DNA of 64,000 bases from NCBI RefSeq assembly GCF_030063205.1, contig NZ_JASISQ010000001.1, forward strand, positions 62,001 through 126,000, read 5' to 3'. Below are positions 1 through 64,000 of the stretch, piece by piece (within the stretch, counting starts at the first letter, position 1; each line of letters starts with the position of its first letter). Under the pieces are notes generated by a model. It did not search any database, was not told the DNA's origin, and saw only the letters and a program-made list of their open reading frames with translations. A program made the translations under genes and the position numbers. This stretch comes from Arthrobacter antibioticus (lineage in GTDB: Bacteria; Actinomycetota; Actinomycetes; Actinomycetales; Micrococcaceae).

Positions 1-1098
1 TGGGCCCAGGAAGTGCGGCGCCTTCAACGAATAGTGCGCAAGACTCGTGAGAGCGCTAATGACAGCGCCAATCTCAAGCATTCGGTGCGGATTGGCGTGG
101 ATGCAGCAGACGCTGTGGGCTACGTTGTTGGGCTGGCCTTCCCGGACAGGGTTGCACGGCTGGTTGTTGGTGCTGCTGGAAACCAGTACCTATTCTCCTC
201 AGGTACCCGTGCGGGTCTACCCGCCGGCAGCTCACTGGCAGGGCGCGAGTGGGTGGCGGTGGCAGAAGTTTCCCGGACGGAAGGCCGGGACGCTGCAGGA
301 ACGGGAGCGGTTATCCGTTCCGCCGGTCCTTTGAGTGAGAAAAATGCTGTGGAAGTCGCCTCTCGTATGCATACCGATGAGGTCATTGTGGAGTTCATCA
401 ACGGTAAGCTCGCGGGGCGTCGGGAACGGCGGCTGGGTGCTGTGCTGCTCTCCTCCACACCAATCAAAGCGACTGTTGCCCAGGGACGGAACGCGGTTGC
501 GGCCGCCATATCTAAGCAGGGCTTATGTGTGCTTTCGTGGAGCCGTGCTGCCAGTTCTTTGCGAAGTAGGCTTGCCCTACTTCGCCGTGAGCTGGGGGAG
601 CCGTGGCCTGATGTTGGTGATGAAGCACTGCTGGCGCGGCTGCCGGAATGGTTGGGGCCCGAACTTGAATCCGTTGCGGCAGGTAGGTCTTTGTCTTCGC
701 TGTCTCTGATAGAGCCTTTGCGACGCCTGCTACCGTGGCCCGAAGCGGCCAAGCTTGGCGAGTTGGTTCCGGAATCCTTGGTTGTGCCCAGTGGTTCACG
801 GATTATGATTGACTACCCGCCCGTGTCCGACGGCGGCCCTCCCGTTGTTGCTGTGAAGCTGCAGGAGTGCTTTGGCCTGGTAAGTACCCCTCATCTGGTG
901 GCCGGCCGCGTGCCAGTACTTTTTCATTTGCTTTCACCGGCAAGGCGGCCATTAGCTGTCACCGGCGACCTTGCCTCCTTTTGGAGTGGACCTTATGCTC
1001 ACGTGCGCGCTGAGATGCGTGGGCGCTATCCCAAACACCCATGGCCGGAAGACCCGTGGAGCGCGCCCGCGACTTCAAAACTGAAGAGCCGGATGTGA
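1..1098 (+). CDS. hrpB: ATP-dependent helicase HrpB, C-terminal part (5' end outside window)
   Basis: The reading frame is open from the first base (W-A-Q-E before the first GTG at 13), so this is the 3' part of a longer gene. The C-terminal block with VAVKLQECFG, HLLSPARRPLAVTGDL, FWSGPYAHVRAEMRGRYPKH and PWPEDPW is characteristic of the HrpB C-terminal domain. HrpB is a DEAH-family RNA/DNA helicase of poorly defined role in bacteria. The helicase motifs themselves lie upstream of the window and cannot be checked. The gene ends convergently with the SDR gene; only 41 bp separate them, and that gap contains a 13-bp tandem repeat. Confidence 0.88.
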   Translation, partial: WAQEVRRLQRIVRKTRESANDSANLKHSVRIGVDAADAVGYVVGLAFPDRVARLVVGAAGNQYLFSSGTRAGLPAGSSLAGREWVAVAEVSRTEGRDAAGTGAVIRSAGPLSEKNAVEVASRMHTDEVIVEFINGKLAGRRERRLGAVLLSSTPIKATVAQGRNAVAAAISKQGLCVLSWSRAASSLRSRLALLRRELGEPWPDVGDEALLARLPEWLGPELESVAAGRSLSSLSLIEPLRRLLPWPEAAKLGELVPESLVVPSGSRIMIDYPPVSDGGPPVVAVKLQECFGLVSTPHLVAGRVPVLFHLLSPARRPLAVTGDLASFWSGPYAHVRAEMRGRYPKHPWPEDPWSAPATSKLKSRM

Positions 1099-1120
1099 GA
1101 GAACCTTAGTGCGGAACAGC

Positions 1121-1146
1121 TTGTGCTTACTGCTTGTGCTTACTGC
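1121..1146. repeat. 13-bp perfect tandem duplication at the SDR stop codon
   Basis: Two exact copies of TTGTGCTTACTGC lie head to tail at 1121-1133 and 1134-1146. The second copy contains the stop codon of the minus-strand SDR gene (TAA read from 1142 to 1140). Confidence 0.85.
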
Positions 1147-1988
1147 GAAGGGTGGCTTGTCCCGACCCGCGTTGCCTCACGCCACTGATTATTTGTCAGA
1201 TGTGAACTTGCCTGGGCACCTACTTCTGCCATTCCGCCGTCGACCTCCCAACTGGCGCCTGTGACGTAACTGGCCGCAGGCGAGGCTAAGAAGGCGATGA
1301 CACTGGCAACTTCCTTAGCGGTTCCTGCATGTCCCAAGGGAATCCCGGGACGTGCAATCTCATGCGGATGCCTCGTTTCGGTTGCATCCAAATGGGTGGC
1401 AATTTCGCCCGGAGCCACGGCGTTGACAGTAATTCCATGCTCAGAGAGTTCAACGGCCAGCGTTTTGGTGAGTCCGTCAAGGCCAAACTTAGATGCGCAA
1501 TACGCACCAAAGCCAAAGCGTGGCTGATGTGCGTGGATGCTGGTGACAACCACTATTCGGCCCCCTGACTCACCGGCCACCAAAAGTTTCGCTGCGGCTT
1601 TCAGGCACAGGAACGCCCCGTTAAGATTGGTGTCGAGAATACGCTGCCAATCGGCATAGGTGGTATCAATCACCGAACTAAGCAAACCAACGCCCACGTT
1701 ATTGACAAACACACCCAGTGATCCCAGTTGCTTCGCAAGCGTATTCACGGCTGGCGCGCAGCTGTGCAGGTCGGTAGTGTCCAGCCACAACGATGAGGCC
1801 CGTTGACCCAAATTCTGGATTATGGCGGTTGTATCATCCGCCCCAGCCTCATCGTCGTGCCAGGTAAAGCCAACATCGTAACCGTTCTGGGCCAAAGCAA
1901 TAGCAGTGGCCTTTCCGATCCCAGTATCAGCTCCTGTCACGATCGCGGTTGATGGATACTTTCTTGTAGCTCTTGTCCTGACAACCAT
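1140..1988 (-). CDS. Short-chain dehydrogenase/reductase (SDR) family oxidoreductase
   Basis: This is a 282-aa classical SDR, an NAD(P)-dependent oxidoreductase with a Rossmann fold. The TGxxxGIG cofactor motif is at residues 18-25, NNVG at 96-99, and the catalytic triad is S150, Y163 (YCASK) and K167; the C-terminal YVTGASWEVDGG block is typical. The substrate cannot be read from the sequence. It starts 5 bp after the dps stop on the same strand, so the two probably form an operon and the enzyme may belong to the stationary-phase or oxidative stress response. The ribosome-binding site is weak, which fits translation coupled to dps. Confidence 0.88.
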   Translation of the reverse strand: MVVRTRATRKYPSTAIVTGADTGIGKATAIALAQNGYDVGFTWHDDEAGADDTTAIIQNLGQRASSLWLDTTDLHSCAPAVNTLAKQLGSLGVFVNNVGVGLLSSVIDTTYADWQRILDTNLNGAFLCLKAAAKLLVAGESGGRIVVVTSIHAHQPRFGFGAYCASKFGLDGLTKTLAVELSEHGITVNAVAPGEIATHLDATETRHPHEIARPGIPLGHAGTAKEVASVIAFLASPAASYVTGASWEVDGGMAEVGAQASSHLTNNQWREATRVGTSHPSQ

Positions 1989-1993
1989 TTTCG

Positions 1994-2554
1994 TTACTTG
2001 GCTTTTTTAGCTGCTGAACGCTCTGTCTTTGAACCGGCATTGGCGAGGTCTCCGCCGTCGTGCTCCAGATGAGCGCGCATGAACCACTGGAACAATTCGA
2101 GCTGCGCGCATTGAGCAATGATCATGTCTTCGGTGATGGGATCCAACTGGCCCACCTGCTCAAGGGTCTTGCGGTGGCTGGAGAGGAAACCAACATAAAC
2201 AATGTCCAGGGCCGCAAGATGCGCCGAAGTGTGGGCGCGGCCAATGGAATAATCATTCCAAGAGCGTTTCGCTACCAGATCGCCGGGCAAACCATTGGGT
2301 GAAACACCGAGGGTGGCCATCCGCTCCGCAGTCTCATCCACCATGGCTCGAACCAGATCAATCTGTGGATCAAGCATTTCATGCACACCAATGAAATCTC
2401 GGCCCACAACATTCCAGTGAGCGTGTTTCAATGTGAGCTGCAAATCGTTTAAGGCGTGGAGTCTTGATTGCAAAAGATGGGCCACTTTGTGCCCGTCCTT
2501 CATTGACAATCCAGGCACTGTGTATCCTGGCTGTGCTGGTATTTTGACTGCCAT
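1994..2554 (-). CDS. dps: Dps-family DNA-protection ferritin
   Basis: This 186-aa protein has the complete Dps ferroxidase signature with the expected spacing: H46 (in HAHWNVVG), H58, D73 and E77. Dps proteins form dodecamers that oxidise Fe(II) with hydrogen peroxide, store the iron and shield DNA. A short lysine/alanine-rich C-terminal tail (ERSAAKKAK) may bind DNA, as such tails do in other Dps proteins. An AAGGGG ribosome-binding site precedes the ATG. It is the first gene of a probable two-gene operon with the SDR gene. Confidence 0.93.
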   Translation of the reverse strand: MAVKIPAQPGYTVPGLSMKDGHKVAHLLQSRLHALNDLQLTLKHAHWNVVGRDFIGVHEMLDPQIDLVRAMVDETAERMATLGVSPNGLPGDLVAKRSWNDYSIGRAHTSAHLAALDIVYVGFLSSHRKTLEQVGQLDPITEDMIIAQCAQLELFQWFMRAHLEHDGGDLANAGSKTERSAAKKAK

Positions 2555-2698
2555 GGGAACCCCTTCGAGTCAGCTGCGATTGCAGGTTATCGGTGTGGAC
2601 GCTGTGCACAGTGCATCAGATCCACGTGTGCTCTCACGCTAGCCATATTGAGACAGAAGTTCTAGAGCGTACACGGGAATGGGGAGATATTTCTTCGC

Positions 2699-3319
2699 CT
2701 ACTCGAAACGGGTGGGATCGCCCATCCCGCGACGGACAACCTCAGCGTAACCGCTGGAAAAATCCACAACAGTTGTGGGCTCGGCACCAACATCGCCGGA
2801 GTCTATGACGGCATCAACCACGTGATCCAGTACTTCTTTGATCTCCCATCCTTGAGTGAGTGGTTCCTCCTCGTTGGGGAGCAGTAGCGTACTGGAGAGC
2901 ATTGGCTCACCCAGTTCCTCAAGGATTGCCTGAATGAGGCGGCTGTCTGGAATACGCACTCCAACGGTCTTCTTCTTAGGATGCGAGAGTCGCTTGGGAA
3001 CCTCTTTGGTGGCAGGAAGAATAAAGGTATAAGGACCCGGAGTGACTGCCTTGATACTGCGGAAGATGTCATTATCTACCATGACAAGCTGTCCCAGCTG
3101 TGCAAAGTCCTTGCACACAAGTGTGAAATGGTGCTTGCTATCCAGCGCCCTGATGGCACGGATACGGTCCAGCGCTTCCCGATTGCCAAGCTGAGCCCCA
3201 AGTGCGTAGCAAGAATCGGTGGGGTACGCTATCAAGCCACCGGAGCGGAGGATGTCCACGACTTGGCCAACTGTGCGTGCCTGTGGGTCGTCCGGATGAA
3301 TGTCGAAGAATTTAGCCAT
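2699..3319 (-). CDS. YciO/Sua5/YrdC family protein (L-threonylcarbamoyladenylate synthase-like)
   Basis: This is a 206-aa YrdC-like domain protein with the characteristic GGLIAYPTDSCYALG stretch near residues 27-41, the KHHFTLVCKD segment, and the VGVRIPDS motif. YrdC/Sua5 proteins make threonylcarbamoyl-AMP for the t6A modification of tRNA. The length and the ALDSKHHFTLVCKD segment look more like the YciO branch, whose in vivo role is less certain, so a second, canonical Sua5 may exist elsewhere. The gene is monocistronic and divergent from the penicillin-binding protein. Confidence 0.82.
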   Translation of the reverse strand: MAKFFDIHPDDPQARTVGQVVDILRSGGLIAYPTDSCYALGAQLGNREALDRIRAIRALDSKHHFTLVCKDFAQLGQLVMVDNDIFRSIKAVTPGPYTFILPATKEVPKRLSHPKKKTVGVRIPDSRLIQAILEELGEPMLSSTLLLPNEEEPLTQGWEIKEVLDHVVDAVIDSGDVGAEPTTVVDFSSGYAEVVRRGMGDPTRFE

Positions 3320-3530
3320 GACCTGAGCATACGACTACTGCGCACGCTATCCCTAGATTTGCGCGGGATGTGTGCAGGAGAAACATCTTTTGTTTCCTTT
3401 CAGTTACCCCATTTTCAGTAAATTCCCATTTTTTAGGAGGAGTATTGAAAATACTTGTGTCGCAAACGTGAAAGCTGCAGCAGGTCACACAGGAACAGCA
3501 CCACACGCTAGAAACAGGAAAGTCGGCACA

Positions 3531-5939
3531 ATGGCCAATGAATCAGTGAAACAATCAGGATCAAAGAACTCCGGCCCTTGGGCTGGTTTACTTGGTGCGG
3601 ATGGCACGTGGGCCAATCTTGGCCGGTTTTTTCTTGTTTGCGGTGTAGTTGGTGTCCTAGTTGCAGCATTGTTTGTTCCTGCAGGGGCACTAGCCACAGC
3701 TGCCGTTGGCGGAGCCGATGACTTCATTTCTGTTGTTCCAGAGTCCTTAAACTTCGAAGCACCTTCCCAAGCCACCACTGTTTTGGCAGCCGACGGGTCA
3801 ACAATTGCCACCCTGTACGCCCAAGACCGGAAAATTGTTGACCTCACCGACATGTCCCCGTTCATCAAGAACGGCGTCATCTCCATAGAGGATGCCAGAT
3901 TCTACGAACACGGGGGAGTGGATCCCACGGGAATTGCCCGAGCCCTGCTGGCGACCATCAACGGCGGCCGCCAGGGCGCGTCCACCATCACCCAGCAGTA
4001 TGTCAACAACATGCTGATCGAGCAGTTGGTATCCAACGGAAAAACCGACGAGGCCAAACTGGGTGCGGAAAAGACGGTGGTAGATAAGGTCAAGGAAATC
4101 CAGCTGGCTATCGGGCTGGAAAAGAAAATGTCCAAGGATGACATCCTGGCCGGCTACCTGAATATTATCTACTTTGGCAATGGAGCCTACGGTATAGAAG
4201 CCGCGTCAAAACTTTACTTCAATACCAGCGCAAAAGATCTCACTCTGGCGCAGGCGGCCGTGTTGGCCGGCGTTGTTAATAGGCCCAGTTACTACGACCC
4301 CATCACTGAGCCGCAGCATGCTACGCAACGTCGGGATGATGTGTTGGCAAAGATGCTGGCACATAAGAAAATCAGCAAAGAGGAATACGACGTTGCGCTA
4401 AAGACCCCCCTTGAACTGCAAGTGACCAAATCAGCGCAGGGTTGTGCCGCGGCTGCTTCCGCCCCATACTTCTGCGACTACGTTCAGCAGTTGATCCTCA
4501 ATAGCAAAGCGTTCGGGGCAACGCCCGAAGAGCGGACCAAAGTCCTGTATCAAGGCGGGCTGACGATTAAAACAACCCTTGATCCGGCTCTTCAAAAAGT
4601 CGCTCAAGAACAAGCCAGTGCCACGATGAGCGCCACAGACCCACTCCAACGAGGCGCCGCCATCGTTAGTGTCCAGCCAGGAACCGGCAAGGTACTCGCC
4701 ATGGCCCAGAACACCGTTTTTGACCCGGCTGCCGCGCCGGGCAATTATATGGGCAACTTTGCTTTACCAGTCAACGATGAGAACGGACAGCCGCTGCACG
4801 GTGCTGGCGGATTCCAAATTGGGTCAACATTCAAGCCCTTCGTTTTCGCGGAGTGGCTCAACAGCGGACACTCGATGATGACAACGATCAATGGTGCGGT
4901 CCGGAAATATCCAACCGGTTACCCATGGAAGAACAGCTGTGGACCCATCGCGGGCGAGTACGATCCAGCCGCTCCGGGCTCGTTCCTCTTGCCCAACGAC
5001 GATCCAGACCACTACTACCCGATGAGCGCTTATCAAGGCCTCTACAGCTCTATCAATACCATCACTTTCCAGACGGCCACCACCCTGGATTTTTGTAATA
5101 TACAGAAGATTGCAACGGCTGCCGGAGTCAAGGACGGGCGCACAAATAAGCCCTATGATGTTTCCCAAATTTCCAGTTTGATCGGCACACAGAATGTGGC
5201 TCCCCTGGATATGGCGACGGCTTTTGCCACCTTTGCCAGTGGGGGTATTCGTTGCACACCCATAGCGTTGACATCAATCACTGACGCGGCAGGTTCACCA
5301 CTTCCGGTGCCGGCACCCGACTGCCAGCGCGCCATCACCCCCGAGGTAGCAGCCGGAGTGAGCTATGCACTGCAGAGCGTGCTGGTTCGTGGATCGGGCT
5401 ACAACATCCCACTGAATGATAAATCGATGGCTTTCGCTAAAACCGGCACAACTGATGGAAATATTGACACATGGACCATCGGAGCAACCTCAGGCATCGC
5501 TACTGCGTCATGGTTTGGCAGCTACCAAGGCAACGGACCAGAATGGGTAAATCAAGACATAGTCATTAACGGCAGGTACTTCACCGGTGTTGATGGCGCA
5601 GACCTCGCTGGTGGCCAATGGGCCGCCATCATGAACGCAGCGGCCGGAAACCCGTCCTACGCTCCCGTGCCTTTTGCCCAGCCCCCAGCCGACATGTTGG
5701 CACCAACAGCACCCCTGATTGCAGGGGTAACTGATCCGAAGCCGGGCGACAGACCTGCCTTCGCCCAACTCCCAGCACAACCCCCCGCAACAGAAGAGCC
5801 AGCAAAGCCGCAGGAGCAACCTACCCAAGCGCCAGCCCCTGCGCCAAAACCGGCGCCACAGCCGCCGGCGCCGGTAGAACCCGCTCCGGCACCGACGCCG
5901 TCTCAGCAGATTCCAACGGCACCACCTGCAGCTCCCTAG
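3531..5939 (+). CDS. Bifunctional (class A) penicillin-binding protein
   Basis: I place the start at the ATG at 3531, preceded by GAAACAGGAAAG, rather than at an upstream in-frame codon; this gives 802 aa. A short cytoplasmic segment and one membrane helix (about 32-57) are followed by a GT51 glycosyltransferase domain with catalytic E120 in EDARFYEHGGVD and the GASTITQQ motif. The transpeptidase domain has the active-site serine S432 in GSTFK, S507-I-N509, and K637-T-G-T. From about residue 735 the tail is a disordered Pro/Ala/Gln-rich region. Class A PBPs polymerise and cross-link peptidoglycan outside the membrane. The gene stands alone. Confidence 0.93.
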   Translation: MANESVKQSGSKNSGPWAGLLGADGTWANLGRFFLVCGVVGVLVAALFVPAGALATAAVGGADDFISVVPESLNFEAPSQATTVLAADGSTIATLYAQDRKIVDLTDMSPFIKNGVISIEDARFYEHGGVDPTGIARALLATINGGRQGASTITQQYVNNMLIEQLVSNGKTDEAKLGAEKTVVDKVKEIQLAIGLEKKMSKDDILAGYLNIIYFGNGAYGIEAASKLYFNTSAKDLTLAQAAVLAGVVNRPSYYDPITEPQHATQRRDDVLAKMLAHKKISKEEYDVALKTPLELQVTKSAQGCAAAASAPYFCDYVQQLILNSKAFGATPEERTKVLYQGGLTIKTTLDPALQKVAQEQASATMSATDPLQRGAAIVSVQPGTGKVLAMAQNTVFDPAAAPGNYMGNFALPVNDENGQPLHGAGGFQIGSTFKPFVFAEWLNSGHSMMTTINGAVRKYPTGYPWKNSCGPIAGEYDPAAPGSFLLPNDDPDHYYPMSAYQGLYSSINTITFQTATTLDFCNIQKIATAAGVKDGRTNKPYDVSQISSLIGTQNVAPLDMATAFATFASGGIRCTPIALTSITDAAGSPLPVPAPDCQRAITPEVAAGVSYALQSVLVRGSGYNIPLNDKSMAFAKTGTTDGNIDTWTIGATSGIATASWFGSYQGNGPEWVNQDIVINGRYFTGVDGADLAGGQWAAIMNAAAGNPSYAPVPFAQPPADMLAPTAPLIAGVTDPKPGDRPAFAQLPAQPPATEEPAKPQEQPTQAPAPAPKPAPQPPAPVEPAPAPTPSQQIPTAPPAAP

Positions 5940-6045
5940 ACCTGCCGCAGTTTCATAGCCTCAAGGAGCACCTATTCCTCCTTTGCGCCGCTTTGGGCGA
6001 GAATGGAGACCTACGGGAACCGCCCGCTGTACGAAGGAGCATAAC

Positions 6046-6474
6046 GTGGTCAAGGCTGCATCAGAGATCCGAATTGTTGTTGGCGTCGATGGTTCAACTG
6101 CATCTGTCAGCGCGCTCAAGGAAGGCGCCAGATTGGCTGACGAGTTGGGCGGGGTTGTAGAAGCTGTGGCGGTGTGGGAAATGCCCACAAAGCATTCAAG
6201 TTACGCCGCACTTGGTATTGGTAGCTTCGAGGAAGGCGCCCAAAAGGTTCTCAGCGACGCGCTTTTTCAAGCGTTTGGTGAACAGGTCCCGACAACGATT
6301 TCTGCACACTTAATCAAGGGACAAGCTGCAGGTGCTCTGACAACATTCTCAGAGGGTGCTCGCATGCTGGTAATTGGTAGGCGCGGCCAAGGCGGACTGA
6401 TGAGCCTGCTCCTTGGCTCGGTCAGTGGCGCGTTAGTCAACCAAGCAACTGTTCCGGTACTGGTGGTTCCGTAG
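6046..6474 (+). CDS. Universal stress protein (UspA family)
   Basis: This 142-aa single-domain USP starts at the GTG at 6046, nine bases after a GAAGGAG ribosome-binding site; longer in-frame starts lack one. The N-terminal IVVGVDGS strand-loop and the C-terminal VIGRRGQGG-x-LLGSVSGALV-x-VPVLVVP segment carry the ATP-binding GxxG(9)GS pattern. Such proteins bind ATP and modulate the response to starvation or stress, but the specific partner is unknown. It converges on the next gene. Confidence 0.9.
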   Translation: MVKAASEIRIVVGVDGSTASVSALKEGARLADELGGVVEAVAVWEMPTKHSSYAALGIGSFEEGAQKVLSDALFQAFGEQVPTTISAHLIKGQAAGALTTFSEGARMLVIGRRGQGGLMSLLLGSVSGALVNQATVPVLVVP

Positions 6475-6509
6475 GACCACCCGTGGCATCCCGTGCTAGA
6501 TGGTTCTCG

Positions 6510-6538
6510 ACTAGTTGCTACCTAACTAGTTGGTACCT
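6510..6538. repeat. Near-perfect 14-bp direct duplication between convergent genes
   Basis: ACTAGTTGCTACCT (6510-6523) and ACTAGTTGGTACCT (6525-6538) differ at one base and have a period of 15 bp. They lie in the short gap between the USP gene and the convergent membrane protein gene. Confidence 0.7.
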
Positions 6539-6541
6539 GAA

Positions 6542-7228
6542 CTAAGCCGGTTTTTCGAGGCAGCTAGCGTGGCTTCGCCGCGCTGCGTCCTCTGCCGTTT
6601 GCAAAGCCCACGCCAGATCGGTAACTGCCCGCTGGTAGGGGCCAACGCCGTCGTCCTTGTCTATCTGCCCCAAAGCCGTCTGGGACCGGTCCGTCTGGGA
6701 TGACTGGGGCTCATCGGAGCGTATTTCGCGTCGGTTCAAACGAACCGGGCCAAAACCACACGCGAGCAAATCACTGGGTCTGAGGCGAGCAGCTGCGGCT
6801 ACGGCGCGGATCAATGCGGAGGTTTCCGGAACTCGGACATCGCTCATGCTGGGAAATTCGATGGCGGCGCCTGGATCGAGCTCGTACCGGCTCCATTGAG
6901 CGATCAAAACATCGTGCTGGGCAGTGATCGCAAGCAGAGCCACACTGAGCTGGGTGCGCCGCTTCTCTTGGTTGGCAGTGGCCTGCTGACGCTGCAGAAT
7001 TTTGTGAGTAGTAATAGCCGCTGCCATGGCGAAGACCAGCAACAGAATGGATGTGAGATTGCTTGTTAGGGCCGGAATGATAATCATCGGCAGTAACACG
7101 CAGAGCCCGGTGAACGCATACCAAAAGGTGGAATCGGGATCGTTCTCCGGTTGCGTGCGCGTATGGATCAGCCACACAGTGCCCGCAGCCGTCACGGTGA
7201 CTAGCAAAAGAAGAACAATAACAACCAT
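6542..7228 (-). CDS. Hypothetical membrane protein with two or three N-terminal helices
   Basis: I do not recognise this 228-aa protein. An N-terminal hydrophobic helix (about 1-20) is followed by a short polar loop and a second hydrophobic block (about 38-72) that could hold one or two helices. The remaining 150 residues are soluble and mostly helical, with a Gln/Arg-rich segment (KILQRQQATANQEKRR) and an Asp/Ser/Gln-rich linker. An excellent AGGAGGT ribosome-binding site 9 nt before the ATG supports it as a real gene. Neighbours give no functional hint. Confidence 0.75.
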   Translation of the reverse strand: MVVIVLLLLVTVTAAGTVWLIHTRTQPENDPDSTFWYAFTGLCVLLPMIIIPALTSNLTSILLLVFAMAAAITTHKILQRQQATANQEKRRTQLSVALLAITAQHDVLIAQWSRYELDPGAAIEFPSMSDVRVPETSALIRAVAAAARLRPSDLLACGFGPVRLNRREIRSDEPQSSQTDRSQTALGQIDKDDGVGPYQRAVTDLAWALQTAEDAARRSHASCLEKPA

Positions 7229-7372
7229 TTCCAGTACCTCCTAGCACAAGGTCGGGCCGGTGATGGCCGCAGACAATGAGCGGGCCAACACTATTCGTGG
7301 CCATACTCCATTGCAGGCCTAAATTCGGGGAAGGTCAAGAGCAACCCGTCATCACACTAGCTTCGGGGGCAC

Positions 7373-7417
7373 ATTCACAGGAGCCGTATTCACTGGAGCC
7401 GTATTCACAGGAGCCGT
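7373..7417. repeat. 15-bp tandem repeat, three copies, abutting the ctaB-like stop codon
   Basis: ATTCACAGGAGCCGT occurs at 7373-7387 and 7403-7417, with a one-base variant (ATTCACTGGAGCCGT) at 7388-7402. The array ends on the first base of the stop codon of the minus-strand prenyltransferase gene, so it forms the start of that gene's 3' untranslated region. Confidence 0.85.
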
Positions 7418-8445
7418 TAGAGCAGCCGTGGCCCGATGGCAAGCATGACGGAAATAGCGCACATCATTATCAGGGCGTAGCGAAACATTAGGTGGGCCCA
7501 TGCGTCGTCGTCAGGGGCAGTGAAACCGCGCAATGCGGCAACGAGCCAGCCAACTCCAAGAACCGCCATGACGGCCGTATACATCCATCCGGTATAGCCG
7601 AAAAGTTGGGGGAGGAGTGAAACTGCGACGAAGAGCACCGTGTAAAAAAGAATTTGAACTTTGGTGTGAGCATTACCCCGAACTACTGAGATCACAGGTA
7701 CGCCGGCTCGGGCGTACTCAGCCCTGCGGTAGATAGCGATCGAATAGAACGCAGGGAACTGCCAAAGGAAAAGCATGAGGAAGGCAACGGCCGCGCCCAT
7801 ATCAAATGAATTGCTGGCACCAACGTAGCCGCCAAGAATTGGCGCCGCACCGGAGATGCTCCCTACTACCGTGCCGTGGAGTGACATTCTTTTGGAGAAC
7901 ATACCGTAAAAGACCACGTAGATGAGGAAGCCAGCCAGTCCCACTCCTACGACGAGGGGGTTGGTCCAGAGGATAAGGATGGCCATACCGAGCATGCCAA
8001 GTACGGCAGCGTAAATGCTGGCGTTGCGCACGCCTACACCACCTGTCACGGATGCCCGTTTCTTGGTTCGATCCATAAGGGTGTCGATGTCTCGGTCAAG
8101 GATGTTGTTGAGCACGCATGCTGACGCAATGACCAGGGTGGTACCCAGGCAGACTGCCAGAAAGACTACCCAGTTGATACGGCCCTCACTGGCGAAAAGA
8201 AAACCTGCCGCCGCGGTTAGGACGTTGCCATAGAGGACTCTGGGTTTTGCAAGAGAGTAGTAACGAAGAGCTCTGGCGCGCCAAGAGGTACCAGTGGCTC
8301 TTGCTGCAAGTGCGCTGTCCTTGCCATCAGTTCCGGGACCAACAGCTTCTCCAATATCTCCAACTATGCTCTTTTTGCAAGCTGCTTCAGTGTTGGTGGA
8401 CGGAGTGCCTTGATGGGCGGGCCTTGATGAACTACGGGTGGTCAT
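7417..8445 (-). CDS. ctaB: Protoheme IX farnesyltransferase (heme O synthase), CyoE-like
   Basis: This 342-aa UbiA-superfamily prenyltransferase would convert heme b to heme O in the membrane for a heme-copper terminal oxidase. The first Asp-rich motif, NNILDRDIDTLMDRTKKR, spans residues 113-130. The second motif region, YRRAEYARAGVPVISVV, has Glu where the family usually has Asp. About eight membrane helices follow a polar 60-residue N-terminal extension. Start: ATG at 8445 with GGAG upstream, rather than TTG at 8457. The sequence resembles the proteobacterial CyoE type more than the usual actinobacterial CtaB, and no oxidase genes adjoin it. Confidence 0.85.
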   Translation of the reverse strand: MTTRSSSRPAHQGTPSTNTEAACKKSIVGDIGEAVGPGTDGKDSALAARATGTSWRARALRYYSLAKPRVLYGNVLTAAAGFLFASEGRINWVVFLAVCLGTTLVIASACVLNNILDRDIDTLMDRTKKRASVTGGVGVRNASIYAAVLGMLGMAILILWTNPLVVGVGLAGFLIYVVFYGMFSKRMSLHGTVVGSISGAAPILGGYVGASNSFDMGAAVAFLMLFLWQFPAFYSIAIYRRAEYARAGVPVISVVRGNAHTKVQILFYTVLFVAVSLLPQLFGYTGWMYTAVMAVLGVGWLVAALRGFTAPDDDAWAHLMFRYALIMMCAISVMLAIGPRLL

Positions 8446-8703
8446 GAGGAGCTCCAAAACGAAAAGTGACTATCTCAAGAGTATCCTCCGGCGGCATCTT
8501 CAGCGGACTAACGAGAGCAGGATCAAACGGTAGTGGGACAAGCTTTTAGTGGTCAACTGACTAGCTGGCAAAGGAACAATCTCGTGTGGGCGGATGCCAA
8601 CAATTGGTTGGTTCGTCCTCTCCTTCTTTTCCCTCTCGGGCATCCGTTTGGGATCCAGGTTCTGATGGTGGCGCCGAAGCAACTTTCTAGACCTGATTCA
8701 TAG

Positions 8704-8738
8704 AGAATATAGAATACATATTCTTCAGTTTGAAGAAT
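8704..8738. promoter_or_regulatory. Two overlapping, mutually exclusive AT-rich palindromes upstream of the HNH gene
   Basis: AGAATAT (8704-8710) pairs with ATATTCT (8718-8724). ATTCTTC (8720-8726) pairs with GAAGAAT (8732-8738). The two palindromes share bases 8720-8724, so as hairpins only one could form; as DNA they could be adjacent operator sites. They lie 27-61 bp upstream of the predicted -10 box. Confidence 0.45.
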
Positions 8739-8764
8739 CACTAGCAATACCCGTAACTTGGGAC

Positions 8765-8770
8765 TATAAT
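8765..8770 (+). promoter_or_regulatory. Consensus -10 box (TATAAT) for a leaderless HNH transcript
   Basis: A perfect TATAAT lies exactly 6 nt before the ATG at 8777, which puts the expected transcription start on the start codon. No ribosome-binding site is present. A weak -35 candidate (TAGCAA) lies 17 bp upstream. Confidence 0.6.
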
Positions 8771-8776
8771 TGTGGT

Positions 8777-10999
8777 ATGGGTAGTTCAGTGAATTTCCCG
8801 GCTGGTCGGGATGTTTCCTCCACCACAATGGGTGTGGCGGATTTCATTGCTGGGCTAGTTCTTCCCGTGATCGGGCCGCTGGCTAATGATATTGCTGCGA
8901 TGGTGTCACTGCCAGACTTCCCGGGTCCTAACGGTGATCTCGGGATTACTGCTTCTGAGGCTGGGGTTGCTGATGGTGTTGTGGTGGGTGGAGCGCTGCC
9001 GACTTCGCGTTTAGGGTGTGTGCGGGCGTTAATGGATGAGTGCACCGCGGCTATCGAAGCCCTACGCGTGCATCAAAATCAATGTGCGGCTCTTGCGGCC
9101 GTTTTAATGGAGCGTCTTTCTTGTGCTGGCGGCCTTGAAGGTAGCATCCTTGCCTTTGATGCGTTCCAGCGTGAAGGGTCCATGTCCGGGCTCCGCGCTG
9201 AGGTAGCCGGGGTTTTACAGATCCCTGAGGATGTGGCTGGGGAGTTAATGACTCATTCGCGCACGCTCGTGCGGGAGTTGCCAGGCACTCTCTCATGCAT
9301 GATTACGGGCGCTTTAGGCTGGGACTATGCGGTCATTATTGCCCAGGAAACAGCCTTGGTCCGTCAAAGTGGTGTCCCTGCGGCTGCGGTTGACTCTCTA
9401 GAGCAGGTCTTACTCGGCAAAGCCGAAGACTGCACGGTCTCTAGCTTCCGTGAAAAAGCCAGACGGCAACGTGAACGTCTCTATCCTGAAACGATCACTG
9501 CCCGCACCAGACGCGCCTTGAGCGATAGGTATTTACGAGTCAATCGTGGCCACGACGGAATGTCCTGGCTCAGCCTGTATGGCCCAGCACCAACTCTGGA
9601 AGGAATCTGGAGTCAATGCACCCTCACTGCTCAAAGCGCCCAAGGCCCCCATGAAACCCGGACCCTGACCCAACTCCGTGCCGATATTGCAGCGTCCCTG
9701 CTACTGAATCAAAGCATGGCCCAAAACCACATCCACAGCCCCGCCCCACCCATGCAACCCGATGCGAGTGAAGATAGTGCTGAAATGCCCGAGCATGGGG
9801 CAATGCCAGGGTGTGATGAAATATCCGGCTGTGGTCAAATATCCGGCTGTGGTGAGTCGTGGTTTTCAACCCTCGACTCCGAACCGCACAGGGACCAGGA
9901 GGACAGGGAACAGGAAGGCAGGGACCAGGAAGACCTTACAGCTGATGAAGGAACATGGCGGGTAGATCCTCAGCTAATCCCGGTCTTTGATGATCCGCAC
10001 TACACCGATCCAGGATTCAAAGACCCTGATATCCGCAATGATCCACAGTGGGACCCCACAGCCCGACCACCAACCCTTACCCCACCACCAGACCCACCAC
10101 CAGACCCACCATCTGGCTCATCATCTGGCTCATCATCACAGACTACCGATGGTCGTCATCGGGGGCATCGTCGGGGCCATCACAGCGGCGCTGCCGGCGT
10201 GGGTGGTGGGGTTGTTATGGAGGAGGTATGGCCGCCGTTGCCGCAGGTGACACCGGTGTTACTGATACCTGTGTTGTCGTTGCTGGGCGCTACACAGGAT
10301 CCTGCGTGGCTTGAAGGGGCTGGTCCTATCAGTATGGAAGTCGCCCGGCGACTAACGCAGGGATCGAAATCCCTGTTACGGGTTCTGGTAGACCCGGTCA
10401 GTAACGAGCCCTTAGACGCTGCCCCGCAGCGCTACCGAATCAGTAAAACGATGCGGACTATGCTGGCGATCAGGGATGAATACTGCCAATTTCCGGGTTG
10501 TTTAGCCAGAGCAAGTAACTGCCAGATTGACCACATCAAGAAATTTGCTCACGGTGGCAGATCTATCTTCAATAACTTAGAGACCCTCTGTCATCACCAT
10601 CATCTCCTGAAACACTTCAAGGACGATCGGACCCGCAATGGTGCTTGCCGCACCGATCAATCACCCCAACGGAAAGCGATGAAACTTCGCGGCTGGACAC
10701 CCACGAACATACAGGGCCGTATTGCCTGGACCTCACCGAGTGGACGGTACTACCCACCCGCCACCCACGAGGACCACGCACCGAGCTACCCGAAATGGTT
10801 GAAAAAACACCTCGAGACCGAAGACCGCAACGCCCTAGAGGACCACGAAGAAGCACGCATCCAGAACATGGACCAAGCAAACCCCTACTCCACACCCCTA
10901 CCAACACCACCACCAGGAACATATCCCTGCGCCGAAGACGAAGAAACCCTCAACGAACAAACACTCAACCACTACCTCGCCCACCACAACACAACCTAA
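8777..10999 (+). CDS. DUF222 / HNH endonuclease-like protein
   Basis: This is a 740-aa protein of the actinobacterial DUF222-HNH (13E12-repeat) type. The N-terminal ~300 residues are the helical DUF222 region. Residues ~320-465 are low complexity: ISGCGQ-type, DQED-type, PPPDPPPDPP and SGSSSGSSS repeats. The HNH nuclease motif follows at ~570-615 with CxxPGC, C-Q-I-DH and N-LETLCHHHH-LKH, so the metal-binding residues look intact. These genes are multicopy in many actinobacteria, and their function is not settled. Translation looks leaderless. Codon use in the linker is skewed towards ACC/CCA/CAC. Confidence 0.88.
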   Translation: MGSSVNFPAGRDVSSTTMGVADFIAGLVLPVIGPLANDIAAMVSLPDFPGPNGDLGITASEAGVADGVVVGGALPTSRLGCVRALMDECTAAIEALRVHQNQCAALAAVLMERLSCAGGLEGSILAFDAFQREGSMSGLRAEVAGVLQIPEDVAGELMTHSRTLVRELPGTLSCMITGALGWDYAVIIAQETALVRQSGVPAAAVDSLEQVLLGKAEDCTVSSFREKARRQRERLYPETITARTRRALSDRYLRVNRGHDGMSWLSLYGPAPTLEGIWSQCTLTAQSAQGPHETRTLTQLRADIAASLLLNQSMAQNHIHSPAPPMQPDASEDSAEMPEHGAMPGCDEISGCGQISGCGESWFSTLDSEPHRDQEDREQEGRDQEDLTADEGTWRVDPQLIPVFDDPHYTDPGFKDPDIRNDPQWDPTARPPTLTPPPDPPPDPPSGSSSGSSSQTTDGRHRGHRRGHHSGAAGVGGGVVMEEVWPPLPQVTPVLLIPVLSLLGATQDPAWLEGAGPISMEVARRLTQGSKSLLRVLVDPVSNEPLDAAPQRYRISKTMRTMLAIRDEYCQFPGCLARASNCQIDHIKKFAHGGRSIFNNLETLCHHHHLLKHFKDDRTRNGACRTDQSPQRKAMKLRGWTPTNIQGRIAWTSPSGRYYPPATHEDHAPSYPKWLKKHLETEDRNALEDHEEARIQNMDQANPYSTPLPTPPPGTYPCAEDEETLNEQTLNHYLAHHNTT
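9818..9853 (+). repeat. 18-bp in-frame tandem duplication inside the HNH gene
   Basis: GAAATATCCGGCTGTGGT (9818-9835) is followed directly by CAAATATCCGGCTGTGGT (9836-9853). They encode the repeated peptide (E/Q)ISGCG in the low-complexity linker. Confidence 0.85.
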
Positions 11000-11015
11000 A
11001 CACGGCCTCGACTAA

Positions 11016-11061
11016 GCAGAATGCGGGGTCATGAAATCGCAGCATTCAGGGTCATGAAATC
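11016..11061. repeat. 23-bp direct repeat between convergent genes
   Basis: Two adjacent 23-bp units (11016-11038 and 11039-11061) match at 20 positions; both end in GGGTCATGAAATC. They fill most of the 62-bp gap between the HNH gene and the flavin-type oxidoreductase gene. Confidence 0.8.
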
Positions 11062-11484
11062 CTAGTAGCGTTCAGGTTCAGAACCCAGCTCAAAGCGAAT
11101 TCCACGAACACTGTTTGGGACGATCTCCACGAATGTGTATTTGAGCGTTTGTAGCCAGGGGAAGAGCGGCAACTGGCTCACTACATCGATCTCCGACTGG
11201 GATTCAAGGACGCGTGCCTTCCCTTTCACCACGATGCTCCACGCTTCATTCTCGGTGAGACCATCTATTTCGAAAGCCACTGAATCATTGATAGTCAGTT
11301 CTGCCAGTTTTGTCCCGGGGTTTGTTCGAATGAGGAGCTTGCCGTCGTGCGCAAGATAGTTGATGGGAAATATGTCAGGCTCATTGGCAACGCTGAGTGC
11401 GAGGCGACCGAAACGGGTGTGTTCAAGAAACTGCCATGCATCGTCGTTGGACATATTCACGCCGGGACGCTCTTCAATAGTCAT
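11062..11484 (-). CDS. Pyridoxamine 5'-phosphate oxidase family (flavin/F420-binding split-barrel) protein
   Basis: This is a 140-aa split-barrel protein. Diagnostic segments are the N-terminal WQFLEHTRFGRLAL, FPINYLAHDGKLLIRTNPGTKL, and the WSIVVKGKARVLES strand. Relatives bind FMN or F420 and reduce diverse substrates or act in stress responses; the substrate here is unknown. I place the start at the ATG at 11484; a GTG six codons upstream is possible, and neither has a strong ribosome-binding site. The protein lacks the catalytic features of true PdxH and should not be assigned to vitamin B6 synthesis. Confidence 0.82.
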   Translation of the reverse strand: MTIEERPGVNMSNDDAWQFLEHTRFGRLALSVANEPDIFPINYLAHDGKLLIRTNPGTKLAELTINDSVAFEIDGLTENEAWSIVVKGKARVLESQSEIDVVSQLPLFPWLQTLKYTFVEIVPNSVRGIRFELGSEPERY

Positions 11485-11560
11485 GCTGTGATTATGCCCC
11501 ACAGTTCATGGCGGCCGCTATGGCTATGGCATGGGACAAGCCGCGTGGCGGATTACTGGC

Positions 11561-12661
11561 TCAACTAGATGGAACAGACTGAGTGCCAAAATCAGGTAAA
11601 GAACCAGCACTCTCACGCAGAACAACAGCACCTGTAACACTGGGAGGCTGCTTTGCCAGCGGAGCAAGCGCCATTTGCGCGGCAAGGCGCCCTATGTTTT
11701 CAAGCGGTAGACGGTAGGTGGTAAGGCCGGGAAAATGGTCCCGCAAAGTAGGGATGTCATCAAATCCGGTTACCTGAACATCTTCGGGAATGCGTAAACC
11801 CCTAGACCTCAACGCGGTCATGGCACCCAAAGCCATGACGTCGTTGGCGGCCATAATGCACAGCGGGGAGCCATCGCCGAACTCCACCGCAGCGTTCAAT
11901 TCTTGGGCAACACTTAGCGGACCCAGAGAATCCAGATACTCTAACGTGGAGTCGTAGCCACCCTGGCTGGTAAATGCCCCATGCACCACGGCGAGCGGCT
12001 GGAGCTTTGCTTGTGCCAGACGATCCGAAAGACCTTCAACACGAATCCGTGCAGTATTGCGGTCGTGTGGGCCGGCCAAGATGACAAAGCGTCGTATTCC
12101 TTGATCAAGCAACGCACCTGCAAGCGCTGCGGCGCCATCGTGGTTTTCAACGTGCACCACCTGGGCTTCGTGGATAGCAGAAGCTCCCAAGGTCACAACA
12201 CGCCCGCCGTTCCTAACGTATCGAGACAGGGCCATTATCAGCCGTGGATCTTCGTCCAAAAGCCGGGATGCGGCTAGAATAATAGCGTCAGTGCGGTATG
12301 AAATGAACGCATTCACGGCTGCTAGTTCGGCACCGCCGGGGGAGTCGCCGTCGCGTTCTATGTCAGTTCCGGCCAATAACACTTGGTGGTTGGTATCAAG
12401 GGCCGCCTGCTGCACTCCGTGGGCAATGGCGGAAAAATAGGGGTCGGCTATGTCATGTACCACGAGCCCCACTAAGCCTGTGGTTGATCTGGCCAGCGCT
12501 TGAGCCTGCGCGTTGGCCACATATCCCAGTTCCTCGGCCGCAGCCTTGACTCGCTCAGCAATATCGGGCGCAGGAGTCCTACTTGAGCCGTTCAGTACCC
12601 GCGAGGCAGTGGCCAGTGACACGCCAGCTTGGCGCGCCACTTCAGTGAGTTTTACCGGCAC
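11561..12661 (-). CDS. LacI-family transcriptional regulator
   Basis: This 366-aa repressor starts at the GTG at 12661, which has AAAAGGA upstream and sits four codons before the helix-turn-helix; longer TTG forms have no ribosome-binding site. The N-terminal HTH reads KLTEVARQAGVSLATASRVLNG. A periplasmic-binding-protein-like sugar domain follows (GLVVHDIADPYFSAIAHGV, TGFDDIP). It is divergent from the Gfo/DUF993/isomerase cluster, and an 18-bp palindromic LacI-type operator lies between them, so this is almost certainly the local regulator, induced by a sugar or sugar derivative. Confidence 0.92.
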   Translation of the reverse strand: MPVKLTEVARQAGVSLATASRVLNGSSRTPAPDIAERVKAAAEELGYVANAQAQALARSTTGLVGLVVHDIADPYFSAIAHGVQQAALDTNHQVLLAGTDIERDGDSPGGAELAAVNAFISYRTDAIILAASRLLDEDPRLIMALSRYVRNGGRVVTLGASAIHEAQVVHVENHDGAAALAGALLDQGIRRFVILAGPHDRNTARIRVEGLSDRLAQAKLQPLAVVHGAFTSQGGYDSTLEYLDSLGPLSVAQELNAAVEFGDGSPLCIMAANDVMALGAMTALRSRGLRIPEDVQVTGFDDIPTLRDHFPGLTTYRLPLENIGRLAAQMALAPLAKQPPSVTGAVVLRESAGSLPDFGTQSVPSS

Positions 12662-12707
12662 AGAGGCGTCCTTTTCTAAGAATAATGCATGAGTCAACAG
12701 CTATCTC

Positions 12708-12736
12708 TTGACCCGGAGCTAACTTCAGCATATATT
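12708..12736 (+). promoter_or_regulatory. Promoter of the gfo-DUF993-isomerase operon
   Basis: TTGACC (-35, 12708-12713) and TATATT (-10, 12731-12736) are separated by exactly 17 bp. The -10 runs into the LacI operator. The expected start near 12743 gives a leader of about 88 nt before the GTG at 12831. Confidence 0.7.
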
Positions 12737-12752
12737 GGAAAGCGCTTTCCAA
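12735..12752. promoter_or_regulatory. LacI-family operator, 18-bp perfect palindrome
   Basis: TTGGAAAGCGCTTTCCAA is a perfect palindrome with the central CG typical of LacI/CcpA operators (TGGAAAGCGCTTTCCA core). It covers the end of the -10 box and the predicted start site, so binding would block initiation. It is 74 bp from the lacI-type start codon, allowing autoregulation. Confidence 0.85.
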
Positions 12753-12830
12753 AGTCCAGGCCACGCCGGGTTTACTGGTACGTGCCAACACCAGAGAACA
12801 ACACTTGAGCACAACATTCAGGAGAAATCA

Positions 12831-14057
12831 GTGACTCTTACCACCGCCAATGACCAGCCCACTGCAACGACGGAACAAACCGGCGCACATGCCGAGGCCA
12901 CCCGGCGGGTGATACGTATCGCCATGAACGGCATAACCGGACGTATGGGCTACCGTCAGCACCTATTGCGCTCCATCCTGCCCCTGCGGGATTCTGGTCT
13001 CCTACTCGAAGACGGAACCAAGGTAGCCATTGAGCCCATCCTCGTGGGCCGTAACGAAGCGAAGGTGCGCGAGCTAGCTGAACTGCACAATGTTCAGCAC
13101 TGGACAACTGATCTGGATGCTGTCATTGCCGACCCCACGGTCGATGTTGTCTTCGACGCTTCCATGACAAGTCTGCGCGCAGCCACCCTGAAGAAGGCTA
13201 TGGCCAATGGCAAACATATTTACACGGAGAAGCCCACCGCGGAAACCCTTGAAGAAGCTATTGAACTGGCACAGATCGGCAAGGATGCCGGCATCACCGC
13301 AGGGGTTGTCCATGACAAGTTGTACCTGCCGGGCTTGGTAAAACTGCGCCGCCTAGTTGAGGAAGGGTTCTTTGGCCGTATCCTTTCCATTCGCGGAGAA
13401 TTCGGTTACTGGGTGTTCGAAGGGGACCACCAGAGTGCGCAGCGTCCCTCATGGAACTACCGCAAGGAAGATGGTGGTGGCATGACAACAGATATGTTCT
13501 GCCACTGGAACTACGTGCTTGAAGGCATTATCGGTAAAGTTAAGTCCGTCAATGCCAAGACAGCCACTCACATCCCGGCCCGTTGGGACGAGACCGGCAA
13601 CGAGTACAAGGCAACAGCCGACGACGCAGCGTACGGCATCTTTGAGCTGGAAACCCCAGAGGGAGACGCCGTCATTGGCCAGATCAACTCCTCTTGGGCT
13701 GTGCGCGTGTACCGCGATGAACTAGTTGAGTTCCAGATTGACGGCACCCTTGGTTCAGCAGTTGCCGGTCTGAATAAGTGTGTTGCCCAGCAGCGAGCCC
13801 ACACCCCAAAACCTGTGTGGAACCCGGATCTGCCCGTCACGGAATCGTTCCGCGACCAGTGGCAGGAAGTTCCCGCGAACGCAGAGTTGGATAACGGCTT
13901 CAAGCTGCAGTGGGAAGAGTTCCTGCGTGATGTTGTTGCCGGTCGTGAACACCGCTTCGGGCTCCTTTCGGCCGCACGCGGTGTGCAGTTGGCCGAGCTT
14001 GGTCTACAGTCATCCGCTGAACGCCGCACCTTCGACGTCCCGGAAATTGAGCTTTAG
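12831..14057 (+). CDS. Gfo/Idh/MocA-family NAD(P)-dependent oxidoreductase
   Basis: This 408-aa protein starts at a GTG preceded by AGGAG; the in-frame upstream extension has no such signal and overlaps the operator. The N-terminal Rossmann motif is unusual for the family (MNGITGRMG instead of GxGxxG), and is followed by the EKPTAETLEEA segment that carries the family's EKP lysine. The C-terminal half is the large alpha/beta dimerisation domain. Family members oxidise sugars or cyclitols. It is the first gene of a LacI-controlled operon, so oxidation of a sugar is likely the first step. Confidence 0.88.
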   Translation: MTLTTANDQPTATTEQTGAHAEATRRVIRIAMNGITGRMGYRQHLLRSILPLRDSGLLLEDGTKVAIEPILVGRNEAKVRELAELHNVQHWTTDLDAVIADPTVDVVFDASMTSLRAATLKKAMANGKHIYTEKPTAETLEEAIELAQIGKDAGITAGVVHDKLYLPGLVKLRRLVEEGFFGRILSIRGEFGYWVFEGDHQSAQRPSWNYRKEDGGGMTTDMFCHWNYVLEGIIGKVKSVNAKTATHIPARWDETGNEYKATADDAAYGIFELETPEGDAVIGQINSSWAVRVYRDELVEFQIDGTLGSAVAGLNKCVAQQRAHTPKPVWNPDLPVTESFRDQWQEVPANAELDNGFKLQWEEFLRDVVAGREHRFGLLSAARGVQLAELGLQSSAERRTFDVPEIEL

Positions 14058-14059
14058 TC

Positions 14060-15319
14060 ATGGCTGCTAAATCCAGTGAGAACATCACCATCACGTTGCC
14101 ACTGGCCAACGGCCAGCTCGAAGCATTAACTCTGGAAGCGCCGGGCCCGTGGCGCAAGCCCACGCAGTTACTGCGCTCCCGCAAAGTTTATGCGGCTGCG
14201 CATGTCACACCAAAGGTGCTTGGAAACAACGTTCCCGGAGCCCGCGCAGATATTGATTGGGACGCCACCATGGCGTTCCGGCGTGAGCTATGGAGCTGGG
14301 GCGTGGGGATTGCCGACGCCATGGACACGGCCCAGCGTGGCATGGGCCTGGACTGGGCTGCAACGCAGGAACTGATCAATCGCAGTGCTGCTGAGGCCGC
14401 TTTCATTGCCACGCCGGAGCGCACAGTGCGCGATCTTCTTGCCTGTGGGGCCGGGACAGATCAGCTGGATCCGGCCGCCGTTGAACCCGGTGAAGAAGGG
14501 TTAGCCGCCGTGCTTGCTGCTTACCGGGAGCAGATCGCAGTGGTTGAAGCGTCAGGGGCCAAGGTCATCATTATGGCCTCACGCGCCCTGGCCAAGGTAG
14601 CCGCAAGCCCGCAAGATTACCTAGACCTTTACGGCACCTTGCTGAGCGAGGTGAAGGAACCTGTTGTGCTGCACTGGCTCGGGACTATGTTTGATCCGGC
14701 TTTGGCCGGCTACTGGGGGAGCAGCGATGTTGACTCCGCGACTGCCACGTTCCAGACCCTCATCGATGCTCACAGCACAAAGGTTGATGGTGTGAAGGTT
14801 TCATTGCTCGACGCCGGGCACGAAGTAGCGTTGCGGGCGAGCCTTCCAGAGGGTGTGCGTCTGTACACCGGTGATGATTTCAACTACCCGGAACTCATCG
14901 ACGGAGATGGCACTCGCCACTCGGACGCACTGCTGGGTATTTTTGCAGCTATTGCCCCTGCCGCCTCAACCGCTCTACAGGAATATGATGCAGGGCGTCC
15001 CAAAGAAGCACGCGCCATCCTTGATTCCACAAGAAATTTGGGCTTGCACATCTTTGAAGCACCCACCTATTACTACAAGACGGGCATCGCGTTTCTAGCC
15101 TGGCTCAACGGGCACCAGGCCGGCTTCCAGATGGTGGGAGGTCTACATGCCGGACGCAACCTGAACCACTTGGTGAAGTTGTTCCGACTGGCCAACACGG
15201 CAGCCCTCCTTCTCAAACCTGAACTAGCCGCCGCCAGAATGGCATGTTACTTAAACGCTGCGGGTGTTGCTTCGGAGCTCTCTCGCTCCCCGATGATCTC
15301 AGAAGGGGTTAGCGAATGA
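14060..15319 (+). CDS. DUF993 family protein (dihydrodipicolinate synthase-like)
   Basis: This 419-aa protein belongs to the DUF993 group, often labelled dihydrodipicolinate synthase family. Recognisable stretches are KVYAAAHVTPKVLG near the N-terminus, the HWLGTMFDPALAGYWGS segment, and KTGIAFLAWLNGHQ near the C-terminus. A TIM-barrel aldolase or lyase function is plausible but unproven, and I could not assign a Schiff-base lysine. It begins 2 bp after the dehydrogenase stop and overlaps the next gene by 4 bp (ATGA), so the three are translationally coupled. Confidence 0.8.
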   Translation: MAAKSSENITITLPLANGQLEALTLEAPGPWRKPTQLLRSRKVYAAAHVTPKVLGNNVPGARADIDWDATMAFRRELWSWGVGIADAMDTAQRGMGLDWAATQELINRSAAEAAFIATPERTVRDLLACGAGTDQLDPAAVEPGEEGLAAVLAAYREQIAVVEASGAKVIIMASRALAKVAASPQDYLDLYGTLLSEVKEPVVLHWLGTMFDPALAGYWGSSDVDSATATFQTLIDAHSTKVDGVKVSLLDAGHEVALRASLPEGVRLYTGDDFNYPELIDGDGTRHSDALLGIFAAIAPAASTALQEYDAGRPKEARAILDSTRNLGLHIFEAPTYYYKTGIAFLAWLNGHQAGFQMVGGLHAGRNLNHLVKLFRLANTAALLLKPELAAARMACYLNAAGVASELSRSPMISEGVSE

Positions 15320-16236
15320 GGACTTTCGAAAAGCTGTCAATCAACACAGGAACTATGAAGAAGGCATCCCTCGCCGAAGCTCTTGAGGTCACTGCAGCCG
15401 CTGGACTGTCCCACATTGGGCTATGGCGGGACAAAGTAGCCGAGGTTGGTTTAGAACACGCACTAAAAATGGTGCGTGAGTCGGGTTTGCAGGTCTCAAG
15501 CCTGTGCCGTGGCGGATTCTTGACAGCTGCAGATGAGCAGGGCCAAGCTGCTGCGTTGGCAGATAATAAGGCGGCCATATTGGAGGCGGAAGCCCTTGGG
15601 GCGCCAGAAATCATCATGGTGGTGGGCGGGTTACCTGACTTCAGCGTTGCTCCCGGTGCCGTTGATGGCGGCGGTGCCACTGGTTCAATAGCTGGTGGAA
15701 AAGACGTGGTGTCAGCGCGCGAGCGTGTCGGGGAACGTCTCGGTGAGCTTGTCCCTTTTGCCATCGAACACGGAGTCAGGTTGGCCCTTGAACCACTGCA
15801 CCCAATGTTCGCAGCGGACCGCGCCGTGCTTTCGACGTTGGGCCAGGCACTTGATTTGGCCGCGCCGTACCCGGCCGAGGCCGTGGGCGTGGTGATTGAC
15901 ACTTTTCACGTGTGGTGGGACCCATCCCTTCAAGAACAGATCGCGCGGGCCGGGCAAGAAGGCCGGATCGCGTCCTATCAGGTGTGCGATTTCAACCTAC
16001 CCATCGCTTCTGACTCACTGTTGTCCCGCGGTTTCATGGGCGACGGCGTGATCGACTTCCCCACGATTGGACGCTGGGTTGCTGAGGCCGGCTACAGCGG
16101 GGTTATTGAAGTTGAAATCTTCAACGAGGAGATATGGGCGCAACCGCATGCTGAAGTGGTGGAGTGTGTCAAAGACCGATACAGGGAACTGGTGGCACCC
16201 TATGCCAATGACGATGAGGATGTTTCTATACTTTAG
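15316..16236 (+). CDS. Sugar phosphate isomerase/epimerase (xylose isomerase-like TIM barrel)
   Basis: This 306-aa AP-endonuclease-2/xylose-isomerase-like TIM barrel has visible metal-ligand motifs: E159 in LEPLHP, D195 and H198 in DTFHVWWDP, and the late EVEIFNEE strand near residue 265. Relatives such as IolE and IolI isomerise or dehydrate keto-sugars and keto-cyclitols. It is the third gene of the LacI-controlled cluster (ATGA overlap with the DUF993 gene). Its last 11 bp overlap the convergent FKBP gene. No transporter is in the operon. Confidence 0.87.
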   Translation: MRTFEKLSINTGTMKKASLAEALEVTAAAGLSHIGLWRDKVAEVGLEHALKMVRESGLQVSSLCRGGFLTAADEQGQAAALADNKAAILEAEALGAPEIIMVVGGLPDFSVAPGAVDGGGATGSIAGGKDVVSARERVGERLGELVPFAIEHGVRLALEPLHPMFAADRAVLSTLGQALDLAAPYPAEAVGVVIDTFHVWWDPSLQEQIARAGQEGRIASYQVCDFNLPIASDSLLSRGFMGDGVIDFPTIGRWVAEAGYSGVIEVEIFNEEIWAQPHAEVVECVKDRYRELVAPYANDDEDVSIL

Positions 16237-17116
16237 AGACAATTTTGATGACGTAGACCAGGGGCCCCGCAGGGCGGTCAACGTCAGCGGCCTGGCCACG
16301 GTCGTAGGCCGAATCAAATTGTTGGGCCCCGGCCCATGTCCAGCCGGTATATAAAGCAGTCATCGTGTCATTGGGGCCGATGATTTCCCCTGTGCCCTCG
16401 CTCAAGACCTGCACGGCAAGGTCACGCGGGGCATTATTGGGTGGAATCGTGATACTGGGCGCACCGTTTGCAGCAAAAGTGGTTACTGGCAGTTGGCCAT
16501 CATTCACCAGGGCAGCAACCTCTTCAGTGGTCAGGAGCCGGGGCACGTCCGGCAGGTCCTTGACTGACTCGATCTCATAAACTGTGACGGCAGCCGGTCG
16601 GCCTCTGCCGGGACTTGCTTCAGCAATGTATGCGCCAACCTTTGCACTGGTAAAAACGTCGAAGATCTTCGGGAACCGGAGCCTGAAAGTATCGTTGAGG
16701 ACATACCCTCCACCGGCTACCTCGGAGAATGTCTGAATGAGTGTCTTGCCGGTGAGAGCGTCTATGACTATGTGACGGAACGAGACCTCTTGCCCGGGGG
16801 CGACCTGTGCACCGTCACCGTGGGTAAGCAGTGCCATAGTTTGTTCCTGGATCTCTAGTGGAGTGTCAAAAGTGACCTCGGGTGCTTGACCTTCGCGACC
16901 TGCAACAACTCGAACGGTGGAAAGAACTCCTGCGTCCGACGGCGGGCTGCTCGCCGTCTCTGTGGGGCCGGAGCTGGTGGATTCGTTGGGCGCTTCCGAG
17001 GGCGAGCTTTGTGGTGCGATTGAGGCAGTACTCGCAGCGTTGGGCTCGTTGGACACTTGTGCGCACCCACTCAAAGGCAGTAGCAGGCAAACGGTCAATG
17101 CTAGAAGACGGCGCAT
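16226..17116 (-). CDS. FKBP-type lipoprotein with an incomplete peptidyl-prolyl isomerase domain
   Basis: This 296-aa exported lipoprotein has a signal peptide with lipobox L-S-G-C (C18), then a Ser/Thr/Pro-rich linker. Residues ~60-185 look like a degenerate first FKBP domain. The C-terminal domain starts as a normal FKBP (DTMTALYTGWTWAGAQQFDSAYDRGQAA) but jumps directly to the final strand (GPLVYVIKIVSKV). The usual middle part, including the I-x-GW segment and the IPP flap, is missing. Isomerase activity is therefore doubtful, though a chaperone or binding role remains possible. The 3' end overlaps the convergent isomerase gene by 11 bp. Confidence 0.82.
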   Translation of the reverse strand: MRRLLALTVCLLLPLSGCAQVSNEPNAASTASIAPQSSPSEAPNESTSSGPTETASSPPSDAGVLSTVRVVAGREGQAPEVTFDTPLEIQEQTMALLTHGDGAQVAPGQEVSFRHIVIDALTGKTLIQTFSEVAGGGYVLNDTFRLRFPKIFDVFTSAKVGAYIAEASPGRGRPAAVTVYEIESVKDLPDVPRLLTTEEVAALVNDGQLPVTTFAANGAPSITIPPNNAPRDLAVQVLSEGTGEIIGPNDTMTALYTGWTWAGAQQFDSAYDRGQAADVDRPAGPLVYVIKIVSKV

Positions 17117-17235
17117 GGAATCATTTCCTGTGGCTGGTTCTCAAGCGTCCGTCAAGCCTGACCCAGGAAGGATGGGCTGTCGAGGCTCCCAAGAATGCAC
17201 CCTAGTTGGCAGCATCTCCGTGACGTGCGGGACAG

Positions 17236-17307
17236 GAGAACATAAAACCGCCGTTGCACCCTTCAACCTCGAGTTATCAAAAGGATGCAACGGCGGCTGA
17301 TGTTCTC
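17236..17307. terminator. Interrupted inverted repeat between the UDG-like and FKBP genes
   Basis: CCGCCGTTGCA (17248-17258) pairs perfectly with TGCAACGGCGG (17286-17296). Outside it, GAGAACAT (17236-17243) pairs with ATGTTCTC (17300-17307). The structure lies just downstream of the minus-strand UDG-like gene and is probably its terminator, although there is no clear U-run. Confidence 0.6.
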
Positions 17308-17363
17308 AGCCAGGTGTTTAGGCTCTACTTTGAACTGGCCCGCGTGGCGCGGAATGTTAGAAG

Positions 17364-17999
17364 TTAGTTGCTCTTGACGAGGATGCCGCTGCGAGTCATT
17401 GATTCGGAGTAGGCATTAGCTGATTCCAGAAGCCACTGCTCTTGGCGTTCTGCGGAACCGGCAAAGCTGCGCCCGGACAGTGAACGGACCTTGTAGATGC
17501 CGAAACCGCGTTTGTACAACATGGGACCTTGCGCCTTCAGGAGCTGATCAGCCAAACGATGTGCTTCTGTGCCGTGGGCAATCAGGGCCGATGCGCGCGG
17601 AACCAGGGTCAGGAACTTAACCAGGGGGCGCAACCCTTGCTCAATCTGTGGTGCCGTTAGGCGACCGTTTGGCTGGCCGGGGGTGAACCACGGGTGAACG
17701 TTCCAAGGCATGACATAGCTGGGGCGGAGACCAATCTGCCAGTGAATCCCTAGGAGACGCGTAGCTGCCTGCTCGTCGCCAGCTGTAATGAAGCCAGACT
17801 CATCCAACTCACCAACGTTTGAGAAAAGGCTGATGATCTTGCACTCATCAACATCGTGAGCCGGATCCACGTAGGCCACTTGTTGCTCCGGCCGGGCTTC
17901 CGCCAAGGTGTCGCACAGTTCGGTGATGGGAGCAATGTTCTCGTCGTAACGGCGATTCCAAAGCTGTTCACGCGGTGATTCAGTGGCCACGGATGTCAT
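17364..17999 (-). CDS. Uracil-DNA glycosylase-like protein with a divergent N-terminal motif
   Basis: This 211-aa protein has the SYVMPWNVHPWF segment (~94-105) and later LIAHGTEAHRL that I associate with an actinobacterial uracil-DNA-glycosylase superfamily branch. In relatives I remember, the first active-site loop reads like LLLESPGP. Here it reads SLFSNVGELDESGF (57-70), so the catalytic proline-glycine element is altered. It may excise a different base, or have lost activity. An internal-start or frameshift artefact seems unlikely, because the frame is continuous and homologous-looking on both sides. Confidence 0.65.
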   Translation of the reverse strand: MTSVATESPREQLWNRRYDENIAPITELCDTLAEARPEQQVAYVDPAHDVDECKIISLFSNVGELDESGFITAGDEQAATRLLGIHWQIGLRPSYVMPWNVHPWFTPGQPNGRLTAPQIEQGLRPLVKFLTLVPRASALIAHGTEAHRLADQLLKAQGPMLYKRGFGIYKVRSLSGRSFAGSAERQEQWLLESANAYSESMTRSGILVKSN

Positions 18000-18209
18000 T
18001 GAGGTTTATATCTCCTTAGAGGGATGAGAGTGTATGCGGCAGCTTCCCGAGCAGGGGTATGTCCGAATTTCCAGCATAGCAATCTTCCCGAGTCTCTGGG
18101 CCGCTCATGTATGTGCTACGTGAGCACTCTGATGGTTGTTGTGAGAAATCCAACAGAAATCAACAGTTATATTGGCACAAGTTTGATGTTGAAGTGAGAG
18201 CTGCGGGCC

Positions 18210-19400
18210 TTAGCGCCGGGGTCCGCGACGGTTGCGGAAAGCGGCAGCAGCGGCCACAGTCGCCCCGATCCCGGCAAGCCACAAAAACACTTTTGCTTCG
18301 GGTGAGCCCATGACAGGATGCCCGTCATCCTCCTGCAGTTCCCCCCGGAGCCGTCGTCCCTCGGCGATCAGTTCCAGCTCTTTGTCACGCTTCTTCACGC
18401 TAGCCGCCGTTTCACGCGGTGGCAGCTGCAGTTGAGCTTCCGCCTTGATTCCGGCCTGCAGTTGCCGGGCACGCTCCAACTCTGCGTCGATTTGGGCACC
18501 AAAGAGCAACACGAGGTTCATGATCCAAATCCAGAGGAGCAGAACTATGACGCCGGCAATGGTCCCGTAAGTCTTCTCATATTTGGAGAAGTTGGCCACA
18601 TACACACCGAAACCCGCTGATGCGAGAATGCAGGCGATCAAGGCGAATGCCGCACCCACACTGATCCAGCGAAACTTTGGTTGGCGGACGTTGGGCGTGA
18701 AGTAGTACAGAACAGCAATCAACACTATCGCAAGGATCCCAACAACAGGCCACTTGGCAAGGTTCCAGATGGTAATCGCTTGATCGCCAACGCCAACGGC
18801 TTCCCCAACCGCCCGGGCAACCGGTCCGGAGAGGACTAGTAGCAGTGACATGGTGGCAACCATTAACACTGAGGCCAACGTGACAAGCAGCAGTGCCGGG
18901 CGCAACTTCCAGACTGGGCGCCCCTCATCGATGCCGTAGATTCGGTTCATCGCCCGGCTAAAAGCACCAACATAGCCCGATGCCGACCACAACGCTGTTA
19001 CAAGTCCGAACGCCAGTGTCCAGCCGGCTGCCCTGGACATTGTCAGCTGCTGAACCGGGCCGCTGATGGCTTCAGCCACCTTCGCGTCCGTCATGTTTGC
19101 AACCATGTCCAGCAGCAGTTTGGATGTCTGCTCTGCCTGACCCACTATCCCCAAAATCGAAACAAGTGCAAGAATGGCCGGGAATAAGGACAACACACCG
19201 TAATAAGTCAGTGATGCAGCCAAATCGGTTGAACCGTCGGCGCTGAACTTGTTTACGGCGCGCTTGAGTACATACTTCCAGGACATGGCCGGCACGCCGG
19301 ACAGATTTTGGGGCTTCCGCCCGTCATCTGGTGCCGGCGCGCCAGCTTTGTTTGCTGCAGTTCCGCGCGCTGCTGGAACGGATGGGACCGTATCAGGCAC
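18210..19400 (-). CDS. YihY/BrkB family inner-membrane protein
   Basis: This 396-aa protein carries the YihY/virulence factor BrkB domain. The family signatures are ADGSTDLAASLTYYGVLSLFPAILAL near the N-terminus and VANFSKYEKTYGTIAGVIVLLLWIWIMNLVLLFGAQIDAELER before the tail, with six predicted membrane helices. The C-terminus is a charged segment followed by a short hydrophobic stretch ending in RNRRGPRR. The family was once annotated as RNase BN, wrongly; its function is unresolved. The start is a GTG with ACAGGA upstream. It is in tandem with the GlsB-like gene. Confidence 0.88.
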   Translation of the reverse strand: MPDTVPSVPAARGTAANKAGAPAPDDGRKPQNLSGVPAMSWKYVLKRAVNKFSADGSTDLAASLTYYGVLSLFPAILALVSILGIVGQAEQTSKLLLDMVANMTDAKVAEAISGPVQQLTMSRAAGWTLAFGLVTALWSASGYVGAFSRAMNRIYGIDEGRPVWKLRPALLLVTLASVLMVATMSLLLVLSGPVARAVGEAVGVGDQAITIWNLAKWPVVGILAIVLIAVLYYFTPNVRQPKFRWISVGAAFALIACILASAGFGVYVANFSKYEKTYGTIAGVIVLLLWIWIMNLVLLFGAQIDAELERARQLQAGIKAEAQLQLPPRETAASVKKRDKELELIAEGRRLRGELQEDDGHPVMGSPEAKVFLWLAGIGATVAAAAAFRNRRGPRR

Positions 19401-19448
19401 AGATATTCCTGTCCGTTGCTTTCCGTTGGCAGCCGCGGCTCACAGCGA

Positions 19449-19718
19449 TCAGGCCGCCGTCTTATTGCGTCCGGTGATTGCCCCGTAGATACCGGCGACA
19501 ACGAGCCCACCAACAATGGCTAAGATCCAAGAGCCAAGGCTCCAGAAACTCATTTCACCCTTGTTGAACAACAGGTCACCGATCCAGCCGCCAACTACTG
19601 CTCCTACGACACCAAGAATCAAACTGGTCACCCAGCCGCCGCCCACACTTCCGGGCATGACCGCCTTGACGATCGCACCGACAATAAGTCCCAAAACAAT
19701 CCAACCGATGAAACCCAT
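19449..19718 (-). CDS. GlsB/YeaQ/YmgE family stress-response membrane protein
   Basis: This 89-aa glycine-rich integral membrane protein has the family pattern GxIVGAIVKAVMPG, then ILGVVGAVVGGWIGDLLF, then a last glycine-rich helix. Members are small three-helix proteins (formerly transglycosylase-associated) induced by general stress, of unknown mechanism. Length is normal. It lies just upstream of the YihY gene on the same strand, and the two may be cotranscribed. Confidence 0.9.
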   Translation of the reverse strand: MGFIGWIVLGLIVGAIVKAVMPGSVGGGWVTSLILGVVGAVVGGWIGDLLFNKGEMSFWSLGSWILAIVGGLVVAGIYGAITGRNKTAA

Positions 19719-19944
19719 GGTTCCTCCTAGTTAATGAACTTGGCATGTTCTTTTTGTAGACGACCCACGCAAGCACGTGCGAGCCGATGCATCAACCGTA
19801 CTCATATCCGATCAACAGGTCCAGACTTCGGGGCATCTTGTTCGAATCGTGTCCTCTTTAGAGGCTTCCCAGACATTGGAGGCTCCCCAGACGGTGCTGG
19901 CGGGCCATTCGACAGCCGGACAACCCTGGGACCAGAATTAGGGC

Positions 19945-21735
19945 ATGTCGAAAATAGTTTCCGAAAACGATAACTTCAAGAAACCCGCACCGACTCAGGC
20001 CTGCGAGCAGGGTCAAGCCGGTGGGCCGCTCCAGCAGCCATGGGTAAAGAAGTACCAGCCGGGTGTTCCAGCAGAGATCGAGCTACCCACGGAGTCGTTG
20101 GTCGCCATGTTCGAACGCTCGGTGAAAGAAGCAGGTGAGAAACCTGCCATGGAGTTCTTTGGTCGCCAAACAAGCTATCGCGATCTGGGCGAACAGGTTT
20201 CTCGGGCGGCTGAGGGGCTGCGCCGACGCGGCGTGAGGGCCGGGGACCGTGTTGCCTTGATCCTGCCCAACTGTCCGCAACATGTCGTAGCGTTCTACGC
20301 GGTCCTGCGGCTGGGTGCGGTTGTGGTTGAACACAATCCGTTGTATACATCCCGGGAGTTGGCGCACCAATTCCAGGATCATCAGGCACGGGTAGTGATC
20401 GCTTGGGACAAAGCCGTTGGCGCTATCCGCGAATTCCCTGCCGACGTAGCCATTGAGCACATAATTGCAGTAGATATTCTCAGTGCATTCCCCATGCTCA
20501 AAGGGTTTGCGCTCAGACTTCCGGTTAAAAAAATGCGCGAGAGTCGTGCTGCTCTCAGCGCTCCAGCCCTGGGTTCCACACCGTGGAGGGAACTCTTGTC
20601 TACCGGAAGCATCGACCCAACCCACCCAAGGCCGGATGTGCAAGACCTTGCTGTCATTGGTTACACCTCCGGCACCACCGGAGCCCCCAAGGGCGCAATG
20701 CTCAGTCACTTCAATTTGTACTCCAACGCCCTCCAAGGGGAGGCCTGGATGCATGGGGCACAAGTCGGCAAGGAAATTCTGTACGCCGTGCTACCCATGT
20801 TCCATGCTTTCGGCATGACCCTTTACCTCACCTTCGGCATCCGTAAGCAGGGCTTGCTGGTGTTGTTCCCGAAGTTCGACGTCGATCTGGTCCTGACCGC
20901 GATGAAGAAGTCACCGGCCACTGTCTACTGTGCCGTACCTCCAATTTATGAACGTACGGCCCTTGCCGCCAAAGAAAAGGGTGTCTCGCTGCGCTCTTGT
21001 AAGTTTTGTATCTCAGGGGCCATGAACCTGCCAGAGAGCATCGTTGAACTGTGGGAATCTGTGGCCGGCGGACTGTTGGTAGAGGGCTACGGAATGACTG
21101 AATCCTCGCCTGTGGCCCTCGGCAATCCCTTTGACCCGAGCCGGAAAAACGGCACCATAGGTGTGCCCTTCCCCTCAACACAGATGAAAGTTGTTGACAT
21201 GGAAAATTCCGTCACAGTTGTGGCACCGGGGGAGCGCGGTGAACTGCTGCTCAAAGGCCCGCAGGTGTTCAGCGGCTACTGGAACAACCCGGAAGAAACC
21301 GCAAAGACGCTCACCGAAGACGGCTGGCTACACACGGGGGATATTGTCACAGTCAGTGCCGACGGGTTCACCACGATCGTGGACAGGGTGAAGGAGCTTG
21401 TCATCACGGGTGGTTTCAATGTCTCCCCGTCAGAGGTGGAGAGCGTCCTGCGTCAGCACGAAGACGTTGTTGAGGCAGCCGTTTTTGGCACAGTTTCTGA
21501 CCGGGGCGGCGAGATGGTTGTTGCTGCCGTTCAGCTGGAACCAGGGGCCCTGCTGAATGAGACCCAGCTCCGCGACCACTGCAAACAACTTTTGGCGCGA
21601 TACAAAGTCCCCGTCCGCATTATTGCGATCCCGGACATGCCACGGTCGATGCTTGGCAAGATTCTCCGCAAACAAGTCAAGGAGCTCTCTTTGCCCTACT
21701 TTGCGCCCTATTTTGAGCCCAAGAATCCTTCTTGA
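19945..21735 (+). CDS. Long-chain acyl-CoA synthetase (AMP-binding)
   Basis: This 596-aa ANL-superfamily ligase activates a fatty acid to acyl-AMP and then acyl-CoA. The ATP-binding loop GYTSGTTGAPKGAMLSH is at ~239-255; the aromatic-Gly-Met-Thr-Glu motif appears as GYGMTESSP; GWLHTGDI and DRVKELVITGGFNVSP follow; the catalytic lysine is in PRSMLGKILRK near the C-terminus. The fatty acid gate and domain order fit long-chain FadD enzymes. The ATG has only a poorly spaced AGGG before it. The aminotransferase gene follows 59 bp downstream. Confidence 0.92.
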   Translation: MSKIVSENDNFKKPAPTQACEQGQAGGPLQQPWVKKYQPGVPAEIELPTESLVAMFERSVKEAGEKPAMEFFGRQTSYRDLGEQVSRAAEGLRRRGVRAGDRVALILPNCPQHVVAFYAVLRLGAVVVEHNPLYTSRELAHQFQDHQARVVIAWDKAVGAIREFPADVAIEHIIAVDILSAFPMLKGFALRLPVKKMRESRAALSAPALGSTPWRELLSTGSIDPTHPRPDVQDLAVIGYTSGTTGAPKGAMLSHFNLYSNALQGEAWMHGAQVGKEILYAVLPMFHAFGMTLYLTFGIRKQGLLVLFPKFDVDLVLTAMKKSPATVYCAVPPIYERTALAAKEKGVSLRSCKFCISGAMNLPESIVELWESVAGGLLVEGYGMTESSPVALGNPFDPSRKNGTIGVPFPSTQMKVVDMENSVTVVAPGERGELLLKGPQVFSGYWNNPEETAKTLTEDGWLHTGDIVTVSADGFTTIVDRVKELVITGGFNVSPSEVESVLRQHEDVVEAAVFGTVSDRGGEMVVAAVQLEPGALLNETQLRDHCKQLLARYKVPVRIIAIPDMPRSMLGKILRKQVKELSLPYFAPYFEPKNPS

Positions 21736-21794
21736 ATTGAGCACGAAGGGAAACAAGGCGGGCTGATTATGTGAAGATGGGAGGTATGCGCCCC

Positions 21795-23021
21795 ATGCAA
21801 CACTCAAGTAAATTAGCCAATGTACGCTACGAACTTCGTGGACCCATCTTGCATGCGGCCCAAAAAATGGAGGCCGCAGGCCACCGGATTTTGCGCATGA
21901 ATTTAGGCGACACAGCCCCGTTTGGTTTGGAAACGCCGGAGTCCATTGTGGCAGATATGATTCACCACTTACGTGACGCGCAGGGATACAGCGATTCAAA
22001 GGGGATCTTCTCAGCCAGAACCGCGATTTCGCAGTATTACCAGACCAAAGGGCTGATGACGATCGGCGTGGACGATATTTTCGTCGGGAACGGTGTCAGC
22101 GAACTGATCTCCATGACGCTTCAGGCTTTTCTGGAAAACGGGGATGAAGTCCTCATCCCGGCACCCGACTATCCACTTTGGACAGCATCGGTAACCCTCA
22201 CTGGCGGTGCTCCCGTCCATTACCTGTGCGATGAAGACAATCATTGGTGGCCGAACATGGCCGATGTGGAAGCAAAAATTACGCCGCAAACACGGGCCAT
22301 TGTCATCATTAACCCAAACAACCCCACCGGGGCCGTCTACCCTCGGGCCATCTTGGATGAGTTTATTGATTTGGCGCGAAAACATGATCTGGTTATTTTT
22401 TCGGATGAAATCTACGAGAAAATAATCTACGACGGTAGTTCCCACATCCACATGGCAGCCCTTGCCGATGATGTTTGTGTCCTGACCTTTAGCGGTCTCT
22501 CAAAGGCCTACCGGATGCCCGGATACCGTGCCGGTTGGGTCGCCTTGACGGGGCCGCGGGCTGCCATGGCCGGCTTCAAGGAAGCCCTTGAGCTGATTGC
22601 ATCGTTGCGCCTGTGCTCAAATGTGCCGGCCCAACATGCCATCCAAACCTCGCTAGGTGGCTACCAAAGCATCAATGACCTGACGAAACCTGGCGGACGG
22701 CTGCGAGAGCAACGAGACAGGGCCGCGGAGCTGCTCAACGCACTGCCGGGTGTTTCCTGCGTCCCAGCTGCCGGAGCAATGTACTTATTTGTGAAACTTG
22801 ATGCGCAGATGTACCCGATCGAATCAGATGAAAAGTTTGTCATTGATCTACTACAGGACCAAAAGATCCTCGTCTCGCACGGCACAGCATTTCACTGGCC
22901 AACTCCAGACCACTTTAGGTTCGTGATTCTGCCTTCTATCGATGACATTGAGGAGGCCATACGCCGCATCTCGTCCTTCTTGGCGCTGTATCGGCGTAAA
23001 TCCGCACTCATCTCAAAGTAG
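21795..23021 (+). CDS. PLP-dependent class I/II aminotransferase (AlaA-like)
   Basis: This 408-aa fold-type I aminotransferase has the PLP lysine K237 in FSGLSKAYRMPGYRAGW and the NPNNPTGAVYP and FSDEIYEKIIYDG motifs. The N-terminal VRYELRGPILHAAQKMEAAGHRILRMNLGD is typical of the alanine/pyruvate-forming AlaA group, so glutamate-pyruvate transamination is the best guess. I prefer the ATG at 21795 because GGGAGG sits 10 nt before it; upstream GTG/ATG codons have no such spacing. Confidence 0.9.
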   Translation: MQHSSKLANVRYELRGPILHAAQKMEAAGHRILRMNLGDTAPFGLETPESIVADMIHHLRDAQGYSDSKGIFSARTAISQYYQTKGLMTIGVDDIFVGNGVSELISMTLQAFLENGDEVLIPAPDYPLWTASVTLTGGAPVHYLCDEDNHWWPNMADVEAKITPQTRAIVIINPNNPTGAVYPRAILDEFIDLARKHDLVIFSDEIYEKIIYDGSSHIHMAALADDVCVLTFSGLSKAYRMPGYRAGWVALTGPRAAMAGFKEALELIASLRLCSNVPAQHAIQTSLGGYQSINDLTKPGGRLREQRDRAAELLNALPGVSCVPAAGAMYLFVKLDAQMYPIESDEKFVIDLLQDQKILVSHGTAFHWPTPDHFRFVILPSIDDIEEAIRRISSFLALYRRKSALISK

Positions 23022-23443
23022 GCCCTCGCTAATAGTTGGTTGTTAAGAGCTGGACTGTGGCGTGATTTCCGGCACGCCGCCTAGGCTGAACTTTTCTGTG
23101 CTAGCGAAGAGAAAGCTCGCTGGCTCGGAAATGCCACCTGGCAGCTCCGTTAATGCCGAGCTGATGAGGTATTTGTTCTGTTGAGGGCTTCGCCGCTGGA
23201 CGGTTTCAAACGTCTTTGCTGTCCTTAGCACGCTCTCCGCCCCGCGCCGTGTTCAGCCTTCTCGAGGATGAGGCAACAGGAAAGCAAACTTTGAGCAAAC
23301 AACGTGTGACTTTTCGTCGTAGTATCGTAGCGGTTGGGTTTCGCCGGTACACCGATGCCTTTGGTGCAGAGTGTGCCGTCAGCGCGTAGCCAACCAGACG
23401 TTTTCGCAGTCTCGCTTATTGCCCCCTCAAGATTGGATCGCGG
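23022..23443. other. Intergenic region upstream of the PiT transporter
   Basis: No convincing gene fills these 422 bp. A 62-codon minus-strand ORF (23043-23231) has protein-like composition but no ribosome-binding site and no recognised family; it could be a gene remnant. A direct repeat GCAAAC-TTTGA-GCAAAC lies at 23284-23300. An imperfect -10 (TAGTAT, 23320-23325) precedes a leader of about 110 nt. Confidence 0.5.
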
Positions 23444-24970
23444 GTGGATCTCACCTTCATGGTCGTGCTAGTTATAGCGCTGGCCCTCTTCTTTGACTTC
23501 ACAAATGGCTTTCACGACACGGCCAATGCCATGGCAACTCCCATTGCTACAGGTGCCATTAAGCCCAAGACTGCCGTGGCTCTCGCCGCGATCTTGAACT
23601 TGGTAGGTGCTTTTCTTTCCACCGAGGTGGCAAAAACTATCTCCGGGGGCATCATCAATGAAGGTGGTCCCAACGGGGTATCCATCACTCCGGAGATGAT
23701 CTTTGCCGGTTTGATGGGGGCCGTGCTGTGGAACCTGTTCACCTGGTTGCTGGGGCTACCGTCAAGCTCCTCTCATGCACTTTTTGGTGGCCTGATCGGT
23801 GCTGCCATTGTTGGCACGTGGTCCTTTGGTGCCGTGAACTTTATGGTCGTCGTCTCCAAGGTCTTGCTGCCCGCGTTGTTGGCGCCCACTATTGCCGGGC
23901 TGGTGGCCTTTTTATGCACCAAGATGGCGTACAGCATCACCCGCCGCTCAGATCCAGACTCTGGCGACAAGCTCACGCAGAAACGTGGTGGTTTCCGCCG
24001 CGGTCAAGTGTTCAGCTCTTCTCTGGTTGCCCTGGCTCACGGCACCAATGATGCCCAGAAGACAATGGGTGTGATCACACTTGTTCTGGTCGCATCAGGA
24101 CTGCAGAGCGCTGGAACCGGTCCGCACATCTGGGTTATCACAGCATGTGCGCTTGCCATCGCAGGTGGCACCTACGCTGGTGGTTGGCGCATTATCCGCA
24201 CCCTCGGCTCGGGACTAACCGATGTAAAGCCCGCACAGGGGTTCGCCGCAGAGACAAGCACCGCCGCCGCTATTCTGGCATCCAGCCACTTAGGATTCGC
24301 GCTCTCAACCACCCATGTTGCTTCAGGTTCCGTGATTGGTTCGGGTCTTGGCCGCAAGGGCTCAACAGTCCGCTGGCGCGCCATCGGCAAGATTGGTGTC
24401 GCATGGCTGCTGACCCTTCCCGCCGCGGCGATCGTGGGTGGCCTCGCCGCACTCCTAATCCGTACGGGGACCGTCGGCATTGTTATTGTGTCCGTTCTGG
24501 GGCTCGGCTCCATTTTGTTTATGTTTTATCGTTCTCAGCAGGAAACGGTTGATCACAGCAACGCGATCAGCGATGTTGACGCAGTGGGTGAAGCGATGCA
24601 CATCCCCAGCAAGAAAGAACGTGACCGTTTGGCTGGCAAGGCTCGTGCAGCTCGGAAAGCTGCTGAGAAGGCGGCCCGACGTGCAGCTGAGACCGATGCT
24701 GTAAGGGCCGCCGCTCAGGTGGCATTGGACAGGGCGGACACGGCCGTACTCAAGGCCATGACGAAGGCAGCAGCAAGTGCTGGAGCGCCCAAGAGCAAAA
24801 CCAAGTCCGCCAACGCAGTGGTACCTAAAGTGAAGGCTAAGTTAGCCGCCGCTGGTGTCCCCAAGGCAAAGGTAGCCAACACCGAGGGACCCAAGGGTGA
24901 TGAGCCTGGAGATGGACTGGGCACAACCGAAGACGCCGGCACAGGTACTGGCACTAGGGAGCAGAAATGA
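23444..24970 (+). CDS. pit: PiT-family inorganic phosphate transporter with an Ala/Lys-rich tail
   Basis: This 508-aa protein has the two PiT signature repeats: FDFTNGFHDTANAMATPIATGAIKP near the N-terminus and SLVALAHGTNDAQKTMGVITL in the middle. It has about ten membrane helices and ends its core at ~residue 360. PiT carriers import metal-phosphate with protons. Residues ~385-508 are an unusual cytoplasmic tail, rich in Ala, Lys and Arg, with histone H1-like KSKTK/VPKVKAKLAAAGVPKAKV repeats. The start is a GTG. The next gene overlaps by 4 bp. Confidence 0.92.
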   Translation: MDLTFMVVLVIALALFFDFTNGFHDTANAMATPIATGAIKPKTAVALAAILNLVGAFLSTEVAKTISGGIINEGGPNGVSITPEMIFAGLMGAVLWNLFTWLLGLPSSSSHALFGGLIGAAIVGTWSFGAVNFMVVVSKVLLPALLAPTIAGLVAFLCTKMAYSITRRSDPDSGDKLTQKRGGFRRGQVFSSSLVALAHGTNDAQKTMGVITLVLVASGLQSAGTGPHIWVITACALAIAGGTYAGGWRIIRTLGSGLTDVKPAQGFAAETSTAAAILASSHLGFALSTTHVASGSVIGSGLGRKGSTVRWRAIGKIGVAWLLTLPAAAIVGGLAALLIRTGTVGIVIVSVLGLGSILFMFYRSQQETVDHSNAISDVDAVGEAMHIPSKKERDRLAGKARAARKAAEKAARRAAETDAVRAAAQVALDRADTAVLKAMTKAAASAGAPKSKTKSANAVVPKVKAKLAAAGVPKAKVANTEGPKGDEPGDGLGTTEDAGTGTGTREQK

Positions 24971-25221
24971 TTGATTGGTTCGGATTTGTCATTGTCGGAC
25001 TGACAACACTGCTTGGCGCCGGATTCGTGGTGGCCATGTACTCGTTGGGTGTGCGCTTCACGGCTGTCAGCGGGGACGATCATGGGCGCGTCAACCACGC
25101 AGCCAAGTGGGGTGCCTACGTGTGTTTCGGGTTTTGTTTACTTGCGGTCACCGCCGGAATTATCCTCATCGTGCCCGCATTCAGCGCGGGGGCAGAAAAG
25201 ATTCTGGGCAACCTCTTCTAG
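24967..25221 (+). CDS. Small membrane protein coupled to the phosphate transporter
   Basis: This 84-aa protein has two predicted membrane helices (about 5-26 and 47-72) joined by a polar loop (RFTAVSGDDHGRVNHAAKWG). Its ATG overlaps the pit stop codon (ATGA), which implies translational coupling. I do not recognise a named family. The tight linkage suggests an accessory or regulatory subunit of the transporter. A strong hairpin follows it. Confidence 0.78.
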   Translation: MIDWFGFVIVGLTTLLGAGFVVAMYSLGVRFTAVSGDDHGRVNHAAKWGAYVCFGFCLLAVTAGIILIVPAFSAGAEKILGNLF

Positions 25222-25237
25222 AAATTTGTTAAGCAAC

Positions 25238-25288
25238 GACGCCGGGCACTCACCGTTACGCAGCTGCGGAAGGTGAGTGCCCGGCGTC
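25238..25288. terminator. Bidirectional hairpin terminator, 17-bp perfect stem
   Basis: GACGCCGGGCACTCACC (25238-25254) and its exact complement GGTGAGTGCCCGGCGTC (25272-25288) flank a 17-nt loop. It sits between the convergent ends of the small membrane protein and the thioesterase genes. There is no long T-run on either side. Confidence 0.8.
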
Positions 25289-25312
25289 GGACTTTAACGA
25301 AGTAGCTAGGGG

Positions 25313-25780
25313 CTACTTTCCTTTGCTATCCAAGATCATGTTGGTGATGCGGCACGTAGAGAGACGGCGACCTTGTGCATCTCTCATCACCACTTCATGC
25401 GTGGTGAGTGTCCGTCCGAGGTGGATGGGGGTCGCCGATCCTGTGACAAGCCCGGTTTCGATCCCGCGATGATGTGTGGCATTGATCTCAATCCCGACGA
25501 CGCGGCCGCCCACTCCGGCATGAAAAGCAGCAGCGAAGGATCCCAGCGTCTCGGCCAGCACCACATGTGCACCTCCGTGCAGCAGCCCTGTCACCTGAGT
25601 GTTTCCCTCCACCGGCATGGTGGCAACCATGGACTCGACGCTCATCTGCGTGAACACAATGCCCATCTTGGCGACCAGCGTTCCCACGCCATGCCCACCC
25701 AACATCGGATGGTATTTCTCGGGGACCCCTGCTGCGAGGAGTTCGGCGGACAGTGGATGCGGTGTGGATTTATCGCTCAT
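25313..25780 (-). CDS. Hotdog-fold thioesterase (PaaI/YdiI-like)
   Basis: This is a 155-aa hotdog thioesterase. The family HGG element is in VTGLLHGGAHVVLAETLGSFAA, and the VVGIEINATHHRGIETGLVTGSATPIHLGRT block is typical of acyl-CoA thioesterases that hydrolyse aromatic or medium-chain CoA esters. I place the start at the ATG at 25780 (MSDKSTPHPL); the longer frame runs antisense through polA. The gene is divergent from polA, with only 19 bp between the preferred start codons. Confidence 0.87.
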   Translation of the reverse strand: MSDKSTPHPLSAELLAAGVPEKYHPMLGGHGVGTLVAKMGIVFTQMSVESMVATMPVEGNTQVTGLLHGGAHVVLAETLGSFAAAFHAGVGGRVVGIEINATHHRGIETGLVTGSATPIHLGRTLTTHEVVMRDAQGRRLSTCRITNMILDSKGK

Positions 25781-25786
25781 GATGAC

Positions 25787-25792
25787 TAGGCT
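25787..25792 (+). promoter_or_regulatory. Possible -10 box for leaderless polA
   Basis: TAGGCT (TANNNT) lies 7 nt before the GTG at 25800. No ribosome-binding site precedes any candidate polA start, so leaderless initiation is plausible, but the hexamer is weak. Confidence 0.35.
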
Positions 25793-25799
25793 GGCACTT

Positions 25800-28541
25800 G
25801 TGAGTGATTCTGCCAAAACGGCCCCCCTGTCCAAAGCCTCTGCCACGTCCAAATCCGGACTAGATGCAGGCCAAACGCCGCGCTTGTTGGTTCTCGATGG
25901 CCATTCCATGGCTTTCCGGGCTTTCTACGCCATGCCGGTGGATAAGTTTGTGACGCAATCTGGCCAATACACCAACGCCGTCCATGGGTTTACCGCCATG
26001 TTGCTGACAATGATCCGTCAGCAAAAGCCAACGCACGTGGTGGTGGCCTTTGACCTTGACACTCCAACGTTCAGATCCCTTGAATACACCGAATACAAGG
26101 GTGGGCGCAACAAGACCCCCGAGGAGTTCCACGGCCAGATCGACCTGATCATCAAGGTCATGGAAGCGATGAAGATTCCCACCATCTCGGTGGACGGGTT
26201 TGAAGCGGATGACATCATCGCCACCCTCTCCACCCAGGGTGAAGCCGCCGGGTGGGACGTTGTGGTTGTTTCGGGGGACCGCGACGCGTTCCAGCTCATC
26301 ACCGAAAAAGTTTCGGTTCTCTACCCCAAAAAAGGCATCTCAGATATCCCGCCGATGGATGCTGCGGCCGTCGAAGCCAAATATTTCGTGTCCCCTGAGC
26401 GCTATTCTGACCTTGCCGCTCTGGTGGGTGAAACCGCCGACAACTTACCTGGCGTACCCGGCGTCGGACCCAAAACAGCAGCCAAGTGGATCAACCTGTA
26501 TGGCGGACTTGAAGGCATTTTTGAGAACCTGGATGCCATTGGCGGCAAGGTGGGTGAGTCCCTGCGCGCCCACGTTGATGACGTCAAGCGCAACCGCCGG
26601 CTGAACCATCTCCTGCGTGATATGGACTTGCCCGTGGCGATCGAAGATACGCTCCTGCAGTCACCGGATCGGGAAGCAGTAGAGGAATTGTTTGACTCGC
26701 TGGAATTTAACCAGCTGCGTAAGCGTCTGTTCGATACGTTTGGTGAGGAGGAGACGGTCGACGCCGGCGAGGCTCACCAAATCCCTGCTCATGAAGTGCT
26801 GGCTGAGGCCAGTGCCCTGGAATCTTGGCTTGCTGCAACACCGGCCAAAGAAAACGTTGCCGTGGAAGTTCTCAGTCACAAGGCAGGATTGGCTCAGGAA
26901 GCCACAGCAGTTGCCCTTGTGCGAGCTGATTCAGCTGTTGTGGTTGATCTTAGCGGGGCCGATGATGAGCTTGAGTGTGTTCTCGCCGCATGGCTTGTCT
27001 CCGATGCCCCCAAGGTGGCGCACGAATACAAGGATGCACTGAAGGCGCTGTCCCTGCGTGGCCTGTGGCTAACTGGTGTGGTTGATGACACGGCGCTGTC
27101 CGGGTATCTGATCCAGCCTGATCGGCGCAGCTACGAACTGGCTGAATTGAGCCAGGTCCACTTGAAAACCGGGTTTAACACCGGCAACAGCACCGAGTCA
27201 GGTCAACTTGATCTGGGTCTTGAAGAGGACACCAAATTTGTCGACGCGGTCCAACGCGGATACGTGGCCCTGCTGCTGAGCGCGCACTTTGCGCCGATTC
27301 TCCAAGAACGCGGCGCTGCCAAACTGCTGCGGGACATGGAGTTGCCGCTGGCCGCCGTGTTGGCTCAGATGGAGCTGACAGGAATCGATGTCTCACAAGA
27401 ACGGCTTGCTACGCTGCTGGCAGACTTCACAGCCGCCATGAACTCAGCACAGCAAGGTGCCTTTGCCGCGATTGGTCACGAGGTTAACCTCGGCTCGCCC
27501 AAGCAGCTTCAAGAAGTGCTGTTTGAAGAGCTCGGTTTGCCCAAAACCAAGAAGATCAAAACAGGGTTTACCACCGACGCCGCCTCGCTGAAGACGCTCT
27601 TGGAAAAAACTGGGCATGAATTTTTAGCCCAACTCATGGCACACCGTGAAGCGTCGAAACTAAAGCAGATGGTTGAGACCCTGAAAAAATCTGTAGCCGA
27701 GGACGGGCGCATTCACACGACCTACGCGCAAAACGTGGCTGCCACCGGGCGCTTGTCATCAAATAACCCGAACCTGCAGAACATCCCGATCCGCACTGAG
27801 GAAGGTCGGCGGGTCCGGGATATCTTTGTTGTCAGCGAGGGCTACGAATGCCTGCTTGCCGCCGATTACTCACAAATTGAAATGCGTATCATGGCGCACC
27901 TCTCAGGTGATGCCGGACTGATTCAGGCCTACGCCGAAGGTGAGGATCTGCACAGGTACGTTGGCTCGCACGTGTTTGAAGTGGCACCCGAGGAAGTAAC
28001 CTCCGCCATGCGCTCCAAAGTCAAGGCCATGTCCTACGGTTTGGCCTATGGTCTAACCAGCTTCGGACTTTCCAAACAGCTTGAAATTTCGGTAGACGAG
28101 GCTCGCACGCTAATCAAGGACTACTTTGACAGGTTCGGTGGTGTACGCGATTATTTGCGCGGTGTTGTTGAACAAGCACGCGTCGATGGGTACACCTCAA
28201 CCATTGAGGGCCGGCGCCGCTACCTGCCTGATCTCTCAAGCACCGACAGGCAGCTGCGTGAGCTAGCTGAACGGATTGCGTTGAACTCGCCCATCCAGGG
28301 CTCGGCTGCGGACATCATCAAGCACGCCATGCTGGGTGTCAGCAAAGAACTCACATCGCAGGGACTCAAATCACGGATGCTGTTGCAGGTTCATGATGAA
28401 TTGATTCTTGAGGTTTGGCCAGGAGAGCTTGAATCGGTGAAAGCACTCGTCATCAAGCAGATGGGCGCAGCCGCGGAACTAACTGTCCCCTTGGAAGTCC
28501 AAGTGGGCCTTGGCGCCAGTTGGAATGACGCCGGACACTAA
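25800..28541 (+). CDS. polA: DNA polymerase I
   Basis: This is a family A polymerase, 913 aa from the GTG at 25800 (ATG at 25779 or 25782 would add up to seven residues). The 5'-3' exonuclease/flap domain has LLVLDGHSMAFRAFYAM, FEADDIIATL and GDRDAFQL. The middle proofreading domain is degenerate, as usual in actinobacteria. The polymerase domain has motif A (AADYSQIEMRIMAHLSGD), motif B (RSKVKAMSYGLAYGLTSFGL) and motif C (QVHDELILEV). It fills gaps after excision repair and removes RNA primers, which fits the nearby uvr genes. Confidence 0.94.
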   Translation: MSDSAKTAPLSKASATSKSGLDAGQTPRLLVLDGHSMAFRAFYAMPVDKFVTQSGQYTNAVHGFTAMLLTMIRQQKPTHVVVAFDLDTPTFRSLEYTEYKGGRNKTPEEFHGQIDLIIKVMEAMKIPTISVDGFEADDIIATLSTQGEAAGWDVVVVSGDRDAFQLITEKVSVLYPKKGISDIPPMDAAAVEAKYFVSPERYSDLAALVGETADNLPGVPGVGPKTAAKWINLYGGLEGIFENLDAIGGKVGESLRAHVDDVKRNRRLNHLLRDMDLPVAIEDTLLQSPDREAVEELFDSLEFNQLRKRLFDTFGEEETVDAGEAHQIPAHEVLAEASALESWLAATPAKENVAVEVLSHKAGLAQEATAVALVRADSAVVVDLSGADDELECVLAAWLVSDAPKVAHEYKDALKALSLRGLWLTGVVDDTALSGYLIQPDRRSYELAELSQVHLKTGFNTGNSTESGQLDLGLEEDTKFVDAVQRGYVALLLSAHFAPILQERGAAKLLRDMELPLAAVLAQMELTGIDVSQERLATLLADFTAAMNSAQQGAFAAIGHEVNLGSPKQLQEVLFEELGLPKTKKIKTGFTTDAASLKTLLEKTGHEFLAQLMAHREASKLKQMVETLKKSVAEDGRIHTTYAQNVAATGRLSSNNPNLQNIPIRTEEGRRVRDIFVVSEGYECLLAADYSQIEMRIMAHLSGDAGLIQAYAEGEDLHRYVGSHVFEVAPEEVTSAMRSKVKAMSYGLAYGLTSFGLSKQLEISVDEARTLIKDYFDRFGGVRDYLRGVVEQARVDGYTSTIEGRRRYLPDLSSTDRQLRELAERIALNSPIQGSAADIIKHAMLGVSKELTSQGLKSRMLLQVHDELILEVWPGELESVKALVIKQMGAAAELTVPLEVQVGLGASWNDAGH

Positions 28542-28591
28542 ATTTTGCGCGCCACAAGTTGATACTTGGAACGTTTATGAAAGGTAAGTCA

Positions 28592-30055
28592 ATGCCGCAG
28601 AGTTTTGAGCCGCAGAATTATAAGCCGCAGAATTATGAGCCGGCCAACACCCGCCAGAGCCGATCGTTTCCCTACGAGCTGCGCTCATTCCCCATCCGGT
28701 TCGAGGATGAGGAGGTCTCAAATGAGATCTCTTCGTGGATTCAGGCGGTAGCCATGGGCTTCTACGGAAACGCGCCTACCTCAGAATTAGAAAAGAAATA
28801 TGTAGCATGCGAACAGGTTGATGAACGCATGGCAATCGGCGCCTACCTCTGTAACTCCTCCGCTCCTGCCGGGGCCTGGGGTGTGGAATACCCTGTTGCT
28901 ACTTATGCATATCACCGCAAAACGTTGAACGTTGGTGCCGGTACGTTACTTCCTGTCCACCAGATAACTGCCGTGACAGTGCGGCCCAGCCATCGTCGTC
29001 GTGGGTTACTGCGGGCCATGATGGGCTCCGACCTGGCCCAAGCCAAAGCAGCAGGGATACCGATTGCGGCGTTGACGGCGTCAGAAGCCACCATTTATGG
29101 ACGTTTCGGTTTCGGTGTGGCAACGCATGAATGCGAAGTGGAGGTATCTGTTAAGGGTGGCATAGCGTTCCACAATCCTGCTGCGGCGGCACAAGGCTAC
29201 GTGGAAGTCGCTGAGGCCTGCGTAGTCAGGGATCTACACAACGAAATCTTTGCCCAAGTGCACAGCGGCACTTATGGCTCAATCGGCCGGCATGACATGT
29301 ACCGGCTGATGGTTTCCGGTCAAGGCAGCTACGAATCGATGGAGTCAACGAAGAACATTCGGGCGGCCCTGCACTACAACGCAGCAGGCACTGTTGATGG
29401 ATACGTCACTTACAAACCTCTGGAGGACCGCTCCCCGTCCATGGTTGAGGTGGTTGACCTGCTAGCCACCAACCAGGACGCGTACCTGGGCTTATGGCAT
29501 TTCTTAGGCTCACTTGACCTAATCGATGTCATTAGATGGCGTGAGGCCCCGCTCATTGATCCGCTGGAGTGGGCCATGGAGTCAAAACGTGACTACAAGC
29601 GAACCAAGACCGAGGACCACTTATGGCTGCGAATTCTGGACGTGCCAGCAGCCCTGGCCGCGCGTGATTACCAGCGTGACGGGAGCATCACCATTCATGT
29701 TGGTGACCCGCTGGGGCACGCCTCGGGCATATTTCGTATCGACGTGGTTCACGGCAGGGCAACAGTGAAGCGTCTGAACGAGGACTATTCAATGGCAGAA
29801 GTACATTCAATGGCAGAGAGCACAGAGCCACCCCACGCCCCTGGCACTCGTGCGCAGCAGGCCGCTCACGCAAATGTTTCAGAGCCGGCACTGGATATGG
29901 GTGTGGCAGAATTATCTAGCCTCTATCTGGGGGCAGTCTCAGCTCAGACTCTCAGTGCTGCAGGTCGGATACATGAACGTATTCCAGGGGCTGCAACTAC
30001 CTTCGACGCTTTGTTCGCACCGGCAGCCTCCCCGCATTGCCTGACAAGCTTCTAG
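28592..30055 (+). CDS. Eis-like GNAT N-acetyltransferase
   Basis: This is a 487-aa Eis-family protein. The acetyl-CoA site is in ITAVTVRPSHRRRGLLRAMM, and LTASEATIYGRFGFG marks the second GNAT-like fold; an SCP2-like C-terminal region follows. It ends in ...LTSF; in Eis enzymes the terminal phenylalanine carboxylate acts as the catalytic base, so the end looks intact. Relatives acetylate amines, including aminoglycosides. It is longer than usual because of an N-terminal EPQNY-type repeat and an Asp/Ser/Glu-rich insertion around 395-430. Start ATG 28592 has AAGG upstream; 28577 is an alternative. Confidence 0.85.
   Translation: MPQSFEPQNYKPQNYEPANTRQSRSFPYELRSFPIRFEDEEVSNEISSWIQAVAMGFYGNAPTSELEKKYVACEQVDERMAIGAYLCNSSAPAGAWGVEYPVATYAYHRKTLNVGAGTLLPVHQITAVTVRPSHRRRGLLRAMMGSDLAQAKAAGIPIAALTASEATIYGRFGFGVATHECEVEVSVKGGIAFHNPAAAAQGYVEVAEACVVRDLHNEIFAQVHSGTYGSIGRHDMYRLMVSGQGSYESMESTKNIRAALHYNAAGTVDGYVTYKPLEDRSPSMVEVVDLLATNQDAYLGLWHFLGSLDLIDVIRWREAPLIDPLEWAMESKRDYKRTKTEDHLWLRILDVPAALAARDYQRDGSITIHVGDPLGHASGIFRIDVVHGRATVKRLNEDYSMAEVHSMAESTEPPHAPGTRAQQAAHANVSEPALDMGVAELSSLYLGAVSAQTLSAAGRIHERIPGAATTFDALFAPAASPHCLTSF
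28607..28641 (+). repeat. 15-bp in-frame tandem repeat at the N-terminus of the Eis-like gene
   Basis: GAGCCGCAGAATTAT (28607-28621), AAGCCGCAGAATTAT (28622-28636) and the partial GAGCC that follows encode (E/K)PQNY repeats. Confidence 0.8.
29787..29818 (+). repeat. 18-bp partial tandem duplication in the Eis-like gene
   Basis: ATTCAATGGCAGA occurs at 29787-29799 and again at 29805-29817, with a period of 18 bp; it encodes the repeated SMAE peptide in the C-terminal insertion. Confidence 0.75.
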
Positions 30056-30389
30056 TTCTTTCCTCGGGTCCTTCTGCTGGGTAGGGGAAGCCTGCTGGGA
30101 CTGGTAAGACTGTTGGGTCGGGGGAGATGACCGGCCAATTTGCTGCACTTTTGCGCTCCCACCCACAAGCAACTAGACTAAATGGGCATGTCGTGCAATA
30201 TGTGGGTTACTTGGTCAGCAATGCTGGCTTGGCCACCTACGCACCTTGCATGAACTATGTGCATGAACTATCCGCAGGAACCCCTGCAACCATAATAATT
30301 CCGGACCCATTTTCGGTGAGAACGCGATACCTCGCGGCCTTGCTGCCGGGTTCGGCGAAACCAACTATCCACATCGGAGCCCCTACTAC
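30056..30389. other. Intergenic region and long leader upstream of rpsA
   Basis: These 334 bp hold the rpsA promoter (listed separately) and a predicted leader of roughly 200 nt. The left part has repeated CTGCTGGG-like segments (30071-30098). An 88-codon ORF in the region runs out of frame into the rpsA start and looks spurious. A GGAG ribosome-binding site precedes the rpsA ATG. Confidence 0.6.
30151..30179 (+). promoter_or_regulatory. Predicted rpsA promoter
   Basis: TTGCGC (30151-30156) and TAGACT (30174-30179) are separated by 17 bp. Initiation near 30186 would give a 5' leader of about 204 nt. Confidence 0.5.
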
Positions 30390-31871
30390 ATGACCATCAC
30401 GACCCCCGAGAAGACTAGTACCACTCCCGTTGTTGCCATCAACGACATTGGTACTGCTGAAGAATTCCTCGCCGCAGTAGACGCAACCATCAAGTACTTC
30501 AACGACGGAGACCTCGTCGAAGGAGTAGTTGTCAAGGTTGATCGCGACGAAGTTCTGCTCGACATCGGTTACAAGACCGAAGGTGTCATCCCCTCCCGTG
30601 AGCTGTCCATCAAGCATGACGTTGATCCCGGAGACGTTGTCTCCGTTGGCGATCAGGTCGAAGCTTTGGTCCTCACGAAGGAAGATAAAGAAGGCCGCCT
30701 GATTCTCTCCAAGAAGCGCGCACAGTACGAGCGCGCCTGGGGCGACATCGAGAAGGTCAAGGAAGAAGATGGTGTCGTTACCGGTACCGTCATCGAAGTG
30801 GTCAAGGGTGGACTTATCCTCGACATCGGTTTGCGCGGCTTCCTGCCCGCATCACTGGTCGAGATGCGCCGTGTGCGCGACCTCGCGCCCTACATCGGTC
30901 AGCAGATCGAAGCCAAAATCATCGAGCTGGACAAGAACCGCAACAACGTGGTTCTGTCTCGCCGTGCCTGGCTTGAGCAGACCCAGTCCGAGGTACGTTC
31001 CACGTTCCTTAACAAGCTGGAAAAGGGCCAGGTTCGTCCCGGCGTTGTCTCCTCCATCGTCAACTTCGGTGCATTCGTGGACCTTGGCGGCGTAGACGGC
31101 CTCGTGCACGTTTCCGAGCTGTCCTGGAAGCACATCGACCACCCGTCCGAGGTTGTCGAAGTTGGCCAGGAAGTCACCGTCGAGGTTCTCGAAGTGGATC
31201 TGGACCGCGAGCGTGTATCGCTCTCGCTCAAGGCTACGCAGGAAGATCCGTGGCAGACCTTCGCCCGCACCCACGCCCTCGGGCAGGTTGTACCGGGTAA
31301 GGTCACCAAGCTGGTTCCGTTCGGCGCGTTCGTTCGCGTTGAAGACGGCATCGAAGGCCTCGTCCACATCTCCGAGTTGGCAGTACGCCACGTGGAGTTG
31401 GCCGAGCAGGTTGTCTCCGTTGGTGATGAACTGTTCGTCAAGGTCATCGACATCGATCTGGAACGTCGCCGCATCTCGCTGTCCCTCAAGCAGGCCAATG
31501 AGGGTGTTGACGTCGACTCCACCGAGTTCGATCCAGCGCTCTACGGCATGGTTGCTGAGTACGACGAAGAAGGCAACTACAAGTACCCGGCTGGCTTCGA
31601 TTCCGAAACCAACGAGTGGCTTGAAGGCTACGAAGACCAGCGCGCAGTATGGGAGCAGCAGTACGCTGACGCTCAGACTCGCTGGGAAGCACACAAGAAG
31701 CAGGTCGCCGAGCACGCCGCAGAAGATGCAGCTGCTGACGGCGCCGGTGAAGGTGGCGAGTCCGCAGGGACCAGCTACTCCTCCGAGCCTGTTGTTACCG
31801 AATCAGGTGCCGGCACCTTGGCATCCGATGAGGCACTTGCTGCGCTGCGCGAAAAGCTGACCGGAAACTAA
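30390..31871 (+). CDS. rpsA: 30S ribosomal protein S1
   Basis: This is a 493-aa S1 protein with four S1 RNA-binding domains at about 36-105, 120-190, 207-276 and 292-362; FGAFVDLGGVDGLVHVSELSW and FGAFVRVEDGIEGLVHISELA mark repeats 3 and 4. After ~residue 370 comes an acidic, flexible tail ending in EALAALREKLTGN, as in other actinobacterial S1 proteins. It promotes mRNA binding to the 30S subunit. Strongly biased codon use fits high expression. A TTCG-capped hairpin terminator follows. Confidence 0.96.
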   Translation: MTITTPEKTSTTPVVAINDIGTAEEFLAAVDATIKYFNDGDLVEGVVVKVDRDEVLLDIGYKTEGVIPSRELSIKHDVDPGDVVSVGDQVEALVLTKEDKEGRLILSKKRAQYERAWGDIEKVKEEDGVVTGTVIEVVKGGLILDIGLRGFLPASLVEMRRVRDLAPYIGQQIEAKIIELDKNRNNVVLSRRAWLEQTQSEVRSTFLNKLEKGQVRPGVVSSIVNFGAFVDLGGVDGLVHVSELSWKHIDHPSEVVEVGQEVTVEVLEVDLDRERVSLSLKATQEDPWQTFARTHALGQVVPGKVTKLVPFGAFVRVEDGIEGLVHISELAVRHVELAEQVVSVGDELFVKVIDIDLERRRISLSLKQANEGVDVDSTEFDPALYGMVAEYDEEGNYKYPAGFDSETNEWLEGYEDQRAVWEQQYADAQTRWEAHKKQVAEHAAEDAAADGAGEGGESAGTSYSSEPVVTESGAGTLASDEALAALREKLTGN

Positions 31872-31936
31872 TTTCGGTACAGTAATTTGCTCAAACTAGT
31901 TGCGCTAGAGCTTTAGCTAACGCAGTGGCGTTGTGC

Positions 31937-31964
31937 GGGTCCTCCACCTTCGGGTGGGGGACCC
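31937..31964 (+). terminator. rpsA: rpsA terminator, stable TTCG tetraloop hairpin
   Basis: GGGTCCTCCACC (31937-31948) pairs with GGTGGGGGACCC (31953-31964) around a TTCG loop, with a single G-U pair. It lies 66 nt after the rpsA stop. Confidence 0.8.
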
Positions 31965-32033
31965 ACACTTGTTAACAGCTGATAAAACCACAGTGTTGGG
32001 AACCAAGAATATTGTGGGTGTAACTCGGCTGAC

Positions 32034-32771
32034 CTAGCGGTGAGGGCTAACTGAGGTATCCACCCACTGCGTACCAGCAGCGGCTAAATTATAGCGACCG
32101 GCAGTTAACGATGCCAAACGCGCGGTGGCAGAAGCTATCACTGCGGCATCGTCGGGCATCGCCAGGCCCACATGAGTGGCAACGGCATGGTACTCATTAC
32201 CAGTCATCGTATAACCCGCACTGCGCAACTCGTTCTCCAACCGACCAGCCTCCGCATGCGGCAGGGCAATTTGGAACAGGCTCAGCCGTTCGCGCCGTAC
32301 AAGCGGGGCTTTGCTAACTGCCGAGCTGACAGATTCTGAGTAGGCCCTCACTAAGCCCCCTGCGCCCAACAGGATCCCGCCAAAATAACGTACGACGACG
32401 GCGCACACATCGCTTAGATCAGCGGCGGCTCCCGCCGGGGTGCCGCCGGGACGCGTCTGGCGCTTAAGCAATGCCTCCAACATTGGCATGCCCGCTGTCC
32501 CAGAGGGCTCACCATCGTCATTTGATCGTTGCACCCCACGCTCTGCGCCAATCACAAACGCTGAACAGTGATGCCTCGCATCATGAAATTCACGCCGCAG
32601 CTCAGCTACGAGGTCACGCGCTGCGGACTCATCCTCCACCCGGCGCAGGACAGTGATGAAACGGGAACGTTTGATGCTGAGCTCGTGGCGGAAATCGGGA
32701 CCGGCCGCCAAGGTGGTGTAAGTGTTGCGGCCGGGCGTGGCACGCTGAGATTCGGGTGTCTGGCTCACCAT
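32034..32771 (-). CDS. YigZ/IMPACT family protein
   Basis: This is a 245-aa IMPACT-family protein with the SIKRSRFITVLRRVEDESAA start, the DARHHCSAFVIG segment, NDDGEPSGTAGMPMLEAL, and VCAVVVRYFGGILLGAGGLVRAYS; the C-terminal DUF1949-type ferredoxin-like domain is present. The family binds nucleic acid or ribosomes, and its role in bacteria is uncertain. Translation may begin at the GTG at 32768, which is 6 nt after a TAGACT -10, rather than at the ATG at 32771. It is divergent from coaE with a 19-bp gap. Confidence 0.9.
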   Translation of the reverse strand: MVSQTPESQRATPGRNTYTTLAAGPDFRHELSIKRSRFITVLRRVEDESAARDLVAELRREFHDARHHCSAFVIGAERGVQRSNDDGEPSGTAGMPMLEALLKRQTRPGGTPAGAAADLSDVCAVVVRYFGGILLGAGGLVRAYSESVSSAVSKAPLVRRERLSLFQIALPHAEAGRLENELRSAGYTMTGNEYHAVATHVGLAMPDDAAVIASATARLASLTAGRYNLAAAGTQWVDTSVSPHR

Positions 32772-32774
32772 TTC

Positions 32775-32784
32775 AGTCTAGTCT
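32775..32784. promoter_or_regulatory. Back-to-back -10 boxes of a divergent leaderless promoter (yigZ / coaE)
   Basis: On the plus strand TAGTCT (32779-32784) lies 6 nt before the coaE ATG at 32791. On the minus strand TAGACT (32780 down to 32775) lies 6 nt before the GTG at 32768. The two hexamers share the central TA, and neither gene has a ribosome-binding site, because the whole gap is only 19 bp. Confidence 0.55.
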
Positions 32785-32790
32785 GGACTC

Positions 32791-33993
32791 ATGCTCTCCT
32801 TAGGTCTCACCGGCGGCATCGCCGCCGGCAAATCACTGCTCAGCGCCCGGTTCCGTGAGCTGGGCGCCCACGTCATAGATGCTGATAAATTGGCCCGCGA
32901 AGTAGTGGCGCCCGGGACTCCAGGCCTTGACGCCGTGGTGAATCAGTTTGGGCCTTCGCTGCGCCTTGCCGACGGTTCACTTGATCGCGCACAACTTGGT
33001 TCTCTTGTGTTTTCCGACAAAGCAGCCCGGGAATCGCTTAACTCCATCATTCATCCTCTTGTGCGAGCAGAAGCGGAGTCGCTCAAGCGTGCGGCGGGAG
33101 CCGGCACCATTGTGGTTCAGGACATTCCACTGCTCGTGGAGACAGGGCAGGGTGCCAACTTTCACCTCGTGGTGGTGGCGCAGGCGGCCACGGATGTTCG
33201 GGTGGCACGGATGGTGCGTGAGCGCGGCATGTCCCCCGAAGACGCACTGGCCAGAATCGCGGCTCAAGCCACTGACGATCAGCGGGCTGCCGCAGCAGAT
33301 GTGGTGATAGTCAATGAAGGCGCACCAGAGCAGGCCTTAGCTGAACTGGATGCACTGTGGCATCTTCGCCTGCTTCCCTTCGCCGCCAACCTGGCTAGCG
33401 GAGTCAGCGCACCTGGTCCCGGCTCGGCAATGATTGTACCGAGCGATCCGAACTGGGCGTACCAGGGGGCAAGGATCATGGCACGGCTGGCCAAGGCTAC
33501 GGGGGAGAATGCCGTGGGTATAGACCATATTGGTTCCACGGCCGTGCCCGGACTGGCCGCCAAAGATGTTCTAGACCTACAAATTAGGGTCCGCAGTCTC
33601 GATGTTGCTGACGCCTTGGCCCAACCACTAGCGGAGGCGGGCTATCCGTCTCGGAACGGTGAATGGTGGGATACGGGCCATGACTTTGCTGGGGGGAGTA
33701 AAGGCCAGCGGTGGGAGAAGCGGTTCCACAACTCGGCCGACCCTGGCCGCCCGGTAAACCTGCATATTCGGGTTGACGGCTCACCGGCTGCGGTCTTTGC
33801 TGTGACATTTCGTGACTGGCTCCGCGCTTCACCCGAGGCCACGAGCCAGTATGAGTCCCTCAAGCGCGCTCTTGCCAGAAAGCACTCCGAAGATACTTCA
33901 AGTGCCGCCTACGCTACGGCAAAGGAGCCCTACTTTGCTGAAGTGGTGCCTGACATGGCTGCGTGGTTGGTCAGGCATAAAACGTTCGGGTAA
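32791..33993 (+). CDS. coaE: Dephospho-CoA kinase fused to a GrpB/UPF0157 domain
   Basis: This 400-aa two-domain protein combines dephospho-CoA kinase (residues ~1-195) with a GrpB-like domain (~210-395). The kinase has the Walker A loop GLTGGIAAGKS at 6-16, VIDADKLAREVV, and VQDIPLLVE; it phosphorylates dephospho-CoA in the last step of coenzyme A synthesis. The GrpB domain has DHIGSTAVPGLAAKDVLDLQI and VNLHIRVDG, typical of the nucleotidyltransferase-like GrpB family. The fusion is known in actinobacteria. The start is probably leaderless. Confidence 0.93.
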   Translation: MLSLGLTGGIAAGKSLLSARFRELGAHVIDADKLAREVVAPGTPGLDAVVNQFGPSLRLADGSLDRAQLGSLVFSDKAARESLNSIIHPLVRAEAESLKRAAGAGTIVVQDIPLLVETGQGANFHLVVVAQAATDVRVARMVRERGMSPEDALARIAAQATDDQRAAAADVVIVNEGAPEQALAELDALWHLRLLPFAANLASGVSAPGPGSAMIVPSDPNWAYQGARIMARLAKATGENAVGIDHIGSTAVPGLAAKDVLDLQIRVRSLDVADALAQPLAEAGYPSRNGEWWDTGHDFAGGSKGQRWEKRFHNSADPGRPVNLHIRVDGSPAAVFAVTFRDWLRASPEATSQYESLKRALARKHSEDTSSAAYATAKEPYFAEVVPDMAAWLVRHKTFG

Positions 33994-34020
33994 AAGACAC
34001 TCAAGCGAGTAGTTGCCCAT

Positions 34021-34066
34021 TAAACAGTGTTGGCCCGCACCACCTGGTACGGGCCAACACGGTTTA
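34021..34066. terminator. Bidirectional terminator between coaE and a convergent gene
   Basis: GTGTTGGCCCG (34027-34037) pairs with CGGGCCAACAC (34050-34060). TAAAC (34021-34025) and GTTTA (34062-34066) extend the stem beyond one mismatch, giving an A-run and a T-run on opposite sides. Confidence 0.85.
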
Positions 34067-34095
34067 ACAGCGAACTACATTTTGTGTTGAGAAAA

Positions 34096-34527
34096 TTAGT
34101 ACGAACTGTTGGTTGGGCAAGGAATGGTTTCCCCGTTGATCGTGACAGACTGCGCGCCATCCTGGCAGGCCTGTGTGATTTCGTTAGCCAAACCAGCGAA
34201 GTAGGTTACGGCTACGATGATGCCGATAATTGTCAAGACCATGATCAAGGCATTGACAATGATGGAGACGAAAGCCAACGTGTTCTTGTGACCAGCTTTT
34301 TTGGACTTCACCTTGGCCACAATTGCCAAGATCAAACCAACAAGGCTGAAGCCAACAAAGGGAAGAATAATGGAGATGATGGCCATTGTCTTGCCCGGGT
34401 CCTGGGCGGGTGCCTGACCGTACGGTGCAGGCTGACCGTAGGGTGCCTGGCCGTAAGCGGGAGGTGCAACAGGACTCTGCTGTGCAGCTGATGGTTGAAT
34501 GGGTTTTTCGGGTGTATTCGAAGACAT
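34096..34527 (-). CDS. DUF4190-like small membrane protein
   Basis: This 143-aa protein starts at the ATG at 34527, preceded by AGAGGA; the longer frame runs antisense into uvrB. The N-terminal ~45 residues are Pro/Ala/Gly/Gln/Tyr-rich with repeated APYGQ units. Two membrane helices follow (about 48-70 and 83-111), then a short exported C-terminal tail with two cysteines. The layout matches DUF4190-type proteins of Gram-positives, whose function is unknown. It is divergent from uvrB. Confidence 0.8.
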   Translation of the reverse strand: MSSNTPEKPIQPSAAQQSPVAPPAYGQAPYGQPAPYGQAPAQDPGKTMAIISIILPFVGFSLVGLILAIVAKVKSKKAGHKNTLAFVSIIVNALIMVLTIIGIIVAVTYFAGLANEITQACQDGAQSVTINGETIPCPTNSSY

Positions 34528-34661
34528 GTGTTCCTCTGTTGGTTCTTTGTGATGATCTATCCGTAACAGTTTGCCATGCCTCGGCCGTGTTTGCGCCATT
34601 GTTGCATGGGGAGTGCTACCCACTGATGTAAAAGTTGTGTACCAACTATGGCAACCAGGGG

Positions 34662-34667
34662 TAGCGT
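34662..34667 (+). promoter_or_regulatory. Possible -10 box for leaderless uvrB
   Basis: TAGCGT (TANNNT) lies 7 nt before the preferred ATG at 34675. No ribosome-binding site with good spacing is present. Confidence 0.35.
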
Positions 34668-34674
34668 TAAGCTC

Positions 34675-36756
34675 ATGAGCCTTGCGCAAGAGATCAATCG
34701 TATAGTTGCACCATTTGAAGTCATCAGTGATTTTAAGCCTGCCGGTGATCAGCCGGCTGCCATTAAAGAACTTACTGAGCGCATTAACAACGGTGAAAAA
34801 GACGTGGTGCTCTTGGGTGCCACTGGAACAGGTAAGTCGGCAACAACAGCATGGCTGATCGAACAAGTTCAACGACCCACCCTTGTCATGGTTCAAAACA
34901 AAACACTGGCAGCTCAGCTTGCCAACGAATTCCGTGAACTATTGCCCAACAATGCGGTTGAGTACTTCGTGTCTTATTACGACTACTACCAGCCTGAAGC
35001 TTATGTGCCCCAGTCTGACACCTTCATTGAAAAAGACTCTTCCGTCAACGAAGAAGTTGAACGGCTCAGACACTCGGCCACCAATGCTCTGCTGACTCGT
35101 CGAGACGTGATAGTTGTTGCCACCGTTTCCTGCATCTACGGTCTGGGCACTCCAGAAGAGTACGTGGCGGGGATGGTAACCCTGACACGCGGCGATCAAA
35201 TGAACCGCGATGATCTACTGCGAAAATTTGTGAGCATGCAGTATGCCCGCAACGACATTGACTTCCACCGTGGAACGTTCCGGGTCCGTGGGGACACAGT
35301 TGAGATCATCCCCATGTACGAAGAGCAGGCCATCAGGATTGAGTTCTTCGGTGATGAAATTGAGAACATCCATACGCTGCACCCGCTAACCGGAGAGATC
35401 ATCCGGGAAGAAAATGAAATGTATGTTTTCCCTGCCTCCCATTACGTAGCGGGACCGGAACGGATGGCGCGCGCCGTCAAACAAATCGAAGACGAATTAG
35501 CGATCCGCACCCAAGAGCTGGAAAGCCAAAACAAACTTCTCGAGGCACAGCGGTTGCGCATGCGCACCACCTATGACTTGGAGATGATGGAGCAGATGGG
35601 CTTCTGCAACGGCATCGAAAACTACTCCCGGCACATCGACGGGAGGCCCCAAGGCAGCGCCCCACACTGTCTGATCGATTACTTCCCGGATGACTTCTTG
35701 CTTGTCATCGACGAATCCCATGTGACAGTTCCACAAATTGGTGCAATGTATGAGGGCGATATGTCCCGCAAACGAACCTTGGTGGACCATGGTTTCCGGC
35801 TACCCTCCGCCATGGATAACAGGCCGCTGAAGTGGGATGAATTCTTAGAACGAGTTGGCCAGACGGTCTACCTCTCGGCGACGCCAGGTAAATACGAGCT
35901 GGGCATGTCCGATGGCTACGTCCAACAGATCATTCGGCCAACCGGTTTGATCGACCCGCAGATTGTTGTGAAACCATCCCAAGATCAGATCAATGACTTG
36001 CTGGGTGAAATCCGTAAACGGACCGCGAAAAATGAGCGTGTCCTTGTCACGACTTTGACGAAGCGGATGTCTGAAGACCTGACCGATTATTTGCTGGGTA
36101 ACGGTATTAAGGTTCAGTACCTTCACTCGGACGTTGACACGCTGCGACGAGTTGAGCTGCTGCGCGAGCTGCGCATGGGTGTTTTTGACGTCCTGGTCGG
36201 CATTAATCTGCTGCGCGAGGGTTTGGACTTACCCGAGGTCTCACTTGTTAGTATCCTTGACGCCGATAAGGAGGGGTTCCTACGCTCCTCAACATCCCTG
36301 ATCCAAACCATCGGCCGTGCCGCCCGTAACGTCTCCGGTGAGGTGCACATGTACGCGGACAGGATCACGGCGTCAATGGAATTTGCCATTGACGAAACAA
36401 ACCGGCGTCGTGAGATTCAGGTCAATTACAACTTGGCACACGGGATAGACCCGCAGCCGCTGCGTAAGAAGATCGCCGACATCACCGACCAGCTGGCACG
36501 AGAAGACGCCGACACCGCTGCACTGCTTGAAGAGGCCCGGAGCAAGCGAGAAGGCTCTAGCAAGAAAAAGCCTATCCGAAACGACGGTCTAGCTGCACGT
36601 CCTGCAGCTGAACTTATTAGCTTGATTGAGGAGCTCACGGCACAAATGCACGGAGCCGCAGCTGATTTGCACTTTGAATTGGCAGCACGTTTGCGCGATG
36701 AAGTAGGGGATCTGAAGAAGGAGCTGCGCCAGATGCGCGAGGCAGGTCACGCCTGA
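34675..36756 (+). CDS. uvrB: UvrABC system protein B (excinuclease subunit)
   Basis: This 693-aa UvrB starts at [11 protein letters not shown] (ATG 34675), which matches the usual N-terminus of the family; an upstream ATG would add nine residues. Walker A is GATGTGKS (48-55); the DNA-clamping beta-hairpin region is at [17 protein letters not shown]; motif II is VIDESH; motif VI is [12 protein letters not shown]; the C-terminal UVR domain that contacts UvrC lies at ~645-685. UvrB verifies damage delivered by UvrA and recruits UvrC. I saw no SOS box upstream. Confidence 0.95.
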
Positions 36757-36778
36757 GGAGAACACAGACCACAGGTGC

Positions 36779-38080
36779 TTAGGCGCGCACCATGGCCAGC
36801 AGTCGGGCGAAGATACCCTCGCCATCGTCAGCTATGCCGTCGTGGTGAAAGTCAGCGGTTTCCCACACCTGTAGGCCGTTTACGGCTGCCGCGGTGGCCA
36901 GGGAGATGTCCCTGTCAACAAAAATATCGTCCGTGTACACGGCTGCGGCAGCCGGAACGGTGTTCCGGCCCAACTGTTCACGATCATAAAGTGGTCCCCA
37001 ACCCGCCGTCCGTGCGGCCAGCACATCGGCCAGTTCTTTGAGAGGCACCAGGGCTGGGTCCTGTTCGAAGTACCAAGGATAAATGGCCTCGCCTGTGAGC
37101 AACGGAACGGCGGCGTAGGGGTGGAAGTCCGGGTTATTTGCTAGCACGCGGTCAGCGGCCCAATTCGTTGCCTCACCCTGAACATAAATTGACTCGTGCA
37201 TGAGCGCATAAAGCGGATTCCCGCTCCGGCTGACGTACGCTCCCACGCTGGACAAGAACGAGTCGGAGAGCCGAGCGCCGTCGGCCGTGTCAATGAAGGC
37301 GTCCTCAAGAAGGAAGTGGAGTGCGTCGAAGCGGGTGTTGCCGCCAAGAAAGTTACCCAGCATCTGTAACCGTTCGGGGGTGAGACGCTCACCCGTGGGA
37401 AGCTGCTCCGGCACCTGTTCAACGTGGTGCATGATGCGCGTGAGAGTATCCCTGTCCCGTGGATATTTGGCGAAGTATTCCGCATTCCGGCTGCGCAGGC
37501 GTTTAAAAGTGGCCTGGTATACCTGATCTGCCGGACCCGAAAGGGGCCCCAGGCCACCGGTGACGAGTGCCTCCTTGACACCCTCGGGGGCAAAAGAGAG
37601 GTAACTGAGGGCGCAGAAACCGCCAAAGCTCTGACCAAAAATACTCCAGGGTTCAGAAGCAAGTGCGTGCCTGATCAATTCGGCATCAGCCACGATGTCA
37701 GTGGCACGGAAGTGTGAGAGATAATCTGCTTGCGCGGCCGTGTCACCCACCAGCGGCAGCGTCTGCCGGCTGGCTGGTGTGGACAGGCCGGTTCCACGCT
37801 GGTCTAGCATCAGCACGCGGAAACTCTTGATGGCTTCTTTGAGCCATCCTGCCATGCCTGCGGGGCGGTTACCCTTCCCTCCGGGACCTCCCTGAAGGAA
37901 CAACAACCACGGTAAATCTATGTGTTTGGGATCGCTTAGTTCCCTGGCGAAGACTTCAATTGAGGGGCCGCCTGGATGGGTATGATCCAAGGGAACAGTG
38001 AAGTAATGGTCCTGCGCACGCAGACCTCGGACCTCGAACGGGGCCAAAGAACGGTGCACGGCAGACTTTGCCAGCGTCAT
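36779..38080 (-). CDS. Proline iminopeptidase / alpha/beta hydrolase (S33 family)
   Basis: This 433-aa alpha/beta hydrolase has the nucleophile elbow GQSFGG (SIFGQSFGGFCALSY), the oxyanion FLQGGPGG motif, and the VLMLDQRGTGLSTP motif characteristic of S33 prolyl aminopeptidases. The catalytic His is probably in ADFHHDG near the C-terminus. Such enzymes release N-terminal proline from peptides in the cytoplasm. The start overlaps the end of the upstream GNAT gene by 4 bp, so the two are coupled. The uvrB gene converges on it. Confidence 0.9.
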   Translation of the reverse strand: MTLAKSAVHRSLAPFEVRGLRAQDHYFTVPLDHTHPGGPSIEVFARELSDPKHIDLPWLLFLQGGPGGKGNRPAGMAGWLKEAIKSFRVLMLDQRGTGLSTPASRQTLPLVGDTAAQADYLSHFRATDIVADAELIRHALASEPWSIFGQSFGGFCALSYLSFAPEGVKEALVTGGLGPLSGPADQVYQATFKRLRSRNAEYFAKYPRDRDTLTRIMHHVEQVPEQLPTGERLTPERLQMLGNFLGGNTRFDALHFLLEDAFIDTADGARLSDSFLSSVGAYVSRSGNPLYALMHESIYVQGEATNWAADRVLANNPDFHPYAAVPLLTGEAIYPWYFEQDPALVPLKELADVLAARTAGWGPLYDREQLGRNTVPAAAAVYTDDIFVDRDISLATAAAVNGLQVWETADFHHDGIADDGEGIFARLLAMVRA

Positions 38081-38583
38081 GAGCGGGCCTCGCTGTTTAG
38101 GGGTGCACCGAAACCGTCCAATGCGGCACCGTCCAGCCGGAAAACATGCCAGCCATCCATCGGGGCTGCACCGAGGGAATGGTAGAACTTGATGGATGGT
38201 TCATTCCAGTCCAGAACGCTCCATTCCACTCGGGCATAGCCACGCTCCACGGCAATCTGAGCCAATCTGCGCAGCAATGCCTTCCCATATCCACCCCCGC
38301 GAGCGTCGGGGCGCACGTACAGATCTTCAAGGTGGATCCCATGGGTGCCTTCCCAAGTGGAATAGTTCAGGAACCAGAGCGCAAAACCCACAATCGGCTC
38401 GCCCGCGACGGGGGAGTCAACCACGTGAGCGTAAATCTGCGGGTTGTCACCAAAAAGGTTCGCGTGGAGCATCTCGGTGGTGTTGACCACCGCATCCGGT
38501 TCCTTTTCGTAAACAGCCAGATCGTGAATCATGCCAAGTATGGCGGGGACATCAGCGGGCACGGCAGTGCGGGGAAAACTCAT
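38077..38583 (-). CDS. GNAT-family N-acetyltransferase (diamine/spermidine acetyltransferase-like)
   Basis: This 168-aa GNAT protein has the acetyl-CoA loop LYVRPDARGGGYGKALL and the substrate-side HDLAVYEKEPDAV and NYSTWEGTHGIHLEDLYV segments found in diamine/thialysine N-acetyltransferases of the SAT2 type. The likely substrate is a small polyamine or lysine analogue, without proof. It is the first gene of a coupled pair with the prolyl iminopeptidase and is 21 bp from the helicase gene. Confidence 0.88.
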   Translation of the reverse strand: MSFPRTAVPADVPAILGMIHDLAVYEKEPDAVVNTTEMLHANLFGDNPQIYAHVVDSPVAGEPIVGFALWFLNYSTWEGTHGIHLEDLYVRPDARGGGYGKALLRRLAQIAVERGYARVEWSVLDWNEPSIKFYHSLGAAPMDGWHVFRLDGAALDGFGAPLNSEARS

Positions 38584-38604
38584 GCCTGAAGCCTATCGCG
38601 CCGC

Positions 38605-41142
38605 TTACATTCGGCTGAATTCCTGCAATATTACTACGGCGGCGCCGGCCTCGTTTGAGGCCTCAAGGTCCACTGTGGCGTGCATATGCCAATCGTGATT
38701 TCCTTCCGGGTCCACGATCGTCTGACGGACACTCCAGCTGTCGGAGGAAGGGTTGATATGCAGCAGCGCTGGCCCACGTGCCGCAGGACCGCACTCAAGA
38801 TACTCATGCTCGTCCCAGTAGTTATCCAACGCATCAGCCCAACGATCGGCATCCCAGCCGTGGTCGCCGTCGAGCTTTCCCAAAGCATCAAAGTCATCAT
38901 CGGCGGCAAGCTCAACCCGGCGGAACATTTCATTGCGCACCATGACCTTAAACGCCCGGGCGTTATCGGTGAGCCTGGGCGGAGCCGGTGGCAGGGAAGT
39001 TTGTTCAACCGCATCCGCAGTGTCACCGCTTGTCATTTTCTCCCACTCATCCAAGAGGCTGGAGTCCACCTGGCGGACAAGTTCACCGAGCCACGAGATA
39101 ATGTCCTCAAGGTCCTCACGCAGCGCGTCCTGCGGCACTGTCTGACGCAGGGCCTTGTACGCGTCGGTGAGGTAACGCAGCACAATGCCCTCAGAGCGGG
39201 CCAGGGAATAGTATTGAACGTACTCACCAAAGTTCATGGCCCGTTCATACATATCGCGGATGATCGATTTCGGGCTGAGCTCAAAGTCGCCCATCCACGG
39301 GGCAGCTTTGCCGTAGACCTCGAAGGCTTCGAAAAGCATTTCCGCCAGCGGCATGGGATACGTCACCTCGTCGAGAATGGCCATGCGCTCGTCATACTCA
39401 ATGCCCTCGCTCTTCATGGCCGCAACTTTCTCGGTGCGTTCACGCTTGAGCTGGGCAGAGAGGATTTGGCGTGGTTTCTCCAACGTCGACTCAATCACTG
39501 AGATGACGTCGAGGGCGTAACTGGGCGACTCAGCATCAAGTAAGTCAAGAGCTGCAAGTGCAAAAGGGGAGAGTGGTTGATTCAGTGCAAAGTTCATTTG
39601 CAGATGAACTGTGAGCCGCACTGTACGACCGTCAGCTTCCAACTCATTCTCAGGGATGCGTTCAACCACGCCAGCACCCAGAAGCTCCCTGTACATGCCG
39701 ATTGCCTTGCGCATCAACACTCGCTGCTTCGAGGGCGATTCATGGTTTCTTGTCAGCAGTGTCTTGGCCGCCTGAAACGGATCACCCGGGCGCTCCAGCA
39801 GGTTCAACAACATCGCGTGAGTGACGGTGAAACTTGATGTTAGGGGCTCAGGTACTGACTCCGCCAGCCGCTTGAATGTTGGCTCCCCCCAACTGACAAA
39901 CCCGGAAATGGGCTTCTTCTTGACCACCTGGCGGAGTTTCTTTTGGTCGTCACCAAACTTCGCCACGGCCTTGGCCATTGATTTCGCGTTTTCAATCACA
40001 TGATCGGGGGCCTGCACAATGACAGTGCCTGCCGTGTCATAACCTGCACGCCCTGCACGCCCTGCAATTTGTTGGAATTCACGCACCTGCAAAACCCGAG
40101 TTTTAACGCCGTCGTACTTACTCAACGCTGTCAACAACACGGTGCGGATGGGCACGTTGATGCCCACACCGAGTGTGTCAGTGCCACAAATAACCTTTAA
40201 CAGTCCAGCCTGGGCCAGCTGTTCCACCAGGCGGCGGTACTTCGGGAGCATACCGGCGTGGTGTACACCAATGCCGTGCCGAACAAGACGGTTCAAGGTT
40301 TTGCCAAAGCCCGCGGAGAAACGGAACCCCGCAATGAGCTCACCAATTTTGTCCTTTTCCTCACGGGTGCATACATTGATGCTCATCAGGTTCTGGGCAC
40401 GGTCGATCGCTTCGGCTTGGCTAAAGTGCACCACATAAACAGGGACCTGCTTGGTGGCGAGCAACTCTTCGAGGGATTCGTGCACGCCTGTTTGCACGTA
40501 GTAGTAGTGCAGTGGGATGGGCCGCTCGGCCGAGGAAACCGTTGTGGTGACCCGGTTCGTCAATTCCGTCAGTTCACGCTCGAACCGGCTGACATCGCCC
40601 AATGTGGCGCTCATAAGCAGGAACTGGGACTGCGGCAGTTCCAACAGTGGAAGCTGCCAAGCCCAACCTCGTTGGGGGTCCGAGTAGTAATGAAATTCAT
40701 CCATGATAACCACACCGGCATCCGCGTTTTCACCTTCACGGAGGGCAATGTTCGCCAAAATTTCGGCCGTGCAGCAAATAATGGGTGCATCCTGGTTTAC
40801 GGAAGAATCGCCTGTGATCATGCCAACATTCTCGGGACCGAAGATCTCACACAGCGCAAAAAACTTCTCCGAAACAAGCGCCTTAATAGGAGCCGTATAG
40901 TAGCTCGCTGCGCCACGGGCCATGGCATTGAAATGTGCCGCAATGGCCACCAATGATTTGCCCGAACCCGTGGGTGTAGACAAGATCACGTTGTTTCCAC
41001 TGACAAGTTCCAGCGCGGCTTCTTCTTGGGCCGGATACAGTTCCAGCCCCCGCTCAAGGGTCCACTCCAAAAACGCGTCCAAAACGTCGTCATCGGTGGC
41101 AGTCTGCGGATTCAGGGTGGCTAGCTGTTCAAGAAGATTCAT
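38605..41142 (-). CDS. DUF3516 domain DEAD/DEAH-box (Ski2-like) helicase
   Basis: This 845-aa superfamily 2 helicase has motif I TPTGSGKS (~58-65), motif II DEFH, motif III SAT, and motif VI QIAGRAGRAG, with the LVRHGIGVHHAGMLPKYRRLVE segment typical of Ski2/Mtr4-like enzymes. The C-terminal ~400 residues match the actinobacterial DUF3516 arrangement. Ski2-like helicases unwind RNA or DNA; the bacterial DUF3516 branch is uncharacterised. The gene stands alone, with 21 bp before the GNAT gene on the same strand, so cotranscription is possible. Confidence 0.9.
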   Translation of the reverse strand: MNLLEQLATLNPQTATDDDVLDAFLEWTLERGLELYPAQEEAALELVSGNNVILSTPTGSGKSLVAIAAHFNAMARGAASYYTAPIKALVSEKFFALCEIFGPENVGMITGDSSVNQDAPIICCTAEILANIALREGENADAGVVIMDEFHYYSDPQRGWAWQLPLLELPQSQFLLMSATLGDVSRFERELTELTNRVTTTVSSAERPIPLHYYYVQTGVHESLEELLATKQVPVYVVHFSQAEAIDRAQNLMSINVCTREEKDKIGELIAGFRFSAGFGKTLNRLVRHGIGVHHAGMLPKYRRLVEQLAQAGLLKVICGTDTLGVGINVPIRTVLLTALSKYDGVKTRVLQVREFQQIAGRAGRAGYDTAGTVIVQAPDHVIENAKSMAKAVAKFGDDQKKLRQVVKKKPISGFVSWGEPTFKRLAESVPEPLTSSFTVTHAMLLNLLERPGDPFQAAKTLLTRNHESPSKQRVLMRKAIGMYRELLGAGVVERIPENELEADGRTVRLTVHLQMNFALNQPLSPFALAALDLLDAESPSYALDVISVIESTLEKPRQILSAQLKRERTEKVAAMKSEGIEYDERMAILDEVTYPMPLAEMLFEAFEVYGKAAPWMGDFELSPKSIIRDMYERAMNFGEYVQYYSLARSEGIVLRYLTDAYKALRQTVPQDALREDLEDIISWLGELVRQVDSSLLDEWEKMTSGDTADAVEQTSLPPAPPRLTDNARAFKVMVRNEMFRRVELAADDDFDALGKLDGDHGWDADRWADALDNYWDEHEYLECGPAARGPALLHINPSSDSWSVRQTIVDPEGNHDWHMHATVDLEASNEAGAAVVILQEFSRM

Positions 41143-41499
41143 GGTCTTCCCAGCTTAGGCGCTCGGGACTGCGGCAGGAGAACGCTGTGGGTGACACTCC
41201 AAGCGCCACCCTCACACTGCGCGGGTCTGCCACGCGCTGCATGAGGTTCCGCAACATGGCAATTGCTCTCTGCCGGGCTGGCGGTCAGGCACTCTGGAGT
41301 GATCGGTATAGACATGAGAACCCTGTACTTCTCCCGGTTCGAGGCGTAGGCCAGAGGCCCGCTCGAGGCCCCCTGGAGCCGGATAAGCGGGTAGATTTTG
41401 AGCAGGAGCATTCCGTCCTCCCCGCAGAGACGTATACGGCGAGGGAATGCGTAGATGGTATTTTCGTATCGCAACATTTCTATGGTGGGAGAGAAACTA
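41143..41499. other. Divergent intergenic region between the helicase and PIG-L genes
   Basis: These 357 bp contain overlapping ORFs on both strands (41139-41477 minus, 41187-41573 plus), neither with recognised domains or a ribosome-binding site. I regard it as noncoding regulatory DNA. TATACG (41432-41437) and TAGATG (41452-41457) are weak -10 candidates for the PIG-L gene. Confidence 0.5.
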
Positions 41500-42198
41500 A
41501 TGACAGCACTTCTGGAGTTTCCGCAGGACTGGCAGCGGGCATTGATTATCGTTGCCCATCCCGACGACCCTGAATACGGGATGGCAGCTGCAGTGGCTCA
41601 GTGGCTCGCCGCCGGCAAGGAGGTTAGTTATGTGCTTGCCACACGAGGCGAAGCTGGGATCGCTGGACTGGCACCGGAAAAATCTGGACCCCTGCGCACT
41701 CGTGAACAAGAGAATGCGTGCGCCGTCATTGGCGTGAGCGATCTGGTCATCCTTGACCATCCCGACGGGAGAATTCTCGAGGGCCTGGCGCTAAGACGCG
41801 ATTTGGCTCGGCAGATCCGTCGGGTGCGTCCTGACGTGGTGCTGACACTAAACCACCGCGACGAATGGGGCCCTGGTCGCTGGAATACGGCCGACCACCG
41901 GGCTGTTGGGCGGGCCGTTCTGGACGCAGTTGCTGATGCTGACAATGAATGGATCTTCCCCGAGTTATTAGAGGAGGGGTTAGCCCGTCATAAAACTCGT
42001 TGGGTGGCACTTAGCTCCCCGCAGCCCACACACGCCCAAACAGTCTCGGCCGAGAGCATCGAGATGGCTGTCGCTTCCCTGGCAGAACACAAGGAATATT
42101 TAGTTGCTCTAAGCGCGGATCCCGTGGTGGATCAAGCCCGGAAACAGGTGGAGAGGGTTACGGAGGGCGGCACGGTGGACTTTGAGCTGTACGGCTAG
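41500..42198 (+). CDS. PIG-L/LmbE family deacetylase
   Basis: This 232-aa PIG-L protein starts at the ATG at 41500 with GGGAGAG upstream. The zinc-binding AHPDD motif appears as IIVAHPDDPEYG (16-27), and the late metal-ligand region as HRDEWGPGRWNTADHRAVGRAV. The family removes N-acetyl groups from GlcNAc conjugates, for example in mycothiol synthesis (MshB) or mycothiol conjugate recycling (Mca). The sequence is shorter than MshB and Mca, so I do not assign a substrate. The gene stands alone. Confidence 0.88.
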   Translation: MTALLEFPQDWQRALIIVAHPDDPEYGMAAAVAQWLAAGKEVSYVLATRGEAGIAGLAPEKSGPLRTREQENACAVIGVSDLVILDHPDGRILEGLALRRDLARQIRRVRPDVVLTLNHRDEWGPGRWNTADHRAVGRAVLDAVADADNEWIFPELLEEGLARHKTRWVALSSPQPTHAQTVSAESIEMAVASLAEHKEYLVALSADPVVDQARKQVERVTEGGTVDFELYG

Positions 42199-42313
42199 GG
42201 GCTCCTGGGAGATTCCCGCTTCCACGCCTCGATTCCGGCGACAGTAACGCCCCCCCAGTTGTGAGAGGAAAGAATACCGACAGGGAGGGCGTACCTACAG
42301 GGCGGCTGAGCGT

Positions 42314-42358
42314 GGCCGCAGACAATGGTAGCCGCAGACAATGTAGGCGCAGACAATG
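42314..42358. repeat. Three tandem copies of a (GC)CGCAGACAATG motif
   Basis: GGCCGCAGACAATG (42314-42327), GCCGCAGACAATG (42331-42343) and GGCGCAGACAATG (42346-42358) are spaced 15-17 bp apart upstream of the ABC exporter operon. A fourth exact copy of GGCCGCAGACAATG occurs far away at 7265-7278. Confidence 0.8.
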
Positions 42359-42426
42359 TCAGGGGCTAGGAGTAAGTTATGAGCAGAGTGCCAACTGATA
42401 ATTTGCACTAAGCCACAGGAGGATGC

Positions 42427-44235
42427 GTGCTGCTGAAACTGATTGCCCGCAATCTGGCCCCGCACAAGGGTCCGTTAATTGCCATTGTGCTGCTGCAGTT
42501 CCTCTCAACTCTGGGTACGTTGTATCTGCCTACGCTGAACGCCGACATCATTGATGACGGGGTGGTCAAAGGCAATATCGATGTCATCTGGAGTTTGGGC
42601 CAGTGGATGCTGCTGATCACCGCTGGCCAAATTGTTTGTGCAATCACAGCTACTTTTCTCAGCGCACGGCTTGCTATGGGAGTAGGACGGCAGATCCGCC
42701 GTGACCTCTTCAACAAGGTGGAGACGTTCTCCTCCCAAGAGGTTGGCACCATTGGCGCGCCCTCATTGATCACTCGCACCACCAACGATGTCCAGCAGGT
42801 CCAGATGCTCACATTGATGTCGTTCACCTTGATGGTGACAGCGCCCATTATGAGCATTGGTGGCGTGATCCTAGCCATGGCGCAGGACGTCCCCCTCTCG
42901 GCTCTGCTGCTTGTTATCCTGCCGGTGCTGATCGTCGCCATAGGGTTGCTTGTGCGGGTTCTTGTCCCCACGTTCCGAAGGGTCCAACGACAGCTCGATG
43001 ACATCAATGGTGTACTGCGCGAGCAGATCACGGGCATCAGTGTCATCCGGGCCTTTGGCCGCAGAGACTATGAAGCTGCACGTTTCGCCACGGCTAATGG
43101 GGCTCTGACTGCCTCGCAATTGCGCGCAGGACGGCTCATGGCATTGATGTTTCCCATCATCTTTTTCGTTGTCAATGTCACTAGCGTTGGTGTGCTGTGG
43201 TTTGGTGGGCAGCGTATTGACTCCGGTGAGATGCAAATTGGTGCGCTGACAGCGTTCCTTAGCTACATTATGCAAATACTCATGGCCGTAATGATGGCCA
43301 TGTTTATGTTCATGATGATCCCCCGCGCTGCCGTCAGCGCCGAACGCATTTGTGAAGTCCTGGACACTGACTCAAGCGTGATTGACGCACCCAACGCCAT
43401 CAGTGTGGCCAAGCTCGACGCCGTACTGCACGTCCGCGACGCTGCTTTCCGTTATCCCGGAGCTAAAGACCCCGTTCTTTCCGGAGTCACCTTTAGTGCA
43501 GCTCCGGGAACCACCACGGCGATCATCGGGTCAACTGGAAGCGGCAAATCAACACTTGTGAACCTGATCCCCAGGCTGCTGGATACCACCCATGGTGAGA
43601 TCGAGTTGGGCGGGTACAACATCAGGGAAGTTACTCTGGCTGGGCTGCGCGGATCCATCGGCCTGGTACCCCAGAAGGCATACCTGTTTACGGGGACAGT
43701 TGCCAGCAACCTGCGGATGGGCAATCCCGACGCCACAGATGAGCAATTGTGGGCGGCATTGGCCACCGCACAGGCAGCCGGATTTGTTCGCGCAATGCCG
43801 GGGGGACTGGACGCCCCCATAGGTCAAGGGGGATCCAACGTTTCTGGTGGTCAGCGTCAGCGACTTTGCATTGCTCGGGCGATCATGGCAGCGCCCTCTG
43901 TGTATTTATTTGACGACAGTTTTTCCGCCCTTGACTATGCCACCGACGCAAAGCTGCGGGCGGCACTGAAACCAATCACTCGCCAGGCCGCTGTGCTGGT
44001 GGTAGCTCAACGGGTGGGCACAATCCAAGACGCTGACAATATCCTAGTGCTGGATGAAGGACGCCTTGTGGGGCAAGGCACGCACGAGCAACTGCTCATT
44101 TCGTGCCCCACCTACCAAGAGATTGTCACCTCCCAACTCAGCACAGGTCACGAACCGCGTGCCGCAGGGGATCAGGCCACAGAAGAGCAGGCCACAGGGG
44201 ATCAGGCCACAGAAGAGCAGGAGAGCCCGGCATGA
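42427..44235 (+). CDS. ABC exporter subunit (half-transporter with degenerate ATPase site)
   Basis: This 602-aa fused membrane-ATPase subunit has six membrane helices (~15-300) and an NBD with Walker A G368-T376, intact signature VSGGQ (472-476), Walker B YLFDD, and D-loop SALD. The catalytic Glu after Walker B is replaced by D497, and the H-loop His by Q528 (VAQRVGT). This is the degenerate partner of a heterodimeric type IV exporter. The start is a GTG with AGGAGG. The C-terminal tail holds a duplicated GDQATEEQAT peptide. It overlaps the second subunit by 4 bp. Confidence 0.92.
   Translation: MLLKLIARNLAPHKGPLIAIVLLQFLSTLGTLYLPTLNADIIDDGVVKGNIDVIWSLGQWMLLITAGQIVCAITATFLSARLAMGVGRQIRRDLFNKVETFSSQEVGTIGAPSLITRTTNDVQQVQMLTLMSFTLMVTAPIMSIGGVILAMAQDVPLSALLLVILPVLIVAIGLLVRVLVPTFRRVQRQLDDINGVLREQITGISVIRAFGRRDYEAARFATANGALTASQLRAGRLMALMFPIIFFVVNVTSVGVLWFGGQRIDSGEMQIGALTAFLSYIMQILMAVMMAMFMFMMIPRAAVSAERICEVLDTDSSVIDAPNAISVAKLDAVLHVRDAAFRYPGAKDPVLSGVTFSAAPGTTTAIIGSTGSGKSTLVNLIPRLLDTTHGEIELGGYNIREVTLAGLRGSIGLVPQKAYLFTGTVASNLRMGNPDATDEQLWAALATAQAAGFVRAMPGGLDAPIGQGGSNVSGGQRQRLCIARAIMAAPSVYLFDDSFSALDYATDAKLRAALKPITRQAAVLVVAQRVGTIQDADNILVLDEGRLVGQGTHEQLLISCPTYQEIVTSQLSTGHEPRAAGDQATEEQATGDQATEEQESPA
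44165..44221 (+). repeat. 30-bp in-frame tandem duplication in the ABC subunit tail
   Basis: The 30-bp unit starting CAGGGGATCAGGCCACAGAA (44165-44194) is repeated exactly from 44195 to 44221, where the second copy is cut three bases short. It encodes GDQATEEQAT followed by GDQATEEQ. Confidence 0.88.
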
Positions 44236-46166
44236 GCATGATGAGGGGACGCGGTGGGCCTCCGCAGAAAAAGGCACTGAACTTTGGACCCAGTATTAAG
44301 CGGATTCTGCTGCTCATGGCTCCGGATAAAGTGCGCATAGCATTTGTCCTTCTTATGGCCGCCATTTCGGTGAGCCTATCGGTGCTGGCACCAAAAATAT
44401 TGGGCAACGCCACGGACATCATTTTTGACGGAGTTGTGGGCAAGATGCTCCAACAGTTCCCGGCAGGGACCACAAAAGACCAGGCCATGGCAGCACTGCG
44501 AGCCAGCGGCAAGGGCCAACTAGCTGACATGTTGGCGGCCATGAATGTGGTGCCCGGGCAGGGCCTAGATCTAAGTGCGTTGGGCACCATCTTGCTCATG
44601 GTTCTTGCCTTGTATGTTGCAGCCTTCTTCTTCAACTGGTCACAGGGATACATGACAACAGGCATTGTCCAACGTGCCATGTACCGTTTGCGTAAAGGAA
44701 TTGAGGAAAAACTCGACAGATTGCCCATGTCGCACTTTCAAGAAGAATCCCGCGGCGATGTCCTTTCCCGCGTGACGAACGACATCGACAACTTCGGCCA
44801 GACCCTGAATCAGACGCTGACACAGATCCTCATCGCTGTGCTTACTGTCCTTGGTGTGTTGGGCATGATGTTCTCCATCTCCCCACTGCTGGCAGTGATC
44901 TCCTTGCTGACACTGCCCATAGTTGCTGTGATCACTTTCCTTATTGCCCGGAAATCACAGGTCCAATTTGCTGCCCAGTGGAAGAGTACCGGGGACTTGA
45001 ACGGTCATGTTGAGGAAATGTTCACTGGCCATGAGATTGTGAAGGCGTTTGGCCAACAGGAGGCCGCCATTGAAAAGTTCAGAGTCTCCAACGATTACCT
45101 GTATGAATCAAGCGCCAAAGCGCAGTTCATTTCGGGAATAATCATGCCAAGCACCAACTTTGTCGCCAACCTGAACTACGTAGTGATCGCGGTCCTTGGT
45201 GGCATTCAGGTGGCTCAAGGTGTCATCACCATTGGAAGTGTGCAGGCGTTCATCCAGTACTCGCGGCAGTTCAGCCAACCCATGGCACAGCTGGCCAGCA
45301 TGATCAATCTGCTCCAATCCGGGGTGGCGTCGGCCGAGCGGGTCTTTGAACTGCTGGATGCACGGGAGCAGCGTCCCGACCATGTCCCATCGGCCGTCCT
45401 GGGAACTACTGCGGGGCGGGTCGTTTTCGAGCATGTGAACTTTGGCTACAAGGCTGATGAGCCGCTGATTAAGGATCTTACTTTTATTGCCGAACCGGGG
45501 GAGACGGTGGCAATTGTCGGACCAACAGGCGCCGGCAAGACAACGTTGGTGAACCTGCTCATGCGTTTCTATGAGATTGATTCCGGCACCATCACAGTTG
45601 ATGGCGTCAACACAGCCGAGCTAACGCGCGATGACTTACGCAGCCAATTCGGGATGGTGCTCCAAGACGCGTGGCTCTTTATTGGCACTATCCGGGACAA
45701 CCTTGCTTACGGCAAGCTGGATGCTTCCGAGGCACAGATCATTGAGGCGGCAGAGGCCACCCACGTTGATCACTTTGTGCGGTCCCTTCCCGATGGTTAT
45801 GACACGGTGTTAACTGACGACGGCGGTGGGCTCAGCCAGGGGCAGCGCCAGCTGATGACAATAGCAAGGGCGTGGATCTCTAATCCCGGAATATTGATCC
45901 TCGATGAGGCTACAAGCTCCGTGGACACACGCACAGAAGTTATGATCCGCCAGGCCATGAACAGGCTGCGAGCAAACCGCACAAGCTTCGTTATAGCGCA
46001 CAGGCTCTCTACAATCCGGGATGCAGACATGATTCTTGTCATGGACCACGGGGAAATCGTTGAGCAAGGCAACCACGAAGAACTGTTGGCCAGCAAGGGT
46101 TTCTACTACGATCTCTATATGAGCCAGTTCGGCGATCCGTTGGTGGAAGAGGTGAATCAGGTATGA
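44232..46166 (+). CDS. ABC exporter subunit (catalytically competent half-transporter)
   Basis: This 644-aa protein starts at the ATG at 44232 (ATGA overlap with the previous gene). Six membrane helices are followed by an NBD with Walker A GPTGAGKTT (430-438), Walker B ILILDE with catalytic E559, and H-loop H590. Its signature motif is LSQGQ (534-538), not LSGGQ. That pattern complements the degenerate residues of the first subunit, leaving one full ATP site in the heterodimer. Likely a multidrug, lipid or peptide exporter; substrate unknown. Confidence 0.93.
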   Translation: MSMMRGRGGPPQKKALNFGPSIKRILLLMAPDKVRIAFVLLMAAISVSLSVLAPKILGNATDIIFDGVVGKMLQQFPAGTTKDQAMAALRASGKGQLADMLAAMNVVPGQGLDLSALGTILLMVLALYVAAFFFNWSQGYMTTGIVQRAMYRLRKGIEEKLDRLPMSHFQEESRGDVLSRVTNDIDNFGQTLNQTLTQILIAVLTVLGVLGMMFSISPLLAVISLLTLPIVAVITFLIARKSQVQFAAQWKSTGDLNGHVEEMFTGHEIVKAFGQQEAAIEKFRVSNDYLYESSAKAQFISGIIMPSTNFVANLNYVVIAVLGGIQVAQGVITIGSVQAFIQYSRQFSQPMAQLASMINLLQSGVASAERVFELLDAREQRPDHVPSAVLGTTAGRVVFEHVNFGYKADEPLIKDLTFIAEPGETVAIVGPTGAGKTTLVNLLMRFYEIDSGTITVDGVNTAELTRDDLRSQFGMVLQDAWLFIGTIRDNLAYGKLDASEAQIIEAAEATHVDHFVRSLPDGYDTVLTDDGGGLSQGQRQLMTIARAWISNPGILILDEATSSVDTRTEVMIRQAMNRLRANRTSFVIAHRLSTIRDADMILVMDHGEIVEQGNHEELLASKGFYYDLYMSQFGDPLVEEVNQV

Positions 46167-46546
46167 GCTCCATGGAAATTCTTATGCGCCGCTGGCACCT
46201 TGATACGGAGTCCAGCGTGCCACCCTTTGAACAGGTCCGGCTGAGAATACTGGATCTTGCCTCCTCCGGAGAGTTAAGCGTGGGAAGTAAACTACCCCCC
46301 GTGCGGGCGTTGGCTAACGATCTTGGCGTAGCGGCAAATACGGTGGCCCGGGCGTATCGTGAACTTGAGCAGGCGGGGATTGTTGTGACCGCCGGACGCA
46401 GCGGCACCGCCATAGCTTCCGGTGGAGACAAGATTGCCGCTCAAGTGGCTGCAGCCGCAGACTCCTTCGCCGCCGTCGTGCGGGATTTAGGCGTGCCCCA
46501 AGCTCAAGCCCTACGGATAGTCAGCGCAGCGTTGGACAACAGCTGA
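46163..46546 (+). CDS. GntR-family regulator (YtrA type)
   Basis: This is a 127-aa protein with an N-terminal winged helix (EQVRLRILDLASSGELSVGSKLPPVRALANDLGVAANTVARAYRELEQAGIV) and a short helical tail, the layout of YtrA-subfamily regulators, which typically sit in ABC transporter operons and repress them. It overlaps the second ABC subunit by 4 bp, so it very likely controls its own exporter operon. The ligand is unknown. Confidence 0.9.
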   Translation: MSSMEILMRRWHLDTESSVPPFEQVRLRILDLASSGELSVGSKLPPVRALANDLGVAANTVARAYRELEQAGIVVTAGRSGTAIASGGDKIAAQVAAAADSFAAVVRDLGVPQAQALRIVSAALDNS

Positions 46547-46589
46547 CAGCGGACACCCGGAATCGTTTGAAGGCAATGCGGACGCATAT

Positions 46590-46605
46590 TCGAACGAACT
46601 TTCGA
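46590..46605. promoter_or_regulatory. LexA (SOS) box upstream of uvrA
   Basis: TCGAACGAACTTTCGA matches the actinobacterial SOS consensus TCGAAC-N4-GTTCGA at 11 of 12 defined positions. It lies immediately upstream of the -10 box, where LexA would block the promoter. Confidence 0.8.
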
Positions 46606-46606
46606 T

Positions 46607-46612
46607 TATACT
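46607..46612 (+). promoter_or_regulatory. uvrA: uvrA -10 box (TATACT)
   Basis: TATACT begins one base after the SOS box. Initiation near 46619 would give a leader of about 110 nt to the ATG at 46731. No good -35 is visible. Confidence 0.6.
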
Positions 46613-46730
46613 TACCAATGAACGCAGCGCGCGGCTTACCAGCTGCGCTCAATTGCTACGTCGTAGTCAACTAAGGGGCAGGTTCTGCTGACTCGGCGTC
46701 GACGTAGCAAAAAGTGATGTGAAGGAAACA

Positions 46731-49619
46731 ATGGCTCAGTACGTATCACCCGAATTTGATGTGCCACGCCCAGACTTGTCGCGTCTTGTTGTAAAGGGCG
46801 CCCGCGAACATAATCTGCGCAACGTCGATCTAGACTTGCCCCGTGATGCAATGATTGTGTTCACAGGCTTGTCGGGCTCCGGCAAATCTTCCTTGGCATT
46901 CGACACCATCTTCGCCGAGGGCCAGCGCCGCTACGTTGAATCGTTGTCAGCCTATGCGCGGCAGTTCCTGGGCCAGGTGGATAAACCCGATGTTGATTTC
47001 ATTGAGGGACTCTCCCCGGCGGTATCTATCGACCAGAAATCGACTTCCAAGAACCCTCGCTCAACTGTGGGAACTATCACCGAGATCTACGATTACATGC
47101 GCTTGTTGTGGGCTCGGGTGGGAACCCCCCACTGCCCCGTATGCGGGGAGCCCATCGCCAAGCAGACACCGCAGCAAATTGTTGATCAGCTGCTTGAAAT
47201 GCCTGAGGGCACCCGATTTCAGGTATTGGCTCCCGTGGTGCGGGACCGCAAAGGCGAGTTCGTTGACCTGTTCAAGGAGCTCACGGCCAAGGGCTACTCC
47301 CGTGCAAGGGTCGATGGTGAGCAAATCCAGCTCAGCGATCCACCCAAGCTTAAGAAGACGTACAAGCACACCATCGAGGTGGTGGTTGACCGTCTGGTGG
47401 TCAAGGACGGCATTCAACAGCGCTTGACTGACTCCGTAGAAACCGCCCTCGGGCTGGCCGATGGCCGTGTCCTAGCGGATTTAGTGGACTTGGACGAGAC
47501 CGACTCCGGACGCATCCGTTCTTTCTCGGAGAACCTCGCCTGCCCCAATGAGCACCCGCTGGCCATCGATGAAATCGAGCCCCGATCATTCTCCTTCAAC
47601 AATCCCTTCGGTGCCTGCACCGCGTGCAGCGGCATTGGCACAAGACTTGAAGTTGACGAAGAACTCGTTGTTCCGAATCCGTTCTTGTCGTTGCGTGAAG
47701 GCGCCATTGCACCGTGGTCATTGGGTACGGCGACCACTGAATACTGGAACAGGTTACTTGAAGGACTCTCCGCGGAGTTGGACTTCGCCATGGATACGCC
47801 GTGGAACAAGTTGGACACCGATTCCCGCACGGCAATTTTGTACGGCAAAGATCATAAAGTTGTGGTCCAGTACAAAAACCGTTTTGGTCGTGAACGTAAA
47901 TACAGCACAGGCTTCGAAGGAGCTGTCCAGTACATCCAGCGAAAGCATGTTGAAACGGAATCAGACTCCGCTCGGGATCGCTACGAAGAGTACATGCGCC
48001 AGATTCCCTGCCCTGCCTGTGGCGGAGCACGCTTGAACCCTGCATCACTGTCGGTGCTGATCAACGGCAAGTCCATTGCGCAAGTGTGTGCCATGTCAAT
48101 GCGTGACTGCTTTGAGTTCCTCTCAACCTTGGAATTAAGTGAGCGAGAGGCAACGATTGCCAGCCAGGTGCTAAAGGAAATTCAGGCCCGCCTGAAGTTC
48201 CTTCTGGACGTTGGTCTGGAGTACCTCAACCTTGAGCGTGCCTCAGCAACACTGTCAGGTGGAGAGGCTCAGCGTATCCGTCTTGCCACTCAGATTGGCT
48301 CCGGACTTGTCGGTGTGCTGTACGTCCTGGACGAACCATCCATCGGACTGCATCAGCGTGACAACCGCCGGCTCATTGGTACCCTGACACGATTGCGGGA
48401 TCTGGGCAACACACTCATTGTGGTGGAACATGATGAAGACACCATCAAGGAAGCCGACTGGATTGTCGACATTGGTCCAGGTGCGGGTGAACACGGTGGC
48501 GAAGTAGTCCACTCGGGCTCTCTAGAAGGACTGCTGGCTAATACCCGATCCTTGACAGGTGATTACCTCTCCGGACGCAAAAGCATAGCTCTGCCCGCTA
48601 AGCGTCGAAAATATGACAAAAAACGCGAGTTGGCTGTGGTGGGTGCACGGGAAAACAACTTGCTTAACATTGATGTGAAATTCCCTCTCGGTGTACTGAC
48701 AGCTGTGACAGGCGTCAGTGGTTCGGGTAAGTCGACCCTTGTCAATGAGATTCTTTACAAAGTCTTGGCAAACAAGCTCAACGGTGCCAAGCAGGTTGCG
48801 GGGCGTCATCTGCGCGTTGACGGCCTTGAGCATCTCGACAAGGTGGTGCACGTGGACCAGAGCCCCATTGGCCGCACCCCGCGCTCGAACCCCGCCACAT
48901 ACACAGGTGTTTTTGACAATATCCGGAAGCTCTTCGCTGAGACCAACGAGTCCAAAATGCGGGGGTACCAGCCCGGACGCTTCTCCTTCAACGTCAAGGG
49001 TGGGCGTTGCGAAGCTTGCTCCGGCGACGGCACACTGAAGATTGAGATGAATTTCCTGCCAGACGTCTACGTACCCTGCGAGGTCTGCAACGGTGCTCGC
49101 TATAACCGCGAGACTCTTGAGGTGCACTACAAGGGCAAATCCATCGCTGACGTGTTGAACATGCCCATCGAGGAGGGCGCTGAATTCTTCGCTGCGTTCA
49201 CCCCTATTGCCCGTCACCTGCGCACCCTGGTCGATGTCGGACTAGGCTACGTCAGGTTGGGTCAGGCATCAACGACGCTTTCCGGTGGCGAAGCGCAGCG
49301 CGTGAAACTTGCTGCGGAACTCCAGAAGCGTTCCAATGGGCGCAGTATCTATGTGCTGGATGAGCCCACCACCGGCCTGCACTTTGAGGATATTCGTAAG
49401 CTGCTGCTGGTTCTCCAAGGACTGGTTGACAAGGGCAATACAGTCATCGTCATTGAACATAACCTGGATGTCATTAAGAGTGCCGACTGGGTTGTTGACC
49501 TTGGACCGGACGGTGGCACGGGAGGTGGGCGTGTTATCGCCACAGGCACCCCCGAAAAGGTTGCCAAAAGCACTGAAAGTTACACGGCTGACTTCCTGCG
49601 CGAAGTACTAGCCCCTTAG
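46731..49619 (+). CDS. uvrA: UvrABC system protein A (excinuclease ATPase subunit)
   Basis: This is a 962-aa UvrA with two ABC-type ATPase modules. Walker A sites are GLSGSGKSS (~44) and GVSGSGKST (~660); LSGGEAQR signatures occur in both halves. Zinc-binding cysteine pairs are visible in [22 protein letters not shown] and, most clearly, CEACSGDGT...[11 protein letters not shown]. The start is the ATG at 46731 with GAAGGA upstream. UvrA dimers scan DNA for bulky lesions and load UvrB. The SOS box shows it is damage-inducible. Confidence 0.96.
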
Positions 49620-49625
49620 TCATCT

Positions 49626-49682
49626 CGAGTTGCCATATATGGTGTCCACAGCGGAGTATGCGTGACCATATGTGGCAACTCG
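49626..49682. terminator. 18-bp inverted repeat downstream of uvrA
   Basis: CGAGTTGCCATATATGGT (49626-49643) and ACCATATGTGGCAACTCG (49665-49682) are complementary at 17 of 18 positions around a 21-nt loop. It begins 7 bp after the uvrA stop, so a terminator is likely, though there is no T-run. Confidence 0.65.
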
Positions 49683-49768
49683 CGGCAAGAAGATTTCCCC
49701 TGACGGCACTCTGATATATGCAGATGGTGGTATGGATGGGGAAGACTAGACCCTTGTCGTGAGAAACT

Positions 49769-50515
49769 ATGGACGTGACTACCGCTCTTCCAGCCATAAA
49801 CCATGACGGTCCCCGAACCGCAGTCCTCTTCGATCTGGACGGGACTCTCGTTGACCCCGCTGGCGGCATCACCGGGGGCATTAAACATGCCTTAGAGGTC
49901 ATGGACCTGCCAGTACCTGATGAGGAAACGCTCAGCGGGATGGTAGGGCCAAAACTCGCCGATGGACTTGTCAGTATCATCGGTGTTCCGCCGAACCGAG
50001 TTGATGGCGTTATAGCGGAGTACAGGCAGTGGTACCGGGAGCGGGGTATGGCAATGTCTGTCCTTTATCCCGGGATCAAGGAGCTGCTGGCGCAGCTAAA
50101 GTCCGACGGCGTTTTATTGGCAGTTGCTACGCAGAAGCCCGAGCCCCTGGCGAAAGTTCTTTTGGCTCACCACGGGGTTGCCGATTTTTTCCACGCTATC
50201 TGTGGCTCACACGCCGACGAAACGCTGAGTCCTGGCGACCCCGAGTACCGCGCTGGCAAGGCCGAGATTATTGCCGCCGCCGTGCGGAAGCTGGCCGTTA
50301 CCTCAGAAACCGCCATCATGGTGGGGGACAGGCACCAAGATGTTCTGGGGGCGCGAAGCAATGCGCTTACCTGCATCGGAGTGGCGTGGGGATTCGCCGC
50401 TGAAGGTGAGCTGGCAGCGGCTGGTGCAGCCGCCGTCGTCCATTCAGCTAAAGAACTGGCGCTGGTACTCGCCGGAGCTCCGGTACGTGGGGAGGACAAC
50501 CATGGCGTTCTATGA
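49769..50515 (+). CDS. HAD-superfamily phosphatase (phosphoglycolate phosphatase-like)
   Basis: This 248-aa HAD hydrolase has motif I VLFDLDGTLVD (nucleophile Asp), motif II AVATQKP, and motif IV MVGDRHQDVLGA. The helical cap and QKPEPLAKVLLAHHG segment resemble the Gph/5'-nucleotidase-like group. The substrate is probably a small phosphometabolite. Its end overlaps the acyltransferase gene by 14 bp, so the two are translationally coupled. Confidence 0.88.
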   Translation: MDVTTALPAINHDGPRTAVLFDLDGTLVDPAGGITGGIKHALEVMDLPVPDEETLSGMVGPKLADGLVSIIGVPPNRVDGVIAEYRQWYRERGMAMSVLYPGIKELLAQLKSDGVLLAVATQKPEPLAKVLLAHHGVADFFHAICGSHADETLSPGDPEYRAGKAEIIAAAVRKLAVTSETAIMVGDRHQDVLGARSNALTCIGVAWGFAAEGELAAAGAAAVVHSAKELALVLAGAPVRGEDNHGVL

Positions 50516-51170
50516 CGTGACCCGCGTGCTGACCCGCGGTACTATTGGCGCGTTTTGCCGTCCAACTGTGGAAGGAATAGAAAACGTCCCCACAGAGGGG
50601 CCCTTCATCGTGGCACCTAACCACCTGTCATTTTTCGACTCTGTCATTGTGCAGGCATTGACTCCACGCCCCGTCTCCTTCTTCGCCAAAGCCGAATACT
50701 TCACGGGCAAAGGCATCAAGGGCAAACTAATGAAAACGTTCTTCGAGTCCGTGCACTCTATCCCCGTTGAACGTGGAGAACAGGCCGCCAGCGTTCAAGC
50801 GTTGAAGACCCTTCTGGAGATCCTTGGCCGCGACGAAGCGGTAGGGATCTACCCTGAAGGCACGCGTTCCCGTGATGGTGCGCTTTACCGTGGCCGCACC
50901 GGGGTTGGCTGGTTGGCACTCACAACGGGAGCACCGGTTGTTCCCGTTGGCATGATCGGTACGGAGAAGCTGCAGCCTGCTGGCAAGAAAACCGTCACCC
51001 CAGCAACGTTTACCCTCCGCTTTGGGAAGCCGCTGTACTTCGAGAAGACCGGTCCGAGCCACTCCCTGCCTGCCAGACGGCACGCCACAGACACCATCAT
51101 GGATGCCATTGCTGAACTAACAGGGCAAAAACGTAGCACCAAATACAACCAAAGCCCCAGCACCGAGTAG
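50502..51170 (+). CDS. 1-acyl-sn-glycerol-3-phosphate acyltransferase (PlsC-like)
   Basis: This 222-aa acyltransferase starts at the ATG at 50502 with a good GGGGAGGA ribosome-binding site inside the preceding gene. It has the catalytic NHLSFFD (NHxxxxD) motif, the SIPVERGE glycerophosphate-binding segment, and YPEGTRSRDGALYRGRTGVGWLAL. It makes phosphatidic acid, or acylates a related lipid, at the membrane. The upstream phosphatase may act on a lipid precursor, but this is only suggested by coupling. Confidence 0.92.
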   Translation: MAFYDVTRVLTRGTIGAFCRPTVEGIENVPTEGPFIVAPNHLSFFDSVIVQALTPRPVSFFAKAEYFTGKGIKGKLMKTFFESVHSIPVERGEQAASVQALKTLLEILGRDEAVGIYPEGTRSRDGALYRGRTGVGWLALTTGAPVVPVGMIGTEKLQPAGKKTVTPATFTLRFGKPLYFEKTGPSHSLPARRHATDTIMDAIAELTGQKRSTKYNQSPSTE

Positions 51171-51222
51171 CTCCCAGTCGCAGCGGCCACAGCCATTTGT
51201 GCCGTGCAGTTGCGCATCACCA

Positions 51223-51228
51223 TAGAAT
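51223..51228 (+). promoter_or_regulatory. uvrC: -10 box for leaderless uvrC
   Basis: TAGAAT lies exactly 6 nt before the GTG at 51235, the same geometry as at the HNH gene. A partial -35 (TTGTGC, 51197-51202) is 20 bp upstream. No ribosome-binding site is evident. Confidence 0.5.
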
Positions 51229-51234
51229 GGAACT

Positions 51235-53295
51235 GTGGCAGATCCAGCAAGCTACCGGCCGAAGCCGGGCGAAATTCCCACGGACCCCGGCGTTTACAGG
51301 TTCCGTGACGAACATGGGCGCATTATCTATGTTGGCAAGGCAAAGAATCTCCGATCTCGGCTGAACTCCTATTTTGCCAATCCTGCCTCGCTCCTGCCCA
51401 AAACGTATGCGATGGTCCATCACGCGGCAAGCGTGCAATGGACGATTGTTGGCAGTGAGCTTGAAGCGCTCCAGCTTGAATACACGTGGATCAAAGAATT
51501 CACGCCCCGCTACAACCTTGCATTCAGGGACGATAAAAGTTACCCCTACCTTGCCGTGTCCATGAGCGAGAAGTTCCCCCGGGTCCAGGTCATGCGCGGG
51601 GAACGCCGCAAAGGTACCAAGTACTTTGGCCCGTACACCGCCGGGGCCATCCGCGAGACCATGGACACGCTACTACGGGTATTCCCTGTTCGCAGTTGCA
51701 GTGTGGGTGTGCTGCGCCGTGCAGAGCGCAGCGGCCGGCCGTGTCTGCTGGGCTACATAGACAAATGTGCGGCGCCATGTGTGGGGCGCATCAGTATTGA
51801 GGAGCATAAGGACCTGGCCCAGGATTTTTGCGACTTCATGGGCGGTGAGGCCAAACGATTTATTGTCACGCTTGAAAAGAGAATGAGCGCCGCAGTCGCT
51901 GAACTTGATTATGAGCAGGCGGCCCGGGTGCGGGATGACATCATCGCTTTGCGGAAAGTATTCGAGCGTAACGCCGTGGTACTGACAGAAGACACCAACG
52001 CTGACATTTTCGCCGTGGAGCAGGATGATCTTGAAGCAGCCGTGCAGGTGTTTCACGTCCGTGGCGGCAGGATCCGGGGCCAGCGCGGCTGGGTTGTGGA
52101 GAAGGTGGAGGACGCCTCTGACGCCGAATTGTGGGAGCACCTTATGCAGCAGGTATATGGTGGCGAAGAGTCGCAATCAGACGCGATTCCCCGGCAAATC
52201 CTGGTACCGGAACTCCCTGCAAACCACGAATATCTCTCCCAGTGGCTTGCGGGATTGCGCCAAGGCAGTGTTTCCATCAAGGTGCCCCAACGCGGTGAGA
52301 AAGCGGCGCTGATGGATACAGTTCAAGCTAATGCGCGCCAATCCATGATCCTGCATAAGTCCCGCCGCGCAGGTGACCTGACTACCCGGTCATTGGCTCT
52401 GCAAGAACTCCAGGAAGCTCTTGATCTGCCCATGCCGCTACTGCGCATTGAGTGCTACGACATTTCGCATGTGCAAGGAACCAACGTGGTTGCTTCCATG
52501 GTTGTCGTGGAGGATGGGCTGGCGAAGAAAAGCGAATACCGCAAATTCGCCATCACCGGTGATGCTGCCATAGATGACACCGCGTCCATGTACGACGTCA
52601 TCACTAGACGCTTCCGGAATTACTTGAACGAGAAAGAGGCCCGGGCGCAAACCGTGAGCTTAAGCGGTGAAATTGTTGCTCGGCCCGCCTTGATCACTGC
52701 GGGCAATGGTGTTGGTACTGACGTTGTTGGCACTGATGTTGATGCTGAGCCCACCGAACTGCCGAAATCTAAGTTCGCCTACCCGCCCAACTTGGTAGTG
52801 GTCGACGGCGGTGTACCCCAAGTTAACGCTGCCGCGCGGGCCCTAGCGGATCTTGGCATTGACGACGTAGCAGTAGTCGGCCTGGCGAAACGGTTGGAAG
52901 AGGTATGGGTGCCCGAAAGTGACTTCCCGGTGATCCTTCCACGATCCTCGGAAGGGCTGTATCTGCTCCAACGCATCCGTGATGAAGCCCACCGTTTTGC
53001 TATTACTTTCCATCGGGCCAAAAGAGGCAAAGCGATGATTGCCTCGGTTCTTGACACTGTCCCTGGTCTGGGAGCCGCAAAACAAAAGACCCTTCTGGCT
53101 CATTTTGGTTCTCTCAAGAAGGTTCGGGCCGCGACAGTGGCAGAGCTAGAGCAGGCCAAAGGTGTGGGTCCGGTTTTGGCCCAGGCTATTTACGAGAGCC
53201 TGCATGGTCCGGCCCAGACCCCAGACGGCGAGGACCCGCCCATTTCGGAGGCCGCCCCGGCCATCAATATGACCACGGGCGAGATTCTTGACTAG
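51235..53295 (+). CDS. uvrC: UvrABC system protein C (excinuclease nuclease subunit)
   Basis: This is a 686-aa UvrC. The GIY-YIG nuclease domain (GVYRFRDEHGRIIYVGKAKNLRSRL, 19-43) makes the 3' incision. A UVR domain (~205-240, MSAAVAELDYEQAARVRDDI) binds UvrB. The RNase H-like nuclease with IECYDISHVQGTNVVASMVV and VVDGGVPQVNAA makes the 5' incision, and tandem helix-hairpin-helix motifs end the protein (VPGLGAAKQKTLLAHFGS). A Gly/Thr/Val/Asp-rich insertion lies at ~495-508. The start is a GTG, probably leaderless. Confidence 0.96.
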   Translation: MADPASYRPKPGEIPTDPGVYRFRDEHGRIIYVGKAKNLRSRLNSYFANPASLLPKTYAMVHHAASVQWTIVGSELEALQLEYTWIKEFTPRYNLAFRDDKSYPYLAVSMSEKFPRVQVMRGERRKGTKYFGPYTAGAIRETMDTLLRVFPVRSCSVGVLRRAERSGRPCLLGYIDKCAAPCVGRISIEEHKDLAQDFCDFMGGEAKRFIVTLEKRMSAAVAELDYEQAARVRDDIIALRKVFERNAVVLTEDTNADIFAVEQDDLEAAVQVFHVRGGRIRGQRGWVVEKVEDASDAELWEHLMQQVYGGEESQSDAIPRQILVPELPANHEYLSQWLAGLRQGSVSIKVPQRGEKAALMDTVQANARQSMILHKSRRAGDLTTRSLALQELQEALDLPMPLLRIECYDISHVQGTNVVASMVVVEDGLAKKSEYRKFAITGDAAIDDTASMYDVITRRFRNYLNEKEARAQTVSLSGEIVARPALITAGNGVGTDVVGTDVDAEPTELPKSKFAYPPNLVVVDGGVPQVNAAARALADLGIDDVAVVGLAKRLEEVWVPESDFPVILPRSSEGLYLLQRIRDEAHRFAITFHRAKRGKAMIASVLDTVPGLGAAKQKTLLAHFGSLKKVRAATVAELEQAKGVGPVLAQAIYESLHGPAQTPDGEDPPISEAAPAINMTTGEILD

Positions 53296-53297
53296 TT

Positions 53298-53456
53298 CCC
53301 TCCCCACAACCCGCTTCGCGCGTTCGGGGCCCCACGGCCGCTAGCGCCCAGCACCCTCCCCACAACCCGCTTCGCGCGTTCGGGGCCCCACGGCCGCTAG
53401 CGCCCAGCACCCTCCCCACAACCCGCTTCGCGCGTTCGGGGCCCCACGGCCGCTAG
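53298..53456. repeat. 56-bp perfect tandem repeat, 2.8 copies
   Basis: Copies at 53298-53353 and 53354-53409 are identical; a third copy is exact for 47 bp (53410-53456) and then diverges. Each unit begins CCCTCCCCACAACCCGCTTC and includes the palindromes GGGGCCCC and CGGCCG. The array starts 2 bp after the uvrC stop and ends about 70 bp before rapZ. Confidence 0.95.
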
Positions 53457-53527
53457 GCTTAGACCGTAGACGTTGTGGGGGCCAAGGACGCCCCCGAGTC
53501 CAAGCCAGCAACTGACAGGGAAACGCA

Positions 53528-54451
53528 ATGACAGAACAGCAAGAACCCACCAACTCAAGCAACGACGCGTTGACCCCTATCAAGCCGGTCGAAGCCGAAC
53601 TGCTGGTGGTCACCGGTATGTCTGGGGCGGGCCGCAGCACGGCCGCTAACGCCTTGGAAGACCATGGCTGGTATGTCATTGAGAACCTCCCACCACAGAT
53701 GCTCGGTACTCTCGCTGAGCTGGTTTCACGCATGCCGGCTGCACTGCCCAAGCTGGCTGTAGTGGTTGATGTCAGGGGCAAGGCACTGTTTGCCGATATC
53801 CGTGAGTCTCTCAATGCTCTCTCCGCCGCGGGGGTGGCCTACCGGGTACTTTTCCTTGACGCCAGTGATGACACTCTTGTTCGCCGTTTCGAGCAGGGGA
53901 GACGTCCGCACCCGCTGCAACAGGACGGGCGTATCCTTGACGGCATCGCCGCCGAACGCTTGCTGCTGGCTGAAATGAAGAGCCAAGCCGAGATGGTCCT
54001 TGACACTTCAACCATGAACGTCCACCAGCTCGGCACCGCCGTAACCGAACTCTTCTCAGAATCCGGTCCCGTAGTGCTCAGCCTGACGATCATGAGTTTT
54101 GGCTTCAAGTACGGGTTGCCAGTAGATGCAAACTACGTGGCAGACGTTCGTTTTATTCCCAACCCGCACTGGATCCCCCTGCTCAGACCATTAACGGGAC
54201 AGGACGAAGCCGTCAGTAACTTTGTGCTTAACGACAACGGCGCGGCCGACTTCGTTGACCGCTATGTCCATGCCCTGGAACCGGTTTTGGACGGTTACCG
54301 TCGGGAAAACAAGCATTATGCAACTATTGCTGTTGGCTGCACCGGCGGCAAACACCGTTCTGTTGCCGTCGCCATTGAACTGGCCAAACGATTGAGTCAG
54401 TTACCGCGGGTCACCACCAGCATTCGGCACCGGGACTTGGGCCGGGAGTAG
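53528..54451 (+). CDS. rapZ: RNase adapter/nucleotide-binding protein RapZ
   Basis: This 307-aa protein has Walker [17 protein letters not shown] (~30-45) and the C-terminal [22 protein letters not shown] block that defines RapZ/YvcJ. In Gammaproteobacteria RapZ controls GlcN-6-P synthesis through small RNAs; in actinobacteria the binding partner is unknown. It starts a conserved three-gene group with yvcK (2-bp gap) and whiA. It is transcribed just downstream of the 56-bp repeat array. Confidence 0.93.
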
Positions 54452-54453
54452 TC

Positions 54454-55449
54454 GTGTATACCGGAATTCTGCCGATCGTTCCGACGGCCTCTAAACTAAC
54501 CAGCCCTGAGGCGGAGCTCCGCGTTGCCGCCCTCGGTGGAGGGCACGGTCTCGCCGCTTCGCTCTCGGCCCTGCGCCTGCTCACAGGCAATGTCACAGCC
54601 GTTGTCACGGTTGCGGACGACGGCGGCTCATCCGGCCGTCTGCGCGAGGAGTTGGGTGTCTTACCGCCCGGGGACCTGCGCATGGCCCTCTCAGCACTGT
54701 GTGATGACACCGATTGGGGCAGGACCTGGCGCGACGTCATGCAACATCGCTTCACCTCCCGCGAAGGTGTCACAGGTTCGTTGGACAATCATGCGCTGGG
54801 TAATCTCCTCATTGTCACGCTGTGGGAGCTACTCGGCGATACGGTAGCTGGTCTGCGCTGGGCCGGGGCTTTGCTCGGTGCGCGCGGGGAAGTGCTGCCG
54901 ATGGCGAGCATCCCACTGACAATTGAAGGCAATGTCAAAAATAACGGCACCCCGGGTCTGCTGATCAGGGGCCAGTCGTTACTGGCCAAGGCTGGGGAAC
55001 TTGAAAATGTGCGGCTGGTTCCTGAAAATGCGCCGGCGTGCGCTGAGGCGGTTGCAGCCATCCACAACGCGGACTGGGTAGTCCTTGGACCAGGCTCGTG
55101 GTACACCTCGGTGCTGCCTCACCTGCTCCTGCCACAAATGCGAGAAGCACTGTGCACGACAAAAGCTAAACGGCTGCTTACTATGAACCTAGATGTGAAC
55201 GATCTGGAGGCGACTGGCATGAATGCCGCAGATCACTTACATGTAATTTCCCGTTATGCTCCAGAATTCACAGTGGACGTCGTGTTGGCCGATCCGCAGT
55301 CGATTGCCGATGTTGGTGAATTCACAAAAGCGGCCGCAATGATTGGTGCAGAGGTGGTGTTCGGTATGGTTGGAACTTCCGGCGGGCCCCCCGTCCATGA
55401 CCCGCTGCGGCTGGCAGCGGCATACCGGGATATTTTTGGGGACCACTAA
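54454..55449 (+). CDS. yvcK: YvcK/CofD-like protein (UDP-sugar-binding gluconeogenesis factor)
   Basis: This is a 331-aa YvcK-family protein with AALGGGHGLAASLSALR, VTVADDGGSSGRLREELGVLPPGDLRMALSAL, and the NVKNNGTPGL and GPGSWYTSVLPHLLLP motifs. YvcK (CuvA in mycobacteria) binds UDP-GlcNAc-type nucleotide sugars and links carbon source to cell-wall synthesis. The GTG start has GGGAG upstream. It is tightly linked to rapZ and whiA. Confidence 0.93.
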   Translation: MYTGILPIVPTASKLTSPEAELRVAALGGGHGLAASLSALRLLTGNVTAVVTVADDGGSSGRLREELGVLPPGDLRMALSALCDDTDWGRTWRDVMQHRFTSREGVTGSLDNHALGNLLIVTLWELLGDTVAGLRWAGALLGARGEVLPMASIPLTIEGNVKNNGTPGLLIRGQSLLAKAGELENVRLVPENAPACAEAVAAIHNADWVVLGPGSWYTSVLPHLLLPQMREALCTTKAKRLLTMNLDVNDLEATGMNAADHLHVISRYAPEFTVDVVLADPQSIADVGEFTKAAAMIGAEVVFGMVGTSGGPPVHDPLRLAAAYRDIFGDH

Positions 55450-55474
55450 CGTACGTGAGAGTGAAGGCTGAAAC

Positions 55475-56455
55475 ATGGCGCTGACAGCAGCCGTAAAAGA
55501 GGAATTGTCCAGACTTGATGTCAAGAAGTCCTCGGTGCGTAAGGCTGAGGTATCGGCGCTGCTCCGTTTTGCCGGAGGGCTGCACATCATTTCCGGCCGC
55601 ATTGTGATTGAAGCTGAGGTCGATGCAGCAGCAACAGCTAGGCGTCTGCGGGCGGCAATCGCTGAAATGTACGGACACCAAAGTGAGATCGTTGTTGTTT
55701 CCGGGGGCGGCTTACGACGCGGCAGCCGGTACGTTGTGCGCGTGGTTCGCGATGGTGAAGCACTGGCCCGCCAGAGTGGACTCTTAGATGGCCGTGGACG
55801 TCCTGTCCGCGGACTGCCTTCGGCCGTTGTCAACGGTTCGACGGCGGACGCCGAGGCAGTATGGCGTGGCGCTTTCTTAGCTCACGGCTCATTGACCGAA
55901 CCGGGCCGTTCCTCAGCTTTGGAGGTCACCTGCCCGGGCCCCGAAGCGGCACTAGCCCTGGTGGGAGCGGCCCGGCGTCTGGATATCGCCGCCAAAGCTC
56001 GTGATGTACGCGGCGTTGACAGAGTTGTCATCCGTGATGGTGACACCATTGCCGCACTGCTTGTGCGCATGGGAGCCCACGACACTTTCCTTGTGTGGGA
56101 AGAACGCCGCATGCGCAAGGAAGTGCGCGCAACAGCAAACCGACTGGCAAATTTTGATGACGCAAATCTGCGTCGTTCGGCACAGGCGGCTGTCGCCGCC
56201 GGTGCAAGGGTGGAGCGTGCCCTTGAGATCCTTGGCGAGGACGTGCCAGACCACCTCAAATATGCGGGCGCGTTACGCGTTGCGCATAAGCAGGCCAGTC
56301 TGGATGAGCTCGGGCGGTTGGCCGATCCACCCCTCACCAAGGACGCTATCGCCGGGCGCATCCGCCGGCTGCTGGCCATGGCAGATAAGAAAGCCAAAGA
56401 TATGGGCATACCTGGGACTGAGTCGAGTATCACTTTCGACATGCTCGATGGCTAA
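55475..56455 (+). CDS. whiA: DNA-binding protein WhiA
   Basis: This 326-aa WhiA has the N-terminal LAGLIDADG-like homing-endonuclease fold, inactive as a nuclease ([37 protein letters not shown]), and a C-terminal HTH ([34 protein letters not shown]). In actinobacteria it works with WhiB to activate division genes such as ftsZ and ftsK; in non-sporulating genera it affects cell division. Third gene of the rapZ-yvcK-whiA cluster, 25 bp after yvcK. Confidence 0.96.
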
Positions 56456-56563
56456 AGTGCCTAGTATGGAAGTATAGAGAAGAAGAACCGCCAGAAACGG
56501 TGGCTTTTCCTTGCCGGATATCCACTGCCGGCAACAACACAGAAGAATCGCAATGGAGGAACC

Positions 56564-57187
56564 GTGACCAAGTACACACTTCCAGAACTCAGCTATGACT
56601 ATGCTGCTCTGGAGCCCAATATTTCCGCCCGCATCATGGAATTGCACCACGGCAAGCACCACGCGGCCTATGTTGCTGGTGCAAACACCGCACTGGAGCA
56701 GCTCGCCGAAGCACGCGAAAGCAACAACTTCGCTAACGTTGCCAAGTACTCCAAGGACTTGGCATTCAACTTGGGTGGGCACACAAACCACTCAATCTTC
56801 TGGAACAACCTTTCCCCCGAAGGCGGCGACAAGCCAGAAGGTGAATTGGCTGCAGCCATTGACGATGCTTTTGGTTCCTTTGACGCTTTCCGTGCACATT
56901 TCACGGCAGCAGCCATGGGTATCCAGGGCTCCGGCTGGGCGTTACTTTCCTTTGAAGGCCTCGGCGGCAATATCATCATTGAGCAGATGTTCGATCAGCA
57001 GGGCAACATTCCTGTAGCAACCACGCCGTTGCTCATGCTCGACATGTGGGAGCACGCTTTCTACCTTGACTACGTCAACGTAAAGGCTGACTACGTCAAG
57101 GCTTTTTGGAACATCGTCAACTGGGCTGACGTCGCCAAGCGCTTCGCCGCGGCCCAGGCAAACGCTACCTCGCTGATCCTGCCTTAA
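56564..57187 (+). CDS. sodA: Superoxide dismutase (Fe/Mn)
   Basis: This is a 207-aa Fe/Mn SOD. The four metal ligands are visible: His in [11 protein letters not shown], His in [13 protein letters not shown], and Asp and His in [24 protein letters not shown]. Gly and Gln context ([14 protein letters not shown]) fits the Mn form, but the metal cannot be assigned reliably. It dismutates superoxide in the cytoplasm. The start is a GTG with GGAGGAA. Between it and gap lies a GC-rich hairpin terminator. Confidence 0.94.
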
Positions 57188-57253
57188 CCAGCAGCTCCAG
57201 CAGATCAAATAAGAGAGTTCTCGCAAGAGTACTTGTTTGACCAGCATATGGAC

Positions 57254-57282
57254 GCCCGCCCCGTGGAATTTCCGGGGCGGGC
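57254..57282 (+). terminator. sodA: sodA terminator hairpin
   Basis: GCCCGCCCC (57254-57262) pairs with GGGGCGGGC (57274-57282) around an 11-nt loop, 66 nt after the sodA stop. No T-run follows. Confidence 0.7.
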
Positions 57283-57370
57283 ACCTTGGAACGTAATATA
57301 GATCACGGCGCTTTCTTCTCGAACTGCGCCCATGCAAGAATCTCTGCCCAACGTCGTGCGGGAAACAATG

Positions 57371-57415
57371 GTTGAAGGTGACCTTCAACTTGACTACGTG
57401 TGTTCGTCAGAACAC
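57371..57415. promoter_or_regulatory. Two adjacent perfect palindromes in the gap leader
   Basis: GTTGAAGGT-G-ACCTTCAAC (57371-57389) and GTGTTC-GTCA-GAACAC (57400-57415) are each perfect inverted repeats. The second ends just before the AAAGGAGAG ribosome-binding site of gap. They could be operators or leader hairpins. Confidence 0.5.
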
Positions 57416-57430
57416 AAAGGAGAGAACTAA

Positions 57431-58438
<1,008 letters not shown>

Positions 58439-58448
58439 GGACTAAATA

Positions 58449-59687
58449 ATGACACTTCACACCCTCAGCGAGCTCATCGATGAAGGTGTCCGCGGGCGGT
58501 ACGTTCTTGTCAGAAGTGACCTGAACGTGCCGCTCGACGGCTCTAACGTCAGTGATGATGGACGCATCAAAGCATCCCTGCCCGTCATTACTGCACTGGC
58601 CGACGCCGGTGCCCGTGTCCTCGTGGCCGCCCACCTGGGGCGTCCCAAGGGAGCCCCTGAAGCCAAGTACTCCCTGGCTCCGGCGGTTGCACGGCTGGCA
58701 GAGTTGGCACCCGGGCTGCATGCAACCCTCGCCGCTGACACGACCGGACCAGCCGCGAAAGCAGCTGCGGCGTCTTTGGTGGACGGTTCAGTGGTGGTGT
58801 TGGAGAACGTGCGCTTTGATGCGCGCGAAACATCCAAAGACGACGCCGACCGGGCGGCTTTCGCCGCAGAGCTCGCTGCCTTGACCGGTACGAACGGCGC
58901 CTACGTGGATGATGCTTTTGGCGCTGTGCACCGTAAACATGCAAGCGTCTATGACATTGCCAAAGCGTTGCCGTCCTACCAGGGTGACCTGGTGCGCACG
59001 GAATTGGAGGTGTTGCGCAAGCTCACCACCGAATCCGAACGCCCCTATGTTGTAGTTCTGGGTGGGTCTAAGGTCTCGGACAAACTAGCCGTCATTGATA
59101 ATTTGATCGGTAAGGCGGATTCCATCCTGGTCGGTGGTGGCATGTTGTTCACCTTTCTGGCCGCCCAAGGCTACAAAGTAGGCGCATCGTTGCTTGAAAG
59201 CGATCAGATCCCTGTTGTACAGGATTACTTGGCTCGTGCCGAGGCTGCTGGTACCCGTTTTGTGCTTCCCACAGACGTTGTTGTAGCAGCGAGTTTTTCT
59301 GGCGATGCAGCCCATGAGGTTGTTGCCGCAGACGTCATGGAAGATAGTAGTTTTGGTGCAACGGGCCTCGGCCTTGATATTGGTCCGCTTTCCGGTGCGG
59401 CTTTTGCCGAGGCGATAGCAGGAGCAAAAACAGTGTTCTGGAACGGCCCGATGGGTGTCTTTGAGTTCGCCGCTTTTGCCGAAGGTACCCGGACTGTTGC
59501 CGGAGCCCTCAGTGCAAACAGCAGCAACGGTGGCTTCACTGTAGTTGGTGGCGGTGACTCAGCTTCGGCGGTAAGATCGCTGGGCTTTGCCGATGAGGCA
59601 TTTGGTCATATTTCAACCGGTGGAGGTGCAAGTCTTGAGTACCTTGAAGGCAAGGAACTGCCTGGCTTGAGCGCGCTAGACCGCTAA
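58449..59687 (+). CDS. pgk: Phosphoglycerate kinase
   Basis: This 412-aa PGK has RSDLNVPLDG near residue 24, AHLGRPKG, the YVDDAFGAVHRKHASVYDIAK segment, and the C-terminal nucleotide-binding FTVVGGGDSASAVRSLGF and ISTGGGASLEYLEGKELPGL. It transfers phosphate from 1,3-bisphosphoglycerate to ADP. It is cotranscribed with gap, and a clear intrinsic terminator follows it. Confidence 0.97.
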   Translation: MTLHTLSELIDEGVRGRYVLVRSDLNVPLDGSNVSDDGRIKASLPVITALADAGARVLVAAHLGRPKGAPEAKYSLAPAVARLAELAPGLHATLAADTTGPAAKAAAASLVDGSVVVLENVRFDARETSKDDADRAAFAAELAALTGTNGAYVDDAFGAVHRKHASVYDIAKALPSYQGDLVRTELEVLRKLTTESERPYVVVLGGSKVSDKLAVIDNLIGKADSILVGGGMLFTFLAAQGYKVGASLLESDQIPVVQDYLARAEAAGTRFVLPTDVVVAASFSGDAAHEVVAADVMEDSSFGATGLGLDIGPLSGAAFAEAIAGAKTVFWNGPMGVFEFAAFAEGTRTVAGALSANSSNGGFTVVGGGDSASAVRSLGFADEAFGHISTGGGASLEYLEGKELPGLSALDR

Positions 59688-59694
59688 GTGCCCA

Positions 59695-59729
59695 AGGTGG
59701 CGGCAGGGAAATCCTGCCGCCACCTTTTT
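59695..59729 (+). terminator. pgk: Intrinsic (rho-independent) terminator after pgk
   Basis: AGGTGGCGGCAGG (59695-59707) pairs with CCTGCCGCCACCT (59713-59725) around a 5-nt loop, followed by a T-run (59725-59729). It is the most canonical terminator in the window and separates gap-pgk from tpiA. Confidence 0.92.
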
Positions 59730-59821
59730 GCCGGGTTTCCAGTGCCGGATTCTCCGCAGAAAGATATTCAGCTTTGATTTGAAACAGCATTGCCTCACGT
59801 GATGCAAGAAAAGAGAGAACG

Positions 59822-60637
59822 ATGACAACATCGACCAACGGCAGTTTTGACCGGACACCGCTGATTGCAGGAAACTGGAAGATGAACATGGACCATGTCC
59901 AGGGCATCACCTTGCTGCAGAAACTCGCATGGACACTCTCCGATGCCCGCCACGACTTCGGCCGGGTGGAAGTTGCTGTCTTCCCACCCTTCACTGATCT
60001 GCGTGGTGTGCAAACACTCGTCCAGGGCGACAAGCTCAAGCTGGTCTATGGTGGCCAGGATCTTTCCGATCAAGATTCAGGTGCCTACACAGGCGATATC
60101 TCTGGTGCGTTCCTGAACAAACTCGGCTGTGCTTTCGTCTTAGTGGGACACAGCGAACGCCGCAGCATTCATGGTGAGAGCGATGAGCTGCTCAACGCCA
60201 AGGTCAAAGCTGCATACCGCAACGAAGTGACACCTGTGCTGTGTGCAGGTGAAGGCCTGGAAATCCGCAAGGCTGGAACCCATGTTGAGCACACCCTCGA
60301 ACAGGTGCGTGGTGGCGTTGCAGGGTTAACGCCCGAGCAGGCAGCCACTCTCGTCATTGCCTACGAACCCGTCTGGGCCATTGGAACGGGCGAAGTTGCC
60401 GGGCCAGAAGACGCTCAAGAGATGTGTGCGGCAATTCGGGCTGAGCTGGCTGAACTCTTTGATACCGAGACAGCAGCAAAAACCCGTTTGCTCTACGGTG
60501 GTTCGGTAAAGTCAAGCAACGTTGGGGCCATCATGGCCGAACGCGACGTAGATGGTGTTCTTGTCGGTGGCGCTAGCTTGGACGCGGGCGAATTCGCCAG
60601 CATCGCACGTTTCGAAAATCACCTGGTCACCAAGTAG
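59822..60637 (+). CDS. tpiA: Triose-phosphate isomerase
   Basis: This 271-aa TIM-barrel enzyme has the N-terminal IAGNWKMN (catalytic Lys), electrophilic His in [14 protein letters not shown], and the base Glu in [16 protein letters not shown]. It interconverts dihydroxyacetone phosphate and glyceraldehyde-3-phosphate. Ribosome-binding site AAAGAGAG. It lies 134 bp after pgk beyond an intrinsic terminator, so it may have its own promoter. Confidence 0.97.
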
Positions 60638-60776
60638 CTTCATTGAAGTCTCTGGCCGTGTCCATTGGTCATGTACCGCCGTGGCCGACTAGACTTGACT
60701 GCGGACCTGCCTGCAACTGAACGCTGCGGCAATGTCTCGAACGCAAACACTTATTTACCATGCTGAAAGGCCACTC

Positions 60777-61031
60777 GTGGAAACACTTCAAATCGCCCTG
60801 CAGATCCTTCTGGGTGTCACCAGCTTGCTGCTGACCTTGTTGATCTTGCTGCATAAGGGCCGTGGTGGCGGTCTTTCCGACATGTTTGGTGGCGGCATGA
60901 GCTCCAACCTTGGCTCATCCGGTGTGGCAGAACGGAACCTGAACCGATTCACAGTGGTTCTAGGCATTGTCTGGGGTGCTGTCATCATCGGCTTGGGCCT
61001 GATCATGTCATACGGCAACATCGGCGTCTAA
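60777..61031 (+). CDS. secG: Preprotein translocase subunit SecG
   Basis: This 84-aa SecG starts at the GTG at 60777 with AAAGG 6 nt upstream. It has two membrane helices, the conserved LLILLHKGRGGGLSDMFGGG loop, and the NRFTVVLGIVWG second helix. SecG stimulates SecYE protein export. It is downstream of tpiA, a linkage common in actinobacteria. A bidirectional terminator follows. Confidence 0.94.
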   Translation: METLQIALQILLGVTSLLLTLLILLHKGRGGGLSDMFGGGMSSNLGSSGVAERNLNRFTVVLGIVWGAVIIGLGLIMSYGNIGV

Positions 61032-61052
61032 GCAGTACGTTGTTTCCAGAAT

Positions 61053-61096
61053 AAAGAAGTGGCCCGTCAAGCTTTCGCTTGGTGGGCCACTTCTTT
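61053..61096. terminator. Bidirectional terminator between secG and pgl
   Basis: AAAGAAGTGGCCC (61053-61065) pairs perfectly with GGGCCACTTCTTT (61084-61096). The stem continues inward to a TTTC loop through two wobble pairs. A-runs and T-runs flank it on both strands, fitting termination of both convergent operons. Confidence 0.9.
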
Positions 61097-61124
61097 AGTG
61101 GGGCTCTACCTCGGTAAAAAGTGG

Positions 61125-61931
61125 TTATCGTTCCCGACGCAAGAGCTCTGTAGGAACTTTTGCGGCTGCAGCCTCGTCAAGGAGCCACATTGTCTTATTG
61201 ATGCCCCGCGCGCCGGAGGCCGGCACTTGGACCGCACTGGCACCTGCAAGTCCCAGGCCCACTGCCGCAGCCTTGTCAGCCCCTGCAGCAACAATCCAGA
61301 TTTCTTGTGCAGAATTGATGGTTTCCAGTGTCAGTGAAACGCGCGACGGCGGCGGCTTAGGTGAGTTCAATACCCCCACCACAGGCACGCCGGTTGTCCG
61401 GATGCCAGCCATCTCGGGGAAGAGCGACGCGATATGGGCGTCCGGGCCAAGTCCCAGCAGGAGCACATCAAAGCGTGGAACCGGCGGTGCTTCTGTGCCG
61501 GACGTCTCGTCGTCGTTCTCCCATTCCGTACGGCCCGCGTGCGCTAGTTCGCGAGCGTAATTCGCAACGGCGTCCTCAAGACTGGCGACTGTGTCTGAGG
61601 CCGCCATGACGTGAACGCGTTGCGGATCAACGGCAATGTGGTTGAGCAAAGCCTCCGCAGCTTGCACATAGTTGCGATCAGGTGAGTCTGTGTCCACGAA
61701 CCTGTCATCACCGAACCAAAAGTTAACTTTATTCCAATCCACCGCCAAGTGAGCCGGGGATTTCGCAACCTCGGCCAGGGTCGCGATGCCAACGCTGCCC
61801 CCGGTCAACACAACCGTGGCCTCTCCGCGTTCACTTTGAACATCCAGCAAGCGGGTTATCAGCCGAGCAGCTGTTGTGGCGGCTAGTACGTCAAAGGACG
61901 GGTGCGGAGTGATGCGGACATTGGGACTCAT
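61125..61931 (-). CDS. pgl: 6-phosphogluconolactonase
   Basis: This is a 268-aa DevB/Pgl-type lactonase with LTGGSVGIATLAEV, VNFWFGDDRFVDTDSPDRNYVQA, and LLLGLGPDAHIASLFPE. It hydrolyses 6-phosphogluconolactone in the oxidative pentose-phosphate pathway. Its ATG overlaps the opcA stop by 4 bp (ATGA), so zwf-opcA-pgl is a coupled operon. Confidence 0.94.
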   Translation of the reverse strand: MSPNVRITPHPSFDVLAATTAARLITRLLDVQSERGEATVVLTGGSVGIATLAEVAKSPAHLAVDWNKVNFWFGDDRFVDTDSPDRNYVQAAEALLNHIAVDPQRVHVMAASDTVASLEDAVANYARELAHAGRTEWENDDETSGTEAPPVPRFDVLLLGLGPDAHIASLFPEMAGIRTTGVPVVGVLNSPKPPPSRVSLTLETINSAQEIWIVAAGADKAAAVGLGLAGASAVQVPASGARGINKTMWLLDEAAAAKVPTELLRRER

Positions 61932-62869
61932 GACTGAACAACCTCTTCTTCTGCCAACAGTTTTTTCAAACCTTCGGTGACTACTTCACCAAATACTTCA
62001 TCAGGATCAAGTCGGCGCAGTTCTTCAGCCAAACAATCCTGCAGGGAACGTCGTGGCAAAGAAATTTGCTGCTCAGGCTGATCCGGCTGAGTCAGGGTTG
62101 CCTCCATGGCGCCGGGGCGAGTCAGCGTAACAGTGCCCTTTTCTCGTTCCATGACGACCGTGCGGATACCCGTACCCCGTGGGCCGTGCACAACCGTAAT
62201 GGGCACGTTCAGCGCCCGATGCAGCCATGCTGCCAGCAGCAAAGTACTGGGGGAGTCGCTCGCTCCCTCAACTCTAAGAGCGGTGATGGGGTCATCGCCG
62301 TCGTACTCTTCCAAAGCCGCGGCCAGCTGGATACGCCAGTTGGTCAAACGCGTCCATGCCAGATCCGTGTCACCAGCGGCGTAAGTGCTGCCAATGCGGA
62401 TAAGTGCTTCCTTGGGATCGTGTGCATTACGCGAGTCGGTGATCCGGCGATGAGCTATCCGGCCAATAGGAGAGGTGCTGGGTGACTCGGGGGCCTCATT
62501 GGGCCACCAGGCTACGATCGGGGCATCGGGGAGCAGAAGCGCAGATATGACTGATTCGCTCTCTACAGCCAGCTCTCCGAACCCTCGCAGCACTATCACC
62601 TCGGAGGCCCCAGCGTCACCGCCAACACGAATCTCGCCGTCTAAGCGGGTTTCCTCCGTGTCTGAACCTGAAGCCAACACAATAATTCTGCAGGGGTGTT
62701 CCCGGCTAGCCAGGTTGGCTGCTGTGATTGCTTCTTCTTCGGAACCATTTCGGGTAATCACCACAAGGGTTAGAACACGTCCCAGCGTGACAACGCCACC
62801 CTGCTCGCGCATCTTAACTATCTTTTTGGTGATTTGGGAAGTGGTGGTGTTAGGCAGTTCAACAATCAT
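61928..62869 (-). CDS. opcA: Glucose-6-phosphate dehydrogenase assembly protein OpcA
   Basis: This 313-aa OpcA starts at the ATG at 62869, which overlaps the zwf stop by 4 bp; a GTG four codons upstream is possible. Typical segments are TLVVITRNGSEEEAITAANLASREHPCRIIVLASG, PDAPIVAWWPNEAP and the zwf-coupled position. OpcA is an actinobacterial and cyanobacterial partner that activates Zwf by oligomerisation and redox control. Confidence 0.94.
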   Translation of the reverse strand: MIVELPNTTTSQITKKIVKMREQGGVVTLGRVLTLVVITRNGSEEEAITAANLASREHPCRIIVLASGSDTEETRLDGEIRVGGDAGASEVIVLRGFGELAVESESVISALLLPDAPIVAWWPNEAPESPSTSPIGRIAHRRITDSRNAHDPKEALIRIGSTYAAGDTDLAWTRLTNWRIQLAAALEEYDGDDPITALRVEGASDSPSTLLLAAWLHRALNVPITVVHGPRGTGIRTVVMEREKGTVTLTRPGAMEATLTQPDQPEQQISLPRRSLQDCLAEELRRLDPDEVFGEVVTEGLKKLLAEEEVVQS

Positions 62870-64000
62870 GGTCGTCGCCACGTCCTTCCGTCTTGCTTTA
62901 ACAACTCTTCAGCTGAAGAAGGGCCCCAGCTGCCGGGTTCATAACTTTCAGGTTGCATACCTTCGGCTGCCCAATACTCCTCGAACGGGTCAAGGATCTT
63001 CCAGGACAGCTCCACTTCCTGGTGTCGCGGAAACAGTGGGGGTTCACCCAGCAGTACATCCAGAATCAACCGTTCATACGCTTCCGGACTTGACTCGGTA
63101 AATGCGTGTCCATAACCGAAATCCATGGTGACATCACGAACTTCCATTTGAGTCCCAGGAACTTTCGAGCCGAAGCGAATAGTGACACCCTCATCAGGCT
63201 GGACCCGGATAACGACTGCGTTCTGTCCGAAGTCATCCTCTTCGTGATCTGTAAAGAGGAGGTTGGGTGCGCGCTTGAAAACAACCGCAATTTCGGTCAC
63301 ACGCCTACCCAGGCGTTTACCCGTACGCAAGTAGAAAGGCACCCCCGCCCAACGGCGAGTATGAATATCAAGACGAATTGCGGCAAATGTCTCAGTGGTG
63401 GAATCGGCAGGAATTCCTTCCTCATCCAAGTAACCAAGCACTTCCTCCCCGCCCTGCCAACCGCCTGAGAATTGGCCGCGAGCTGAGTGCTTAGATAGAT
63501 CCTGGGGCAACTTCACCGCAGCCAGCACCTTTTCCTTTTCAGCCCGCAAATGCTCGGCGTTGAAGGAAATGGGCTCTTCCATGGCTGTTAGCGCCAAAAG
63601 TTGTAAGAGGTGGTTTTGAATGACGTCGCGTGCCGCGCCAACGCCATCGTAGTAACCTGCTCGTCCACCTGTGCCGATATCCTCGGCCATGGTGATCTGC
63701 ACGTGATCAACGTAGTTGGAATTCCATAGCGGCTCAAAGAACTGGTTGGCAAAGCGCAGCGCCAAAATGTTTTGAACGGTTTCCTTGCCCAGGTAGTGGT
63801 CAATCCTGAATACGGAGTCTGGTGGAAAAACTGACTCCACAATGTCATTCAGAGCCCTGGCTGACTCTAAGTTGTGACCAAAGGGCTTCTCAATAACAAC
63901 CCGGCGCCAGTTTCCCTCCCCTGATTGTGCCAAACCATGCTCTGAGAGCTGACGGCACACAAGTTCAAAGGCCTTGGGAGGAATCGAGAGATAGAATGCG
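62866..64000 (-). CDS. zwf: Glucose-6-phosphate 1-dehydrogenase, C-terminal part (5' end outside window)
   Basis: The frame is open to the window edge; the visible ~378 residues include VIEKPFGHNLESA and the active-site RIDHYLGKETVQN, followed by the dimerisation domain ending in SWGPSSAEELLKQDGRTWRRP. It oxidises glucose-6-phosphate with NADP. The N-terminal GxxGDLxxRK coenzyme motif lies outside the window. It is followed by coupled opcA and pgl. Confidence 0.96.
   Translation of the reverse strand, partial: AFYLSIPPKAFELVCRQLSEHGLAQSGEGNWRRVVIEKPFGHNLESARALNDIVESVFPPDSVFRIDHYLGKETVQNILALRFANQFFEPLWNSNYVDHVQITMAEDIGTGGRAGYYDGVGAARDVIQNHLLQLLALTAMEEPISFNAEHLRAEKEKVLAAVKLPQDLSKHSARGQFSGGWQGGEEVLGYLDEEGIPADSTTETFAAIRLDIHTRRWAGVPFYLRTGKRLGRRVTEIAVVFKRAPNLLFTDHEEDDFGQNAVVIRVQPDEGVTIRFGSKVPGTQMEVRDVTMDFGYGHAFTESSPEAYERLILDVLLGEPPLFPRHQEVELSWKILDPFEEYWAAEGMQPESYEPGSWGPSSAEELLKQDGRTWRRP

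Follow-up and report, generated by a model that had tools for sequence, protein, structure and literature searches.

A LacI-family regulator gene and, facing it, three tightly coupled enzyme genes lie within the window, the 64,000-nucleotide stretch of the Arthrobacter antibioticus genome that was analyzed. The predicted model of the second enzyme, a DUF993 protein, has the TIM-barrel fold of the Schiff-base aldolases dihydrodipicolinate synthase (DHDPS) and N-acetylneuraminate lyase, and the three-enzyme operon, which is widespread in bacteria, is probably switched by its own LacI repressor. We put the chances at about even that the genes form a self-contained, LacI-repressed catabolic module of oxidation, carbonyl shift, Schiff-base C-C cleavage and conversion of a C3 product to glycerate. 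The open reading frames, spacing and families described in an earlier note on this DNA were confirmed, including the 2-bp gap between dehydrogenase and DUF993. The dehydrogenase GTG is preceded by AGGAG (by eye), and the mechanical start of this reading frame, TTG 12735, falls within the operator. The LacI protein scored above the cut-offs for both its HTH and its sugar-binding domain, with the Pfam HTH starting at residue 17 of the longest open reading frame.

Table 1. Coordinates of the regulator, control sites and enzyme genes in the window.
Feature	Position	Strand	Remarks
LacI-family regulator	11561..12697	-	PF00356 + Peripla_BP_3 (PF13377); start codon uncertain
Promoter-like TTGACC-17-TATATT	12708..12736	+	TTGACC 12708-12713, TATATT 12731-12736
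18-bp perfect palindromic operator TTGGAAAGCGCTTTCCAA	12735..12752		Window and genome search, locus comparison
Gfo/Idh/MocA dehydrogenase	12831..14057	+	GTG 12831 is the probable start
DUF993 (PF06187), DHDPS-fold protein	14060..15319	+	K246 in Schiff-base position
Xylose-isomerase-like TIM-barrel enzyme (PF01261)	15316..16236	+	ATGA overlap with DUF993

The promoter-like match was the only one in positions 11400-16500 and by itself proves little, since shuffled sequences gave 2.1 on average. The palindrome, which overlaps the -10 by 2 bp, occurred nowhere else in the window when up to three mismatches were allowed (0.04 matches expected), and it was the sole exact site in the genome. Its 14-bp core was sought between 300 bp upstream and 60 bp downstream of the dehydrogenase start in 79 of the best 80 of at least 592 relatives confirmed by contig scan, one locus having dropped out. 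At least 12 of the 14 positions matched in 45/79 loci, compared with 15/1412 control windows taken within these loci and with 1/1580 shuffles; at 11 or more, the counts were 71/79, 37/1412 and 19/1580. Many of the 79 loci are close relatives and thus not independent. Because the core recurs before the dehydrogenase across the compared loci, we conclude that the operator is beyond chance, and the earlier claim of a perfect operator on the promoter holds after both genome search and cross-locus comparison. A wider regulon was considered and rejected: the genome holds two further sites with three mismatches each, one between sulfatase-like and isomerase-like reading frames and the other inside a Mur-ligase-like one (both by eye), and neither was taken as a target.

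The wider comparison drew on 123 loci selected because they carry DUF993, of which 120 are distinct, three pairs being identical in sequence. It supports one conserved module beside the LacI gene. The dehydrogenase (at least 40% identity) was present in 109/123 loci (106/120 distinct) and the isomerase in 115/123 (112/120 distinct). DUF993 occurs in 22/23 genomes of the genus Arthrobacter and in 29/396 genomes drawn from the phylum. The locus counts lean to Actinomycetota because only the best 80 of the at least 592 relatives were kept. The isomerase does not adjoin DUF993 on plasmid pAO1 or in Roseibium, and so is not always needed. In several clusters from proteobacteria, the partners of DUF993 are an SDR and CoA-related genes instead of the Gfo-type dehydrogenase, so that the family may have a role in more than one pathway. 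Assembly of the operon as a mosaic by gene swapping was set aside, the two gene trees being in broad agreement by eye. One relative locus has a gene at 11606-12485 that matches PF00701.

The Pfam scan at the locus found no transporter among the operon genes, as the earlier note had stated, and no general conserved transporter was found beside the operon among the best 80 of the at least 592 relatives. The corollary drawn in the note, that uptake is encoded elsewhere, does not always apply, since some relatives carry linked transporters of the NMT1-type ABC, sugar ABC or TTT kinds, the NMT1-type and sugar-type ones being lineage-specific.

The dehydrogenase matched PF01408, PF22725 and PF02894 above their cut-offs. 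An EKP lysine and an Asp-x3-His pair make up the catalytic set of the Gfo/Idh/MocA family, and here correspond to Lys134, Asp221 and His225. The lysine was found in all 109 homologues with an identity of 40% or more, and the other two residues in 108, one row not being covered. The canonical nucleotide loop of the family is GxGxxG/A; the loop in the window's enzyme is NGITGRMG, and the enzyme has GR at 73-74. The loop had earlier been singled out as odd. The pattern [NHS]G[VI][TS]GRMG occurs in 109/109 homologues, and 3oqb carries NGVTGRMG. The loop is thus a subgroup signature and no oddity of this protein, and an altered cofactor geometry peculiar to it is rejected.

The isomerase matched PF01261 above the Pfam cut-off (113.5 bits), with metal ligands E159, D195, Q222 and E267 assigned by homology. 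The IolI/tagatose-epimerase branch of this family has E/D/H/E ligands. Among 115 homologues, the first two ligands were invariant and the last was found in 114 (one row not covered), while the third was of the Gln222 type in 99, including the window's enzyme, and His in 16. Most actinobacterial isomerases have the Gln and proteobacterial relatives the metal-binding His; in the Sinorhizobium meliloti isomerase SMc04130 (3ju2/3qc0), 46-47% identical to the window's, the residue at the fourth metal position is likewise His. Gln222 aligned with Gln in Escherichia coli hydroxypyruvate isomerase Hyi and 2-oxo-tetronate isomerase YgbM, which share the E/D/Q/E site with the window's enzyme but show low overall similarity to it (hhalign probability 69 and 93). 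Outside the isomerase's own group, IolI was nearest by both sequence profile and fold (Z 30.6, 23% identity). The earlier description of an IolE/IolI-type barrel is supported as to nearest neighbor.

DUF993 belongs to a separate family, PF06187, matched over profile positions 1-382 of 382 (572.1 bits, above the curated cut-off); PF00701 (DHDPS) gave no match to the protein at E 0.001, and only PF06187 was listed. The predicted model (pLDDT 93.5) superimposed on 4dnh, the S. meliloti DUF993 protein SMc04132 (50% identical, structure released in 2012), with Z 56, and on DHDPS chains with Z 29-30 and rmsd 2.3-2.5 over 282-289 aligned residues. K246 aligned with the DHDPS Schiff-base lysine (hhalign, probability 90, residues 156-334 only), and K246, H205, W206, E255 and K340 were invariant in 123/123 loci. 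Structure prediction thus bears out the proposal of a DHDPS-like protein, with K246 as candidate Schiff-base lysine. DHDPS proper has a catalytic Tyr and a carboxylate-binding GxxGE motif. In DUF993, H205 aligned at the Tyr position (hhalign, 123/123), and TAQR, present in 120/123, was equated with the GxxGE region by reading sequence and secondary structure. Because the motif and the Tyr are missing, the reaction may differ from aldol cleavage. In the portion available of a PhaR study, SMc04132, SMc04133 and SMc04135 are listed in the same table. The literature searched contained no paper with the term DUF993 and gave no functional assignment for DUF993, the PDB entries, the SMc0413x tags or the pAO1 xylose genes; PMC11387232, PMC4052901, PMC12904279 and PMC10494377 were of no help either.

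A glycerate kinase was found near DUF993 in 21/123 loci (21/120 distinct), in stretches of up to 12 kb on either side. Fourteen were of the PF02595 type and seven of the DUF4147/MOFRL type, with no significant similarity between types. For PF02595, the type compared with a genomic background, 13/102 distinct non-plasmid loci (1.85 Mb) were positive; about 0.6 would be expected, given that 22 genomes bearing DUF993 (about 115.6 Mb) gave 37 matches. That kinases of two unrelated families lie near DUF993 suggests glycerate as an end product. Neither type was found in the window's operon, the genome's copies lying elsewhere, or in 102/123 loci; some could be missed because 13 of the 123 stretches were shorter than 8 kb.

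Taken as a pathway, the Gfo-type enzyme would use NAD(P) to oxidize a hydroxyl group to a ketone on a substrate resembling a sugar or sugar acid, as its family and conserved Lys/Asp/His suggest, and the metal-dependent isomerase might then shift the carbonyl to a neighboring carbon. From the modeled fold and aligned lysine, Lys246 of DUF993 could form a Schiff base with the ketone and break a C-C bond by retro-aldol. Linkage in relatives suggests that the C3 product (glyceraldehyde, hydroxypyruvate or glycerate) would reach 2-phosphoglycerate through glycerate kinase. LacI would bind the palindrome on the promoter until released by substrate or intermediate. The earlier outline of oxidation, rearrangement and cleavage is thus partly supported, by the module, the DUF993 fold and lysine and the IolI-near isomerase; its special cofactor loop is lost. 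A sequence of oxidation, cleavage, glycerate and glycerate kinase has a precedent in deoxyribonate catabolism, according to the part of that report available (PMC6365646).

Plasmid pAO1 of Paenarthrobacter nicotinovorans offers the closest comparison, and with it a different reading. Its dehydrogenase is 89% identical to the window's over 383 aa, and its DUF993 66% over 400 aa; the two genes are adjacent in the same order as in the window and nest among chromosomal Arthrobacter-group copies in gene trees. Alongside lie a GMC oxidoreductase, aldH, an ABC transporter, GntR and a glycerate kinase, none of which is in the window's operon; unlike that operon, the pAO1 stretch shows no isomerase. 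The aldH is annotated with the GO term D-xylose catabolic process, and the title of one pAO1 paper reportedly announces evidence of an oxidative xylose pathway. These points would fit a pentose (D-xylose-type) oxidative pathway, in which the dehydrogenase would oxidize an aldose or aldonate and DUF993, in place of an aldolase, would be a dehydratase of the kind known among other DHDPS-fold enzymes acting on sugar acids. A Weimberg-type route would not need a glycerate kinase, yet one follows DUF993 on pAO1. Moreover, a search run without a positive control found no pAO1-like solute-binding protein in the genome, whose best match to pAO1 AldH was only 42%. We consider this pathway unlikely.

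The best NCBIfam match of the dehydrogenase, levoglucosan dehydrogenase (NF052479), would fit instead C3 oxidation on a 3-keto-glycoside or anhydrosugar route resembling levoglucosan catabolism, with the isomerase-family enzyme then carrying out a beta-elimination or hydration, but its score of 73.9 bits is far below the cut-off of 650. LgdB1 and LgdB2 had been annotated as sugar phosphate isomerases, according to the available part of the source (PMC7676230), and genes for a sugar solute-binding protein and for a Gfo-DUF6807 fusion are present at four Micrococcaceae loci. Such a route is quite improbable: the operon is without a second reductase or second isomerase, and DUF993 and glycerate kinase would be left unexplained. 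The nearness of IolI would fit a cyclitol (inositol-type) pathway with the isomerase acting like IolE/IolI, which we regard as very improbable given the His of IolI at the position of the clade's Gln, an inositol 2-dehydrogenase IolG (TIGR04380) score of 56.9 bits against a cut-off of 355, and the absence of inositol genes among the three flanking proteins scanned.

Returning to cleavage by DUF993, we tentatively suggest, as a possibility of lower probability than the module itself, that DUF993 may represent a Schiff-base C-C lyase of a new class, its carboxylate pocket rebuilt around TAQR and His standing for Tyr. Together with the dehydrogenase and a Gln-type isomerase, it would make up an unrecognized non-phosphorylative sugar or sugar-acid pathway, splitting a keto-sugar acid into hydroxypyruvate and an aldehyde and entering glycolysis via glycerate. 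The pathway would be common to Actinomycetota and, with His-type isomerases, to Pseudomonadota and to one genome each of Chloroflexota and Gemmatimonadota. If DUF993 is indeed a Schiff-base lyase and its product is ultimately turned into glycerate, a family of unknown function would gain an assigned pathway, and the label "dihydrodipicolinate synthase family" on DUF993 would be corrected.

The four genes lie where the earlier note had placed them, with the 2-bp gap, the ATGA overlap and the 18-bp palindromic operator. At its longest, the dehydrogenase ORF opens with a TTG that falls within the operator; translation probably begins at the GTG at 12831. The promoter match claimed in the same note is by itself not above chance, whereas the operator is, and the genome search proposed there returned a single exact copy in 3.79 Mb. 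The operator's 14-bp core recurred near the dehydrogenase start at ≥11/14 in 71 of 79 loci (37/1412 control windows) and at ≥12/14 in 45/79 (15/1412 control windows), with eight loci below 11/14. Among the 80 closest loci (the best 80 of at least 592 relatives), a LacI-family ORF above 60 bits was present within the fetched stretch of 73 and not found in that of seven. Elsewhere in the window's genome, an operator-like palindrome with 3 mismatches lies between isomerase-like and sulfatase-like ORFs (named by eye), and may be bound by a different LacI-family protein. A convergent ORF with a lipoprotein-like start overlaps the isomerase end by 11 bp; a Pfam scan found no family at E 0.001, and no relative occurs in the other loci compared. 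Its end may resemble a shortened FKBP domain.

Coordinates of the operon and of features in related stretches
Feature	Stretch	Position	Strand
lacI	window	11561-12697	-
Operator (18 bp)	window	12735-12752	
Gfo/Idh/MocA dehydrogenase (probable start)	window	12831-14057	
DUF993	window	14060-15319	
PF01261 isomerase	window	15316-16236	
Convergent ORF	window	16226-17116	-
Operator-like palindrome and flanking ORFs	L094, own genome	505-3016	
BD-FAE/alpha-beta hydrolase	L005	6763-7569	
Second DUF993 and isomerase	L117, genome G010	8749-11102	
Split DUF993	G030, contig C1	379764-380957	
DUF993 before polyketide synthase	L088, Streptomyces plasmid	12001-13188	

All loci compared were picked for the presence of DUF993: the 80 closest by contig search (best 80 of at least 592), 18 plasmid stretches and, from further genomes, another 15 stretches and 10 short loci, totaling 123 loci, 120 distinct. 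Within this DUF993-chosen set, the dehydrogenase (≥40% identity) occurs in 109/123 loci (106/120 distinct) and the isomerase in 115/123 (112/120 distinct). Within the genus, 22 of 23 genomes carry DUF993, as do 29 of 396 drawn from the phylum. A second DUF993, 47% identical, sits with an isomerase in one congener, in a stretch that showed no match to the window's dehydrogenase. One genome from this bacterial family has DUF993 broken into three matches, possibly a pseudogene or sequencing error.

The sole solved DUF993 relative by sequence is SMc04132 of S. meliloti (4dnh). The structure prediction suggested earlier, with a Schiff-base lysine in mind, gave an AlphaFold2 model (39 sequences, mean pLDDT 93.5) that Foldseek and VIA-align place, after 4dnh, in the DHDPS family. 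In an hhalign comparison with 19 DHDPS-family proteins (probability 90 over residues 156-334), candidate lysine K246 pairs with the DHDPS lysine and H205 with the DHDPS tyrosine. K246, H205, W206, E255 and K340 are identical in 123/123 loci, and the region we matched to GxxGE reads TAQR in 120/123. DUF993 is not a DHDPS. Because of the modeled fold, the K246 alignment and the conservation, it is expected to be a Schiff base enzyme acting on a ketone, and we infer lyase rather than dehydratase chemistry.

The dehydrogenase keeps its catalytic Lys, Asp and His among homologues. Its NGITGRMG cofactor loop, previously considered odd, proved conserved in 109/109 homologues, as is the GR pair following the second strand, which presumably marks NADP preference. 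The protein scores far under the cut-off of the levoglucosan and inositol dehydrogenase NCBIfam equivalogs. In the isomerase, metal-site residues E159, D195 and E267 are kept in every row covering them, and the fourth is Gln in 99/115 and His in 16/115 (L034, Thermosporothrix; L043, a Gemmatimonadetes MAG; twelve proteobacterial plasmid loci; and L106 and L111, phylum genomes). Gln also aligns there in two E. coli enzymes, Hyi (annotated as a hydroxypyruvate isomerase) and YgbM (annotated as a 2-oxo-tetronate isomerase), and in 5hmq, which we take to be a dehydroshikimate dehydratase; IolI has His. This sequence pattern, with few examples behind it, hints at an oxo-acid substrate.

Glycerate kinases accompany DUF993 in 21 of 120 distinct loci (14 of the PF02595 kind and 7 others of the unrelated DUF4147/MOFRL kind) at distances of 0 to 11 kb; six of these loci have a PF02595 kinase ≤0.9 kb from DUF993 and sharing its strand. 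In 1.85 Mb of distinct non-plasmid loci, 13 PF02595 genes were seen against ~0.6 expected from 37 background matches in ~115.6 Mb (a count that takes in fragments and six of the linked kinases), a rate for the PF02595 kind alone and a comparison in which related loci are not independent, though kinase placement varies between genera. The window's genome has two PF02595 genes, both on other contigs. On the Paenarthrobacter nicotinovorans plasmid pAO1, the dehydrogenase and DUF993 adjoin aldH, whose GO term is D-xylose catabolic process, as well as genes for a GMC oxidoreductase, an ABC transporter and a glycerate kinase. The pAO1 dehydrogenase is 89% identical to the window's; its identity to twelve copies on Arthrobacter-group chromosomes is 93-96%, and in trees both pAO1 genes fall within such chromosomal copies. 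A 2013 paper reportedly concerns an oxidative xylose pathway of pAO1.

Other neighbors include an NMT1-type ABC transporter after lacI (Rhodococcus-group, Mycolicibacterium and Nocardia loci), a sugar solute-binding protein with a Gfo-DUF6807 fusion (four Micrococcaceae loci) and, in some proteobacterial clusters, an ABC or TTT transporter with an enolase-superfamily gene; in others DUF993 is accompanied by an SDR and CoA-related genes. This mix fits acidic or sugar substrates, singling out none. In nine Arthrobacter-group loci the gene after lacI encodes a BD-FAE/alpha-beta hydrolase, perhaps indicating an ester-linked precursor of the substrate. On a Streptomyces plasmid, DUF993 (469 bits) immediately precedes a type I polyketide synthase gene of 10.5 kb and has genes for AMP-binding and malonyltransferase proteins close by, an arrangement that suggests biosynthetic use of DUF993.

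In the proposed pathway, the operon's dehydrogenase would oxidize the substrate, a carbonyl shift and C-C cleavage would follow, and glycerate would be the end product, with the operon under repression. Deoxyribonate catabolism is a precedent for oxidation, cleavage and glycerate formation (PMC6365646), although its enzymes differ from those of the DUF993 operon. In the one literature collection searched, the term DUF993 was absent from the papers, and 4dnh, 3oqb, 7vpf and the isomerase-family structures 3ju2 and 3qc0 matched a single paper there, on mathematics and without bearing on these proteins. We infer that the operon is catabolic, and that its central, putative lyase represents an uncharacterized branch of a known superfamily.
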